The notes under the pieces are model-generated. The model was not told the origin of the DNA. It ran no database searches and was given only the letters and a program-made list of their open reading frames with translations. This document shows positions 1 through 64,000 of a stretch of 64,000 bases of DNA, one piece after another (position 1 is the stretch's first letter; each line of letters begins with the position of its first letter). The stretch is from positions 2,881,463 to 2,945,462 of the forward strand of contig NC_087382.1 in NCBI RefSeq assembly GCF_963675165.1, written 5' to 3'. Source of the stretch: Halichondria panicea (taxonomy: Eukaryota > Porifera > Demospongiae > Suberitida > Halichondriidae). The position numbers were made by a program, and so were the translations under genes.

Positions 1-959
1 CTTGCATGGTAATTGCATGAGACTGTGTCTAAGTGTAGCATCTTTGAACGGCCAGAACTTGTGTTGCAATGATCCAATTTCAATGAATTATTGAAAGCTT
101 AAAAGGAGCTCTAAAATGAGGTGAAATTTGCAAACATTACCAAATTTCCCATTTTGGCAAATGACCAATTATTTTTGTCTAGTGTAGCATCTTTAAATAG
201 TGTACTTTTACTCTACCTACAAGAAATTCTATATAGCTATGTGTATATACACATATACACATAGCTTAGTGATTATTATGTGGCCTTGATTCCAGGCCTT
301 TTGGGGGGATCAAGGCCACATAATTGGTGTCGATTATCATTGATGTTATTTACGTAAATTAGCGCATTAGCACTATGCATGCACATGCTTAGTACTGTGT
401 GTGTGTGTGTGGAAGATTCTTGTAAGCTTTCAATGTTTTGCAATAGTTACAGCTTTCAAGTTGTGTACCAGCCACCTTCTATATAGGCAGTGTACCTTCT
501 ATATAGACAGCATAATACATGTACCTTCCATATAGGCAGTACATGCCCATGCAGTCTAGGGATTTCTTTAACAGTACATGTAACAACAAGAGTAAATGAT
601 AGCAACCTTTTAGAGCGTGTCGGTGCAGTGTACATGTATAGCAATAGATGATAGCAACAGTACGTGCACTCTTCTATAGAGGTTTCCTTGACAGTATGCT
701 GTATATAGCAACAGTACGTGCCCTCTTCTATAATAGAGGTTTCTTTGACAGTATGCTGTGTATAGCAACAATATAAAATCATACTTCCTGCACTGGACAG
801 TACATGTACAGTCAGCAGTGCACTCCTGGCGCAGTGTGTAGCAACAAGAGTAAACGATATATAGCAACAGAGTATGTACTTGAAGGATGTTTATTATGAA
901 ATTAATCAATTAACAGTATAAACAGTGTGCGATAATATTATAGTACACAACATTTTAAA
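1..959. repeat. Intergenic, dispersed repeats and a short minisatellite
   Basis: No convincing coding exon. The stretch near 36-170 is a decayed arm of the dispersed family that begins with AACGGCCATAACTT (full copies at 22.8 and 25.0 kb). A hairpin with arms ggccttgat and atcaaggcc lies at 281-312. Positions 655-770 hold about two copies of a roughly 66-bp unit around gacagtatgctgt. Open frames on the minus strand here are translations of that repeat. Confidence 0.6.
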
Positions 960-2162
960 TCATAAGATAACTCTATAATTCCGACCTTCATTATTATCCC
1001 AAAACTCTCCTCCTGATACTCGATAGCATACGGCAAACTCTAAATAATGGGAGAGAGAAATATTGAAGGGGATTTGAAACTGAAATTGATCCAATTCTCC
1101 GCTACTCGACTTGTAACAAGCCTCGTTATTAGCGCTGATTTTCCAGCCATTTTGCGAATAGCGTACTAGCACTTGCTTGTCGTAGGCAAGATTACACACT
1201 CTGATAGTTCCTGTGACATAACCGTGTTCTGTGCAGGTGAACGATTGAACCTTGACCTTCGTCTGTACAGTATCGTCCCTTCTTAGACAATGCTCACACT
1301 TGAAACTTGCTGTACTGTAAGTGTTGGGCACGAGCTTGCAGCATAGCAGACATTGCGGTGTAAATTGTAGCAAATCGATTAAGCCTCTAGATGATGATAT
1401 AGCTGCCGAATTGAATTGACAGATTTCGTTAGCTTGTCCTGCTATGGATTTTAAAACGTCTTCTCTTTTGTGTCCATTATCGAAGGCTTTCTTGCAGAGC
1501 GTCCATAACTTGATGGCTTGCTGCACACACACCTTCACTACTCTGACTCTTTCTACCCGGTTCTCTGTTGATGTGTATAGCTCTCTCAGATATTGTGTTT
1601 CTTTGGTCTTTAGTTCAAACTTGTGCTTTAGTTCAGCTATCTTGCGTTGTGTGTCAAGAACAGTTTTCTCTTTTTGTGAGCAATCAATGTTCAGCTTGTC
1701 CACAACACACTGTATCTTTTGTACAGTAGCTTTCAAATTATCTCGAGAAGTATCAGTCCAGAAAATTGGAACCATTCCTTTTTCAAGGAGACTTAATTCG
1801 TTCTCCTTTCTAGTCAGCTTTTTCTTAGCCATAAATAGGGCATTTCTTGCCTTCATAAGTTGCCATTTAGTAGCCTGCAACTTCTTGTGCTGTGTATGTT
1901 GTATGGACTCTGAAATGGACTGTGAGATTTTAAGTTCTCTTTCTTTTTTCCCGAGAACTTTGACGTGATGCGATAAAAAGTGTCCTCGGTTCTTAATCGA
2001 TTCTTCCAATTCTGTCAGTTTCTCATACACTTGCTCTAACTCTGTACATAATTTAGCAGCTTGTGGCTTTAAACCAGTCACTATGGAGATAGCTGTATCT
2101 GTATTTCCCTCTTCCAGAGCAATTAGAGCATCTTGCAATCTTGTAGGCAATTTGTCAGCCAT
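960..2162 (-). CDS. CBM21-domain coiled-coil protein (PP1 glycogen-targeting-subunit-like C-terminus)
   Basis: Single open exon of 400 residues starting MADKLPTRLQDALIALEEGN. Residues about 30-215 are rich in K, E, Q and L in a heptad-like pattern, suggesting coiled coil. Residues about 280-310 hold a C-x2-C ... C-x2-C set (CLLCCKL, CEHCLRR) that could bind zinc. The last 90 residues fit the CBM21 fold: VRVCNLAYDKQVLVRYS, GWK, then FAVCYRVSGGEFWDNNEGRN with the invariant WDNN-x-G-x-NY core. CBM21 in animals belongs to protein phosphatase 1 glycogen-targeting subunits (PPP1R3 family), where it binds glycogen. An RVxF PP1-docking motif is not obvious, so a role in glycogen metabolism is inference. 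No intron is visible, unlike most neighbours, and the gene lies antisense just upstream of the CASD1-like exons, so it may be a retrocopy sitting in an intron of that gene. Confidence 0.8.
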   Translation of the reverse strand: MADKLPTRLQDALIALEEGNTDTAISIVTGLKPQAAKLCTELEQVYEKLTELEESIKNRGHFLSHHVKVLGKKERELKISQSISESIQHTQHKKLQATKWQLMKARNALFMAKKKLTRKENELSLLEKGMVPIFWTDTSRDNLKATVQKIQCVVDKLNIDCSQKEKTVLDTQRKIAELKHKFELKTKETQYLRELYTSTENRVERVRVVKVCVQQAIKLWTLCKKAFDNGHKREDVLKSIAGQANEICQFNSAAISSSRGLIDLLQFTPQCLLCCKLVPNTYSTASFKCEHCLRRDDTVQTKVKVQSFTCTEHGYVTGTIRVCNLAYDKQVLVRYSQNGWKISANNEACYKSSSGELDQFQFQIPFNISLSHYLEFAVCYRVSGGEFWDNNEGRNYRVIL

Positions 2163-2780
2163 TTTAAATGCTTATCAGTGTTCTTTGACTATTGCACAAG
2201 CTTTTGTATGGCCTGTTAACCACCTGTGGTTGATTAGATAGCACCTGATTATAGCAACTTAGCTCTTAGCATGTACGTCTGATCTAGCTAGCTGTTCTCT
2301 ATACTTTCAGTAGCGCTAACTACACTGTGTTCACGTCAAAAAGTGCTCAAAGTATTGCATGTTTTCTATCCGGGCTTTATATAGGGAATACAAAGTCATG
2401 CTTCAATGTGTACAGTGCAGGTGGTTTCTGGTTTTGTAAACAGGATGTGTGTGCTCAGAGTTGAACATGAGTGGTGCACTGTCCCAGACAATGGAAGGCT
2501 TGTACTTGGCTTGTAGCTCCCACAGTATTTACTGGGGGACTGCTACTAAAGGCTATATATTGGAGGGTTGTTTGCCCTGCTACTGTGTAGCTACACATAA
2601 TTATGGTGTCAGACATGTAGTATAAGTTGTCTAGTCAAAACAGTTATCATTGCAAGGTCTGTACACGGCTATATAGTTTTGTGCCTGCATGCTCATTTTC
2701 CCTATCCTGGTTTTGCCCTCAATCGTGTTGAATCAAGCATAACATGTACTCATGTACTCCCCCTTATCTCTCATCACCAG

Positions 2781-3495
2781 GGTTACCTATTGTTCCTGTA
2801 CACCTGTGAGAATGTACAGGAGTGCTCGAGCATGCAAGCTTACATCGGAATATTACCAGTAAGTTCAAACTCTTAGCTACTGCTTTTTCTAGACACTTAT
2901 GTACAGCTGCATGATAATTGTAGTGCTTCAAGGCCAATAATGTTTGCAAACCTACTGCACCTTATCAGGGCAACACCAATTCCCCAAACAGGTGTTTATA
3001 AATGGTCTATAAATTGATGCCATACATGTGTGTGTGTCTTTGTGTGTGTAATAATCCACCCCTAAAAAGCATCCAGCTGCTGGATCTAGGATGTGTGCAT
3101 ATGATTACTGTGCATGCATGACCTCATTTCCTTCCATTGATCTCATTATATATTCACTTCCTTTCGTTATTCATTTCCTCCTTCTACAGATTCTGGCGTA
3201 TGTGTTTCTACGCAATGGTAGCATCCTGCACCACTTCAGTAGTGACTTCCTAGTAGAAGCTGGTTCACATTCACTATGGCTTTTTGTTAGTCATTTCCAT
3301 ATCCTTAACGCTCTCAATGGCAAAGGTCTTCTCGTGTTTTTCCCCGGCTATTATTACTTGAATGCAGTGGGTGTGGTCACAGTCTACTTGTATGTCTTCA
3401 TGGTGATCCGTCTGAGCGCTCGTACGCTCTCTGATTGGTCGACTGCCAAGGAGATAGCAAAACACAATAGCAAGGACGATGACACTAATGTTTAG
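2781..3495 (+). CDS. CASD1: CASD1-like sialic acid O-acetyltransferase, last two exons
   Basis: Two coding exons are visible: 2781-2858 (acceptor ...caccag, donor gtaagt) and 3190-3495 (acceptor ctacag, ends at TAG). Both junctions are phase 0. The joined protein contains CENVQECSSMQAYIGILP followed by ILAYVFLRN and then LLVFFPGYYYLNAV, matching the C-terminal membrane-spanning part of the Cas1p/CASD1 10-TM acyltransferase family, whose members transfer acetyl groups to sialic acid or glucuronoxylomannan in the Golgi. The normally conserved QYHIWLAA segment reads SHFHILNAL here, so divergence is marked. The catalytic SGNH-type N-terminal half is absent: no upstream exon was found between 2163 and 2780. 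Either earlier exons lie to the left of the window, with the CBM21 gene nested in an intron, or this is an orphan 3' fragment. Confidence 0.6.
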
Positions 3496-4034
3496 TATAA
3501 TAATAATAGCGACATGTTTTATAGTTCTATTTTTGCCCTTACAAACTTACAATCTTATATCGTTTTGTGCAATCGATCAGCAATGATGAATTACTATAAT
3601 TATTATTATTATGTTGTTCAATTTTAATGCACAAAAATAACACAGAACAGAATGGATGGATGGGTGGGATTAAAAACAAACAAAATGACACGATGCCATT
3701 ACACTTAATTATTATGACAGTCATATAGTTATCGCTGTTCTTGTGCTGTGTCGGCATAGCAACCAGCAGGATCGCCTGTAGCAAATAAAGCGGATCATAA
3801 TCATCATAATGCCTACAATTATAAACATCATAGAAAGAGGCCGGGATATAGTGGCGAGGAAAAGGAGGCGTGTCGATCTCTTTGTAGTAATAGTACAGTC
3901 AGATTAAAATAATTATTAGCAATAATTATTATAATTAATAAAAAAACTTGTGTATGTGTATGTATTATTAATTGCAAATGAGGAATTAAGGCAATACAGT
4001 CCCCACGTCATATCACATGTACATGTACAGTGAC
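3496..4034. other. AT-rich intergenic region
   Basis: Between the CASD1-like stop and the small inverted-repeat element. AT-rich with short simple runs; no exon or RNA gene recognised. Confidence 0.5.
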
Positions 4035-4416
4035 TAGGCCTGTGCCAAATATTCAAATTTTTTCACCTATTATTCATTCGCACTTGATCAGCTTATTATT
4101 ATTGACACCAATTATTATTTAACATACACATGTACAGCAGCGAAATAAAACACTTATAAATTATATATCACAAAAAATGGGATTAAGTCATTACTTTTAA
4201 TTTCAGCAGCGAAATAAACTTTAGCACAAAAAAATGTGGTTTCAATATTGATTGAACTAACAACAATCAGATTTACTGCCATGTAAAATGTGGGCGTGTT
4301 CCGAGCTACTGCACATGTGCAACTCAATGAATATCATTAAACTATTTTCACAGTGCCTATTGAAAAAGGCTGCCTATTATTCAAAAAATTATTCCGGAAT
4401 ATTTGGCACAGGCCTA
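4035..4416. mobile_element. MITE-like element with 20-bp terminal inverted repeats, TA flanks
   Basis: The left end at 4035-4054 (TAGGCCTGTGCCAAATATTC) is perfectly inverted at 4397-4416. Reading the outer TA as a target duplication leaves an 18-bp inverted repeat starting GGCC, the form expected of a Tc1/mariner-type non-autonomous element. The interior is AT-rich and non-coding. The right end supplies the TAG stop codon of the IgTIR gene. Confidence 0.7.
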
Positions 4417-4844
4417 CCCCACACACTCACCAAGTATCTGCTGGAGTCGTCCAATCAGATTGCTCTCACTTGTTAGTACTACTGGCCAGTACGTTAGCAA
4501 CTGTCGCACTCTTGCCGGGACCGCCCCCTCACTCGTTGCTATGGGAACTACACATCGGGTGTTGGTGACAGCCAATCGCTTCATCGCTAGCTCCAACTCG
4601 AGCTGACAAAACTTACTCTCGGAAAAACAATCAGAAAACACGAACAAAACCTTGCGACTGTTGTTCACAGCATCTGCAATCTGCTCTGTTATGGATAGTC
4701 CAGCAACGAAATCTCTGAGATGCCAGCACACCCGATAGTGAGGGGAGGATTGCGTTTCTAGGGGGTGGAGGATGTGGGTCTGAACCAGCTCTCTAGTCTC
4801 GTCGTGGGCGCTTATAAATACATCATACTTGAAACCAGTACCTG

Positions 4845-4942
<98 letters not shown>

Positions 4943-7218
4943 GTGGAGGTGTGTGCAGTGTGTGTGTGTAGAGGGTGTGTGCGCTGTAGTGTGATGGTGT
5001 GTGCAGTGTGGAGGGTGTGTGCAGTGTGATGGTGTGTGCAGTGTGGAGGTGTGTGCAGTGTGGAGGTGGTGTGCATGCATGCATATTAATTTGTATTTTT
5101 AGAGCCTGTAACTTGTCCTAGATATCGTCTATTTTGTAGCTCTATATAATCACTGAGACAGAAGATACAAGAAGCTGAATGATAGCTATTAGTTCACTCA
5201 CTCTGTGGTTCTGTGGAGTGTGCTGATGATGGTTGACTGACCCTCTGCCCCACCAGTAGTAACACAACACCAATTGCAATCACCAAGGTACCACTGACAC
5301 TAGTCACTAGTATGGAGACCAGTCTGCCACTGTTAACTGGAGCTGCAGTAGCAAAAGTAACAGTAAAAAATTAATATAGGCATATGCATGATCGACAAGA
5401 GTAGGGGACCCATAGAATACGCATATACGTAACATACATATTATAGGTATACGACTAATAAAGATTATCAGTCTATCTAACCAGCTGCAGGTAAATGGAA
5501 GTAATATGTAAAACGGCAGTAAAATAATTGTAAAATACTATTACTGCAGAATGAAAATGCTGCAGAAGGGACTCCCCATTCTCCTCACTCTCTCTCTACC
5601 TTCTAGCTCCAACTCCACTGACGCCATTTCCTCTCCATATTGACAGACATAGTTTCCCTCCATTGCACTACTACACCTTCTCACAGTTAGTTCATTGGTC
5701 CAGCTACAGTCCCTCTCGTTATAGCGTGGGCGTTGTTGTATGTAGGGGAGTAGCTCTCGGCTACCGTTGCTCCTGACGATGAACCAGTATGGCTTCAGAC
5801 CATACGAGAATGGGGCGTGTACGGTACATGAGAGGGTGTGGTCTTGGCCAATAAGGGGCGTGGCATTCATGGGAGATATGACGATGCTACTATTGCTTGT
5901 ATGATAGGAACAACCTGTGTGTGTGTGTGGGGGGGGGGTGAAGTGAGGGTGTGTGTATGGTGGGAGTGGGTAAGTGTGTGAAGCATGATTGTAAGTAGCT
6001 ACAAATTTAGTACGTAGTTGAACATCTTTCTACAGCCATAACTTGAATTTCGTTGATCCAATGTCAAAATTTTAGTGAAAGCTTAGAAGAGACCTTTCAA
6101 ATGGTACCATCAAAAGTTTATATTTAAATTAATTTGGCCGTACCATGGATTATAGCCCATGATCCAAGGCCGGAAAATGACAAATTAGGGCCCTGACATG
6201 GATTTAAACACAAAATCATTGGTCCTCCAAGTCACGTGTGTGTACCTAACCAACAACTACCAACTAAATTCTTACTTGTTGCTTGCAAGAAGAACAGTCC
6301 GTCATTACTATAATTCTCATCTCCTATCTGATTGGTCGCATGGCATTCATACACGCCCCCATGTTCTCCCGTGTATCCCTCCACTCTCCACTTCCGTCCA
6401 TTCTCGGAAAATACGACATCGCTGGCAAAACTTAATTTCTCCCGACGATCTATGTTCCTGTATCGCGTCCAAGTGTAGCTTGGTGGGGGGTCACTCTGCA
6501 GGGGACAGGTGAGCTCATACGGGCGTCCAATTACAGGACTCCTGTTCACACCAGCTGGCCACGTCGCCATGGGAACAACACGAGGAGGATCTGCGTGGGC
6601 GGGGGCAATGGATTAATGGTAAGAGTCTAGCTAGAGTGAACAATTAATACTAAGTATTTTATAGCAGCTATATAATTATGTGAAAGCTCTGAAATTGTTA
6701 TAAACTATAATCATGTTCTACAAAAGATAACAAAAGATAACATTATATCATACATGTACCTTGTCAGTTTGTTTGTGTATATGAGTGGTATCAAATATTG
6801 GACAGTGTAAACATGAAGTTGAGATAACGAATCTCCAGACCACATAATGTGCTCTGTGGGCTATACTGATAGACTGATAGACTTCCTACAGAAACTAAAA
6901 CACTTCAGGCTATAATATTATCAGACACTTGAGGCTATCAGCTGCATAGCAACTTACAGAGCACTGTTAGTTGATAGCATGGTATATCCCAATGGTTGAT
7001 GGTGGGGATATCAGGGACACAGCAAATGCTTGCACCGCTATCATTCCATTGAGGGTACAAGTGAAGATAGCTGGACGAGTTGCTTAGCAACACCTGCACA
7101 GAAAAACAGTTTACATAATGAAGATGCAAAGAAAGAACTATCAATTGTTTTTAATCAGATTATATCAACCATTAATTGTTCAATTTTTCAGCACTGTAAA
7201 CGTTTTTTCGATAGCACG

Positions 7219-7284
<66 letters not shown>

Positions 7285-7923
7285 CATACACACACGGAGA
7301 GTGGAAAGAGTTAACACCTCTTGAGTGGAATGAAGATAGTAGGTATATGAAAGCCCTTGATGGTCAGAGTGCTTGCCACAGGGTAAAACCAACAGTTGAT
7401 CTTGCCTGCCCACACAACGATATCTGTTATCAACCTCCCCACACCATGGCAACTGCGAGGCTTCCTCAGAGAGCCCTACACGTAGAGAGAAATGGGAGGT
7501 AATCACGGTTAATGGTCCTGAGGCAAGAAATGGCTGCCTATTTTGTTGATGCAGGTTGCAATAGATCGAGTATGCTGCAAATGTAACTTTACGTGCAAAT
7601 ACTTTAACAAACTGACCATTAGTACGCTTGCTATAGCTTGGGTTGTTAGTCATAGTGCATTATACATACGGTAATGCACCGCAAATCATTAGGTGCTGAC
7701 TTATATATAAAATATAAATGCCTGATTGAATGCATGCAGTTGAATGCAGTGGCATGCTCACAACCTCATAGCTAGCTGCTGCATGCAATACAAACAAGCA
7801 ATATACTATAGTAAGCTAGCTAGCTAATAGTGTGTCTTATGCATACCTCCCCTTACCTGCAACAGTGGAGGCCCAACAGCAGCAACAGTGCATGAGCAAC
7901 AGCAACCAGCCAGTAGGGGACAT
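4414..7923 (-). CDS. IgTIR receptor: signal peptide, three Ig-like domains, TM, TIR
   Basis: Seven exons close in frame to 519 residues: 7857-7923, 7318-7475, 6958-7093, 6276-6590, 5600-5914, 5202-5342, 4414-4841. Only the donor at 7317 (GTGTTA) is weak. Exon 1 is a signal peptide (MSPTGWLLLLMHCCCCWAS). Exons 2-3 make a first divergent Ig-like domain; exons 4 and 5, each 315 nt and phase 1-1, encode two typical ones (LTCPLQS...YTWTR...GVYECHATN; LSCTV...YWFIV...GNYVCQYG). Exon 6 is the membrane helix (LVIAIGVVLLLVG). Exon 7 is a TIR domain with box 1 YDVFISAHD and a CQLEL segment carrying the glutamate in the position used by TIR NADases. The BB loop reads RDFVAG where Toll/IL-1R relatives usually have proline. 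The same architecture (AmqIgTIR) is known from sponges; a role in pattern sensing is inferred. The gene diverges from PNPO across about 200 bp. Confidence 0.88.
4848..4939. repeat. (GT)n microsatellite in IgTIR intron 6
   Basis: About 45 GT units immediately upstream (in gene sense) of the TIR exon, followed by a degenerate minisatellite of GTGTGCAGTGTGGAG units to about 5070. It supplies the CA-rich polypyrimidine-like stretch before the acceptor of exon 7. Confidence 0.9.
7219..7294. repeat. (CA)n/(CACG)n microsatellite in IgTIR intron 2
   Basis: Alternating CA and CGCA units lie just inside intron 2 next to the weak GTGTTA donor at 7317; they translate to spurious HTHT or CVCV frames. Confidence 0.85.
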
Positions 7924-8133
7924 GTTTGTATGTATCGTCTAGACTAGAATTCCGTTTTTGGTAAAGATCATTAATCATTCACTGCAATATTGACATCTGG
8001 TTAACATCTCTTTACCTATTTTCATTAAAGATCAAGAGCAGCCTGGAGCTAGCTGGAGCAGGAGCAAGGTACGTATAATATGTATATAGATCTATGTACG
8101 TAGCTATGTCCCCTCAGCCCGCCCTCTGCAATC
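7924..8133. promoter_or_regulatory. Bidirectional promoter region, IgTIR / PNPO
   Basis: The start codons of two divergently transcribed genes are separated by 210 bp. On the plus side a 5'UTR intron is likely: donor gcaag|gtacgt near 8069 and acceptor ccctcag near 8118, just before the PNPO ATG. No TATA box is evident. Confidence 0.5.
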
Positions 8134-8805
8134 ATGGAAACCATGGAAACCACTGGTGCTGACGTGTCCCAACTCCGTACTGCCTACAATGTTGACACGT
8201 TCACCGAGGATCAGCTCACCTCACACACAGACCCATTCCAACAGTTCCATTCCTGGTTCCAAGAAGCACTGGAATCCATACCCGAACCGCAAGCAATGTG
8301 TATCTCCACGGCAACCAGGGATGGACGTCCGTCAAGTCGTATGGTCCTCATGAAAAAATACGACCAAGATGGATTCCGTTTCTATACCAATTATCTGAGC
8401 AGAAAAGGATGTGAACTAACGGACAATCCTAATGCTTGCATTCTGTTCTACTGGGAAAAGCTCCATCGACAAGTTCGAATTGAAGGCAAAGTGCAGCGTC
8501 TTTCAGAAGAAGAGTCTATCAGTTATTTCTCCACTAGACCAAGACCCAGTCAAGCCAGCGCATGTGCTAGTATGCAGAGCACCACTGTGACAAGTCGGAG
8601 AGAACTGGAGGAGAAGATGCAATCTATTCTAGAATTGTATCCCAAGGGAACTCCCATTCCAAAACCAGATTATTGGGGCGGCTACGTCCTGGTTCCAGAC
8701 ATGTTTGAGTTTTGGCACGGACAATCATCACGGTTACACGATCGTATTGTATTCACCAAGGACGAGCAAACTGGAATATGGGAACGAAAAAGACTATCTC
8801 CTTAA
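8134..8805 (+). CDS. PNPO: Pyridoxine/pyridoxamine 5'-phosphate oxidase
   Basis: Uninterrupted 223-residue frame. The enzyme oxidises pyridoxine- or pyridoxamine-phosphate to pyridoxal 5'-phosphate with FMN, the last step of vitamin B6 salvage. Visible family features in order: substrate entry segment FHSWFQEALE, FMN-binding RDGRPSSRMVLMKKYDQDGF and FYTNYLSRKG, CILFYWEKLHRQVRIEG, STRPRPSQASACAS, then WGGYVLVPDMFEFWHG and the active-site RLHDR, ending ERKRLSP like the usual ...RLAP terminus. Length is slightly below the human enzyme and no mitochondrial presequence is evident. The upstream 5'UTR probably contains one intron. All key residues appear intact, so a working enzyme is expected. Confidence 0.95.
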   Translation: METMETTGADVSQLRTAYNVDTFTEDQLTSHTDPFQQFHSWFQEALESIPEPQAMCISTATRDGRPSSRMVLMKKYDQDGFRFYTNYLSRKGCELTDNPNACILFYWEKLHRQVRIEGKVQRLSEEESISYFSTRPRPSQASACASMQSTTVTSRRELEEKMQSILELYPKGTPIPKPDYWGGYVLVPDMFEFWHGQSSRLHDRIVFTKDEQTGIWERKRLSP

Positions 8806-9084
8806 CAACTACACATAATTATTACTGCTCACCCATGCAGTGCGTGGATTGTATATCCGCTACCTGATAAGACTAATGTCTTATGTGTGTGTGTGTGTGT
8901 GTGTGCTATTATTATTAATCATGTTTTAGGTGACTGACGATCCATCCCCTACTGTCAATAGCAGTTAGTTTTAAAGATGATCTTTCCCTCAAAAATACTG
9001 TCATTAATTTATCTCGATTGCAAGCCCTGTTTCATTCGAGGTATTGTCGAGTAGCCAAGAAGACACAAGAAACAGCTACAAGCC
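8806..9084 (+). other. Intergenic, PNPO to Tudor/Ig gene
   Basis: Contains a short (GT)n at 8886-8905 and probably the PNPO 3'UTR and the 5'UTR of the next gene. Nothing else recognised. Confidence 0.4.
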
Positions 9085-9475
9085 ATGAGAAGAGCAGGTT
9101 CTAGTAGAAGTATCCAAGCTGAGGAATACGAGCTAGGTAAGCAGAGCGTGTGGGGCAGTGTGCAAGCTCCAGTAGAGCTCTAGCTTGTTGTTTTTGACAT
9201 GTTTTGCAAAATGTGGGAGGGGCTGCTCTGGCAGCCAGGTCTGAAACCATGGTAGCTTTCTGTACCAAGTTGTGTAGCTAACTATTTCAATGCCCCCCCC
9301 CCCACTACTACCCCCTGCAGAGCTGGGAGGCCATCTTGTGTATCCGGGTGGCAAGGTCAATGTGCGCTGGAAAGGAACCTGGTACAATGGCATTGTCAGC
9401 AAAATTGGACCACAACAGCCAATGTGCAGGGTATGAAAAAATTGGCTCTTTATATATAAAACTACTCCACACACT

Positions 9476-9523
<48 letters not shown>

Positions 9524-9536
9524 CACACTCCACACT

Positions 9537-9578
<42 letters not shown>

Positions 9579-9915
9579 GGGAAATGTCGACCAATCAGAC
9601 TCTGCTGCTAGACCATGATGAGCTGAAGCTGATGGAATCGTTTGTCCTACAGAAGCAGTACAACCCCGGGACTAGGGTAGCCTATAACAATGGTGAAAGC
9701 TGGATAGAGGGCGTGGTGGAGGATGGCAGCTGTGTAGGCGCGGCTCTAGTCAGGTACGCATGTAGTGGGTGTGGTTAGTAGTAGTGGGTGTGGTTAGTGG
9801 CAGCTATGGAACTAGGACAATCGTACGCCAGTTGTGATCTATAAATTTGTAGGTAATTACTTAGCTAAAATTAATGTATAGCTGGTGTTTGTTGAATTCT
9901 GCACATTTTCAGAAC

Positions 9916-9959
<44 letters not shown>

Positions 9960-12900
9960 GAGAGCTTCCGTACACAGTATGGAGAACGAGACATGGTTTG
10001 AAATGGCTGATCTTGCTCCAGTGATACAGAACGAAGCCTACCTTGCTGAAAACGACGACTTATTAGTAGCAGGGAAAAGTGGCTTGTTACAGAACGACAC
10101 GATTGAACCACGACCACGAAAAATTGACAATGTTCTATACGAAAGTGACGATTCAGAGCCAGACTTCTTCCCAAGTCCAGGTTCCGTACGGAATGGAGAC
10201 AATGAACCTTTCTATCACGTTCTGGATCAGAATCAGCCACCCCAGCATCGCATTCCACTCACGTCCAACTCTGTTGCCTGCGAGACCATCCCAGAGAATC
10301 GTGCCTTCGGTAAGTGCACGCTACTGCAGTATAGCGGGTATATTTAAAGGGTATAAATGTTTGCAGTTTCGCTGATTAAGCATATACTGTGAACATATTT
10401 AATATCGCATGAATGCAACTCAGTGAACCACGAAAACAGTATACGGTTCTGAATTGTCTATAATGTCAAAGAAACCATTACATTGTTTTGCAGGCAAGAA
10501 GAGACATCGCTCTACCAAGAGCCCACGATCTTCTAAAACGCAAACACTGGAAAAGAAGCATTCACGACGATCACAGCCATCTCCTCCACACATCTACGAT
10601 TACGCCCACCACACTCTCCCTCACGCCCACACCCTACCACACGCCCACTCGTATTTTCCCCCTCCATTTGTTGCTGGCCCTTGGGGCATGTACGAGACGC
10701 TCCCCCACAGTCCCTACATGTACCCCCCACAGCAGCGACCCCCCTACGCGTACCCCCCAGCGAGACCAGTATCCCCCGTCAAGCTACCCCCCAACAGAAC
10801 CCTGGAGCACACCTCGCTACCTGTAGCCTGGTCATACATGACAAACTACCACAACGGTATCCCGCCACATGCAACCTCAAGCTTCTTCTCACAAATGTGG
10901 GGAAAATTTTCAGCTCCGATACGAAATCGAAGCAAAGTTATGCCAAGGAAAATGTCGAACCCTGGTGGTAAAAATATTAGCATTTTGAAAAAATCTCCCA
11001 GTAATATATCGAAGGCTGCCTCTGAGCCAGTTTACAGTGGAGGGCTGCCAGCACACCTTTCAACTGTCGAGACACTTCAGAGAAAAGACGTGTCCGATAA
11101 ATCGCTGCTATCGCGGAAAAGAAAGAAGGATACAAGTCCAAAGAAGAGTAAGGAGGTTCTAGCTTCACTAGAAGAGCAAACTTTGGAAGAGAAAGAGCCA
11201 GAACCATACGAAGTTCCACTGAACATTTACCAGGAGATAGACAAGGTTGAGGTATCTGTGGAGACAGGGAAAACTGGAGGCAAGAAAGAAAAGAAAAAGA
11301 AAGAGAAATCGCCGCCCAAAAGCAAGTCTACTAAAGGGAAGTCAGTAGACAAAGATAGTGGTAAGTTATAATTATTTTTTAGTGCAGTTATGACTTCTCG
11401 AAAGTAGCCTAGTTCTTTTAGAGCTCTAGAATGCATCTCTTAATTTTGAGAATGATTGGTTTTTGGTCCTCCCAAGTTACTGCCCCCCTCCACACATGCA
11501 CACACGCCCACACAGCAAGAGCTCTGACAATAGCCTCGTCCAGTCCGCCTGAAGTGAGTGTAACAAGTGGAGGCTCCACTCTCTTTACATGTCTAGCCAG
11601 CGCTGGGAACAAGGTCACCTACCAGTGGAGCAAAGATGGAGACACTCTACCCAGTAAAGGTAAGTCTTCCATTATCCACTTTCTTTCGATCTAATATCCC
11701 CATAATTATTTTCCAAGTGATGGCTATTTTCGATCCTCGATCTCATAGCCTATAATGCCTAAACTAATAGTTACTGCAATGCATCAACAAGCTATGAGAT
11801 AGAGGATTGATAATAGCCACACCATTTGGGCCTAAGAGGTGGTTATTGTTGTCTAGAGATGGTCAGTACCGACCACCACCACCGACCAGTGTGGACATGT
11901 ACATGCATCCCTGGCTACTATATAATAATAATGGTAGAATATGACCTCAATGAATGCAGCTGCTGGTAGGCTACAGAGCTTGTGTGTGGGAGGGAGGGAA
12001 ATGGGACATTAAGATAGCACATTCATAGCCTTGAATAATGTTAAACTGTTATCTACTTACAACTTTTGAGCAAAATCATAGCCAGGTTAGGATGAGCTTA
12101 ATTTTCCATTATTGCCTACAATGTAAGCTATACTGGTACAGTCTACATGTATGTAGCGATGTCAGTACATCCTCCTTATAAATAATAAATTATATTATAA
12201 TTAGTTGCAGATAAACAACTATTACATATGTAGTTACCAACTTCATATACACACACACATACACCCACACACACCCACACATGCACCAGCCCATAGCAAC
12301 AGCGTAGTCACGGCTCCGGGTATACTGGAGGTACGGAAGTGCACAGCCGAGGACGAGGGTCTCTACACTTGCACTGCCAGCAATAAATGGGGCACAAGCT
12401 CACGGACATTCAGCCTCACCATAGCATTCGGTACATTAGAGTTATTCAAGTTATACAGAATTGTCATAACATACTTAGTTTTCATGACTTAATTTCAACG
12501 ATTTTGTCAATTCGTACATGTATTGCAAGCTTGCTTCCCCCCTTCACACACACGCCCACACCACACACACAGGTGTCCCACGGTCCCCCTCTAAACTCGG
12601 CGGGCTACCTAGTTCCCCTCACATAGCATTGCCAGCTGGAGTGGAGGGACGACTAGGGTCCTCCTTCAATAACAAAGTCACTTACGCGTGAGTGTTACTA
12701 TACTCTCATACAATTGTCTATAAATTATATCGAGTTTCAAATGCGACGTTCTTTTGATTGTGAATTGTGCATAAACCGCAATCAAAAGATACGCAAGAGT
12801 GAGCATGCAATTTGCAATAGTTATATAGAAACGCTATGAGGCTTGTACAGTGTCATTCGCAATCCCTTACTCTTGCCCCCTCCACAGAGAGCTGAACATG

Positions 12901-14535
12901 CCCCCCCTGGAAGTAACCCCTACCCCCCTCAAAGAGCTAAAAACGACCCCCCAGGGAGCAACCCCTGCTCCCCACAAAGAGCTGAATATGATTCCCCAGG
13001 GAGCAGACGGGAATTATGAGCCGGAGACTGTCCAAGCATTCCTCGATAACTTGCTGGAAGAGATGCATATTTCAGATGATGAATTTGGTACTGAGAAAAA
13101 TCAGGTGTGTAAAAAAGTTAGCGTGTGCTCTATTTATCAGTGGCTATAGCAACTACAATGCTATGTGTACATGTATGTACTGCATGGTACGTAGGTTTTG
13201 AAAGTACTAGAGCTATATGTAATTAGAGTTCTGGTGGTTTAAATTCAACGATAATCAAATCTCAGATCAATTTTCGTGATATTTTGTCAAAAATGGCCCA
13301 AAATAGACTTTTGATTTTAACCATCATCTGAAAGGCTTTTCTCTAAGCTTTCAGAAAATTATAAAATTAATGTGATTGGACCAACGTTTTCAAAGATGCT
13401 TATTTAACGCTACGTAGTTGAAGTACACTATCCCCACTCCACACACACTCACATTTATCATCCGCCCCTCCCCACACACACGCCCACACACACAGTTATC
13501 GGAGAGACCTCTGGGAGACGGTAAAGAAAGCTCCACCCACTTGCCCCTCGGAGAAGAAACAGACGTTGTCCCTCCGCTGCCAACCATACTAGTAACCGAG
13601 AGCAAAAGTATGCGAATAAAACACAAACGAATGAGCAGTCCCATAAAAAACGATAACCAAGATTATTTGGAGGGCTACGGGGCCGACTATGGCGCCATTT
13701 CCTCGACAACCGATTTGGAGAAAGAACGACTGCCAAAATACGCAGAAAAAGACATTGCCAAGAAACTCAAGCAAAAGGACAAGAAGAGAAAATTAAGTGA
13801 AGAAAGTACTGAAAAATCGCCGAAAAAAGAAAAGAAAAAATTTGGTCTATTTTCACGCTCTAAAAAGATAGTTGAAGATAAGCCGCCGCAGGGGGAAGGG
13901 ATATTGGACTACAAGGATATGCCGTCACCCTCTAAGTCCATCGTTAGATTTGCGGAAGTTCTTGAAGAGGAGTTGACTAAACGGGACAGTGGTTTAACAG
14001 ATACTAGCCTGGGGGTGAATACATCACTGGGGAGTGAACATTCAGATAGCTCGTACGCTGAAAGGGGGGGTGATCAAAATGGGTGTGGTTTAGAGCTGCC
14101 CACAGAAGAGGAGTCCATTTCAGAGCAAGTTCGGAGATTACAAGCGTCCGTGGAGGAGTACAATCACGAGGAAATGGAGGACAGAAAGGTGAGGGGGCGG
14201 TGTGTGAGGAGTGGAGGGGGTGGGTGTGTGGGTGTGGTCAGTAAACGATTGTCCTGTTTATTAGTAGCTCTCCTTTTTAAATTAGTATAGAGTTCCAAAA
14301 AATGAACTGATTTGTACAACTTTGGGTGTTGGTTTAATATTGTGTAATGCTACACGCCCACACACCCCACAACACACACACTCACACACTCTTAGGTTCT
14401 ATATGTGTAGGCTATAGCTAGCATCAATTGTGATCTCCAAAGTGTATACTTTCGTATCATGCATTCATTTGCTCATGTTGGCAGGTGAAGAAGAGCAGCA
14501 GATTTAAAAAGCTTGCCAAGAGAACTAAGTCCTAG
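9085..14535 (+). CDS. Tandem Tudor/agenet-like and Ig-domain protein, lysine-rich, 973 aa
   Basis: Eleven exons close perfectly in frame (2922 nt): 9085-9136, 9321-9430, 9575-9753, 9957-10309, 10494-11360, 11516-11659, 12290-12430, 12573-12687, 12888-13104, 13496-14188, 14485-14535. There is no signal peptide or membrane helix. Residues about 20-125 look like two Tudor/agenet-type barrels (KVNVRWKGTWYNGIVSKIG; GTRVAYNNGESWIEGVVEDG). A Pro/His/Tyr-rich stretch and a basic, nuclear-type segment (RKRKK; KKEKKKKEKS) follow. Exons 6-7 together encode one I-set-like Ig domain (FTCLAS...YQWSKDG...EDEGLYTCTASN), with the intron splitting the fold. The C-terminal third is charged, with Lys/Glu blocks and a basic end (KKSSRFKKLAKRTKS). 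I know no named family with this order of domains. Chromatin or methyl-mark reading is inference from the Tudor-like part only. Confidence 0.8.
11723..11818. repeat. Small foldback repeat in an intron
   Basis: ggctattttcgatcctcgat...catagc is inverted near 11791-11818 (gctatgagatagaggattgataatagcc), giving a MITE-like hairpin in the intron that splits the Ig domain. Confidence 0.55.

Positions 14536-16240
<1,705 letters not shown>

Positions 16241-16316
<76 letters not shown>
16241..16316. repeat. (GT)n microsatellite
   Basis: About 37 units between the left direct repeat and the end of the Penelope-like element. Confidence 0.95.
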
Positions 16317-16317
<1 letters not shown>

Positions 16318-16377
16318 CTTTACCCACAAGGGTGGGGGATTGGGACCCCACCCTTGTGGGTAAAGGTCCCAATCCCC
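16318..16377. repeat. Overlapping perfect inverted repeats (A-B-A'-B') at element 3' end
   Basis: A (16318-16337) is a perfect 20-bp complement of A' (16346-16365). B (16335-16347) is a perfect 13-bp complement of B' (16365-16377). The interleaved order allows either of two hairpins, or a pseudoknot in RNA. Confidence 0.9.
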
Positions 16378-16505
16378 TACATGGGGAACGGTACGTGCAT
16401 GCGCAATCTCAGTATCTGTTTTAGATTTTGCACAGCTATCTTTTTAAATGGATCGAGGTGTATTTACTGCAAGTCATGTGACTTAATTAAAAACACGTGG
16501 ATACA

Positions 16506-18857
16506 TTATGATAATACATTTAGTCCATGTGGAATAATTGTTCTAAGTGTAGCTATCCAGTAGTGTTCTAAAGCTTGGAGTTCTGTGAAGGACGTTGTTG
16601 CGTCAATACACTGTACTTTCAGGTTTCTGACAGAGTGATCGGTAAAGTTGAAGTGGTTGCTTATATACGTTCTTACTTTGTTGAAAATATTGCTACGATG
16701 ATGATTGATTCTAGTTCGAAGCGTTTGAGTGGTGTAACCCACATACTGTTTCTTGCAATGTGAGCATGTAATTAGATATATGAGATATCTTGAATTGCAG
16801 GAAAATTGGTGTCTGATTGGATACGTTTTTTCTGATTTCGATGATCTGAAAAATCTATTACATACTAGGTGTTGACATGTTGCACAGCTCGGTTTCATAC
16901 ACTTACTTATTCGAGTGTGTTGTGTGAGAGTGGGAACGCTTCTTGTAATTGTGTGTTGGTGGACTTGATCAAAGGTTATTTCAGTTCTGAGCGTTTGTTC
17001 TTCGTTTAAACTGATTTTGGCCCTAACGAGTTCTTTACCGAGATTTTGGTGTTTCAGATTGATTATTCTGGGACTGGGTAATAGTAAGCCTTTGTAGTGC
17101 TGTAGTGTGACACTTTTTAGTAATTGGAAATTTGGAGGCGAGAGGCACTTGAAAATGGGTGGTCTTACTCTGGCAGGAGGTTTTTTCATTTTCCGAAGTA
17201 ACTGAGGTCTTCTCTCATATGACACGGAATTGATGGTTTTGTCAATGAGGGTTTGGGGATAGTCTCGTTTTTTAAGGCGTATGCTAAGGAGCTGAGTCAT
17301 GGTTTGAAACTCCTGGATGGTGGTGTTTGTGCGCACAAGTCTGGTACATTCTCCGGTAATGATGGATTTGAAGATGTGTTTCGGATGGTTTGATGTATAA
17401 TGTAGGTACTGGTAGAGATTTTGTTGTTTTTGGAAGGTTTTTGTGTCTAGTTTTCGAGATTTGTGGAAGTGGGGACCTTTGTAAATTGTCATATCTAGAA
17501 ACGAGACTTGTTGAGATGAGTAGGAGTATTTGTAACTTAATTTTTGGTGGGATATATTGAGTTCGGATAGGAAGCTGATTAGCGAGTTTTCATCATGCTG
17601 CCACACTATAAAAATGTCATCTATGTATCTTTTAATCAGGAGAGGTTTAGCTGGTTGTTTTTCTAAAAATCTTCTGATGATTACCGACATGAATATGTTA
17701 GCGATGGTGGGTGAGAACGGGGCTCCCATTGCTGTACCTTGTATTTGTTGGAATGTAACTGGTCCAAACTCGAAATAATTGTGATTAACGCATATTTGTA
17801 GAAGTTGGATGATTAGATTTGGGTCTAGCAGCAACGTGTACCTATGACTTAACATTTCGGTGTATATTATCTGCAGACATTCCTCTTGAGGAATGGAGGG
17901 ATACAATGAGTCGACGTCAATTGCTACTAATAGCGCATTGTCGGGAATTTGTAAGTCTTCTAGAATTAGTGACAAACAAGCGGAATTTTGTAGGTAATCT
18001 TCGTACGTTTAAGCTAGGGGTTGAAGCACATGATCTAAGAGCTTACTAGCTGGCGTTAGTGGAGAATTACAGTTTGCAACTATGGGTCTGACTGGTGGCA
18101 GTTTTTTGAATTGTTTATGAATTTTCGGAATGCCGTAAAATTGTGGAATTTGGAAAATGTCTTTATTGGGGAGAACGAATCGTTTTAGCCGCTTATCGGT
18201 ACTAGTGAGTGTGGTATGGTATTTTGACAGAACTTCTTGGAGTTGGTTGGTGATTTTGGTGGTGGGATACTCGGCGGTTCTTTTATATACCTTATCGTCT
18301 AGTAAGATTAGGAGGCATTGTTGGACGTAGTCTGTGGTGTCCATTATAACTACGCCTAAGTTCTTATCTGCTGGCTTAATGGTGACTCGATTTTTTTGTT
18401 TTTTGAATTTTTGTAGTGCTAAAGATTCTGCGAGTGTGACATTTGTTTTGGGCTTGAAGATTTCGTGTAACTGGTCATTGATATTATCTTTTGTGACGGA
18501 AATGTATTGTTCGACATTTCTGTATCCACTATTGTATGTATCATTAAAAGAAGAGTATGTGGTTGTTGGTAGGAATCGCATTGGTCTATGTACTTTTTCT
18601 GTCGTTGTGGGTATACCACTTTTTACTGGTTTCGGCGTGCGATAATATATAGAGTTAGTGTATATTCTTCTAAGTGACTTTGAGTATTCGTTAAACTCTC
18701 GTAACAGTTGTAATTTGGATTCCGTACTACATAAGTTTTTGGTGAGTGCGAAGCTTAGGCCTTTATTTAGTAATTGTGATTCGGCAGTGGTGAGGGTGAG
18801 TGAGCTCAGATTGTGGACGCACCTGGTGGGTTGTGTTTCGGTTGGGGGCCTTCCCAT
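16506..18857 (-). pseudogene. Penelope-like RT and GIY-YIG polyprotein, one in-frame stop
   Basis: Two adjacent frames in the same phase (18857-18009 and 17975-16506) are separated by a single TAA at 18011-18009; the 11 codons between that stop and 17975 are open. The upstream part contains the Penelope-type motifs KPADKNLGVVIMD, FYGIPKIHK and SPLTPASKLLDHVL. The downstream part has GTAMGAPFSPTIANIFM and the catalytic RYIDDIFIVW. The C-terminal region shows a Cys cluster (CMKPSCATCQ) and a GIY-YIG-like nuclease segment (LIYLITC...YVGYTTQTLRTRINHH). The usual length of this protein fits the sum of the parts. The stop falls in the linker before the RT palm, so this copy is probably inactive unless the stop is read through or is a sequencing error. 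Confidence 0.85.
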
Positions 18858-19477
18858 AAAAAAGGAGTTTGTGATGTTTTGGGAATTTTTTGGGCTATTG
18901 GGTGTTGAGACATTTCTCTACACCGTTTTCTGCGAGTATTGCGTTTCGCACCGAGAGAAAGCCTTGGCGGCCGATGTTTTTTATTTAGTCTGATTTGCAA
19001 CTCAGGTGTGGGGACGTGTCCGTGGATCTTGTTTTCTTTTAGGAATTTTCTGTATTGTATTTGGATATCTGTGTCACGTATTTCAAATTTAAGTAAATCT
19101 CGTTCTGTGTCATTCACAAGAGATTCTAGTGCCGTCTTTGTTTGGGCCAAACTCTGGTTGTTGCTGGTTATTACTGCTTCTAGATATTTTGTGAAGATGT
19201 GGGAGTATTCTGATAGAAATTGTTGATGGAAAGTGTCGTTTTCGCAGGTTAAGTTAGGTTTCGGTATGAATTCTTCCGGGATCGCTCCTAATTTCAGTTG
19301 GTTTTGCCTTTGAATGTTTTCCTCTAGGATAGAGACAGCTGAGCGAAGTTTCTGATACTGAGCCGATTTGGCTTTTAGGAATTCTTTAGCTTGTTTATTC
19401 ATGGCTGTGAAAACATTTAAGTGTTGAAATTCAGTATGTATATAGCCGATATTCAAGTAGCCATTCAGTCTCTTCAA
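18806..19477 (-). CDS. Penelope-like element N-terminal ORF, overlaps RT ORF in -1 frame
   Basis: 223-residue frame starting MKRLNGYLNIGYIHTEFQ. Rich in charged and Gln/Asn residues, with a basic stretch near residues 170-190 (NKKHRPPRLSLGAKRNTRRK) that suggests nucleic-acid binding. It overlaps the RT frame by 52 nt. At 18863-18857 the zero-frame codons read CCT TTT TTA, exactly a T_TTT_TTA slippery heptamer; a -1 slip there enters the RT frame at the ATG at 18857. Either programmed frameshifting or a one-base indel in the T6 run explains this. In relatives this region is normally continuous with the RT. Confidence 0.7.
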   Translation of the reverse strand: MKRLNGYLNIGYIHTEFQHLNVFTAMNKQAKEFLKAKSAQYQKLRSAVSILEENIQRQNQLKLGAIPEEFIPKPNLTCENDTFHQQFLSEYSHIFTKYLEAVITSNNQSLAQTKTALESLVNDTERDLLKFEIRDTDIQIQYRKFLKENKIHGHVPTPELQIRLNKKHRPPRLSLGAKRNTRRKRCREMSQHPIAQKIPKTSQTPFLWEGPQPKHNPPGASTI

Positions 19478-19686
19478 ATTAATTGGTTTTCAGTTAAATA
19501 AATTTCAGTTAAATAACCTAGGGTTGTGAGAAGTGGACCACATAAACTAAGGGCAGTGACTTCATATCGAAACCAGATTCCTCGACTGAGCCCGAAACGA
19601 GAGGCCCAGCCACATAAGGCGCAATGCCAGAGGGCATAGACCCAACGCCACAGACTCAGCCCCGTACTCGAGGAGCACGTGTGTGT

Positions 19687-20992
<1,306 letters not shown>

Positions 20993-21190
20993 TCACGGTG
21001 TGTCTGTTCCAGCTGTAACTGCTCAACGGTTGCAATGCAACGAAAACTAACAGCTTCTATAGGCTTCTAGCCAAGTTCTCTTAAATTTTGATTCCTGGAT
21101 TAGCAAACTAAAGCTTCTTTCTCTCGTTATGACTGACAGTGAAGGCTGCAGTCTCTTCAAAATCTTTCATAGCATCATCCGCTCCTTTCC
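20993..21190 (+). repeat. 190-bp dispersed repeat (copy 1)
   Basis: Starts at gttccagctgtaactgctc and runs to atagcatcatccgctcc. The same block is inverted at about 44840-45035, and shorter pieces occur at 50380-50520 (inverted), 51820-51900 (inverted) and 55335-55450. Each copy with an intact head has a GT tract in front, so the microsatellite appears to belong to the repeat. No tRNA-like A/B boxes convincing enough to call a SINE. Confidence 0.75.
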
Positions 21191-21279
21191 AAAAAGTACT
21201 CTAGGCACACATCCTGTTACGCTACTAGTGTACGCATGCATGCATAAAAAACAATCCAGCATGGGAAAAAACCGTTTGC

Positions 21280-22095
21280 TACTGCCTAATGAAAGACAGT
21301 AGGGAACTACTGCCTAATGAAAGACTTGTGTGTGTGTTTGTATGTGTTTGTGTGTGTCGTGTAGACTGCTATAATTATCTTCGAAGTCATCAACGGCCAT
21401 CTATAGCTGCTTTCGTGGACCTCACCATTGCGGACTCTCTGTCTGAACTCTAGCTTCACATTATCCATATCTCAGCCTCTGTCACTCACAATATTTATAA
21501 AAAAATAAATAAAAAGAAAACTACCACTGTAGCCGAGGGCTGTTGACTATCACAATGAAAGACTACAGGCCAGAGGGCTGTGATCTAATGAAAGACTACA
21601 GGAGGGCTGTGATCTAATGAAAGACTACAGGAGACCTGTTGACTATCACAATGAAAGACTACAGGAAAGTGAATGACCAGTTTCCCGGCCACCCACCTAC
21701 AGCTCCGGAGCCCCGGTTTATAACCCACACGCTACATGGGTGAACTGCAACAAGTCAAAAACGTAGGAGGAAGGGAATCTTTTAGCCTCCATCTCAGGCC
21801 GCACTGAAGATGCAGCCTGATAGATATAGCATGCATGCAAAACAAGTCAGTGAGTTTGTAAGCTAACTTGTAATTTTAATAACACTCTTGAGCGAAAGCA
21901 TAACATGGCATGATTAGCACAGCGCAGCTTGCGACACTCGTTATCCATGGTTAAATAATTGCTAAAAGTGCAAGTAATAACATGTGTTGAAAAAATGGCC
22001 AACAAAACTAACTATAATTAAAATTATAAGAACTCGCACACTTTACATGTACACAATGGGATATAATCACATGACAATACACGGAAACTCCATTC
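21280..22095. repeat. Intergenic with a gaaagactacagg minisatellite
   Basis: Between about 21537 and 21665 the unit (tctaatgaaagactacagg, with variants) recurs about five times; related gaaagac units begin at 21288. Positions 21885-21940 match part of the 'ttgagcgaaagc...catggcg' leader block of the promoter cassette described below. No gene recognised. Confidence 0.6.
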
Positions 22096-22740
22096 TCAGA
22101 ATTCTGAAGTAGTTCCAAAATCTAAATCTAAATCACTACCCCCTGAGGGGATGGTTTGTTCTGACTCTGCCCCTACAGACTTGTCTAGAATAAGAGCACT
22201 CGATTCGTCGCTTCCGCCACCCCCACCACTGGCATCTTCATCTGATTGGTCGCTTTGTGCTATCTGGGCGGGGTCAACGTACTTGTAGAAGAACGACATA
22301 ATCGCAAAGATGATGGTGACGGCAAAGATGAGAATAGCGAAAAAGAAGAACTCGATTGACTGTGTGTGTGTGGTGTTGTGTGGGCGTGTGTGTGTGTGTG
22401 TGTGGAGGGTTACGATAGATAGAGAAATCAGGACAAGGTAATAATTATTGTACACTACCGTATTTGATGTAATTACAGCGCCAGAAATTATTTTTGCGAG
22501 ACTATGTACATGAATATATATGGTGCTATAAATTTTGAGTTTCTTAAGTGGCGCTGTAGTTACATCAATTACGGTACACACTTGTATGCATGCAGCAACT
22601 ATTAGTGTTACTGACTGCATACATGATTAGTACCTGATCCTCGAAGATCTTTGCCTCTGCTATGATGATGACCACTAGGTTACCAAAGGCAACCGTCATA
22701 AGCCAAGCAGCTTGACACATTGACTTCATACTGATAGGGG

Positions 22741-22818
<78 letters not shown>

Positions 22819-24156
22819 TTGAACTTCTTTGAACGGCCATAACTTGAATTCCGTTGATCCAATGTCAAAAATGTTATGATTTTCTGAAAGCTTAGAAAAA
22901 TACCTTTCAAATGATGTGTTCAAATCTGAAATTTCACCGAGGCCCTAATTTGTCATTTTTCGGCCTCGGACCATGGGCTATTATTCATGGTATCGGCAAA
23001 TTGACAAATACTTTTATCTCTCAAATATGAAGTTTGAACACATCATTTGAAAGGTCTATTTCTAAGCTTTCAGAAAATCATAAAATTGTTGAAATTGAAT
23101 CAACGGAATTCAAGTTATGGCCGCTGAAAGAGTCACTGAACCATATTAACTTTCAACGGCCATAACTTTAGTACCGTTAAATTTTAAACAATCCCACAAG
23201 CACAGAATGTTCGGTCAATAAATCTTTACTAGTTACAGTTAGCAACCATCACCTGTGAGTAAGCGAACTCTAACCCTGTGACTGAGAACATGACCTCTCC
23301 AGCTGTGATGAGCACGTACATGGGAACCTGGAGGAACATGGACACAGAGTTGGGGGCGTCCACGTCCACCACTGTCACGTTCAACTGTGTGTGTGTGTGT
23401 GGGCGGGGTGTGTGTGTGTGTGTGTGTGGGCGGGATATAACTATAACATAATGCTTGAAAGATTAATTTCTAGTCACTATTATTATGACCCTCTGACCAC
23501 ACCCACCCCTTGGCTGATTATAAGTGTGTATGTTGCTCCTCCTAGGAAATCTCTCGAAAGGGTCCCTTCAATCTGCAAGTGTGTGGGCGGGCGTGTGTGT
23601 GTGTGATGTGTGGAGGGGGTACATACCGTATCGTTGGGAGAAGTGCCCAGTTCAGTGATGCGATACTGATACCTGTAATGAAGTAAGATCGTGAGCAATG
23701 ATAAGAAAATGCATAACAAAATGGACATAAGCCTCAGAAGTTGTATTTCGGCAAGCACACCATTGGAAAGGTAATTCTGAGAGCTATTGAATGCATCAAT
23801 TAGTTTTGAAATTGGACAGTCTGAACATAAATTACGGGCTCTCAAAGATAGCTACCAAAACAGCTGAAATTTGGGATAATAATATGTAAATTCCTGATTA
23901 TAAGCACGCTCTGATAGTTATAAGCACGCTCTGATAGTTATAAGCATGCGTGCCTCACTTCCCCACCCCCACACACCCACACACACAAGCACGCGTGCTT
24001 CACCTGCCCACGTCAATCTCCTTCCTCTCTGAGGAGTTTAGAGATGTGAGTGCGGGGGCGTTGAATGATGTATCGGCACATTCTCCCGGGGAGTCCCCAT
24101 CATATCCCAGGACAACATCCAGCACCCTACCCCCTCTCAGTGTGCTCACAATCCTG

Positions 24157-24187
<31 letters not shown>

Positions 24188-25879
24188 GGCGTGGGTGGTG
24201 TGGATGGTGTGTGTGTGTACTCACTGTATACTGGACATTCCACCATCGACCGGTACATCTTCATACTCACTCTGCATAAATAATAATCAAATATGTAACA
24301 CACACGCCCACTCATCCACACACACGCCCACACACCATGATGGGGACTATACTGCCAGTGTTGTTCAGTGCAAACACGATCTGAGTGATGTTCTGCTCCA
24401 AGAGGTCAAGGTCTATATCTTGTATACCAGTCCCGTTGAGAGTGTAGTAGCCAACGGCCAATGGAGGAGTTACACGGCTCTGTGGGGGGTGAGTGGTGGG
24501 GGGTAAGAGTGTGGGGGGTATAAGAGGTGGTGGGGGGTAGTAACTGGCTATAATTATTATAATACAAAGTTATGTTAGAATATGCAATTGCGTGAAATTC
24601 TACAGAATTACGAGAAATAACTACATAAATTATTAGTTAACCTAATGTAATAAATTTATAGCATGCTACATTCCTAGCAAAACAGTATGCTGGAGGCTAC
24701 AAAGGTTTCACAGACGAGTCCGTACCTCCCCTTGCGTCAAGTTATAAGAGTACAAGACGCTGTCATTTCCCTCCATTGAAGTGAGGCTCAACTGCATGTC
24801 CTGAGGGGATGTGTTGACCAGTACTAGCTTTGACTCTCCTGCCTTGAGGTTAATGGCAGCATTTTGTACCGATATCTGAACAACACCAGCCACTATGAAA
24901 GCTAGTCCAGCGATCGCCATGCCAACGACCATGCGCTGTAGAGGCCTGTGTGTGTGTGGGCGGATTACATGTACAAGCATTAATTTAGCAAGGTATACAT
25001 ACTATTAGATATACATAACCATTGATTTAACGAGAGGGGGGTAGTTGAACATCTTTCAACAGCCATAACTTGAATTCCGTTGATCCAATTTCCAAAATTT
25101 GTTGATTTTTTGAAAGCTTAGAAAGATACCTTTCAAATGATGTAATCAAATCCAAAACTTCGTTGGGGCCCTAATTTGTCATTTTTCGGCCTTGGACCAT
25201 GGGCTATTATTCATGGTACGGCCAAATTGACAAATACTTTTATTTCTCAAATATGAACTTTGATGACACCATTTGAAAGGTCTCTTTCTAAGCTTTCAGA
25301 AAATCATAAAATTGTTGAAATTGAACAAACGGAATTCAAGTTACATGTACGCTAACAACAAGACTAGTACATTAGCTACATGTACATGTATATAGTAGGA
25401 AAGAAGCACTGTTACTGTCACATGTACAGTATCACCATTTGTACTCATAACATACTATATAGCAGGTAATTTTTGTTGCCCAAATTTTCATACAAACTAC
25501 CCAATTAAATATTCGTACAGCTCAGGAAGTAACATTAAACCTATTTAAGTAGAATAATTTCGCAGTTTAAATTTTCAGATACTGAAAAATACGAAAATTT
25601 CCACCTTACGAAAATAACGGTATAATATAATGCATCTCAAAATAACCTTTTGAGTAGACGGCATTTTCCAAACAGAGGGTAAACCACAATCTCGAATATT
25701 GGAATAAAGACTAGAATGAGAACAGGGTTGAGTGCTTGCATCTGATCAGGTTGTATGGTAATGGCTCCGAGTTTTCCATTCATTCTGGTGGCTTGTAGAG
25801 TCCATCGTGATCCCTGTGTGTGTGTGTGTGGGGCGTGTGGGTGTGTGGCGTGTGTGTGTGTGTGTGGGTGTATGTGTGG

Positions 25880-25920
<41 letters not shown>

Positions 25921-28900
25921 TATAGAGGCTTTGTTGGTCAGCAATAACTATTTTGATTTAAACAAAAAAACCTATTTTTCAGAATTAGCCATACAATACA
26001 ATATTTCACCTGTTGGTCAAATAGAGCCCAGAATATAGGCAGTGGTAACAGCATCACTAGCACTCGTAGGAACAGTCGCACATCTTCCATGAACTTCACC
26101 TGTGTGTGGGAGAATGAGATTTCTGAAGGTCCACACATCATTATTATTATATACAGGCTTACACTGTATTTAGGGACGGCATATTGTAGCCAGTGTTTCT
26201 GCTCATCATCAGATCGTCCGAGCTTACCTCTCCGATAAACTGCAGTCTGTGTGAGTAACACCCAGCATAATGATACACACACGCCCACACCATACCACAC
26301 ACACACAACGACACACATACGTCCACACCACACCACATACACTCACCCTCACCCACACCACACTGCACACACACACCCACACCACACACACACACTGACC
26401 ACTATAGAGGCGGGCACTTGCAGGTAGAGAGCAGCGTGCTCTCTCTTGGGTTTTTTGATGACATAGAACTTTGTGCCTGCTATGAAGATGACTGTGTGTG
26501 TGTGTGGGCGTGTGTGTGTGTGTGTGGGCGTGTGTGTGTGTGGGGGGGTTATAAATAAAATCAGGTTGCTACATACATACATATAAGTTAGATCAATCGT
26601 ATAACCTGAGTGTTACTCGTGCAATAATTCTTCTGTTCACTTTTCAAAACGGCACTCTTTGTTTTAAGCCACATTTGTGCAGTCAGTTATCCGTAAAGAA
26701 TCATTACGGTTATCGCGAGTAGACCTCCTGCTGTACCAGCTCCATTAATAAAGTCAAACTGAAATTTATAACATTGGATTGCTTCATTGACACCATCGAC
26801 ATCTCGACAATTATCTAAAAGAAACAGTCAATTCCATTCCTACATTCTTCTGTAACCTTGATTATAAAATTCAACCAGAAAGTGGCTAGCAGAGATATCC
26901 ATAATGCTATTGCGAACATTCCAACAGCTCGAACATATCCTGAAGTGACTGGATACCCAAACAAAGAGTATCGCTTCTTGCCATCTTCAATAGTCACTCT
27001 TAAGTCCCCCAATCAAAGTGATGTCAATGATGGCTCTCCAAGCTGCTGTAACTGGCTTATTCACTGACTTTCTATTCACAATTCCAATGACATAAGGAAA
27101 TATTATGTCGATCGCATATAGCAAAACTACTGGAGCGTACAGAAGAATGATGTAGAGCCAGAGACTATATCCCTGAAGAAAGACCATGATCTTAACTCCT
27201 TTATTAAATTGCTTGGATGCTTTGCTTGCATATCTCTTATTGCATGAGTAACCATACTATTGGCTTACGATGCAGTTCTCTGCAGTTTTAAAAGCATTCT
27301 AGCCGCGGCTATTATTCGAAAACAAGCCCAGTGCCATATTAATACGAAAAAAGTTATTAGCACAATTCAGTAAGTTTAATGGTGCTTAAATGAAATAGAG
27401 TGGCTCAGATTACTGACGGGAAAGTTAATTGATGTCTAATTGCCGGAATGTGCTCAATCATTGATCCCGCTGCTTGTATAAAGTACTCCACACATAGTAC
27501 ACCACGTGCACACACTCAGTGGCACACCACACACACACGCCCACACCACACCACACCACACACACACTCACCCAGTGATATCACCATGAGGACAGCGGGT
27601 ACACCAAAGGCCAGGGCAAAGCACTGACAAGTACCAAAACAATTCAAATCATCTGCAAGAGAAGAGAAGAGAATATCATAATAATTATAGTTCATGCACA
27701 CGGTCATGTAGGAAATCTACTTTATTGCAATGTACAGAACAATATCTACTGTGCTCAGAATTATCCCATGCAGAGCATGTGACTAATTGTATTGTATTAC
27801 ACTGTACTTAGATGTATATCAAAACCTGCATACTCACAATACTTTGTGCTAATCACTCGTGCTAATAGCTCATTAAGCTACAGCCATTGAAACAGAATGA
27901 CTTACTTATGAGCACACCATATTGTAGCACTATCAAACAGCTACTAAATACAACTTTTAGTTTGGAAATTGGACATTCCCAACACAAGTTATGAACAATT
28001 AAAGTTAGCTCTGAAAACAGGTCTGATTCTGACAAAACACCCACGCTTTCTCCCAGAAAATGGACAATTTAGGAAATAAATAAATTGCTGATCTAAGCAC
28101 ACCATATTGTAGCACTATCAAAGAGCTACTAAACGTGAATGTTCCCAATGGACCATCAAAGTTACGTGTAGCTCTGAAAACAGGTCTATGCCTTTTTCCA
28201 ACAACTTTCAGAGTGACTTACTTCTCAGCACTGGAGTGAGGAGGGTTGAGATGACACTGCCTGCATTTATAGAGAAGTAGAACATGGAGAAGAACCTTCG
28301 GAGGTTGTCTCCTTGGTCGTCTTTGAACTGGTCTCCTCCGAATGCGGACACACAGGGTTTGATACCACCAGTTCCCATGGCAATCACTATCAGGCCTATA
28401 GCAGCCAGAGCTCTGCAGGGGGTAGTGTGTGGGGAGGTAGTGTGTGTGTGGGGGGTAGGGTGTTGGGGGTAGTGTGTGTGGGGGGGGGGGGGTTAGTTTT
28501 AAACGCCTCAAATACAATAGCAAGTGCTACAGTTGATCCTACTAAAAGTTTATTTGCGTTTTGTTCGGCCCTGGAAATTATGGCTTTATTTATGCTTTAT
28601 GTGGTGGACAAGTATGCCTGGGACTTCTACATGGGAAATGCTAACTTTTAGCTGATTGAAGCTTAAAGCATATATAGATAGAGGTGCTTTTTAACAAGGA
28701 ACCCAATGGTATATTACAATACTTAGTTACACAGTCACAAAACGTATAACGTTACTACTAGCAACTTCTGTTGTGTACATTTCAGCTGGTAGCGAGAATG
28801 GTATGGCAGAGACTGACACGAGGACATTACCAACAGCGTACACCAGCGACAGCGACAGGATGGTCCTGTATAAAAAAATTGAGCACAGGGTTAGAGTATC

Positions 28901-30622
28901 ACCAAATTAGCAAATATCTCAAATTATGAACTTTAATGAAAGGAACACTATTAATTTATTAGCAGATACAGAGATGTACTCATGTACTCAGAACGCTATA
29001 CTATGCTATGGTGGCACGTACATGTATTTCCCTAGACATGAGTCAGCTATGAGTGCCCCAGCGAGTGGCAATAGATAGCAGAGCATGATGAAGGCATGGT
29101 AGATAGCAGTGGAGGAGTTCTCATCTATCTGTAGCTGCTTGACCAGGAACAACACGAGGACGGCTGTAACAGGGGTGGGGTGGGTGAGGCTTAATACACA
29201 CAACACTTATATTTATATTGAGTTGGACTTCCATGAAGTTGTCATAACTTTGTCATACTTCTGAAATTCAAAGTTTCATATACCATTGGATTCCTTGTTA
29301 AAAAGCGCTTCTATCTAAAAGTTACAGTGAGTGGATTGCAGCGCACTTGCAACAGAGAATTGCTCAACAGTAAAACCACAATAAAAGAGCATAAATGGAT
29401 CAAGTCATATGATTGACCACACAACTGCCAAACCAAATGCAAAAATTTAATAGACTTTAGTTTCAAACACCAGAGGCTATAAAAATTTTATATCTCGTTG
29501 CTACGTTTAACATAGTGCAAAGTACATAATTATAGTACCAGGACTGCTGTAGGGGGGGGCGGGTTGTGTAGAATCAATACACACACTTTTAGTTTACAAC
29601 AGATGGTTTCGATTTACAATACCAACTCGGCTATTATTATTATCCGCTAAATACACACGGTGAACTCTGACCTCTCATCCCATAGTACGAGAATCTCTCA
29701 CAGAACTCATTGCCAACGATGAAGAGGACGGAGAATGGGAAGTTGAACTTCCACCACTGCAGGAAAAATTTCAGAGATAGTTACCATGGTTACCATGTGA
29801 GCAAAATGAGGTGCCGTACATTATTTAGACTAACAGAAAACTAACTAAAAACAAGTGCAGTGGTTGTAATACAATCTGTGCATGACGGTATTAAAATGGA
29901 TTTTCTATGTCTTTGTTTTCTTATACTGGGAAATACTCTCATCCTTATTGAAACCATATAGTACAAGAGCAACATCACACACAAAGGAACACTGTTTCCA
30001 GTTTATACGCGCACGCACACACACACACGCACGCACACACACACACACGCACGCACACACACACACACACACGCACGCACGCACGCACGTACACACAACT
30101 TCCAGTCACAGTGTACGACCAGCCACAGTGTACGGCCAGCCACAGTGTATGGTGATATATACACATGCGTAGTTATCATAACAGATGCTACACAGCTAAG
30201 TAACCAGGGGCAACATAATTATGGCTGGCATTGTACACAGTCAATTCACGCTCAATATCAAACATGTAGTAGTAGACTCTGCTTACCTTGCTTGACTTCA
30301 CATCACCACTCTTTTGAGCAACCACTCCGCGATCTGAAGTGTGTGAATAAAATTATGGTAATTAAATTTTTAGCTCGTTGTGGTAGTAATTGTGGTATAC
30401 ACATCGACCGCACTGCACACACACGCCCACTCACCACTGTCATCTGGTGTTAACGTGTCATCTTCGTCTGCACAGAGAGGTATCAGTGTGTTAACATGTT
30501 GTGTGTGCAAGGTGATAAAGTTCAATTTTTACAATTATTATACAGTAAATTTAAAGACAGATCATCTACTCCTCACCATCTAGTAAGGACTTGGTCTCTT
30601 CTTTCTTCCCTTTATCATCCAT
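22096..30622 (-). CDS. SLC15: Proton-coupled oligopeptide transporter, SLC15 (PepT) family, 751 aa
   Basis: Twenty exons close in frame: 30577-30622, 30435-30467, 30287-30333, 29672-29756, 29022-29163, 28779-28865, 28222-28412, 27572-27652, 26400-26491, 26163-26246, 26010-26099, 25647-25813, 24726-24945, 24336-24479, 24225-24271, 24004-24153, 23627-23672, 23253-23384, 22634-22741, 22096-22359. The family imports di- and tripeptides with protons at the plasma membrane. Exon 4 holds the proton-coupling motif [29 protein letters not shown] and [13 protein letters not shown] are POT signatures. A large extracellular loop (exons 13-17) follows TM9, as in PepT1/PepT2, and TM10 reads [21 protein letters not shown]. 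The cytosolic tail is Ser/Gly/Asp-rich. The start at 30622 gives a short acidic N-terminus. Many introns carry (GT)n. Head-to-head with VPS25. Confidence 0.93.
22743..22816. repeat. (GT)n microsatellite in SLC15 intron
   Basis: About 37 GT units right at the acceptor side of exon 19 (in gene sense CA-rich). Confidence 0.95.
22828..23135. mobile_element. Foldback MITE, AACGGCCATAACTT family (copy 1)
   Basis: Arms of about 100 bp: TTTGAACGGCCATAACTTGA at the left is inverted as TTCAAGTTATGGCCG at the right, with inner motifs GAAAGCTTAGAAA and CCTTTCAAATGATG mirrored. The centre reads aatttgtcatttttcggcc. Non-coding, inserted in an SLC15 intron. Confidence 0.8.
25040..25346. mobile_element. Foldback MITE, AACGGCCATAACTT family (copy 2)
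   Basis: Same arms and same centre as the copy at 22.8 kb, in another SLC15 intron. Single arms or decayed pieces also lie near 36-170, 6030-6190, 13230-13395, 33765-33990, 37350-37465 and 42865-43020. Confidence 0.78.
25436..25625. mobile_element. Decayed 'TATAGCGGGTA' foldback repeat
   Basis: Starts tatagcaggtaatttttg and ends with cttacgaaaataacggtata; internal segments are imperfect inverted copies. Better copies lie at 35815-36015, 59935-60155 and 61505-61750. Confidence 0.5.
26690..27189 (-). pseudogene. Broken multi-pass membrane protein gene nested in SLC15 intron 8
   Basis: On the SLC15 strand, an open frame starting at 27187 ([20 protein letters not shown]...) is continued in a second frame from about 27010 ([20 protein letters not shown]...) and then in a third from about 26820 ([20 protein letters not shown]...) to a stop near 26693. 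The parts join naturally into one protein of about 165 residues with four hydrophobic segments, so at least two frameshifts separate them. I do not recognise the family; the layout of hydrophobic segments and Cys recalls, weakly, the 52-54 kb membrane protein. It cannot be an SLC15 exon because the flanking exons already join in frame. Confidence 0.5.
27880..28205. repeat. Dispersed repeat with tandem partial copies
   Basis: gcacaccatattgtagcactatcaaa...gagctactaaa recurs at 27911 and 28099 within one SLC15 intron, each followed by 'ctctgaaaacaggtct'. Related sequence (gaaattggacag...cataaattacgggctctcaaagatagctaccaaaac) lies at 23745-23870 and 63775-63860. Confidence 0.55.
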
Positions 30623-30901
30623 TTTAATGGCCACTCACTACAGCTAGCTAGTTAGAATGAATAGCTAGCTACCTTAGCTGTAAAGAAGTCATATGATCAA
30701 AACAACTAAGCTCCCAGTACAAGCCGCCCTCATTAGTGGTGTAGTTTGGGGATTCCCCTGAAAGAGGGGTGGGGCTGGCCTTGCAGCTTTGATGTTGGCA
30801 TATGACGTCATCAAGTCGCCCAATGACGTTATCTCGAGGTTAAAACGCGGATTGTCTCTAGAGTGTATAATTATGGTGCGTTCTAATTAGAAACGAACAC
30901 A
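30623..30901. promoter_or_regulatory. Bidirectional promoter region, SLC15 / VPS25
   Basis: Only 279 bp separate the two divergent start codons. Two TGACGT-containing sites (30803 tatgacgtca, 30820 aatgacgtta) resemble CRE/ATF elements; this is motif resemblance only. Confidence 0.5.
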
Positions 30902-32399
30902 ATGTCAATTAATAGTTTGTCTACAAGTCCTCTTGGCTTTGAATGGCCGTGGCAGTATGAGTTTCCACCATTCTTCACTATCCAGCCCAACAGTGACACT
31001 CGGATCAAGCAGTTGGAGGCGTGGTGTGATCTAATCCTGGCCTATTACAGAGCTAGCAAGACTTATATCATGGACCTCACAGAAGTCTCACAATCAAGTC
31101 CACTGTTTTGCAACTCAAAGATAAATCGTATCCTGAGCCATACTCACACGTACTATAGAAATAAGAACTAGCTAGACAATGTGGTTTCTCTATATGTATG
31201 GTACATGGTATACAAGTGATATGTTTCCTTAGCGTTTCAATAGGTAGGCTATCTCCAGAGGCAATACGAACTGTACTGGAAACACTGGAGTCTAAAGGTG
31301 TGTTTTGTGGAGGATATTTTGTTTACTTACTTGAAATTGGTCTTGTGCTGATGTGATCACAATCATCTACATTGTGTATGGAACACTTTACTATTAAACA
31401 CTTGTGTGTGTCCTATGTTCAGGAAATGTTGAATGGCAGGATGGTAAGAAAGACCGATGCTTGGTCATGTGGAGGACTCCTCAAGAATGGGGTCAGCTCA
31501 TCTATCAATGGGTGAGACTTGACCCTACACTATCTGTGTGTATATTGCACCATTACAGTGTAGCTATAATTGTAGTGTGTGTTCAGAGCATTATGTTAAT
31601 TAGAGGCTGAATAAGTTTGTGTGTGCCCGTTTAAAAACTTTGATGAGCATAATTATCATGTGTGATTGGGCTTGTCTAGAGCTATATACAGAATGATATC
31701 TAGTAAAAGTTATACATGACCTCCTCCTCTTTGTGTGTGTGTGTCTCCTCCTCCATGCAGGCTGAGGACAGTGGATTGAGCACCAGTGTGTGTACACTGT
31801 ATGAAATGCATTCTGGAGAAGACACCACTGATCAAGGTACAATGGTACTATAACAGACACCTTTGGGGAACAATATTTTGGCCTTTATACAGAGGTGGCC
31901 TTTGTTGAGAGGTTGTTTTGTACACAAACTGTTCATTTGGACCAGAGTGCCTGGTCGTTACATAGCAGCTGGCCTTTATTCAGAGATGGTTGTTAACAGA
32001 GGTTCCACTGTAGTGACACAGTATGTACATTACATTTATGGTTGATAGTGTTGTAACAAAAATAACCACCTCTTAGGCCTAGTTTTACCAGATGTTAGGA
32101 CAAGCACATTTGTGTTTCAAGATTAAAAATAGTCACCACTTGGTAAACATTCAGCACACTGTAAACTCCCAGTATCTGCTAAGCTATGCCGTTTATTTCA
32201 CTTGATGTACGGTCATTCTCGCTTCTCTGTACAAGTGGTTCATTGCTGTGTTGTTCCTCCCATACATGCAGAGTTCTATGGTATGGAGGTGTGGATGTTA
32301 AAGAGAGCCATACAAGCACTGTCCCGACTGGGCAAGGCAGAACTGATACCAGGAGATAATCCTGATGGCTCTGACGCAGGAGTCAAGTTCTTCTCATAG
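30902..32399 (+). CDS. VPS25: ESCRT-II subunit VPS25
   Basis: Five exons close in frame to 190 residues: 30902-31127, 31244-31297, 31423-31511, 31761-31836, 32272-32399. VPS25 is the ESCRT-II subunit (two per complex) that recruits ESCRT-III (VPS20/CHMP6) during multivesicular-body sorting. The N-terminal FEWPWQYEFPPFFTIQPN contains the PPxF-type motif that docks VPS25 to VPS22 and VPS36. RIKQLEAWCDLIL, the SPLF motif, CLVMWRTPQEWGQLIYQW and the C-terminal VKFFS match the family throughout both winged-helix domains. Human VPS25 is 176 residues; the extra length is a short N-terminal extension and loop. All parts look intact. Confidence 0.97.
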
Positions 32400-32615
32400 C
32401 GAGGACATTATTGACTCTAGTCAACTCTTTTATTGAGCGTTTCTGTTTTGTTTGTTTGTACTTAACATAGTTTAGTCTGGTGCAATTGTCTTTTGAATTG
32501 ATGTCAACTTCAGTTGTTGCCTATAACAGACTTAATCCTTACTTATGGGCCCAGAGGCACAACTGTATGTATTGTTAGCATTTAACTAGCTTTATGCTTA
32601 CGCCATTAATTGTAG

Positions 32616-32814
32616 TTGTTCTGCAATTAACAAAAACACGCTATTAGAAGTCCACGAGAGACTGGCCAGAGAGAGAGCACGCGGTGAAGACAGAGGATCA
32701 ACTGATGAGCTAGACTCTACTTGCTGCATACAAGAAAGAAATAAGGTAGTTTTGTTTACTGTCTGTGCATGCATGGTGGCTGGTGTTTTCATTTCAAAAT
32801 TACTCCCTTATTAA
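32616..32814 (+). CDS. Possible 3' exon of a tail-anchored protein
   Basis: After an acceptor-like ttaattgtag, an open frame reads NTLLEVHERLARERARGEDR, then STDELDSTCCIQERNK, then a hydrophobic segment (VVLFTVCACMVAGVFIS) and a stop at 32812-32814. The amphipathic charged segment followed by a C-terminal helix looks like a tail-anchored membrane protein. No start codon or upstream exon was found between it and VPS25, and I do not recognise the family. It could be a decayed exon. Confidence 0.35.
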
Positions 32815-33278
32815 AGGAAGAAAAATGTTTGGCTAAAATGTACACTGACCATGAAAACTGGGTTCCTGGAACATTATTATACGAGGCCAAAAAGATATCA
32901 GTGCCTATAATCTGATACAAATTTGTTGCTTGCATAAACAACGTCTTCGGTCTTCCACTCCTGTACTTTGAAATGTAAGGGTATAATATGTCTCACATGA
33001 CAGTTATACATATATAATTATGTGTTTTAAAGTATGTATAGTTTATTAAAACACATAATTATATATGAGTTATATGAGTTATATATGAGTCAACGGTAAA
33101 AAAAAAATATGATAAAATACTTTTTAGCAGTTAGCATTAATAATTATGTTACACAATACTCTCAGATATCTCGGTTCCATGCGATTCTTAGTGCTTGAGC
33201 TTAGCTCCTGATACTCTTGTTCATAATTATAAGGTTGCTCAATTCTTTGAGATTTGAGAGAACAATTCACCCTTGACA
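32815..33278. other. 3' flank of receptor copy A, with leftover coding sequence
   Basis: AT-rich. On the minus strand the segment near 33196-33225 still spells the EYQELSS motif found in the tails of copies B-D, but it is out of frame with copy A. The start (about 32850-33000) resembles the 3' flanks of the other receptor copies. Confidence 0.6.
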
Positions 33279-35074
33279 TTAGTAGCTCTTTTTTTTTTCC
33301 GCTAGTGGTGGTGGTTTTCTATGCTCTGTTGATAATTTGTCACCATCAATTTTTTTTACTGCTCGCGGACCATTCATTAATTGAGATTTGACTCCTCTAG
33401 GTTTTGGAGAAATAGGAGGTGGTTTTCGGAGATCTGTGTAGTCACTTTTGTCCATTCCGTCAGCGTCAATGGTGTGATAATGAATCTCTATAGCGTTGTC
33501 TTGAAGATGAGCAAAGTCCGTATTATTAGCTAGTGATGTACGTAGGGGGTGGTCTAGGGGGGGAATCTCCTCAGCACCAATGTCAACGTAACCATCCGAG
33601 TTTTCCAATACCTGAGAGGGGGTGGTAGATTCGTTGCCATGGATATCAATGGTTGTCTGGAATTGTAAAGGTTCGTTTATATCGTGAATAAGGTCAATTT
33701 CAGTTGATGGCTTTCCTGTAAATAAAAAACAACAACTTATGCATGTAGCGTTAAATAGAGTATTAAACGGCCATAACTCTAGTTCCGTTGGTCCAATAAC
33801 GTTGAGATGTTTTGAAAGAGGCCTTAGATGATATGTTAAAATCCAAAAATCTATTTTGGATTTTGGACCTGTTACAGCCCATGCCAAAAATAGGAATTAT
33901 GGCCTGTTTTAAAATTGAGATTTGAGCATACAATCTGAGCGGGCTCTTTCTAAGATCGTTGAACAGAACTCTAGTTACAGAGCAACTCTAGTGCTTTCAA
34001 AAGAAGTAGTCCTATATTTCTTACCTGAAGGCAATAAGCTAAGCTATTAGCAATTATATAGTGGGTGGAGTCCTAACAATGAAAATGTACCGCCATTATA
34101 ATCATTGGACGACTTACTCTTTGATCTCAGAACGCAGCAGGATATACAGATGAGCAAGGAGAGAAGGGCAACAAAGAATGAGGAGATGGCTACGCCCGCT
34201 ATCACCTGCAGGTAAATATTAGATGTATCAATAAAACGTGTACGGAGATTGTGCATGCATAACGCCCACACACACGCCCACACATCCTATTCACCTGCTC
34301 ACTCAAGGGGGAGGGGCCCACAATGGTAGGTGTCTCGATGTTGCCCACAGGCATAAGAATAGATCCATTGCCAGCAAACATTGATACCTGCTGAGACAAG
34401 GACAGCCCTGTACAGGGGGGGTAATCAGCATACGCATCAGGGGGTAGCACTTTAAACACTGCACTGGATTCATAGGTCGAATTAGCCTCTCCGTAGACTC
34501 CGACCTGACACCAATAATCACTCGGACCTTCTGCTCCTATTAAATCTTTTAGTGAAAGTGTTGAGATTAAATAATCTTCGTTGCTTGAGATGGTTTCATT
34601 TATTGGCATTTCAATATTACCGGAGTTGTTAGACCTTCTAAACCAACGAATAGTGTGATTGGATAGACCCCCTTGCTGGTAGAGAGCACAGATTAGTTGT
34701 TTAGGTCCAACAATGTACGGGTTACAAGAATACTGGCTCACTGGTTGGACAGTGTAGAGTAGGGGACCTTTAGTGTGCATGTGTGTGTGTGTGGGAGAAG
34801 TATTACAATGCATGAGCAATATTACGACTGTATGCAGAGATATATACGATATGTACCAATGAAAAAAATTATATACATCATTAAAAGTCATAAGCTGTGG
34901 ACACTCACTATTATCAGGAATACTTGATGGACTCTCGCTATTATCAGGAGTACTTGATGGACTCTTGCCATCATTAGGAGTACTTGATCCACTCCTACTA
35001 TTATGTTGAGCAGAAGTTACAGAGAAAAGTAGAACCAGTAGAACCGCAAAGGAAAGTGAAAAGTTGAGATCCAT
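33279..35074 (-). CDS. Ig-domain receptor with ITAM-type tail, copy A (tail truncated)
   Basis: Four exons, 387 residues: 34909-35074, 34295-34767, 34118-34205, 33279-33715. Exon 1 is a signal peptide (MDLNFSLSFAVLLVLLFSVTSAQ) followed by a Ser/Pro/Asp repeat encoded by three roughly 30-bp units absent from the other copies. Exon 2 is one V-like Ig domain: Cys in LICALYQQ, Trp in IRWFRRS, DYWCQVG on strand F, and several N-glycosylation sites. Exon 3 is the membrane helix (FFVALLSLLICISCCVL). Exon 4 is the cytoplasmic tail with YVDIG, YHTI-x9-YTDL (ITAM consensus spacing) and RKPPPISPKP. The frame shifts in a run of ten T (33289-33298) and stops 15 bp or so later, so the YQEL pair and C-terminal VYAN of the other copies are lost. 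The exon 2 acceptor differs from that of copies B-D. Confidence 0.8.
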
Positions 35075-36710
35075 ATCTTGTGCTGTGTTCAACTGGTCTA
35101 TGCTTTCAGCTATAGTTACAATTAACTGTGTTACTTTGTGTATATACGTTGCTTATACTGTTACAGTATTATGCAATTCTAAAATTTCCCATTCTCCACA
35201 CCCTAACATTCTGCACACCCAGTCAGCATATGGAGTCTACATGCAGTACAGTGTCAGCCAAGCAAAAACATATATAATACTGCATAACCTTTGTTTTGGT
35301 GCAATACCATACACACACAGATCGAGGGGGTGGGGGGTATGAATACTTGGTAGGTACATGCGAACAAGGAAATTTAGGGCGGAACATGGGGCTCAAATGG
35401 TAAACTTATAAGGTGTTTGATAACACAAATATTGGCTGTTCAAACAGCTCAACCAGGGCTTAAAATAGCTGCTGACAAGAAACTGAAGGAAGTTCAGCTC
35501 CGTCTAGTTGTATAGCACTTGTATATAGCTATGCATTCAAGGTTTACTTTAGTGTGAGCTGGCCAATGACTTTTCACACGCTTAAAATATTCTGTCACCT
35601 ACTTGGAGCTAAATTTCCTATTCTCAACCTCATTAATTAATACAACATGGAGCCCAAATTTTCACTCGCTTGGCAAAATCCTAAAAGAAACCCTGGTTCC
35701 ATTGGTAATTGTATTTCCTTGCTCCTCATATTTCACTATAATTATATTGTGCATGCAGAAGGGTTATTAGCATAATTATACACTAGCTGATAAGACATCT
35801 TCATTACTGCTATATCGGGTAATTTTCGTGGGGAAAAATATTCGTGGTTTTCGTGGTTGAAAGTCTGAACACGAATAGTTTACCCACGAATGAAGAAACC
35901 TTGCCTACCTTTACCTGCAGTGCAAGCAGCAACCAAAAAAATATTACCAAGAAATGTCTCAATATTGCTGAACCACGAATATTTTGTCCCTCGAAAATGA
36001 CCCGCTATATATACGGTATCTAGCTAGATTAACTGTATAGGTTATTATAACTCATGCAATAGGGATGTCAGCTAATACAACTCACGCCGAGGGCAAGAGT
36101 TGTATTAGCTGTACAGCACAAGAGTATGACGGACTTATTGCTGATTGTGCATGGAATAATTAATTTTCAAGGATCATTACCTATCAATTGAAAATTGCAG
36201 GATTCTACCCTACTGCATTAGGATTTGCCACAGTTTTCCAGTTTCTTATAAAAACAATGCAAGCTAATAGGTGGTGGGTGGTGCTTTAGGTTGAATCGGT
36301 CTGCATTCTGGGTAATCAATATCATCCAGGTACGTATATTGATCATACCCTGAATGATATTGATTACCTCCAGGGACGCAACAGTACTATAGTATAGTGC
36401 AACGCTTTGATGTCTGACCACACTTGAGCAATATAAAGGTAATAATTTGGTATATTTAGACTGAAAATGATAGCTTATAAGACTATATATCTCAGCTGCT
36501 AAATTTAATGCAATAAGACTAAGGACTTATAAAGCAAGCCAATTAATTTGAGGGTTGATTCCCATAATTGAGGGCAATTAACTTCAAAGGCCTTTGTTTG
36601 CATGCACAACCATACAACCATAGCAATACTCTGCCAAGAAATGAATGGATACGGCTGATAAACTGCTAAACTCAACTTACAATACCAGTCAACAGTAAAG
36701 ATAAAACAAT
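35075..36710. repeat. Intergenic between receptor copies A and B
   Basis: Contains a 'TATAGCGGGTA'-type foldback at about 35815-36015, whose ends are cgggtaattttcg and cgaaaatgacccgctatata. A hairpin lies at 36319-36368 (ggtaatcaatatcat inverted as atgatattgattacc). No gene seen. Confidence 0.6.
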
Positions 36711-38434
36711 TCAGTTAGCATACACACTCTCAGAGCTAGGGCTAGCAGATAGCTCTGCTGGACATGTGTACAGTACTTCCATATAATCCTTAGTGCTTGA
36801 ACTTAGCTCCTGATACTCTTGTTCATGAGGTTGCTGAGATTGAAGCAGCGATTCATCCTTGACATTAGGAGCTCCATTTTTGTCTTTATTCTTTGGTAGT
36901 GGTAGCGGTTTTCTACGTTCTTCCGATGTTTCGCCACCACCAATTCCTTTCACTGCAAATGCTTGCTGACAATTCACTGATTGAGATGTGACTTCTCCAG
37001 GTTTGGGAGAAATAGGAGGTAGTTTTCGGAGATCTGTGTAGTCACTTTCATCCAATCCGTCAGTATCAATGGTGTGATAAATCTCTGTAGCGTTGTCTTG
37101 AAGATGAGCAGAGTCCATACTATTAGCTAGTGATGTACGTAGGGGGTGGTCTAAGGGGGAAATTCCCTCAGCACTAACGTCGACGTAATCATCCGAGTTT
37201 TCCATTTCCTGAGGGGAGGTGGTAGGTTCATTGCCATGAATATCGATGACTGTCAGCGATTGCAAAGATTTGTTTGTAAGGTTAATTTTAGTTGATAGCT
37301 TTCCTGGAAAGGAAAAACAACAACTTTTGCATGTAGCGTTAAACAGAGCATATTTGAACGGCCATAACTTTAGTTTCGTTGATCTAATAAAGTTGATTTT
37401 GAAAGCTTAGCCTTCCAGATGAAGTGTTAAAAATCAAAAGTCTATGTTTATTTTGGGCCTGTTATTGACAAAAGACTATGCATAATATTGCTGAGCTATT
37501 AGCAAGTTTAAAAATCCTAAAATGAACTTTCATTATTGATGACTTACTCTTTGATTTCAGGACGCAGCAGAATATACAGATGAGCAGGAGGAGAAGGGCA
37601 ACAAAGAATGAGGTGACGGCTGCACCCACTATCAAGACCAGTCGGAAATCCTGTAGAGAAAATGTATGTAGCAAAATAAAAGAGTGTATTGCCCACACAA
37701 ACACATACGCACACCGTACGTACCTGCTCACTCGAGGGGGAGGGGCCCACAGTGGTGGGTGTGTCGGTACTGCCCATAGTGGTAGATGTGCCGATGATGC
37801 CCAAAGGTGTAAGAATGGATCCATTGCCAACAAACATTGATACCTGCTGAGACAAGAACAGTCCTGTGCAGGGAGGGTAACCAGCGTACGCATCAGGGGG
37901 TAGCACTCTAAACACTGCACTGGGTTTATAGGTCGAATTAGCCTCTCCGTAGACTCCAGCCTGACACCAATAATCACTCGGACCTTCCGCTTCTATTGGT
38001 TGAAGTATTGAGATCAAATAATCTTCGTTGCTTGGATTAGTTTCGTTTATTATCATCTCTGTTTCAATATTACCGAAACTTCTAATCCAGCGGATGGTAT
38101 GATTGGATAGACCCCCTTGCTGGTAGAGAGCACAGACTAGTTGTATAGATCCATTACTGTGCGGGTTGCAAGAATACTGGCTCACTGGTTGGACTGTGTA
38201 GAGTAGGGGACCCTTAGTGGCTGTGTCTGTGTGGGTGCATGGAGGGGGGGGGAGGTATTTACATACGATACCTGGTCCAGTACAGAAGAGAATTTATGTG
38301 TAGCATAACTATACACACACGTAGAAAAGTTATAAGCTGTACATACATAGGCACTCACTATTGCCTTGAGCAGAAGCTATGGGGACAAGTAGAACCAGTA
38401 GAACAGCAAAGCAAAGTGAGAAGTTGAGATCCAT
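36711..38434 (-). CDS. Ig-domain receptor with ITAM-type tail, copy B (intact)
   Basis: The most complete copy: exons 38359-38434, 37724-38220, 37548-37650, 36711-37303 close in frame to 422 residues. Signal peptide MDLNFSLCFAVLLVLLVPIA; Ig domain with LVCALYQQ, IRWIRS and DYWCQAG; a Pro/Thr-rich stalk; membrane helix FFVALLLLLICIFCCVL. The 200-residue tail carries YVDV, then YHTI-x9-YTDL, then PPISPKP, then YQEL-x6-YMEV, then a C-terminal VYAN. In known immune receptors YxxI/L-x6-12-YxxI/L pairs recruit Syk-family kinases, PxxP segments bind SH3 domains, and pYxN binds Grb2; use of those partners here is inference. Exon phases are 1, 0, 1, identical in all copies. A recognition receptor that activates signalling is the likeliest role; an adhesion role is also possible. 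Confidence 0.85.
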
Positions 38435-38807
38435 ATCTTTTGTGCAATTGATCAATTCTTTCAGCTATAGCTACAATAATTGTGTTACTTTGCTGTGCTG
38501 TCACAGTTTTATGCAGCTCTAAAGCAACCATGCATTCCAGTATAATTACTGGGAGACCACAAGTACATGCAAGTCCCAGCCAAAGCGTAACTATTATATC
38601 ATGCTTATCAAAACGATGCTACATATAATTATAGCTTTTGTTTTGGTGCAATGCCATATACACACACAGAATGCGAATAAGGATAAATTTTAAAAGGTGG
38701 AACAAGGTGCACATAAAACTGATAAATTTATAAAATCACTGCTGTCTGGAAGCGTACTACATGCATAGATACTATAAATTAGTGTCTATGCTACCTGCAT
38801 ATGATAG

Positions 38808-39032
38808 TATCAGGTATATAAGGAAGACATGACATCATGCAGGAAGTATTCATGCACTCCTGGTATCAGGTATATAAGGAAGACATGACATCATGCAGGA
38901 AGTATTCATGCACTCTTGGTATCAGGTATATAAGGAAGACATGACATCATGCAGGAAGTATTCATGCACTCCTGGTATCAGGTATATAAGGAAGACATGA
39001 CATCATGCAGGAAGTATTCATGCACTCCTGGT
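38808..39032. repeat. Minisatellite, 4 x 56 bp
   Basis: Four near-identical units starting tatcaggtatataaggaag and ending gcactcctgg (one unit has a single change). No spacers, so not a CRISPR array. Lies between receptor copies B and C. Confidence 0.92.
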
Positions 39033-39715
39033 AATACGTCTGCATAAATGAGGCCTAGTACAATATATTACTGCTTGGTAGTGTTTAAATATACCTCTTG
39101 TATCGATGTCATTAAGAGCCGCTCACATTGTAATCAATTAACTTTCCTCTTTGGGTTGCCTTGGTGACACCCGACAATCCGCCACAATTGTCCAATAGGA
39201 TTGTCCCAGTTTGCTGGTCAATTCACAGTTCCACCAGCACCATTGAAATATTCTCTTCTGAGCAAACTTGGTTCCAAAGTTGTCGAAATCTTTCCCTTAT
39301 CACACCTGATAGTGGTTTACACAAAACCTTTGTTATACATTCTCCGCATTCAGTTGCATTGTGTATAGGCAAGAAATTAAATTCAGTGTTCAAATCAATC
39401 AGACTGAAAATGATATATCTTTAAGACTATCTCTCGACTGTTAAATTGAATGCACACTAAAAGCGAGACATAATTAAGGGTTGACCCCATAATTGATGGC
39501 AAAGGCCCTTGTTCGCACGCACAACCATGCAACCATGGAAACCGGGTTCCTGGAACAGATAATAGAGTGCCTGCCTAATACAGATTGTTGCTGGTTTCAA
39601 TCTACCTTTTGCACTTGGAAAATTGTTAAGTGTATAATTATTATGTCTCACATGACACGTATACAGTTACAAACTTACAATACCAAAAATATGAGTCAAC
39701 AGGAGATAAAACAAT
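39033..39715. other. 3' flank of receptor copy C
   Basis: Segments such as gtgcctgcctaatacagatt (39570) recur downstream of copy D (42070), showing that the unit of duplication includes 3' flanking DNA. No gene seen. Confidence 0.5.
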
Positions 39716-41329
39716 TCAGTTAGCATATACAATGCTCTCAGAGCTAGCAGATACCTCTGCTGGACATGTGTACATATCCACACGATTCTTCGTGCTTGAG
39801 CTGAGCTCCTGATACTCTTGTTCACAAGGTTGGTGAGATTGAAGCAGCGATTCATCTTTGAGAGTAGCTCTATTTTTGTCTTCATTTTTCGGTGGTGGTA
39901 GCGGTTTTCTACATTGTTTAGATGTCTTGCCATCACCAATTCTTGTTACTGCAAATTCTCGCTGACAATTCACTGATTGAGGTTTGACTCTTCTAGGTTT
40001 GGGAGAAATAGGAGGTGGTTTTCGGAGATTTGTGTAGTCATTGGTGTCCATTCCGTCAGCATCAATGGCGTGATAATAAATCTCTATAGCGTTGTCTTGA
40101 AGATGAGCAGAGTCCATACCATTAGCTAGTGATGTACGTAGGGGATGGTCTAGGGGGGGAATCTCCTCAGCTCCAACGTCAACGTAACCAGCCGAGTTCT
40201 CCATTTCCTGAGGGGGGGTAGTGGGTTCGTTGCCATGGATATCGATGGTTGTCAGCGATTGCAAGGGTTCGTTTGTACTGTGAATAATGTCAATTTCAGT
40301 CGATAGCTTTCCTGGAAATAAATGCACATGTAGCGTTAAATAGAGCATCATATGTCACCTTAAGCCTGAGGGGAATATGTACGCTGAGCTATTTAGCAAT
40401 TAAGTATAATAGAGAGTGGTGAAATCCTAAAACAATGAATAATTATAATACTGCTACTGCCACTAATTTAACGACTCACTCTTTGATCTCAGGACGCAGC
40501 AGAATATACAGATGAGCAAGGAGAGAAGGGCAACAAAGAATGAGGAGATGACTACACCCGCTATCAACACCCCTGAGATATTCTGCAGGTAAATATTACA
40601 TGTAGCAATAAAACGAGATTGTGCATGCCTAACGCCCACACATACATGCATCCGCCCACATACCACACATCCTGTTTACCTGCGAGGGGGAGGGGCCCAC
40701 AGTGGTGGGTGTGTCATCACCTACAGGTGGAAGAATGGATCCATTGCCAGCAAACATGGTTACCTGTTGAGACAAGAACAGTCCTGTGCAGGGAGGGTAA
40801 CCAATATACGCATCAGGGGGTAGCACTTTAAACACTGCACTGGGTTCATAGGTCGAATTATCCTCTCCGAAAGTTCCAGCCTGACACCAATAATCCGCTT
40901 CTATTGAATTATTTAGATAAAATATTGATACTAAATATTCTTCATTCCTTGCATTAGCTTCGTTTACAATAATTATTACTGCAGTTGTTAGAGCTTCTAA
41001 ACCAGCGGATGGTGTGATTGGTCAGACCTCCGTGCTGGTAGAGAGCACAGACTAGTTGTATAGATCCATTACTGTGCGGGTTGCAAGAATACTGGCTCAC
41101 TGGTTGGACTGTGTAGAGTAGGGGACCTTTAGTGTCTGTGTGTGCATGGGGGGGGGGGGAGTATTTATAGTATAGAAGATAATTTATGTGTAGCATAACT
41201 ATACATATACTGGTACACGTAAAAAAGTCATAATCTGCATGCATGTCAATTACCATTATCTTGAGCAGAAGCTATGGAGACAAGTAGAACCAGTAGAACT
41301 GCAAAGCAAAGTGAGAAGTTGAGATCCAT
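39716..41329 (-). pseudogene. Ig-domain receptor with ITAM-type tail, copy C (Ig exon frameshifted)
   Basis: Exons recognisable at 41254-41329 (signal peptide), 40680-41135 (Ig), 40480-40582 (TM) and 39716-40311 (tail). The Ig exon is open to about 40954 (IRWFRSSNNCSNNYCKRS, then stop) and resumes in another frame from about 40985 (IVNEANARNEEYLVS...DYWCQAG...VFKVLPPDAY). The frame break falls between the Trp and the second Cys of the Ig fold, so the receptor cannot be made as read. The SEQ residues before the exon 2 donor are also missing. The tail is open and keeps YHAI-x9-YTNL, PPISPKP and YQEL, but the second tyrosine after YQEL is replaced (STKNRVDM). Could be a recent pseudogene or a sequencing error in one place. 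Confidence 0.75.
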
Positions 41330-42196
41330 ATCTTGTGCTGTGTGCAACTGGTCTATTCTTTCAGATATAGCTGCAATAACTGTTTGTGTAGTTGCTTGTG
41401 CTGACGTTTTTATGCTAACTCCCCATTCCCCCTACACCCCAAAATCCCCCATAACTATTCCAGTATGAGACAAAAGTCTGCATACCATATACATGCATGT
41501 ATTGACAAGAACCATGCATGCATGCATTGCATTCCAATATATGACAGGGAGACCACAAGTACAAGTTCCAGCTAAAGCGTAATATTAGAAGTTCCAGCTA
41601 AAGCGTAATATTATATCATATCTTAAAATTAGTGATGCTATATATACATGCATACAGCTTAATTTACTACATATGCATGCTATTTTGGTGCAATGCCACA
41701 CACGCACGCACGCACGCCCACCCGCCCGCCCGCCCGTTAACGTTCAGGCAAATACACTAGCACTTGTAGTGATTCGTGCACGCATGTCGGACCTCCTCTG
41801 ATCTGACAGTGGTTAATTTACACAAAACCTTTGTTAACTGAAAACACATTCTCCACATTCGGTCGCATTGTGTACAGGCAAGAAATTCATATAAATAAAT
41901 TATCTTTAAGACCATCTCTCAGCTGTTAAATAGAATGTACGCTAAGGACTTACCAGCAAACCTGACTCCATAATTGGGCACTTAACTTCAAAGGCCCTTG
42001 TTTGCACGCACAACCATGCATGCAACCATAGCAACACAGGAAATGAATGGAAACCAGATTCCTGGAACAGATCATGAGTGCCTGCCTAATACAGATTTGT
42101 TACTTGGTTTACATCTACCCTTGCACTTTGAAATTAATTATTATGTCATACATGACAGTTACAAACTTACGATACCAAAAAGAGTCAACAGTTAAT
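41330..42196. other. Intergenic between receptor copies C and D
   Basis: Holds short direct repeats (agttccagctaaagcgtaatatta twice at 41565-41612), a CGCA/CGCC-rich run at 41700-41735 and 3' flank sequence shared with copy C. No gene seen. Confidence 0.5.
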
Positions 42197-44199
42197 TCAG
42201 TTAGCATACACAATGCTGTCAGAGCTGGCAGATAGCTCTGCTGGACATGTGTACATTTCCGTATAATCCTTCGTGTTTAAACTGAGCTCCTGATAAGAGT
42301 GTTTAGAAGGTTGCTCAATTCTTTGAGATTGAAGCAGTGATTCATCCTTGAGCGTAGGAGCTCTATTTTCGTCTTTGTTCTTCGGTGGTGGTAGCGGTTT
42401 TTTATATTGTTTAGATGTTTCACCATCACCAATTCTTGTTACTGCAAATGGTCGCTGACAATTCAGTGATTGAGATTTGACTCCTCTAGGTTTGGGAGAA
42501 ATATGGGGTGGTTTTCGGCGATCTGTGTATTCACTTTTGTCCATTCCGTCAGCATCAATGGCGCGATAATGAATCTCTATAGTGTTGTCTTGAGGATGAG
42601 CAAGGTCTGTATTATTAGCTAGTGAGGGGTGGTCTAGGGGGGAAATTCCCTCGGCACCAACGTCAACGTAATCTTCCAAGTTTTCCATTTCTTGAGGGAG
42701 GGTGGGTTCATTGCCATGGATATGGATGGCTGTCAGCGATTGCAAGGGTTCGTTGCCATGGATACCGATGACTGTCAGCGATGGAATGGGTTCGTTTATA
42801 TTGTTAATTTCAGATGATAGCTTTCCTATAAATGAAAAACAATGTATAAGATGTAGCGTTAAATAGAGCATCTTTGAACGGGCATAACTTTAGTTTCGTT
42901 GGTCCAATAACGTTGATTTTCTGATTTTTTAAAAGCTTAGAGAGAGGCCTTTCAGATGATGCATTAAAATCACTGGAGTCTATTTTTGGGTTCGTTTTTT
43001 ACAAAATACCATGGGCTATATATAGACTATAGTCTTTTTATTATGTTAGCCATAAATACTGCAATCTGATTGGATGTGTTCTATCCAACTTAGAAAATCA
43101 TGTACATGTACTTACTTAGAAATTCATGTAAACCACTTAGAAAATCATGTAGCAAAGATTAGAAGAACATTCAAATCTGATTGGCTAGAGAGACTCATGG
43201 TTGCTATGATCTAAAATGCTTAGACACTGTTTAGGAAGTTTCCACATGATTTAGAAGCCTAAAGGGCTAGTTGTAGTATCCCGAACGTAGTGAGGGTTCT
43301 ACTAGAAACTATAGAAACTTCCTAAACAGTGTCTATATAATTATTATAGGGAATTGGCCTATTCTGTAATACACATTTGAAATTTTGAGCACCATCTGAA
43401 CGGGCTTCTTCTAAGTTTTCAGGATCGTTGAATTTGGACAAATGACAGAACTCTAGTTAGAGAGCCCGACTATTAGCTAAGCTGTTTTAAATGTAAACTG
43501 CCATTATGACTCACTCTTTGATCTCAGAACACAGCAGGATATACAGATAAGCAAGGAGAGAAGGGCAACAAAGAATGAGGAGATGACTATACCCACTATC
43601 AAGACCAGTGTGAGATCCTGCATGTAGGGAAATAATTACACTAGCAATAATAGCAATTGTGCATGTCTAACGCCCACACATACATGCACCCGCCCACACA
43701 CACATACACCCACACATCCTGTTTACCTGCTCACTCGAGGGGGAGGTTTCGATGATGCCCACAGGCATAAGAAGCGATCCATTGACAGCAAACATTGAGA
43801 GCTGCTGAGACATGGAGAGTTGCGTACAGGGGGGGTAACCAATATACACATCAGGGGGTAGCACTTTAAACACTGCACTGGGTTCATAGGTCGAATTAGC
43901 CTCTCCGTAGACTCCGACCTGACACCAATAATCACTCGGACCTTCTTTTTCTATTACATCTTTTAGTGGAAGTGTTGAGATTAAATATTCTTTATTGCTT
44001 GAGATGGTTTCATTTATCGGCACTGTTTCAATATTAAATATACCGGAGTTGTTAGACCTTCTAAACCAGCGGATGGTGTGATTGGATAGACCCCCTTGCT
44101 GGTAGAGAGCACAGACTAGTTGTTTAGGTCCAACAATGTACGGGTTGCAAGAATACTGGCTCATTGGTTGGACTGTGTAGAGTAGGGGACCTTTAGTGG
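42197..44199 (-). CDS. Ig-domain receptor with ITAM-type tail, copy D (no signal-peptide exon)
   Basis: Exons 43727-44199 (Ig), 43515-43617 (TM) and 42197-42825 (tail) are open and join in the same phases as the other copies. The Ig exon has LVCALYQQ, IRWFRRS and DYWCQVG. The tail has an extra internal duplication (GNEPLQSLTAIHIHGNEP), YVDVG, YRAI-x9-YTDR (the last Leu changed to Arg, so the ITAM is broken), PPHISPKP, YQEL-x6-YTEM and C-terminal VYAN. The MDLNFSL exon found in copies A-C is absent upstream. Instead a promoter/leader cassette shared with the PARP exon region lies at 44290-44730, with ATGGCGAGAGGC... and a gtaatg donor whose phase (0) does not fit exon 2 (phase 1). The gene is probably disabled or secreted differently. 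Confidence 0.65.
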
Positions 44200-44284
44200 C
44201 TGTGCCTGTGTTCGGGAAGTATTTATAATTATAAACAATGCATGGGCAATAAATTATACAGTATATGTATGAAAATTATATACA

Positions 44285-44735
44285 TCATTACCTGAAAAAC
44301 TAGTGTTAAAGCTGGCGCTGTGCTAATGCCTCTCGCCATGTTTTTGCTTTCGCTCAAAAGTATTAGAGTGTTATATTAGTTTCTATAATGAATTTTATAT
44401 TAAAGTTAGCTTACCTATATAAAGTCACTGAGAAGAAAAGACTTATTTACATGCATCTATTGTTGTTATTTATTGTATTATGTGGCTTACCAGGACCTCA
44501 AGAAAGAAGAAAATTGATTCTTCCAGGATCTGTAGTTCAGTGTATATAATATCAGACCTGTGTACATGCATATTGTTATCTATATTGTTATATGGTAGTG
44601 TTTTGTGGCTTACCAGGCCCTCAAGACAAAGATGATTCTGCCAGGAGGATCTGGATCTGGATTTCTCACACGTGGGGAATGAGCGCGCATGCGCATTACA
44701 TCCACAGGAATAATAAAGGGTGTGTCCAAACAGAT
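44285..44735 (-). promoter_or_regulatory. Promoter/leader cassette, copy 1 (upstream of receptor D)
   Basis: Read on the minus strand: an NRF1-like palindrome (gcgcatgcgc, near 44685-44695), two leader-type segments each ending ...gaggtcctg|gtaagcc or ...gagggcctg|gtaagcc (44625 and 44500), then cttttgagcgaaagc and ATGGCGAGAGGCATTAGCAC (about 44340-44300). The same order is found on the plus strand at 55600-56370 before the PARP exon, and partly at 57380-57840 plus 59360-59420. Confidence 0.6.
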
Positions 44736-44839
44736 CAATGGCTACTGCTAGCTAGCTGTTTTAACAGATATTTTCTGAGTCTTGTAGCTAACAAAAAGCT
44801 AGCGCTTTAGTGCAAGGCTAACTCATATGTTGAATAGAA

Positions 44840-45035
44840 AGTATGTGCGGACAGATGATGCTATGAAAGATTCTGAAGAGACTGCAACAGCCTTCAATGT
44901 GAGTCAAACTAGCCATAACTCGAGAAAGAAGCTTTAGTTTGCTAATCCACGAATCAAAATCCAAGAGAACGTGGCTAGAAGCTGTTAGTTTTCGTCGCAT
45001 TGCAACCGTTGAGCAGTTACAGCTGGAACAGACAC
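44840..45035 (-). repeat. 190-bp dispersed repeat (copy 2, inverted)
   Basis: Reverse complement of the block at 20993-21190, ending in ...gttacagctggaacagacacacag. Confidence 0.75.
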
Positions 45036-45085
45036 ACAGACCATAGATAGAAAAGGGATTATGAGCAAGTAAAATGGCTCTTAGA

Positions 45086-46559
45086 CTATAGATAAGCTTC
45101 TAGAGAGTTCGTTATTCTAATGAACTCAGCAATTGCATATGAATATGCTTGTCCATTTCCTGATACCACATTACTAAAGATGTCCCCAAAACGACAGCGA
45201 GAGAGGAAATATTGCTCCCTTTTCATAATTAGATCCTGTCGATCCTTGAGTGGATCGCAACCAAAAAGTCCAAACTCTCTTAGCTGACCACCTTGAGAAC
45301 GGTATGCATCTGCAGCTTCATCAGTACCCGGTACTTCCCCATCTGGAATGGGTATAGTTTCATAACGCTGCACCTGCAAATGATTGGGTACTCCTCGACC
45401 TGTATCACATATTATAATAGCGCATGTGTCATCAATAATAATGTCATTACATTTACCTGGTATAGAATGATGATTCCAAGCTGCAACAAACAATGATAAT
45501 CCATGATAAGCAACATTGCACGTAACAAACGAAACACAAAATTTTGTAGTTTCATCACTCATGTTAATCAGATTAGTAGCTTCCATTGATATCAAGTGTC
45601 GCTTTAGGGGGTAGTTAATACGAGAATTTACTTCAACCCAAATGCGTTCAACAGTGTGGTTCTGTAGAGAGAAAAGTTAATGCATGTAAGCAATATCAGT
45701 ACCCTTACTTCTGTTGAAGGAGATTGAACGTAAGGAAGAATATCCCGAGGGCCAACACGACAACGAAGTGCTTCTTGTACATACAAAAGAAGATAAAATT
45801 CTCTTCCATGGTCGACTCGAATTTGCTTCCAAAGACCATACGTTTTAGTAGATGACCTGATATGGAAATTATACGTGTTACTGATGTAACTATTATTCAA
45901 TGAGTTGAACAATACCTCAAAATACTGTCGTATATAGCCAAATTGTTCTTGACTGGCATTGTACAGTAAGCAATTATCTTGCCTGAATATCCATCCCTTG
46001 CAACTATGTGGGTAGCACCAAACATTGTGATCTTTTCATTTTGGTCAATATGAAGTTTATGCCCAAAGTGGAGAGCCGAGTATTGCAGTGGATTAGTACG
46101 GTCTAAGGTGTCATTCCGCCGCTGATCATATTGCAAAGGGGCCACTCTCTGTAAGGACTCTGAAACTCTTTTCTCAGATACCTTAATACCTTTAGACTCA
46201 AGCACACCCTTTAACATTCTCCGGCCATACACATGTCCAACCTGCAAGTCATAATTAATTTAGAAATGTTTTTTGTGGTACTTAGCTAATTACGCACATG
46301 GACTGTATTCTCCGGTGCTACGGTAATATTCTTAGTATTAAGCCCTATACTACGTTTAGCTTACTTCAGTAACAGCACATTCGACTACAGCATCTACTTG
46401 AGCAGAATCTGGTTTATGAATGCCATTTTCAGAGCAGAATCGCCGAACACTTCTTGCAGAGAAGCCTCTTATTCCTGGAAAGCGGGTCTTGAGTGTATTA
46501 CTTATATCTTCGTGGGTCATACCACTTGTAACCATTTCAAACACTTCATCCACATCCAT
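45086..46559 (-). CDS. DDE integrase-core transposase-like protein, 414 aa
   Basis: Four exons close in frame: 46365-46559, 45916-46241, 45709-45856, 45086-45661. The N-terminus (MDVDEVFEMVTSGMTHEDIS) with GFSARSVRRFCSENGI is a helix-turn-helix. The second exon has GHVYGRRMLKGVLESKGI and the start of an RNase-H-like integrase fold with the first Asp in LHIDQNEKITMFGATH; the second Asp is in RVDHGREFYLLLYVQE and the Glu in HTVERIWVEVNSRINYPLK. This integrase-core family is common as multicopy genes in fish and marine invertebrates. The triad seems present, so it may be active or domesticated. It faces the RING gene head-to-head over about 120 bp; the two may be the genes of one transposon. Confidence 0.82.
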
Positions 46560-46679
46560 CCTTCTTAGCCTCGATACACGCCTGGATTCGAATTAGCCGC
46601 ACCCTAGCCTAATAAATATTTTGCGATTGCTTTTTAAATAGATAAATCTACATGTAGATCAACATACGGTCAAAAGCAC
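46560..46679. promoter_or_regulatory. Shared promoter, integrase / RING pair
   Basis: About 120 bp between divergent start codons (200 bp if the RING protein starts at 46761). No motif recognised. Confidence 0.4.
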
Positions 46680-47975
46680 ATGGCCTGGGCACAAAATTGC
46701 AAGTGTCCTCTCTATTTAGCTCTATGCTGCGCTGATACCGTGAAAGAAGGGCCTAGGAACATGAGTTCGAGTGTAAGCAACTTGTACAACTACAGCCTGT
46801 ATACCATAGAGAAAGATGGCAAAACCGTGAAGCTCAAACCATCACAGCTAACTACTCAAGTTATTGGTAAAGTGTTTGGACTGTTCCCCGATTCCATTAT
46901 TTTGATTTCTGACGATGGGTTTGTGGAAACACCAGACCATGAGGGAAAGTTTCTTGATGTAGATGACCTATCAAAGTGGGTTGTGAACGGGGATTCGCTC
47001 AAGGCAGATGGTTTGCCTCAAGACCAGCAAGTAGCCTCTTTCTCTTACCAGCCTCCTTCACAAGCAACATCACAAGCAACATCACGAAAAAGAGGACGAC
47101 CGCCAAAATGGAGTCCAAAGTTCACGTCAGCCTTGCTAGGTGCAAGCTCTGCCTCAGGACAGAAGCCACCTGGAGTTCGAGCTCGAGCTGAACCGAGTGT
47201 TGATGGTGCAGGCCCTTCCACAATGTCTTCAAGTTCTAGCAGCCGTCCCGAATGGAGAAAGTATATTGAGGTGTGCAAATGGAATGAAGCTGATAAACAA
47301 TGGAAGAAAGTGAGCAATGTCCCCATCGACCTTTCTGAGGAAATTGCCAGCGTTCCAAATGTGTCGAAGATGGTTAGTGACGAGCTATTCAATGGTGAAG
47401 AATGCGTACTTATGGACATAGACTACCTGAAGATACCGAATACTTCTACTACTCGAGGTAAGAAGCTCGATGTATTCATTGTGCTGACTCTTTAATAACT
47501 TGTTAATTCAGCAGTTACTGATTATGCCATTACTAGTGCTTACTTTCTCTATCCAGGATCAAGGTTTTGGAAAACCTCCAAACGTATTCGAGCCGTTAGA
47601 AAATCTGAAGTAAAGAAAGGAAGGGTTATTTCCTTGGACTCGAGCTCTGATAGTGATTTTGATTTTGCCCCACAGCACAGAGCAAAAAAAATGTCTCTAC
47701 CATTGGCACCATCTTCCCTAGGCACTATGGATAAAACTGTATTCGAATGCCTCGTATGCAAGTCTCAGACATCATTCCCAGCTGTGGTGTCTCCCTGTTG
47801 TAATGTTATTTTGGGGTGTGAGGTGTGTGTGGCACAATGGCTGGAGGCCCAGTCAACCTGCCCACATTGTCGTGCCTCTTTGACTCTCAAGGACTGCCCA
47901 AAGTTACCCCTTGTAAGAAGCTTCCAAGAATTTCTTCGAAAGCATACGCCTTCTCCATTGTCAAGCTCTGACTAA
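46680..47975 (+). CDS. AT-hook and RING-finger protein paired with the integrase
   Basis: Two exons, 46680-47457 and 47557-47975, join in phase 1 to 398 residues; an internal ATG at 46761 (MSSSVSNLYNYSLYTIEKDG) gives 371 and looks like the better start because the region before it is unlike the rest. Residues about 1-70 of the shorter form may be a small ubiquitin-like or CIDE-like fold. An AT-hook (RKRGRPPKWSP) and a Ser-rich linker follow. The C-terminus is a RING/U-box-like finger: CLVCKSQTSFPAVVSPCCN, then CEVCVAQWL and CPHC. DNA binding plus E3-ligase activity is inferred from these motifs. I do not know a named family; its pairing with a transposase suggests an accessory transposon protein. 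Confidence 0.75.
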
Positions 47976-50900
47976 TGAACATTTATTGGTGAACTTGTAT
48001 CCCTGTTGTGTTTTCATCAAGAGTATATGTATACTCTTGTTTCATGCATTTATTCTTATTCTTATTCTTATTCTTGTTATTATTATTATTATGTGAACTT
48101 CACAGCCTTTCAACTGAAACGGGCTAACAATTTTGAGCACTGCGGGGGATGTGTAGATATGTAAGCAAGATTGAACCTTGCATAATTATAAGATAGCCAA
48201 ACTCTTATAGACATTGTGACAAAGTCCCAGACCTGGCTGGAAACCGTTGCATGGTCTTTTCTCTCCCTATAACTCTTTCCTTGGCAATCTGTTGTAGAAA
48301 TTACAACAATGGGTAAGGAATCGTTATGATGAATTAGATGAAGTTGTATGTGAGCTCCTCCCTGACAAACAAACTGTAGTCTAGGTAACCGCCTTATCAG
48401 TCAAGTAGGCTAAAAATCTGTGTCCTTTGATGTAAGCTTTGATGTCTCTTTGTGCATATGTAGTTATAAAAAAAAAAAAAAAAAAAAAAGAAACCTTTGA
48501 CTAGCTAGGAAGAGTAGCAGCAGTAGGCAGCAGTAGTAGTAGCAGTGCAAGCAGGACTAGACTAGATTAAAAAGTTGGTGGAAAGAATAACTGACCGTTT
48601 GGACGTCACCTGGCTGCCAGACTTTCATCTGGACTCTTCCCCCTGAGTAGCTGGCCTTTCTCTAAGCCACAAAACTGAGCAAGAAGCTGAAGAAGCAGCT
48701 AGACAGAGACATGTACCTAGCCTTGAGAATTGGGAGGCGTGGCTCAACTAGTTAGCCCAGCCCAGAGGAATTGTTACCGTGGGTACTGAACAACCGTAGA
48801 AGTAGGGCTACCCCTGGCTTTACTGAATTAACTAGCTGTGTCTGCTGTCTAGTTGGACCAGATTTAGCTAGATAATGGGGTAGAGAATAGTTGAGCGGTG
48901 CTGTGTGTAGCTTGAACTGTACTGGCTGGCAAGAATCTAGTAAGCACCCTATGCACTGATAACTCGTCAGAATGGAGGGTATGTTCTAGGGATCTGGACA
49001 GCTGTACATCCAAAGGAGCCAGGGAGTGCCAATCATCTTCTCCCAGTCTCTGACACGCTAAACAAAAGGAGCTAGAACTGGGAGTCCCAGCTAGAATTGC
49101 TAGCCGGATCTAGACTAATAGAATGACTTGGAGGCGTGGTGAGGCCGGATCCACACTAATTGATCGACCTAAAGACGCTCCTGTTCCAGATTTCACGAAT
49201 GGCAAGGAAAGGGATAACTGATTACCAATTTTTTTTGCTGTTCTACCACAAACCCACCACCCTATGTTGCTATGGAAATATACACAATGGTATCAGCACA
49301 TTATCTTAGAAATGTTCCAAACAGGAGATATGACTGGTATACAATTATTCACCTATTGCACAAACTTATAACTGCCACAGGGGTTGTAATGTTAAAATTT
49401 CTCCCCCTCGTGTTTTCAAAATACCAGGAAACGTTGAGTTCTGGAAACTCGCATTAATGGAAATTTAAAGATTTAAGAATCCAGAAATTGGTAAATGCAA
49501 GCACTCCCTAATTTCCTGACTTTTTGGCAAAAAACACAGACATTCTAGAATGGCCGCTTTAATACACTGATCCTGTATCAGGAAGTCGCGTGAGGGTAGA
49601 AGGGTGGTAGAAGGGTGAAAATGAGCGTGGGCATGCTGAGCTAGAGATGTTGGACTGCCCACGCAGAGATCTATGACTTTACCTGCAGCAAGCTGGATAT
49701 GGACTTGGAACTGGAAGTTTGCAAGCACTATAGCTAGCTATACCTTAGGCTTAGCTAGATGATCTACTAGTTATGTGTTCAGATTCTATCAGACTATCAC
49801 CTTTTCTCGTGTCTTTCTACATGCTATTTAAATATATAGTCTACTGATAGTATAGATCAAGAATAGCTTAGTCATCATTATCATATAGCAGGTAGCTACT
49901 GCCACCAGAGCTGGCCACGCTGGTTCGATCTCTGATCTGACTTGTAGCACAGTACAGCTTGGTGGTTGTCTCAGTACAGTCTTATTAACTCTGAATGCGT
50001 GGGAGAATATCTTACGTCACGATTGTGGGCTACATATCACCCACGTTCATAAAAATCCTTGTGGATCACGCGATTTCCCAAACCAGGCCTTACTTTTTCT
50101 TAACTGTACGCCCATTTCTTTCTTTGCTGCCTCACTATGTCTTTCTTATGATTTATGGATGAACCAGTGACAACAGCAAGAAAAAGTAAGGCCTGGGATC
50201 GAGGCTACTAAAATGTAACCATGAATTTATCAGTGCAGTGGTGCGAAATTTACATGTGGCCCGGGCAATACCCGCGAAAGATGCATACCGGAAGTGGGCG
50301 TGTCACCATGTGACTTTTGATCACGCCCCCTTTCGGCCATGGAGCCATGTATCCGTCACGATCCTCCTCCTTCAATGTGTGAGTCAAACTAGCCATAACT
50401 CGAGAAAGAAGCTTTAGTTTGCTAATCCACGAATCAAAATCCAAGAGAACGTGGCTAGAAGCCTATAGAAGCTGTTAGTTTTCGTCGCATTGCAACCGTT
50501 GAGCAGTTACTGCTGGAACACACACACACACACACAGCATAGATAGTAGAGGGGAAGGATTGGAAACATCTCAGGTGACCAATGTATTGCCCTAGAGAAT
50601 TCTGACACCATGCGTGTTGCATTCCGCAAGTGATGATTGCGATTGATTGCGAGCCAGATGCAAAGACAAAGGAGAAGAAAGTGAAGAAAACTGCAGTAAG
50701 CACTGGCAGAGCTAGTCTGTATGTACATTATCCATAGTAAATGTATGGTTTACATAATTTAACTAATTTATTTGATCATCAGACTGAGGTCCATGTAGCA
50801 CTATTTTACATGTATTTAGTTGGGAATTTGATGGTTGGTATGAAACTTTGTGGGGGATATCTTGAGCTAGGAAGTAGTCATGGTTGCTTGAGAGTGATCA

Positions 50901-52124
50901 GAGTGTAGAGGGAGCATTGAAATATGCCTTAGGCATAGCCAAGTTGAGCATTATGCTGTTTATTGTTGGATATTAACATAGAAGTGTGAAAAGAAGAATT
51001 CAAAAGTACATTTGTTTGCGGGGGAGTTACTGGTTAACAATAGATTGTACATCACTATTGTTTAGGTTTATACATATTGCCTAATGATCCCGATGTGCCT
51101 TAAGAAAAGTTTTTCTTTGCTAACCTGTATAGTTTTTCAAATATGCTAATTCAAACTTACCCGTAAATTGCTTTCCCAGGGTACTCAGAACATCTAAGGA
51201 TCTGCCAAGACCCTTTGGAAAAGTTTGGCATGCCAATGACAGAAGGAAGGGACACATGATAACCCCACTGTTATTTATTACGATTGGTCAATTCTTTTGC
51301 AAAAGCTGTGTAGTGACCTGATGATGAAAATACACCACTACCTAAACGTCGTCAGACTTATCTTTTGTGTTTGTAAACATAATTATTTCTCTATGCATCC
51401 TTTGTGAATGTGATTGTGTAAATCATAATGTTAAGAATAAGTATACATCTATATGAACTGTCTATATAGACTCTGTGAGTGCATGCCTTGTTCTTTGAAG
51501 GTTTGTTGAGGACATATAATTCTTCAATGCAACGGAGAAAAATCTCATTCTGATGTACAGCAAACAAAGAAACTAAATCAGATCTATGTATGTAGCTGTG
51601 TTAGCTATGTATGTAGCTACTATCCTGCCAGAGAAAGCCATAACTAGCTGTTCACTCTCTTTTGGCCCCAATTTCCTGTCTATTTCCGGTGCGACACGCA
51701 TGGACCGCGTGAAATCCCTATGTTTCCAATCCCTCTCCTCTAGCCTCTACTATCTATGCACACAGTCAGCTTTACCGTATCCCTCCTGTGCATGGCTACG
51801 CCTCGAGGCATAAACAAGCAAGCCATAACTCGAGAAAGAAGCTTTAGTTTGCTAATCCACAAATCAAAATCCAAGAGAACGTGGCTAGAATCCTATAGGC
51901 ATAATTATGCATGCTTGTCTTGTGCCAACAAATTTAATTAAACAAGGGATATAATTATTATGAGTTATAATTAAGGTATATACATATTATTCATGTCAAC
52001 ACAAGCATAATTATTATTATAGCTTCATAAAGTCATTCATGCTCTAAATTTATTTTGGCTATATATAATCGTTTATATGTATACTGTCAATCCAGAGTTA
52101 ATTACTTTCTATTCTGCATGTATA
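47976..52124. repeat. Repeat-rich region without recognised genes
   Basis: Contains an A-run of about 20 at 48470-48489 (possible retroposed end), a CAG/CAGTAG-rich patch at 48505-48560, and inverted pieces of the 190-bp dispersed repeat at 50380-50525 and 51780-51900 (the second with the gcctcgaggca head). A GGCCTG-GATCGAGGC palindrome half occurs at 50195-50210. Short open frames (for example 49465-49728 minus) show no family features. Confidence 0.6.
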
Positions 52125-54264
52125 TTATATTACAACAGTTTTCTTCATCAAAGTTTTCATCGATTCAAATGCGTTCAATTGGGATAATTGCTGTTCATTC
52201 AATTGCACTGCAGCAGCATCCAAGTTGTCTGCAGCAGCATCCAATTTGTCTGCAGCAGCATCCAAGTTGTCTGCAGCAGCATCCAAGTTGTCATCATCCA
52301 ATTGCACTGCATTCAATTGCACTACTGCAGCATCCAAGTTGTCATCATCCAATTGCACTGCATTCAATCGCACTACTGCAGCATCCAAGTTGTCTGCAGC
52401 AGCATTCAACAGCACTGCAGCAGCATCCAATGGCACTTTAGCATTCAATTTCACTGCAGCAGCATTCAATTGCACTGCTTTAGCATTCAATTTCACTGCA
52501 GCAGCATTCAATTGCACTGCAGCAGCATTCAATTTCACTGCAGCAGCATTCAATTTAGCCTCGATTCCAGGCCGCTTGCCTGGAATCGAGGCTACATTCA
52601 ATCGCACTGCAGCAGCAGCAACAGCAGTATTCAATTGCACTACAGCAGTATTCAATTGCACTACAGCAGTATTCAATGGCACTACAGCATCATTCAATTG
52701 CACTGCAGCAGCAGCAGCAGTATTCAATTGCACTACAGCAGCCTTCAATTGCACTACAGTATTCAATAGCACTGCAGCAGCAGCAGCAGTATTCAATTGC
52801 ACTGCATTCATTTGCAATGCAGCAGCATTCCGTGGCACTGCAGCATTCAATGGCGGCACGTTCAATTGCACTGCCACTGCAGCATTCAATTTATGTTGTG
52901 CTGCAACTAATTGAGTGTTTTCATAATTATCCCATTGATTTGCATCCATATTCAATTTCAGTGCAGCAAACCATTTACTAATCAATTTAGCCACCTCCGT
53001 GCTGTGTTCAATCATTACAATCTCGAAATCAGAGTATTTGAATGGAGTGCATTGTTGACCAACCTTTACTTTAGCCCTTAATTTAGCCACTGACATAGCT
53101 ACCGAATGAACTATCGATTGAGCCATCTTAGTATTTTGCTTATCATTGCCATTCGTATTCAATAGAGTATTCAGTTCATTCTCCAATTGAGTTACCAATT
53201 GAGCCTGTGTGATGAGCTTGCGTACCTCATACACGGATTCGGACCCCACATAAAGCATAACTATACACGCAGCACAAACAATGCTTAGAGCAGCTCTCGC
53301 AATATGCAGATAGTGCATAACTGCAGCCATTTTGACATCATCATCGACAGGCACATTACAAAGACAATAGTTTAACGGAAGAAGTTTGTCTGCTAAGAGG
53401 TAGGCTACAAAAATAAACCATATAGCAACACCGAACAAAATAACTAACCATTTGTATTTGTTGCACTTCATGACAATACGGCCAATAGAGTATATTGCAT
53501 AAATATTTGCAATTACAAAAACTGCCCCAAAAAAAGCTTGATCGACTCCTCTGCAAAACATAGTTGGCGTGGATATCATATTGATGCGAGCTACTTGAAG
53601 CAAAGTACTGTAGAAAGCATCAAGGGGAACCAATTTAACAAGCATGTCCGGAACTGGTCCCCACAAATGCTTGGAATCACTATTTGGCTGCCAGTCAATA
53701 TTGCTGATTAGTATAAATGCAAAAAGTGCAGCTACTGCAGATGCTCTCAATCCACTCTGCCATTCGTCCGATAAAACAAGAGCATTATTATCAGTAATAT
53801 TACCCTGAGTTGTATTACTGGCACCAAACAAGTCGACCACCTTGGTGATATTGTTTCCATAATAGTAGAGCAATGGGCCAAACACAGTGCAAAAAACCGG
53901 TTTTAAAAACTTATCCATGAGTTTATTGCAATCATTCTTCACACGTGTACAGTCTTTACAGTCAGAACACTTTGATAGTAGTTCGGTGACACATTTATCA
54001 ATACAGTCACAATAACAATACTCTTTTATTTCTACAACAACATAGAACCATCCTAGTATAAAAGAAATCGTCAAGCCCACCACAAATGCGAAACAAATTA
54101 GCCAAGTTATTGTTGGAGGAAACATTGCATTCATTTCCAAAATAAATGTTAGGATCATATCCATAAGGAGCACGATAACAAATAACCAGTTGCTACCTGC
54201 TGGAGCCTGCAAAATACATTAATACACAATCGTTAAACAATTTTATTTTTGTACTTACAGCCAT
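52125..54264 (-). CDS. Multi-pass membrane protein with LNAAAVQ repeat tail, about 695 aa
   Basis: Main exon 52125-54206 opens at an acceptor (ttttgcag) and reads APAGSNWLFVIVLLMDMILTF onward. A small upstream exon supplying ATG GCT (54259-54264, donor gtaagtac) fits in frame; a longer hydrophobic lead (ALLLILLFDKY) is also open there but lacks a start. About eight hydrophobic segments lie in residues 1-330, with a Cys-rich loop after the second (CYCDCIDKC ... CSDCKDC) that could form disulphides or bind metal. Residues about 415-680 are a 7-residue repeat (LNAAAVQ, LDAAADN) encoded by a 21-bp minisatellite, predicted helical. I do not recognise the family. Decayed relatives lie at 59.8-62.6 kb. 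Confidence 0.7.
52195..52905 (-). repeat. 21-bp coding minisatellite with an embedded palindrome
   Basis: Units like gcattcaattgcactgcagca recur about 30 times with variants, always keeping the frame. At 52556-52594 a different element interrupts the array: perfect 17-bp arms (tagcctcgattccaggc / gcctggaatcgaggcta) around a 5-nt loop. The other two frames of the opposite strand are also open, which is a by-product of the repeat. Confidence 0.9.
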
Positions 54265-54817
54265 GATAATCAGATCCCACAATTGGCCTGGACTATACTT
54301 GTCAAACAATAATATTAGCAACAATGCTATAATGTAGCAAAAGAAACTACTGATTTTAAGATGCTCGAAATTTCAATTCAGGGAATTCAACTGACAACAA
54401 GAAAGATACAGCACTTATATACAAAAAGACATGCCAGGATGTTTCTCACCCATACATACACCCATAATTATATAGATGTATTTTGTATGGTGTGGGTGGG
54501 TGTATGTGGGATAGTGAAAGTTTATGCATGGTTGACTTATATTTAACCTATAATTATAATAAACTACATGTATTAGTAGGTTAGTACAACCAGTAGGTTG
54601 TACATAGGATTGACAGTGCAGTTGTGTGTGTTTTCAATTATTGCACAAATTTTGACTCGTGTTTAGACTGCTCTATTTCTGCAGGGAAAGGCCACATCAA
54701 GAAACTAACTGGATAGATAGCTTAGTTAGCCTTTTATCTGTGTAAATATGTGATATTATAGTCTATGAATATTCTCATGCAATACTATTGATATTTAAAA
54801 AATTGCACTATTTTCAT

Positions 54818-55215
54818 ATTGAACGTTGCTAGGATTGCCAGGAAAAGAAAAGCGCGAAAAAGCGAAGAAACAAGAAATTCGGCGAGTGCATAACTCCAAT
54901 CCGTTACAACGTACGTCATTCACATGTACTGTTTCAAGAAATTTAAGCTATACTTGTTTTGGTACTTTTCCTGGCCAATCCTTTCACATTGCAAGTAATA
55001 ATTATTTAGTTTCACTGTCCAAAGGTGAATTCTTATTTAGTGCAATGACTGTGCATTTACCCAACCTGTATTTTGATTCTATTCTTTATCAACAGTAGGC
55101 CACTCGACTGCACATGTTCATGACGTTGTAACGGATTGGAGTTATGCACTCGCCGAATTTCTTGTTTCTTCGCTTTTTCGCGCTTTTCTTTTCCTGGCAA
55201 TCCTAGCAACGTTCA
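54818..55215. mobile_element. Foldback element, 'AATCCGTTACAACGT' family (copy 1)
   Basis: The left arm (about 54822-54915: gaacgttgctaggattgcc ... cataactccaatccgttac) is inverted at about 55120-55215. Arms are close to 90 bp, centre about 200 bp, no transposase. Shares arm sequence with the copy at 57948. Confidence 0.85.
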
Positions 55216-55254
55216 CATTGCAAATGTTTTTTAGTTTTGATTCCCTTTCTTTTT

Positions 55255-55450
55255 ATGCCTCGAGGCGTAGCCGCACGAGGGATACGGTAAAGCTGACCGT
55301 GTGTGTGTGTGTGTGTGTGTGTGTCTGTGTGTCTGTTCCAGCTGTAACTGCTCAACGGTTGCAATGCTACGAAAACTAACAGCTTCTATAGGCTTCTAGC
55401 CACGTTCTCTTGGATTTTGATTCGTGGATTAGCAAACTAAAGCTTCGTTC
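55255..55450 (+). repeat. 190-bp dispersed repeat with GT head (copy 3)
   Basis: Head tgcctcgaggcgtagccgca at 55256, short (GT)n at 55298-55326, then the gttccagctgtaactgctc block up to the cgttctcgaa end. Confidence 0.75.
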
Positions 55451-55589
55451 TCGAATAATTCGAATATTTTTGCATTTAATTATGCATCCACTGGTGCATG
55501 ATAGCACTTATACCTATATTTGTTAGCTACAAGAGTCAGAAAAGATCTGTTAAAACAGCTAGCTATAGTAGCCATTGCTGCATGGACTT

Positions 55590-56370
55590 GATCTTTGGAC
55601 ACACCCTCTTTACTGTGGATGCAATGCGCATGCGCGCTCATCCCCACATGTTAGAGAATCCAGTGGTAGAATCAACTTTCTTGAGGTTCTGGTATATATA
55701 TAGGTAAGCCACAAAACAAATGATACCATATAGACTAGATAATAATACATTCATGTACACAAGTCTGATAACAATAGATACATGTACACAAGTCTTTTCT
55801 TCTCAGTATTAATTAATATAGATAGATACACACTTTTTGCTTGTTTATATAATACAGTCTGTGCTTAAATTCTCAGTGCCTTTGACAAAGATTTGCTCCC
55901 ACTGTTTGGCTACAGGCCATTTAAATAACATGCAGTTGCTTTGGTATCGTTGATTTAATTCTGTGATTGAATTGTACTTATCTCACAGGCTATATAATAC
56001 TGACTATTATGCCTTAGACAAAGGTTTGCTCCCACTGTTTGGCTACAGGCCATTTAAACCCCACATCCTAACAGAATCAATCTTCTTCTTTCTTGCTTCC
56101 TTGAGGTCCTGGTAAGCACTATACGTATTAAATAATGATACCATATACAATAGTCTAAGATAACATGTATATAAGTCTGACAGTTATAGATATATTATTT
56201 ACATGCAACTTTTTTATCAGCAGATTTTATTCAATTCGTTGTTGCAAAATGATTATAAACTTTTTTGAATTATGCAAACAAACTTTTCCCTCTTCTATAA
56301 CACTCTATTACTTTTGAGCGAAAGTAAATCATGGCGAGAGGCATTTGCAAGCGCCAGCTTGAGCACTAGT
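55590..56370 (+). promoter_or_regulatory. Promoter/leader cassette, copy 2 (upstream of PARP exon)
   Basis: Order: NRF1-like palindrome (tgcgcatgcgcg, about 55625-55636); leader ending ...gaggttctg with ataggtaagccacaaaac; two decayed copies of the zinc-ribbon exon (55891 and 56010, the latter with TAG as third codon); a second leader ...gaggtcctg|gtaagc at 56083-56118; then cttttgagcgaaagtaaatcATGGCGAGAGGC at about 56312-56340. The palindrome resembles the consensus of NRF1; use by a sponge NRF1 is inference. Confidence 0.6.
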
Positions 56371-56527
56371 TTAATATTGTACTCTGGCACTTGTTTAATC
56401 CCCGTGGTTCCAACTTTAAGACTGTTGACATTTGTGTTAACCTATAACCTACATATATAGCTGTAGGTACAATGTGTGCATCTGCTGTGAGCATTTCTAC
56501 ACAACTGCTCTATCTTTTTCTATGCAG

Positions 56528-56820
56528 CTGCTCACTTTGGGAGGGGAGTGTACTTTGCAGTGGAGTCTTCCTACTCTGCCCAGGACAAGTATTCAGTACC
56601 TGACTCGAGTGGCCTCCGGTATATGTTTGTGTGTCATGTGATCATCGGAGAGTATACCCTCGGCAATAAAGACATGAAGACAGCCCCTCCACTGACAACT
56701 GGCTCCAATGCAGTTTTTGATACTTTAGTCGATTATATGAAGGCTCCAACTATTTTCGTAGCCTTGACAGATGCCCAGGCTTATCCCGAGTATCTTATTA
56801 CATTCAAGAAACTTAAATAA
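56528..56820 (+). CDS. PARP catalytic domain, C-terminal exon only
   Basis: After acceptor tctatgcag an open exon encodes AAHFGRGVYFAVESSYSAQD ... VIIGEYTLGNKDM ... APTIFVALTDAQAYPEYLITF and a stop at 56818-56820. This is the C-terminal half of the ADP-ribosyltransferase fold, closest in motif to the PARP10/14/15 macro-PARP group (GVYFA-x3-SYSA; QAYPEYLITF). The N-terminal half with the HGT-type histidine motif was not found upstream; instead the promoter/leader cassette lies there. So this is either the last exon of a gene whose other exons I missed, or a captured or orphan exon. Confidence 0.75.
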
Positions 56821-57380
56821 AATGTCTCTGTAGGTAAAGTAGGTATAGTAGTGAAACTAATTTCTAGCCTGAGGCCGTTGACTGAATTTACAAGTACAAT
56901 CTATGTTTTCATGCAAGCGCTCTTGATTCATGTAGTATGATGAACAGTTTTTGATAAAAGACTTGTCCATTTTCATATATACTGCAGCTTCCACTTTTGT
57001 ACAAAAAAGCAAACACGCTCTACTAAGTGTGGTATGGATCCTGGAATGACAATTGTCACTGTTATAAGCCTCAGCTATGGCCTCCATTGCCTCAGTGTAT
57101 GTCCTCCCTCTGATTCTCTGCTCATCAACTTGCACCACCTCATATAACCAGCATGGGAGGACATTGAACTATAATTTAATATAGGCAAAACATAATTATA
57201 GGCAAAGCGGACTGGTAAAACACACCAGGGGATAGAATTATATACCCACAGAATCTACCAGTATATTAGTGGAGGACCAAAGTAAATAAACAAAACATGC
57301 AGTATTAATGGCAGACTGGGTACATTTGTATTTTGTGTATTGTACTTTCCAAAGCTAAAGAAGCTAGCTATTACCATTTC
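56821..57380. other. Intergenic
   Basis: No convincing exon on either strand. A minus frame at 56857-57138 (VQVDEQRIRGRTYTEAMEAI...) is open for 93 residues but has no recognised motif. Confidence 0.35.
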
Positions 57381-57840
57381 TTGTAACTTGCCGACACACC
57401 CCTTATTCCTGCGCATGCGCTCATTACCACGTGTGAGAGACTCCATTTTAACCCAGATCCTGGCAGAAATCAATTCTTTTTGTGGTCCTGGTAAGCCACA
57501 AAACACTACAATGATACCAGAATACTGTAGATATGTGTACACAAGATATAGCCTTTTAGACTGCTTGTTATAGATCTTCTTTCTGTGATTGAATTCTATC
57601 TTTAATACTTATCTCACAGACTAGACTACTGACTGACTATGCCTTTGACAAAGGTTTGCTCCCACTGTTTGGCTACAGGCCATATAAGACGATCAGTATG
57701 CACTAACTGTGGACACCCCTTGTGAAAATGAAAAAAAGAAAATGATTGATTGTTGGTCATGAGTAAATTATGCACTTCCGCTTATAAGTAATTGAAAACA
57801 AAAATCTTCTTCTTTGTTGCTTCCTAGATCCTTGAGGTCC
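57381..57840 (+). promoter_or_regulatory. Promoter/leader cassette, copy 3, with intact zinc-ribbon mini-exon
   Basis: Palindrome gcgcatgcgc at 57411-57420; leader ending tgtggtcctg|gtaagcc at 57490; a 129-nt intron; acceptor tatctcacag at 57619; then the 28-codon ORF. A second leader-like segment (gaggtcctggtataagc) follows at 57828. The rest of the cassette (cttttgagcgaaagc...catggcgagagg) appears at 59363-59420, separated by a foldback element and other DNA. Confidence 0.55.
57639..57725 (+). CDS. 28-residue zinc-ribbon microprotein ORF
   Basis: ATG at 57639 to TGA at 57723-57725 encodes MPLTKVCSHCLATG, then HIRRSVCTNCGHPL: two C-x2-C knuckles 10 residues apart, the pattern of a minimal zinc ribbon. 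It is preceded by a good acceptor (tatctcacag) and, one 129-nt intron upstream, a leader with a gtaagc donor. Two decayed relatives at 55891 and 56010 keep the CSHCLATGH part but have lost the start or gained a stop. It may be a real short protein, or the first coding exon of something longer whose remainder is gone. No function is claimed. Confidence 0.45.
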   Translation: MPLTKVCSHCLATGHIRRSVCTNCGHPL

Positions 57841-57947
57841 TGGTATAAGCAGCCACAAACACACAACAATGATACCATAATTATACAATTGCAAGTCAGT
57901 TTTAGACAGATTATTTTATACACTTTTCCTCTTCTATACTTCCTCTT

Positions 57948-58513
57948 CTATATCCGACTAGAAAAACATTTGCAATGTGAAAAATTGCTAGGATTGGCCA
58001 GGGGAACCACAAAAAAGCGTGGGAACAAGAAATCAGACGAGAGCATAACTCCAATCCGTTACAACGTCAATCACATGTATACTGGTAGTTTTCCCATGTT
58101 TTCCCAGCCAATATGCCACGCAATTTTTACTGGTGGAGTGATGACCAATCCCTATATATATTTATTATACATCCATTTTAGAATGTGGGGCACATAATCA
58201 TGATGATTTGTGATGAATTGATGTTCCTAATACATGCAGTGTTGAGCACAGGTACACACAGTCCATCCATGCGTAGTAACATGCACGGACCGTACTGGTG
58301 ACTGCATGGAATGATGTGGTGGATGGAAGCTGATAGGTGGATCTGGAACACAGTCTATTATTTAATATACTATGTATTGTACATGTTCATGACGTTGTAA
58401 CGGATTGGAGTTATGCTCTCGTCTGATTTCTTGTTCCCATGCTTTTTTGTGGTTCCCCTGGCCAATCCTAGCAATTTTTCACATTGCAAATGTTTTTCTA
58501 GTCGGATTCCCTT
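57948..58513. mobile_element. Foldback element, 'AATCCGTTACAACGT' family (copy 2)
   Basis: The left end ccgactagaaaaacatttgc at 57953 is inverted at the right as gcaaatgtttttctagtcgg (ending about 58505). Arms are about 115 bp and include aactccaatccgttacaacg; the 330-bp centre is non-coding. It interrupts a promoter/leader cassette. Confidence 0.87.
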
Positions 58514-60860
58514 TCTTTTTCAGTACAGTTTACGTATCATGACATGCATAAGTGGAACGTCAAGAGGCAGTACAAGAAGAGAAGACAGGACTAATCAGAT
58601 ATCTTCTCGAATATCTCTGGACTAATAATTATAGTATAATGAGTAATAATTTATTGCTTGATAATTATGTTGAATTTGCGAATCAGTATTAAATGACAGC
58701 CATTTTAAGAGCATGATATCTAGCCAGTGCATATAGCATGCCTGTCAGAGAAAGGGAGCTAGAGCTGAACAGTGTGAAGAAAAGGAACACCTCAGGCTCT
58801 GGAAAAGCACTGCACGGTTTATTAGCCACGCCTATCTATTATTATTGGCCACAACGCAATTGCTGAGTCATTAAAGATGGCGGAATTGTCTAGGTAAGAG
58901 AAATAGAGACTGAGAGGTCATCTGCCTCGTGGAAGCAATCGCAAATCTGAAGAAGCGCTTTGTAATCCAGGTTGTAGTCGTTTGGAAACCCTGTGCAGAA
59001 TGTCCTGGAGATGGCTGTACTTGGAGTAAATGCTGGGCAAGAAACTTACTTACTTACTCACTTACTTACTTACTTAGTCAGTCGAGTCAGACAAAGAGCG
59101 GTGAAACGTCGAAATAGTGCAATTTTTAAAATGAAAATATTCATTCATTAAAATGTTTATGGATTATGAAATGAGAGATACAAAGAGAGAAAAGGCTAAA
59201 TAAACTATCTGTTCAGCCAGTTTCTTGATGTGGCCTTTCCCTGCAGAGATAGAACAGTTTGAACATGAGTCAAAATAATTGAAATATTGCTAAACACGGG
59301 CAAACCCACTGCCAATCCTATGTAAAACCTACTGGTTTTACTAATACTTCCTCTTCTATACTTTTGAGCGAAAGCAAATCATGGCGAGAGGCATTAGCAC
59401 AGCGCCAGCTTGAACACTAGTTTCATACAGTAGTACATTAATGATAAGATAAAATTAATGTGACGTTGATTAATTTGTCATCGTCCTGTAATCTTGTTGA
59501 AGATAATATATAAGTGGTCGTTGGACAGAATTATATTATACTCCTCAATAGTCTCGATCCCAGGCCGCACTTCACTCAGGGAATTGAGGAGTTAGCCTCC
59601 TTCACCGGCCTTCTTTTCTCAATAATGAAAGTGAAATACCTATGAGGAACATCAAGAAGCAAGAGAAGTTCAAGAAGAGAAGACAGGACTGCAGTATTTT
59701 ATTCAGTCATTTATCTATGATAAAAATAATGGCAGCCATGTTTATACTGCATGTAGATGTACTTCCAAGTGCAAAAAAATGGAGTTGTATACGATGACTG
59801 CTAAATAATGTAGATTTAGCATGCTTCGAAATTTCTATCACTTGATATTCAGGAAATTCAACTGACAATTAACAAGAGACACTAGCAGCAGACGTTCTAA
59901 CAGTTTTCTGCATGGGTGTTTCTCACATACCATATAGCGGGTATATATTTCGAAGGTATAAATGTTCGTGGTTTTTGCGGATTAGGCGGCATGAACCGCG
60001 AATATTAAAACCGCTAATTTAATATTGCATGCATGCATGCATGCTGCAAAAAGGCCCTATTCCACAAACATTAAATCTGCGAAAACCTTTCTAAAGGCAT
60101 TTCCCGGAAAATTTATACCCTTGAAATATACCAGCTATATATACGATATTCGTATACGTAGATGTGTTCTATATAACATGTGGACATGCAGACTGTAACC
60201 ATAACATAACCATTTATGATCTTTAGCAAAAGCAAAACAGTCTTATAAAAACAATCTTATAGTTAAACAATCTTATAGTTAAATCTTCATAACAGTATAT
60301 GCATACAGCTGCTGTCAACAAGTATAGAGTTCATATGAACTCTATATAGTAAAACTTATGAGACTTGTTGAACTTGTCTTTTTCATTGGCAAGTGCCAGA
60401 TGACGTATAATTATGTTACTGATACCATGCAGCCAGTGTTATCAACTCTATATATGCTATGCAGTGTGTAATCACAAGATGTATATGAGTCAGTATATAG
60501 GTATAATACCAGTGTTTCTTTGCTCTCCAAATTCCAACCACACCCAGATACAGTCAATATAGGAGTTGATAGATATGCTCAAAACCAGATACCAATGTGT
60601 TTTATTACTCGCACCCAATTTGACCATAAGGTCAATTCAAATGTTATGTAAAACATGCATGCATCTGTCAGCATACACACAAGTATTATATATATATATA
60701 CCTCCAATTTATCTTTCAATTGAACCACCTGTTTTTCCCCGATTCAGCCGCCTTCGATTTAATTCTCAATTCAGTCCACCAATGCAGGCAATTCGATATT
60801 ATAATAATAATCAGTAAATTGTTCACATAATTTCGAACTTAATGTTATGGGTATAATATA
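58514..60860. repeat. Repeat-rich intergenic region
   Basis: Holds a possible first exon (58874-58893, ATGGCGGAATTGTCTAG|gtaaga) with no partner found, an (ACTT)n run at 59044-59078, the leader block cttttgagcgaaagc...catggcgagagg at 59363-59420, a relative of the 54.36-kb upstream region at 59820-59925, and a 'TATAGCGGGTA' foldback at 59935-60155. Confidence 0.55.
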
Positions 60861-61010
60861 GAGAGCCATACAAGCGCTCTCCCGACTGGGCACAAGGCTG
60901 AACCCATATGGCTGAACTGATACCATGCAGGAGATAATTTTCTGATTGTTTTGATGCAGGAGTCAAGTGTTCTTCTCGTATATATAGCTACCGACTCTTA
61001 TATAGGCGAT
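60861..61010 (+). pseudogene. Fragment of VPS25 last exon and 3'UTR
   Basis: gagagccatacaagc...ctcccgactgggca...aactgatacca...ggagataat...gcaggagtcaagt...ttcttctc and the following 3'UTR match 32307-32440, with small insertions (a block near 60902-60917) and frameshifts. Earlier VPS25 exons are absent. Dead copy by partial duplication. Confidence 0.8.
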
Positions 61011-62574
61011 TGAATTTGACCAATTTTGTGTCTCATTAATTTTTAAGGTGATTTTTGGATTGATCTTCCGATTTATCATTGGTTTTTTGCTGATTGGGTT
61101 GACTAGGGTTGCTGGATATAATTGAATTGCTTGACTTGATTGGATTGTTGGATCTGATTGGGTTGTTCGTTTTTTGCAGCACCCAGCGATACTGGTAAGA
61201 AGGCATAGCATAAATACTATATAGAAACAGAAAGGGCGCAAAAAAAAGCTTAGAGCAGCTCTCACAGCATGTAGATCAAGTCAGCTAAGCAGTAGCTATA
61301 TACAAGAACAATTCTATAATGTATAGCAAAAGAAACTATATACGCATAAGATTATTGATTGATACTCAAAATTCCAATCACTGGAAATTCAACTGACACA
61401 AGAGACTATAGACAATACAAGCAGACCTATAGGAAGTTTCATGCATGAGTGTCCCACCATAATGACTGTAGATGTGTAGATATAATTGTATCCATAAATT
61501 ATACCGTATATATATAGCGCGAAATTTTGAGGCACTTATATTTCGTGGATCGGCCTCTAAAAGCATTTCGTTGCACAATGTTCGCGGAATGACTGCTTAC
61601 CGGAAGCCACGCCTTTAAATATTTGCACGTTATAGCAGGTAAGTTAGAATTAAAGAACAATTTTCGTGGACTTAATTTTTGTGTAGGATTGCTAACCCAT
61701 GAAATCCACGAAAATTAAGCCCACTCGAAAATTTCGCGCTATACGGTACGTATATAGATGTGTTCTATAATTATGCATGAAAGTAAACATGGACAGACTG
61801 TAACCACAACATTAACATCAGATCTTAATTAAGCGAAAGCAAAACAGAGCAATCTTATAGTTAAATCTTCATACAGCATACAGTTGCTGTCAACAAGTCT
61901 AGAAATCACATGCATGCATCCAATACAATTGTGCCCATAGCTGGTCCCCACCAATATTTGTAGTCACTATCTTTATGCCATGCAGTCCGAGTAAATCTGA
62001 AGCCTATACTTGTACTCCATGCAACGGACGAAAAAAATAAAAATTTGTTTCATTAAGTTTTACATAATGTTAATGTCTTCATAGCAAAAAAAATGACTGA
62101 AGGAGAATAATAATTGTATGGATCAGTAATGCTATTACATGATAATTATAATGACATGTGTCTTGTGCCAGTTTGTGCATGTTGTGTTTATATAATTATG
62201 TCTCTTAATTTTGTCTCAATTTTTTGTGGAATAATCGAATTTTTTTTATGAGAATAGTCACTATTTATTATCTATATACTGTCAAAATCCAGACTAAACA
62301 ACGACAACTTCCTCCTTCCTCTGCTTCTTATTAGAAGAACATGCGTTTTTATAGTAAATACAGTCAAATTAGCAATCGATTGAGCTGCCTTCGAATGAGG
62401 CATCAATAGACCATCTCTTGAGATAACGGTAAAATTCTTTCTCCACCAATTTCGAAACCGATTCAGCCACTGAAGTTGAGTGCTATTGTGCCAACACCCA
62501 CCTAATGCCATTAGGTGGGTGTTGGCACTCAAGGTGCTATTGTAACTATACATATTAGTAATGTGTGCTATCAC
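60963..62574 (-). pseudogene. Decayed relative(s) of the 52-54 kb membrane protein
   Basis: Patches match that gene: 61240-61265 (RAALS; cf. 53283), 61360-61450 (upstream region; cf. 54360-54450), 61940-62030 (ggtccccac...actatctttatgccatgcagtc; cf. 53655-53710) and 62350-62400 (atcgattgagctgcc; cf. 53105-53125). A Gln/Asn/Ser/Ile-rich stretch at 61030-61170 stands where the LNAAAVQ tail would be. Order and frame are broken. A 'TATAGCGCGAAA' foldback sits at 61505-61750. Confidence 0.5.
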
Positions 62575-63290
62575 ACACTAGGAGTGCAGTTGTAACTGCT
62601 ACATGTACCAGAACAATAAAGGTGCTAATATACACTTCTATTAAAGTGCTTGTGGAACACTTTAAATATGATTTATAAACACCCACATACATTAGCATAA
62701 ATTAGTAAGAATTACTATACGTACAAATCTACAGTGTCAAACTAGTTTGTTTTGTCCTATTATAATAATCATATATCAGGGGCGGATCCAGGAATTTTGG
62801 TATAGGGGGAAGAAAATCTAAAAAAAGGTCAACTGTTTTTCAGTGTAGCTATTCATTCTAGTTCTGAGGTAATAGTGTTTTCTGAGTACAGTCATGCTCA
62901 GTATCAAACTGGGTGTGGTCATGATAATAGCAGTATAGCTAGCTCAGCCATAAGGGGGAGTACAGCGAATAAAAAACACTAACTATTCCACACAAAACAC
63001 GTCACACAAGGGGGGAGTACAGCGATGAATGTTAACTTTGTAAATGTATTTTAAACAAAGCAAAACATAACAATCAAAGTATCATCATACAGCATAATTA
63101 TAGTTGTTTTCAACAAGTCTCACAAGTTATATAATTATTATAGATTGAGTTCACATGAACTTTTCTTTCTCATTGGCGAGGGCCAGATGACGTATGTTAC
63201 TGATACAACCAGCGGCAGCTTCTTGCAGGACAAAGTCAGTGGAACCCACCATAGGGAGGAGACACTGTGTGGGTGTGGGTGTGGTGTGTG

Positions 63291-63335
<45 letters not shown>

Positions 63336-63544
63336 TGATACAGTGAAAGTTTATCGGAATGACTTAATACCATAATTGGATATACACAGTGATACTATAC
63401 GTATATTATACTATTATCGTAGTAGGTAATTTACTTACTTGCTTTATAAATATCATTATTTTGGGATTACATGTATACTCTACATCACATGACTCTATAG
63501 TACCATACAGCAAAGGCCTCCACTAAGTGAGTACACGCATGTAC
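62575..63544. other. Intergenic before ODAD2
   Basis: A perfect inverted repeat ccaacacccacctaatg / cattaggtgggtgttgg lies just before this stretch at 62490-62525. A (GT)n tract lies at 63290-63331. Nothing coding recognised. Confidence 0.45.
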
Positions 63545-63968
63545 CTTGACTACAGCAGCTTCGTGCATGGTGATACAGTTATCAGGATCCTTTGAGAGCT
63601 GGTGTAGAGCACAGGCAGTGGAGCGATGGACATCCAGGTCAGGTGACTTGAGGTAGGAGACAAGTGGAGCTACTGCCTCCGCCTCTCCAAATGCAATACG
63701 ATTGTTACGCCATGTACAGCACCTATAAAAACATAACATAAGTCAATATGACCACTTGGAAAATTGGGTACAGGAAAATTCATTTAGAAAGCTATACAGA
63801 AAATAAAATTACGAGCCCTCAAAAATAGCTACCAAAACGTCTGAAATTCAGAAAAAAGCACAATGCTACTATAGCCTTCGCTTTTGTGCTATAGTGTATT
63901 GCACTAGTAGGGTACTGTCTGTACCTGGCCATGGCATCAGCAAGGTGACGTCGGAGGTGGTCATCCGT
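63545..63968 (-). CDS. ODAD2: ODAD2/ARMC4, two internal exons (gene runs off the window)
   Basis: Exon 63925-63968 ([15 protein letters not shown]) and exon 63545-63722 ([59 protein letters not shown]). Both encode armadillo-repeat sequence; AVAPLVxYLKS, VHRxTAxALxQLS and NCITMHExxxVK are characteristic of ARMC4, a subunit of the outer-dynein-arm docking complex of motile cilia. The exons join in phase and remain open. The downstream exon(s) would lie left of 63545 but were not found before 62.6 kb, so either the last exon is short or it was missed; the 5' exons lie beyond 64000. Confidence 0.85.
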
Positions 63969-64000
63969 CTATGCAGGGGGAGGGAAACTAAGTAATTTGT

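What the first reader, a model, noticed from the sequence alone, without database searches (positions are those of the whole stretch)
33279..44199. Tandem array of four Ig receptors with canonical ITAM spacing in the tail
Seen: four same-strand genes with identical exon phases (1,0,1), one V-like Ig domain, one membrane helix and tails that contain YxxI-x9-YxxL in copies A, B and C (YHTI/YHAI then YTDL/YTNL), directly followed by a KxxPxxP-type proline motif, then YQEL-x6-YMEV or YTEM and a terminal VYAN. Known: YxxI/L-x6-12-YxxI/L is the ITAM consensus that binds tandem SH2 domains of Syk/ZAP-70; pYxN is a Grb2 SH2 ligand. Inference: a lineage-specific family of activating immune or allorecognition receptors in an animal outside Bilateria. 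Rapid copy decay and divergence in the Ig exons fit a birth-and-death family.
Basis: partly seen in the sequence, partly recalled or inferred. Interest (0 to 1): 0.88.

Follow-up and report, generated by a model that had tools for sequence, protein, structure and literature searches.

The report
Sponge Ig receptors with ITAM-like tails
A genome that is likely a sponge's (it carries silicatein-like genes) holds two small arrays of related genes for predicted cell-surface proteins, each with a predicted antibody-like outer domain and an inner tail whose conserved tyrosines would likely recruit a Syk-type kinase, a kind of kinase that vertebrate immune receptors use and that this genome also encodes; no function has been tested.

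Summary
The array is real: four minus-strand copies, exon phases 1-0-1 (signal, ectodomain, membrane, tail). Only copy B could be complete, and it needs a different splice acceptor from its paralogues; A has a truncated tail, C a broken ectodomain frame, D no first exon found within 2.8 kb. Genome searches find eight tails: these four and four in an inverted array about 100 kb away. Silicatein-like genes point to a siliceous sponge. YxxI-x9-YxxL stands in 6 of 8 tails and in 3 of 4 further copies from public contigs; x9 lies outside the strict x6-8 ITAM. Six of seven tail tyrosine columns are invariant. SYK-, Shark- and SHP2-type exons are present. Pfam does not see an Ig domain; a weak model and a profile match to a V-set array favour one. 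Ectodomain and tail trees conflict, suggesting exon exchange. Most likely Syk-coupled activating receptors; SHP2-type inhibition is not excluded (ITIM consensus fits the first tyrosine in 7 of 8). Expression, phosphorylation and ligand are untested.

The parts
34909..35074 (-). Copy A exon 1 (predicted signal peptide MDLNFSL... plus Ser/Pro-rich repeat), ends phase 1
34295..34767 (-). Copy A ectodomain (Ig-like) exon, phase 1 in, phase 0 out
34118..34205 (-). Copy A membrane exon, ends phase 1
33279..33715 (-). Copy A tail exon: YVDI, YHTI-x9-YTDL, RKPPPISPKP; stops early (KKKSY), C-terminal tyrosines lost
38359..38434 (-). Copy B exon 1 (predicted signal peptide)
37724..38220 (-). Copy B ectodomain (Ig-like) exon, using in-frame acceptor ACACAG|CC
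   Evidence: model of this exon
37548..37650 (-). Copy B membrane exon
36711..37303 (-). Copy B tail exon: YVDV, YHTI-x9-YTDL, RKLPPISPKP, YQEL-x6-YMEV, YTCP, VYAN
41254..41329 (-). Copy C exon 1 (predicted signal peptide)
40680..41126 (-). Copy C ectodomain exon, reading frame broken (stops in frame; 447 bases against 464-497 in the others)
   Evidence: the script printed 40681; the GT donor puts the end at 40680
40480..40582 (-). Copy C membrane exon
39716..40311 (-). Copy C tail exon: YVDV, YHAI-x9-YTNL, RKPPPISPKP, YQEL, YTCP, VYAN
43727..44190 (-). Copy D ectodomain (Ig-like) exon; no exon 1 found in 2.8 kb upstream
43515..43617 (-). Copy D membrane exon
42197..42825 (-). Copy D tail exon: YVDV, YRAI-x9-YTDR (second half lost), YQEL-x6-YTEM, YTCP, VYAN

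Best explanation
In a genome that is likely a sponge's, a family of eight related genes in two inverted arrays encodes proteins predicted to cross the membrane once, with one divergent, predicted Ig-like outer domain, and their tails likely work as activating (ITAM-type) signalling modules. Proposed steps, all inferred: a ligand clusters the receptor; a Src-family kinase (Src-like SH2 exons on C2, read by eye) phosphorylates the conserved tyrosines; the doubly phosphorylated YxxI-x9-YxxL binds the tandem SH2 domains of the genome's SYK-type kinase, or of its Shark-type kinase; a KxxPxxP motif beside the pair (5 of 8 tails: A, B, C, E, G) binds SH3 adaptors; the other tyrosines (YVDV, YQ[EA]L, YTCP, VYAN) dock further SH2 proteins. 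Duplication, decay and exchange of ectodomain and tail exons between copies keep the repertoire changing. Shown: gene structure, copy number found, motif and tyrosine conservation, dN/dS below 1, tree conflict, presence of the kinase exons. The ligand (self or microbe) is unknown.
Confidence: 0.5

Rival explanations
1. Inhibitory or dual receptors: the first tyrosine is an ITIM (IxYxxI) that would recruit the SHP2-type phosphatase, with the ITAM look arising because a second YxxL follows.
For: [ILVS]xYxx[ILV] at the first tyrosine in 7 of 8 tails (not B), also SDYTDL in A and B; SHP2-type SH2 exon in the genome, PDB match 4e-58. D and E, which lack the full ITAM pair at this place, keep the ITIM-like site.
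Against: The second tyrosine is kept in 8 of 8 at the same distance, and in only 2 of 8 copies (A, B) does it fit the ITIM consensus. Shuffled tails hold 0.18-0.41 ITIM matches on average, so the ITIM match is less telling than the pair. SHP2 prefers two ITIM-type sites (recalled).
Confidence: 0.22
2. General tyrosine docking tails (adaptor-like, as in adhesion receptors), not an immune-type ITAM: each tyrosine would bind a separate single-SH2 protein.
For: Six invariant tyrosine columns of different type (YVDV, YxxI, YTDL, YQxL, YTCP, VYAN) and proline motifs; x9 spacing.
Against: Fixed distance and +3 I/L at both tyrosines of the pair in 6 of 8 own copies and 3 of 4 further copies.
Confidence: 0.18
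3. The window array is largely a decaying remnant; the working genes are in the second array.
For: A, C and D damaged, B with a changed acceptor; in the second array E, G and H spliced to open frames with only E shortened, and I's exons are open.
Against: B's whole frame and A's first three exons are open; dN never exceeds dS in 21 ectodomain pairs or 28 whole-tail pairs, window copies included (C's ectodomain left out). A run of A bases at A's break, seen by eye, may hide an assembly error.
Confidence: 0.1

Closest known systems
Hydractinia Alr family (cnidarian allorecognition complex)
   Same: Clustered IgSF membrane receptors in a non-bilaterian; ITAM and ITIM motifs are reported on candidate allorecognition genes there (PMC12065747, passages); 41 genes with V-set and I-set domains (PMC11999971, passages)
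   Different: Here one short Ig-like domain and eight genes; no Alr sequence was compared; allorecognition role untested
[quoted passage not shown]
   Same: Ig-like domains on sponge cell-surface proteins, reported to rise after grafting (PMC2248247, passages)
   Different: Here no kinase domain but tyrosine motifs in the tail; sequences not compared
Oyster CgIgIT2
   Same: IgSF receptor with a tail ITAM, activates ERK (PMC11999971, passages)
   Different: Five Ig domains; a mollusc
Drosophila Draper-I / Src42A / Shark axis
   Same: ITAM-bearing receptor with a Shark kinase, and Corkscrew phosphatase acting through an ITIM isoform (PMC4503800, passages); Shark- and SHP2-type exons are in this genome
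   Different: Draper's ectodomain is not Ig (recalled); here an Ig-like domain and a SYK-type kinase as well
Vertebrate ITAM receptors (CD3, FcR, Ig-alpha/beta)
   Same: Paired YxxI/L in the tail of Ig receptors, Syk family present (recalled)
   Different: Spacing x9 instead of x6-8 (recalled); proline motif directly after the pair; further tyrosine sites

Membership tests
ITAM-bearing receptors | YxxI/L-x6-12-YxxI/L in the cytoplasmic tail | tested here: met
   6 of 8 own tails at x9, and E at x6 near the C terminus; D has none
ITAM-bearing receptors | strict spacing x6-8 with acidic residue at -3 | tested here: not met
   only H of 8 tails (by its C-terminal pair) passes the strict pattern
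ITAM-bearing receptors | tandem-SH2 Syk-family kinase in the same genome | tested here: met
   SYK-type exons at L055, Shark-type at L052; read exon by exon, not spliced
ITAM-bearing receptors | phosphorylated pair binds Syk and activates | not testable with these tools
   needs biochemistry
Ig superfamily (V-set) | match to a curated Ig profile | tested here: not met
   0 of 8 ectodomain sequences (7 own, P0002) match an Ig model at E 1; invariant C29, W44, Y83-W84-C85 read
Ig superfamily (V-set) | Ig fold | tested here: inconclusive
Type I membrane receptors | signal peptide and one membrane helix | tested here: inconclusive
   two hydrophobic regions in each of the 5 copies scanned (A, B, E, G, H), by hydropathy only; no signal-peptide predictor was run
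ITIM receptors | [ILVS]xYxx[ILV] in tail and SHP-type phosphatase in genome | tested here: met
   first tyrosine in 7 of 8 tails; SHP2-type SH2 exon
Hydractinia Alr family | sequence relation to Alr proteins | not tested
   no Alr sequence was compared; the primary paper was not held under the identifier tried

The most novel reading that the evidence does not exclude
Sponges have their own germline-encoded immune-type receptor locus: a copy-number-variable, exon-swapping set of single-Ig receptors with a lengthened ITAM wired to a true SYK kinase, so that the Src-ITAM-Syk recognition circuit was already coupled to Ig receptors before sponges and other animals parted, or was assembled a second time in sponges.
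Probability: 0.3. Interest if true: 0.87.

Novelty: new variant of a known kind. Interest (0 to 1): 0.6.

Why it matters
The receptors behind self/non-self recognition in invertebrates are unsettled, and the candidate proteins of sponges, cnidarians and ascidians are described as not conserved between them (PMC12065747, passages). An Ig receptor family with an ITAM-type tail in a likely sponge that also encodes SYK-, Shark- and SHP2-type proteins would make the age of the Ig-ITAM-Syk circuit directly testable with phosphopeptides and transcripts. The listings (25 of 34 papers; 3 of 3; 14 of 14; 20 of 32), and the passages read from some of them, showed no paper on sponge Ig receptors with ITAM tails; the library holds open-licence papers only.

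Tried and rejected
Ig by Pfam: no Ig model in 3 window ectodomains or in the 8 sequences. PDB sequence search with the ectodomain profile: best a nanobody, E 0.026. Not supported: 'Ig exons diverge fastest'. Within the domain proper (first three columns and the 60-column stalk, which also has gaps, left out) gaps fall only between WFR and EGPSDYWC: 14 of 40 columns against 0 of 71; but dN/dS there is 0.65 (0.35-1.23), not shown to exceed 1. Positive selection on whole tails: 0 of 28 pairs with dN above dS; in sub-stretches 0, 12 and 1 of 28. The membrane exon is too short to judge (interval 0.40-1.99; dN above dS in 11 of 28). Taxon by pyridoxine oxidase: 120 of 5699 hits listed, only sponge named Geodia barretti at 56%, species not identified; the silicatein motif then served as marker. 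Paper search for a 131 Mb sponge genome: none. The C10-array frames read (L001, L004-L006, L008) hold no ITAM; their tail exons were not sought.
Full report
What is there. The window lies at C6:2881463-2945462 of a 131 Mb assembly of 39 contigs. On its minus strand four related genes occupy 42197-44190 (D), 39716-41329 (C), 36711-38434 (B) and 33279-35074 (A). Spliced from the sequence, a copy has four exons: a signal exon beginning MDLNFSL, an ectodomain exon, a membrane exon and a tail exon, joined in phases 1, 0, 1 with GT-AG borders. B is open from start to VYAN if the acceptor ACACAG|CC is used; the site used by the paralogues has changed in B. A has an early stop in the tail. C's ectodomain exon is out of frame. 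D has no recognisable exon 1 in 2.8 kb.

Family size. A genome search with B's tail finds eight tails at E <= 0.001 (13 candidates, all scored): the four here and four at C6:3023255-3042471 on the other strand. The ectodomain search finds the same eight genes plus a remnant at C6:3025362-3025519. In the second array G, H and I read through to VYAN or VYSN; E stops just before it. Exon 1 of I was read (MDINFSL) but not spliced. The protein searches give no named relative: 4 hits with copy H and 11 with the tail profile; they reach only relatives sharing short exact words. Of the 11, seven are copies here or near variants of them (P0004, P0125, P0126, P0127, P0131, P0132, P0133) and four are distinct copies (P0128, P0129, P0130, P0134). 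P0002 is a distinct ectodomain. Whether this is copy-number variation or a close species I cannot tell.

The host. A pattern for the silicatein active site (motif recalled) gives three matches within 11 kb on C2 and none in the reversed control. Reading frames of two of the three were compared with the PDB; both match silicatein alpha best (2.2e-11 and 1.4e-11), ahead of cathepsins at 1.6e-9 and 4e-8 and weaker. I take the host as a siliceous sponge; the species is unknown.

The tail. YxxI-x9-YxxL is present in A, B, C, G, H and I; D has R for L, E has V for I. The two tyrosines are equally far apart in all eight. P0128, P0129 and P0130 keep the pair, P0134 does not. Shuffled tails carry a 6-12 pair in 1.3-4.2% of cases. 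Of seven columns whose commonest residue is tyrosine (columns with at least six rows), six never vary, against 73 of 196 columns in all, P = 0.011. Against: the pair-plus-proline stretch shows dN/dS 0.94 (its dS is low), so the stretch as a whole is not shown to be more constrained than the rest. The ITIM consensus fits the first tyrosine in 7 of 8. A second pair with x6 spacing stands near the C terminus of E and H.

Evolution. Pooled dN/dS is 0.43 (0.31-0.59) for seven ectodomains and 0.64 (0.48-0.83) for eight tails, A's only up to its stop; the intervals overlap. Trees of the two exons, for the seven copies with an open ectodomain, reject each other (AU 0.037 for ectodomain data on the tail tree, 0.002 for tail data on the ectodomain tree), though many branches have low support, in the tail tree 28-90%. 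I read this as exchange or conversion of exons between copies.

Partners. SYK-type exons: C-SH2 to SYK 2e-39, N-SH2 second half and linker to SYK 3e-18, N-SH2 first half to Pfam SH2; a kinase glycine-loop stretch beside them was read by eye only. Shark-type exons: SH2 plus ankyrin, SH2, tyrosine kinase. An SHP2-type exon matches PTPN11 at 4e-58. Src-, PLC-gamma-, NCK- and CSK-like SH2 exons were named by eye only. A SYK-family sequence from the sponge Amphimedon is known (PMC9601881, passages).

Verdict. Activating Syk-coupled receptors are the best single explanation (0.5), with inhibition through SHP2 and general docking as live rivals. What it works like and what it is stay apart: it meets the loose ITAM definition and fails the strict one; it likely has an Ig domain, which curated profiles do not see. 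Function, ligand and expression are untested.

Noticed in passing
G000:C10:5074580-5160437 (L001, L004-L006, L008): Nine V-set matches on one strand over 86 kb; five frames read show a V-set domain and, by eye, a stalk and a hydrophobic stretch: a second Ig receptor array; tails not examined.
   Followed up: partly
window 38815-39033: About four head-to-tail copies of a roughly 56-base unit between copies B and C, seen by eye.
   Followed up: no
window 16509-18008 (-): Reading frame with reverse transcriptase and GIY-YIG domains, Penelope-like by that combination (recalled).
   Followed up: no
window 45089-45676 (-): Integrase core (rva_4, 1.2e-8) just upstream of copy D, whose exon 1 was not found; an insertion may have cut D off.
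   Followed up: no
P0002: A distinct ectodomain copy on a 2274-base public contig: copy-number or species variation.
   Followed up: partly
window 8104-8802 (+) and 963-2171 (-): Single-frame pyridoxamine phosphate oxidase gene and a CBM21 (starch-binding module) reading frame.
   Followed up: partly
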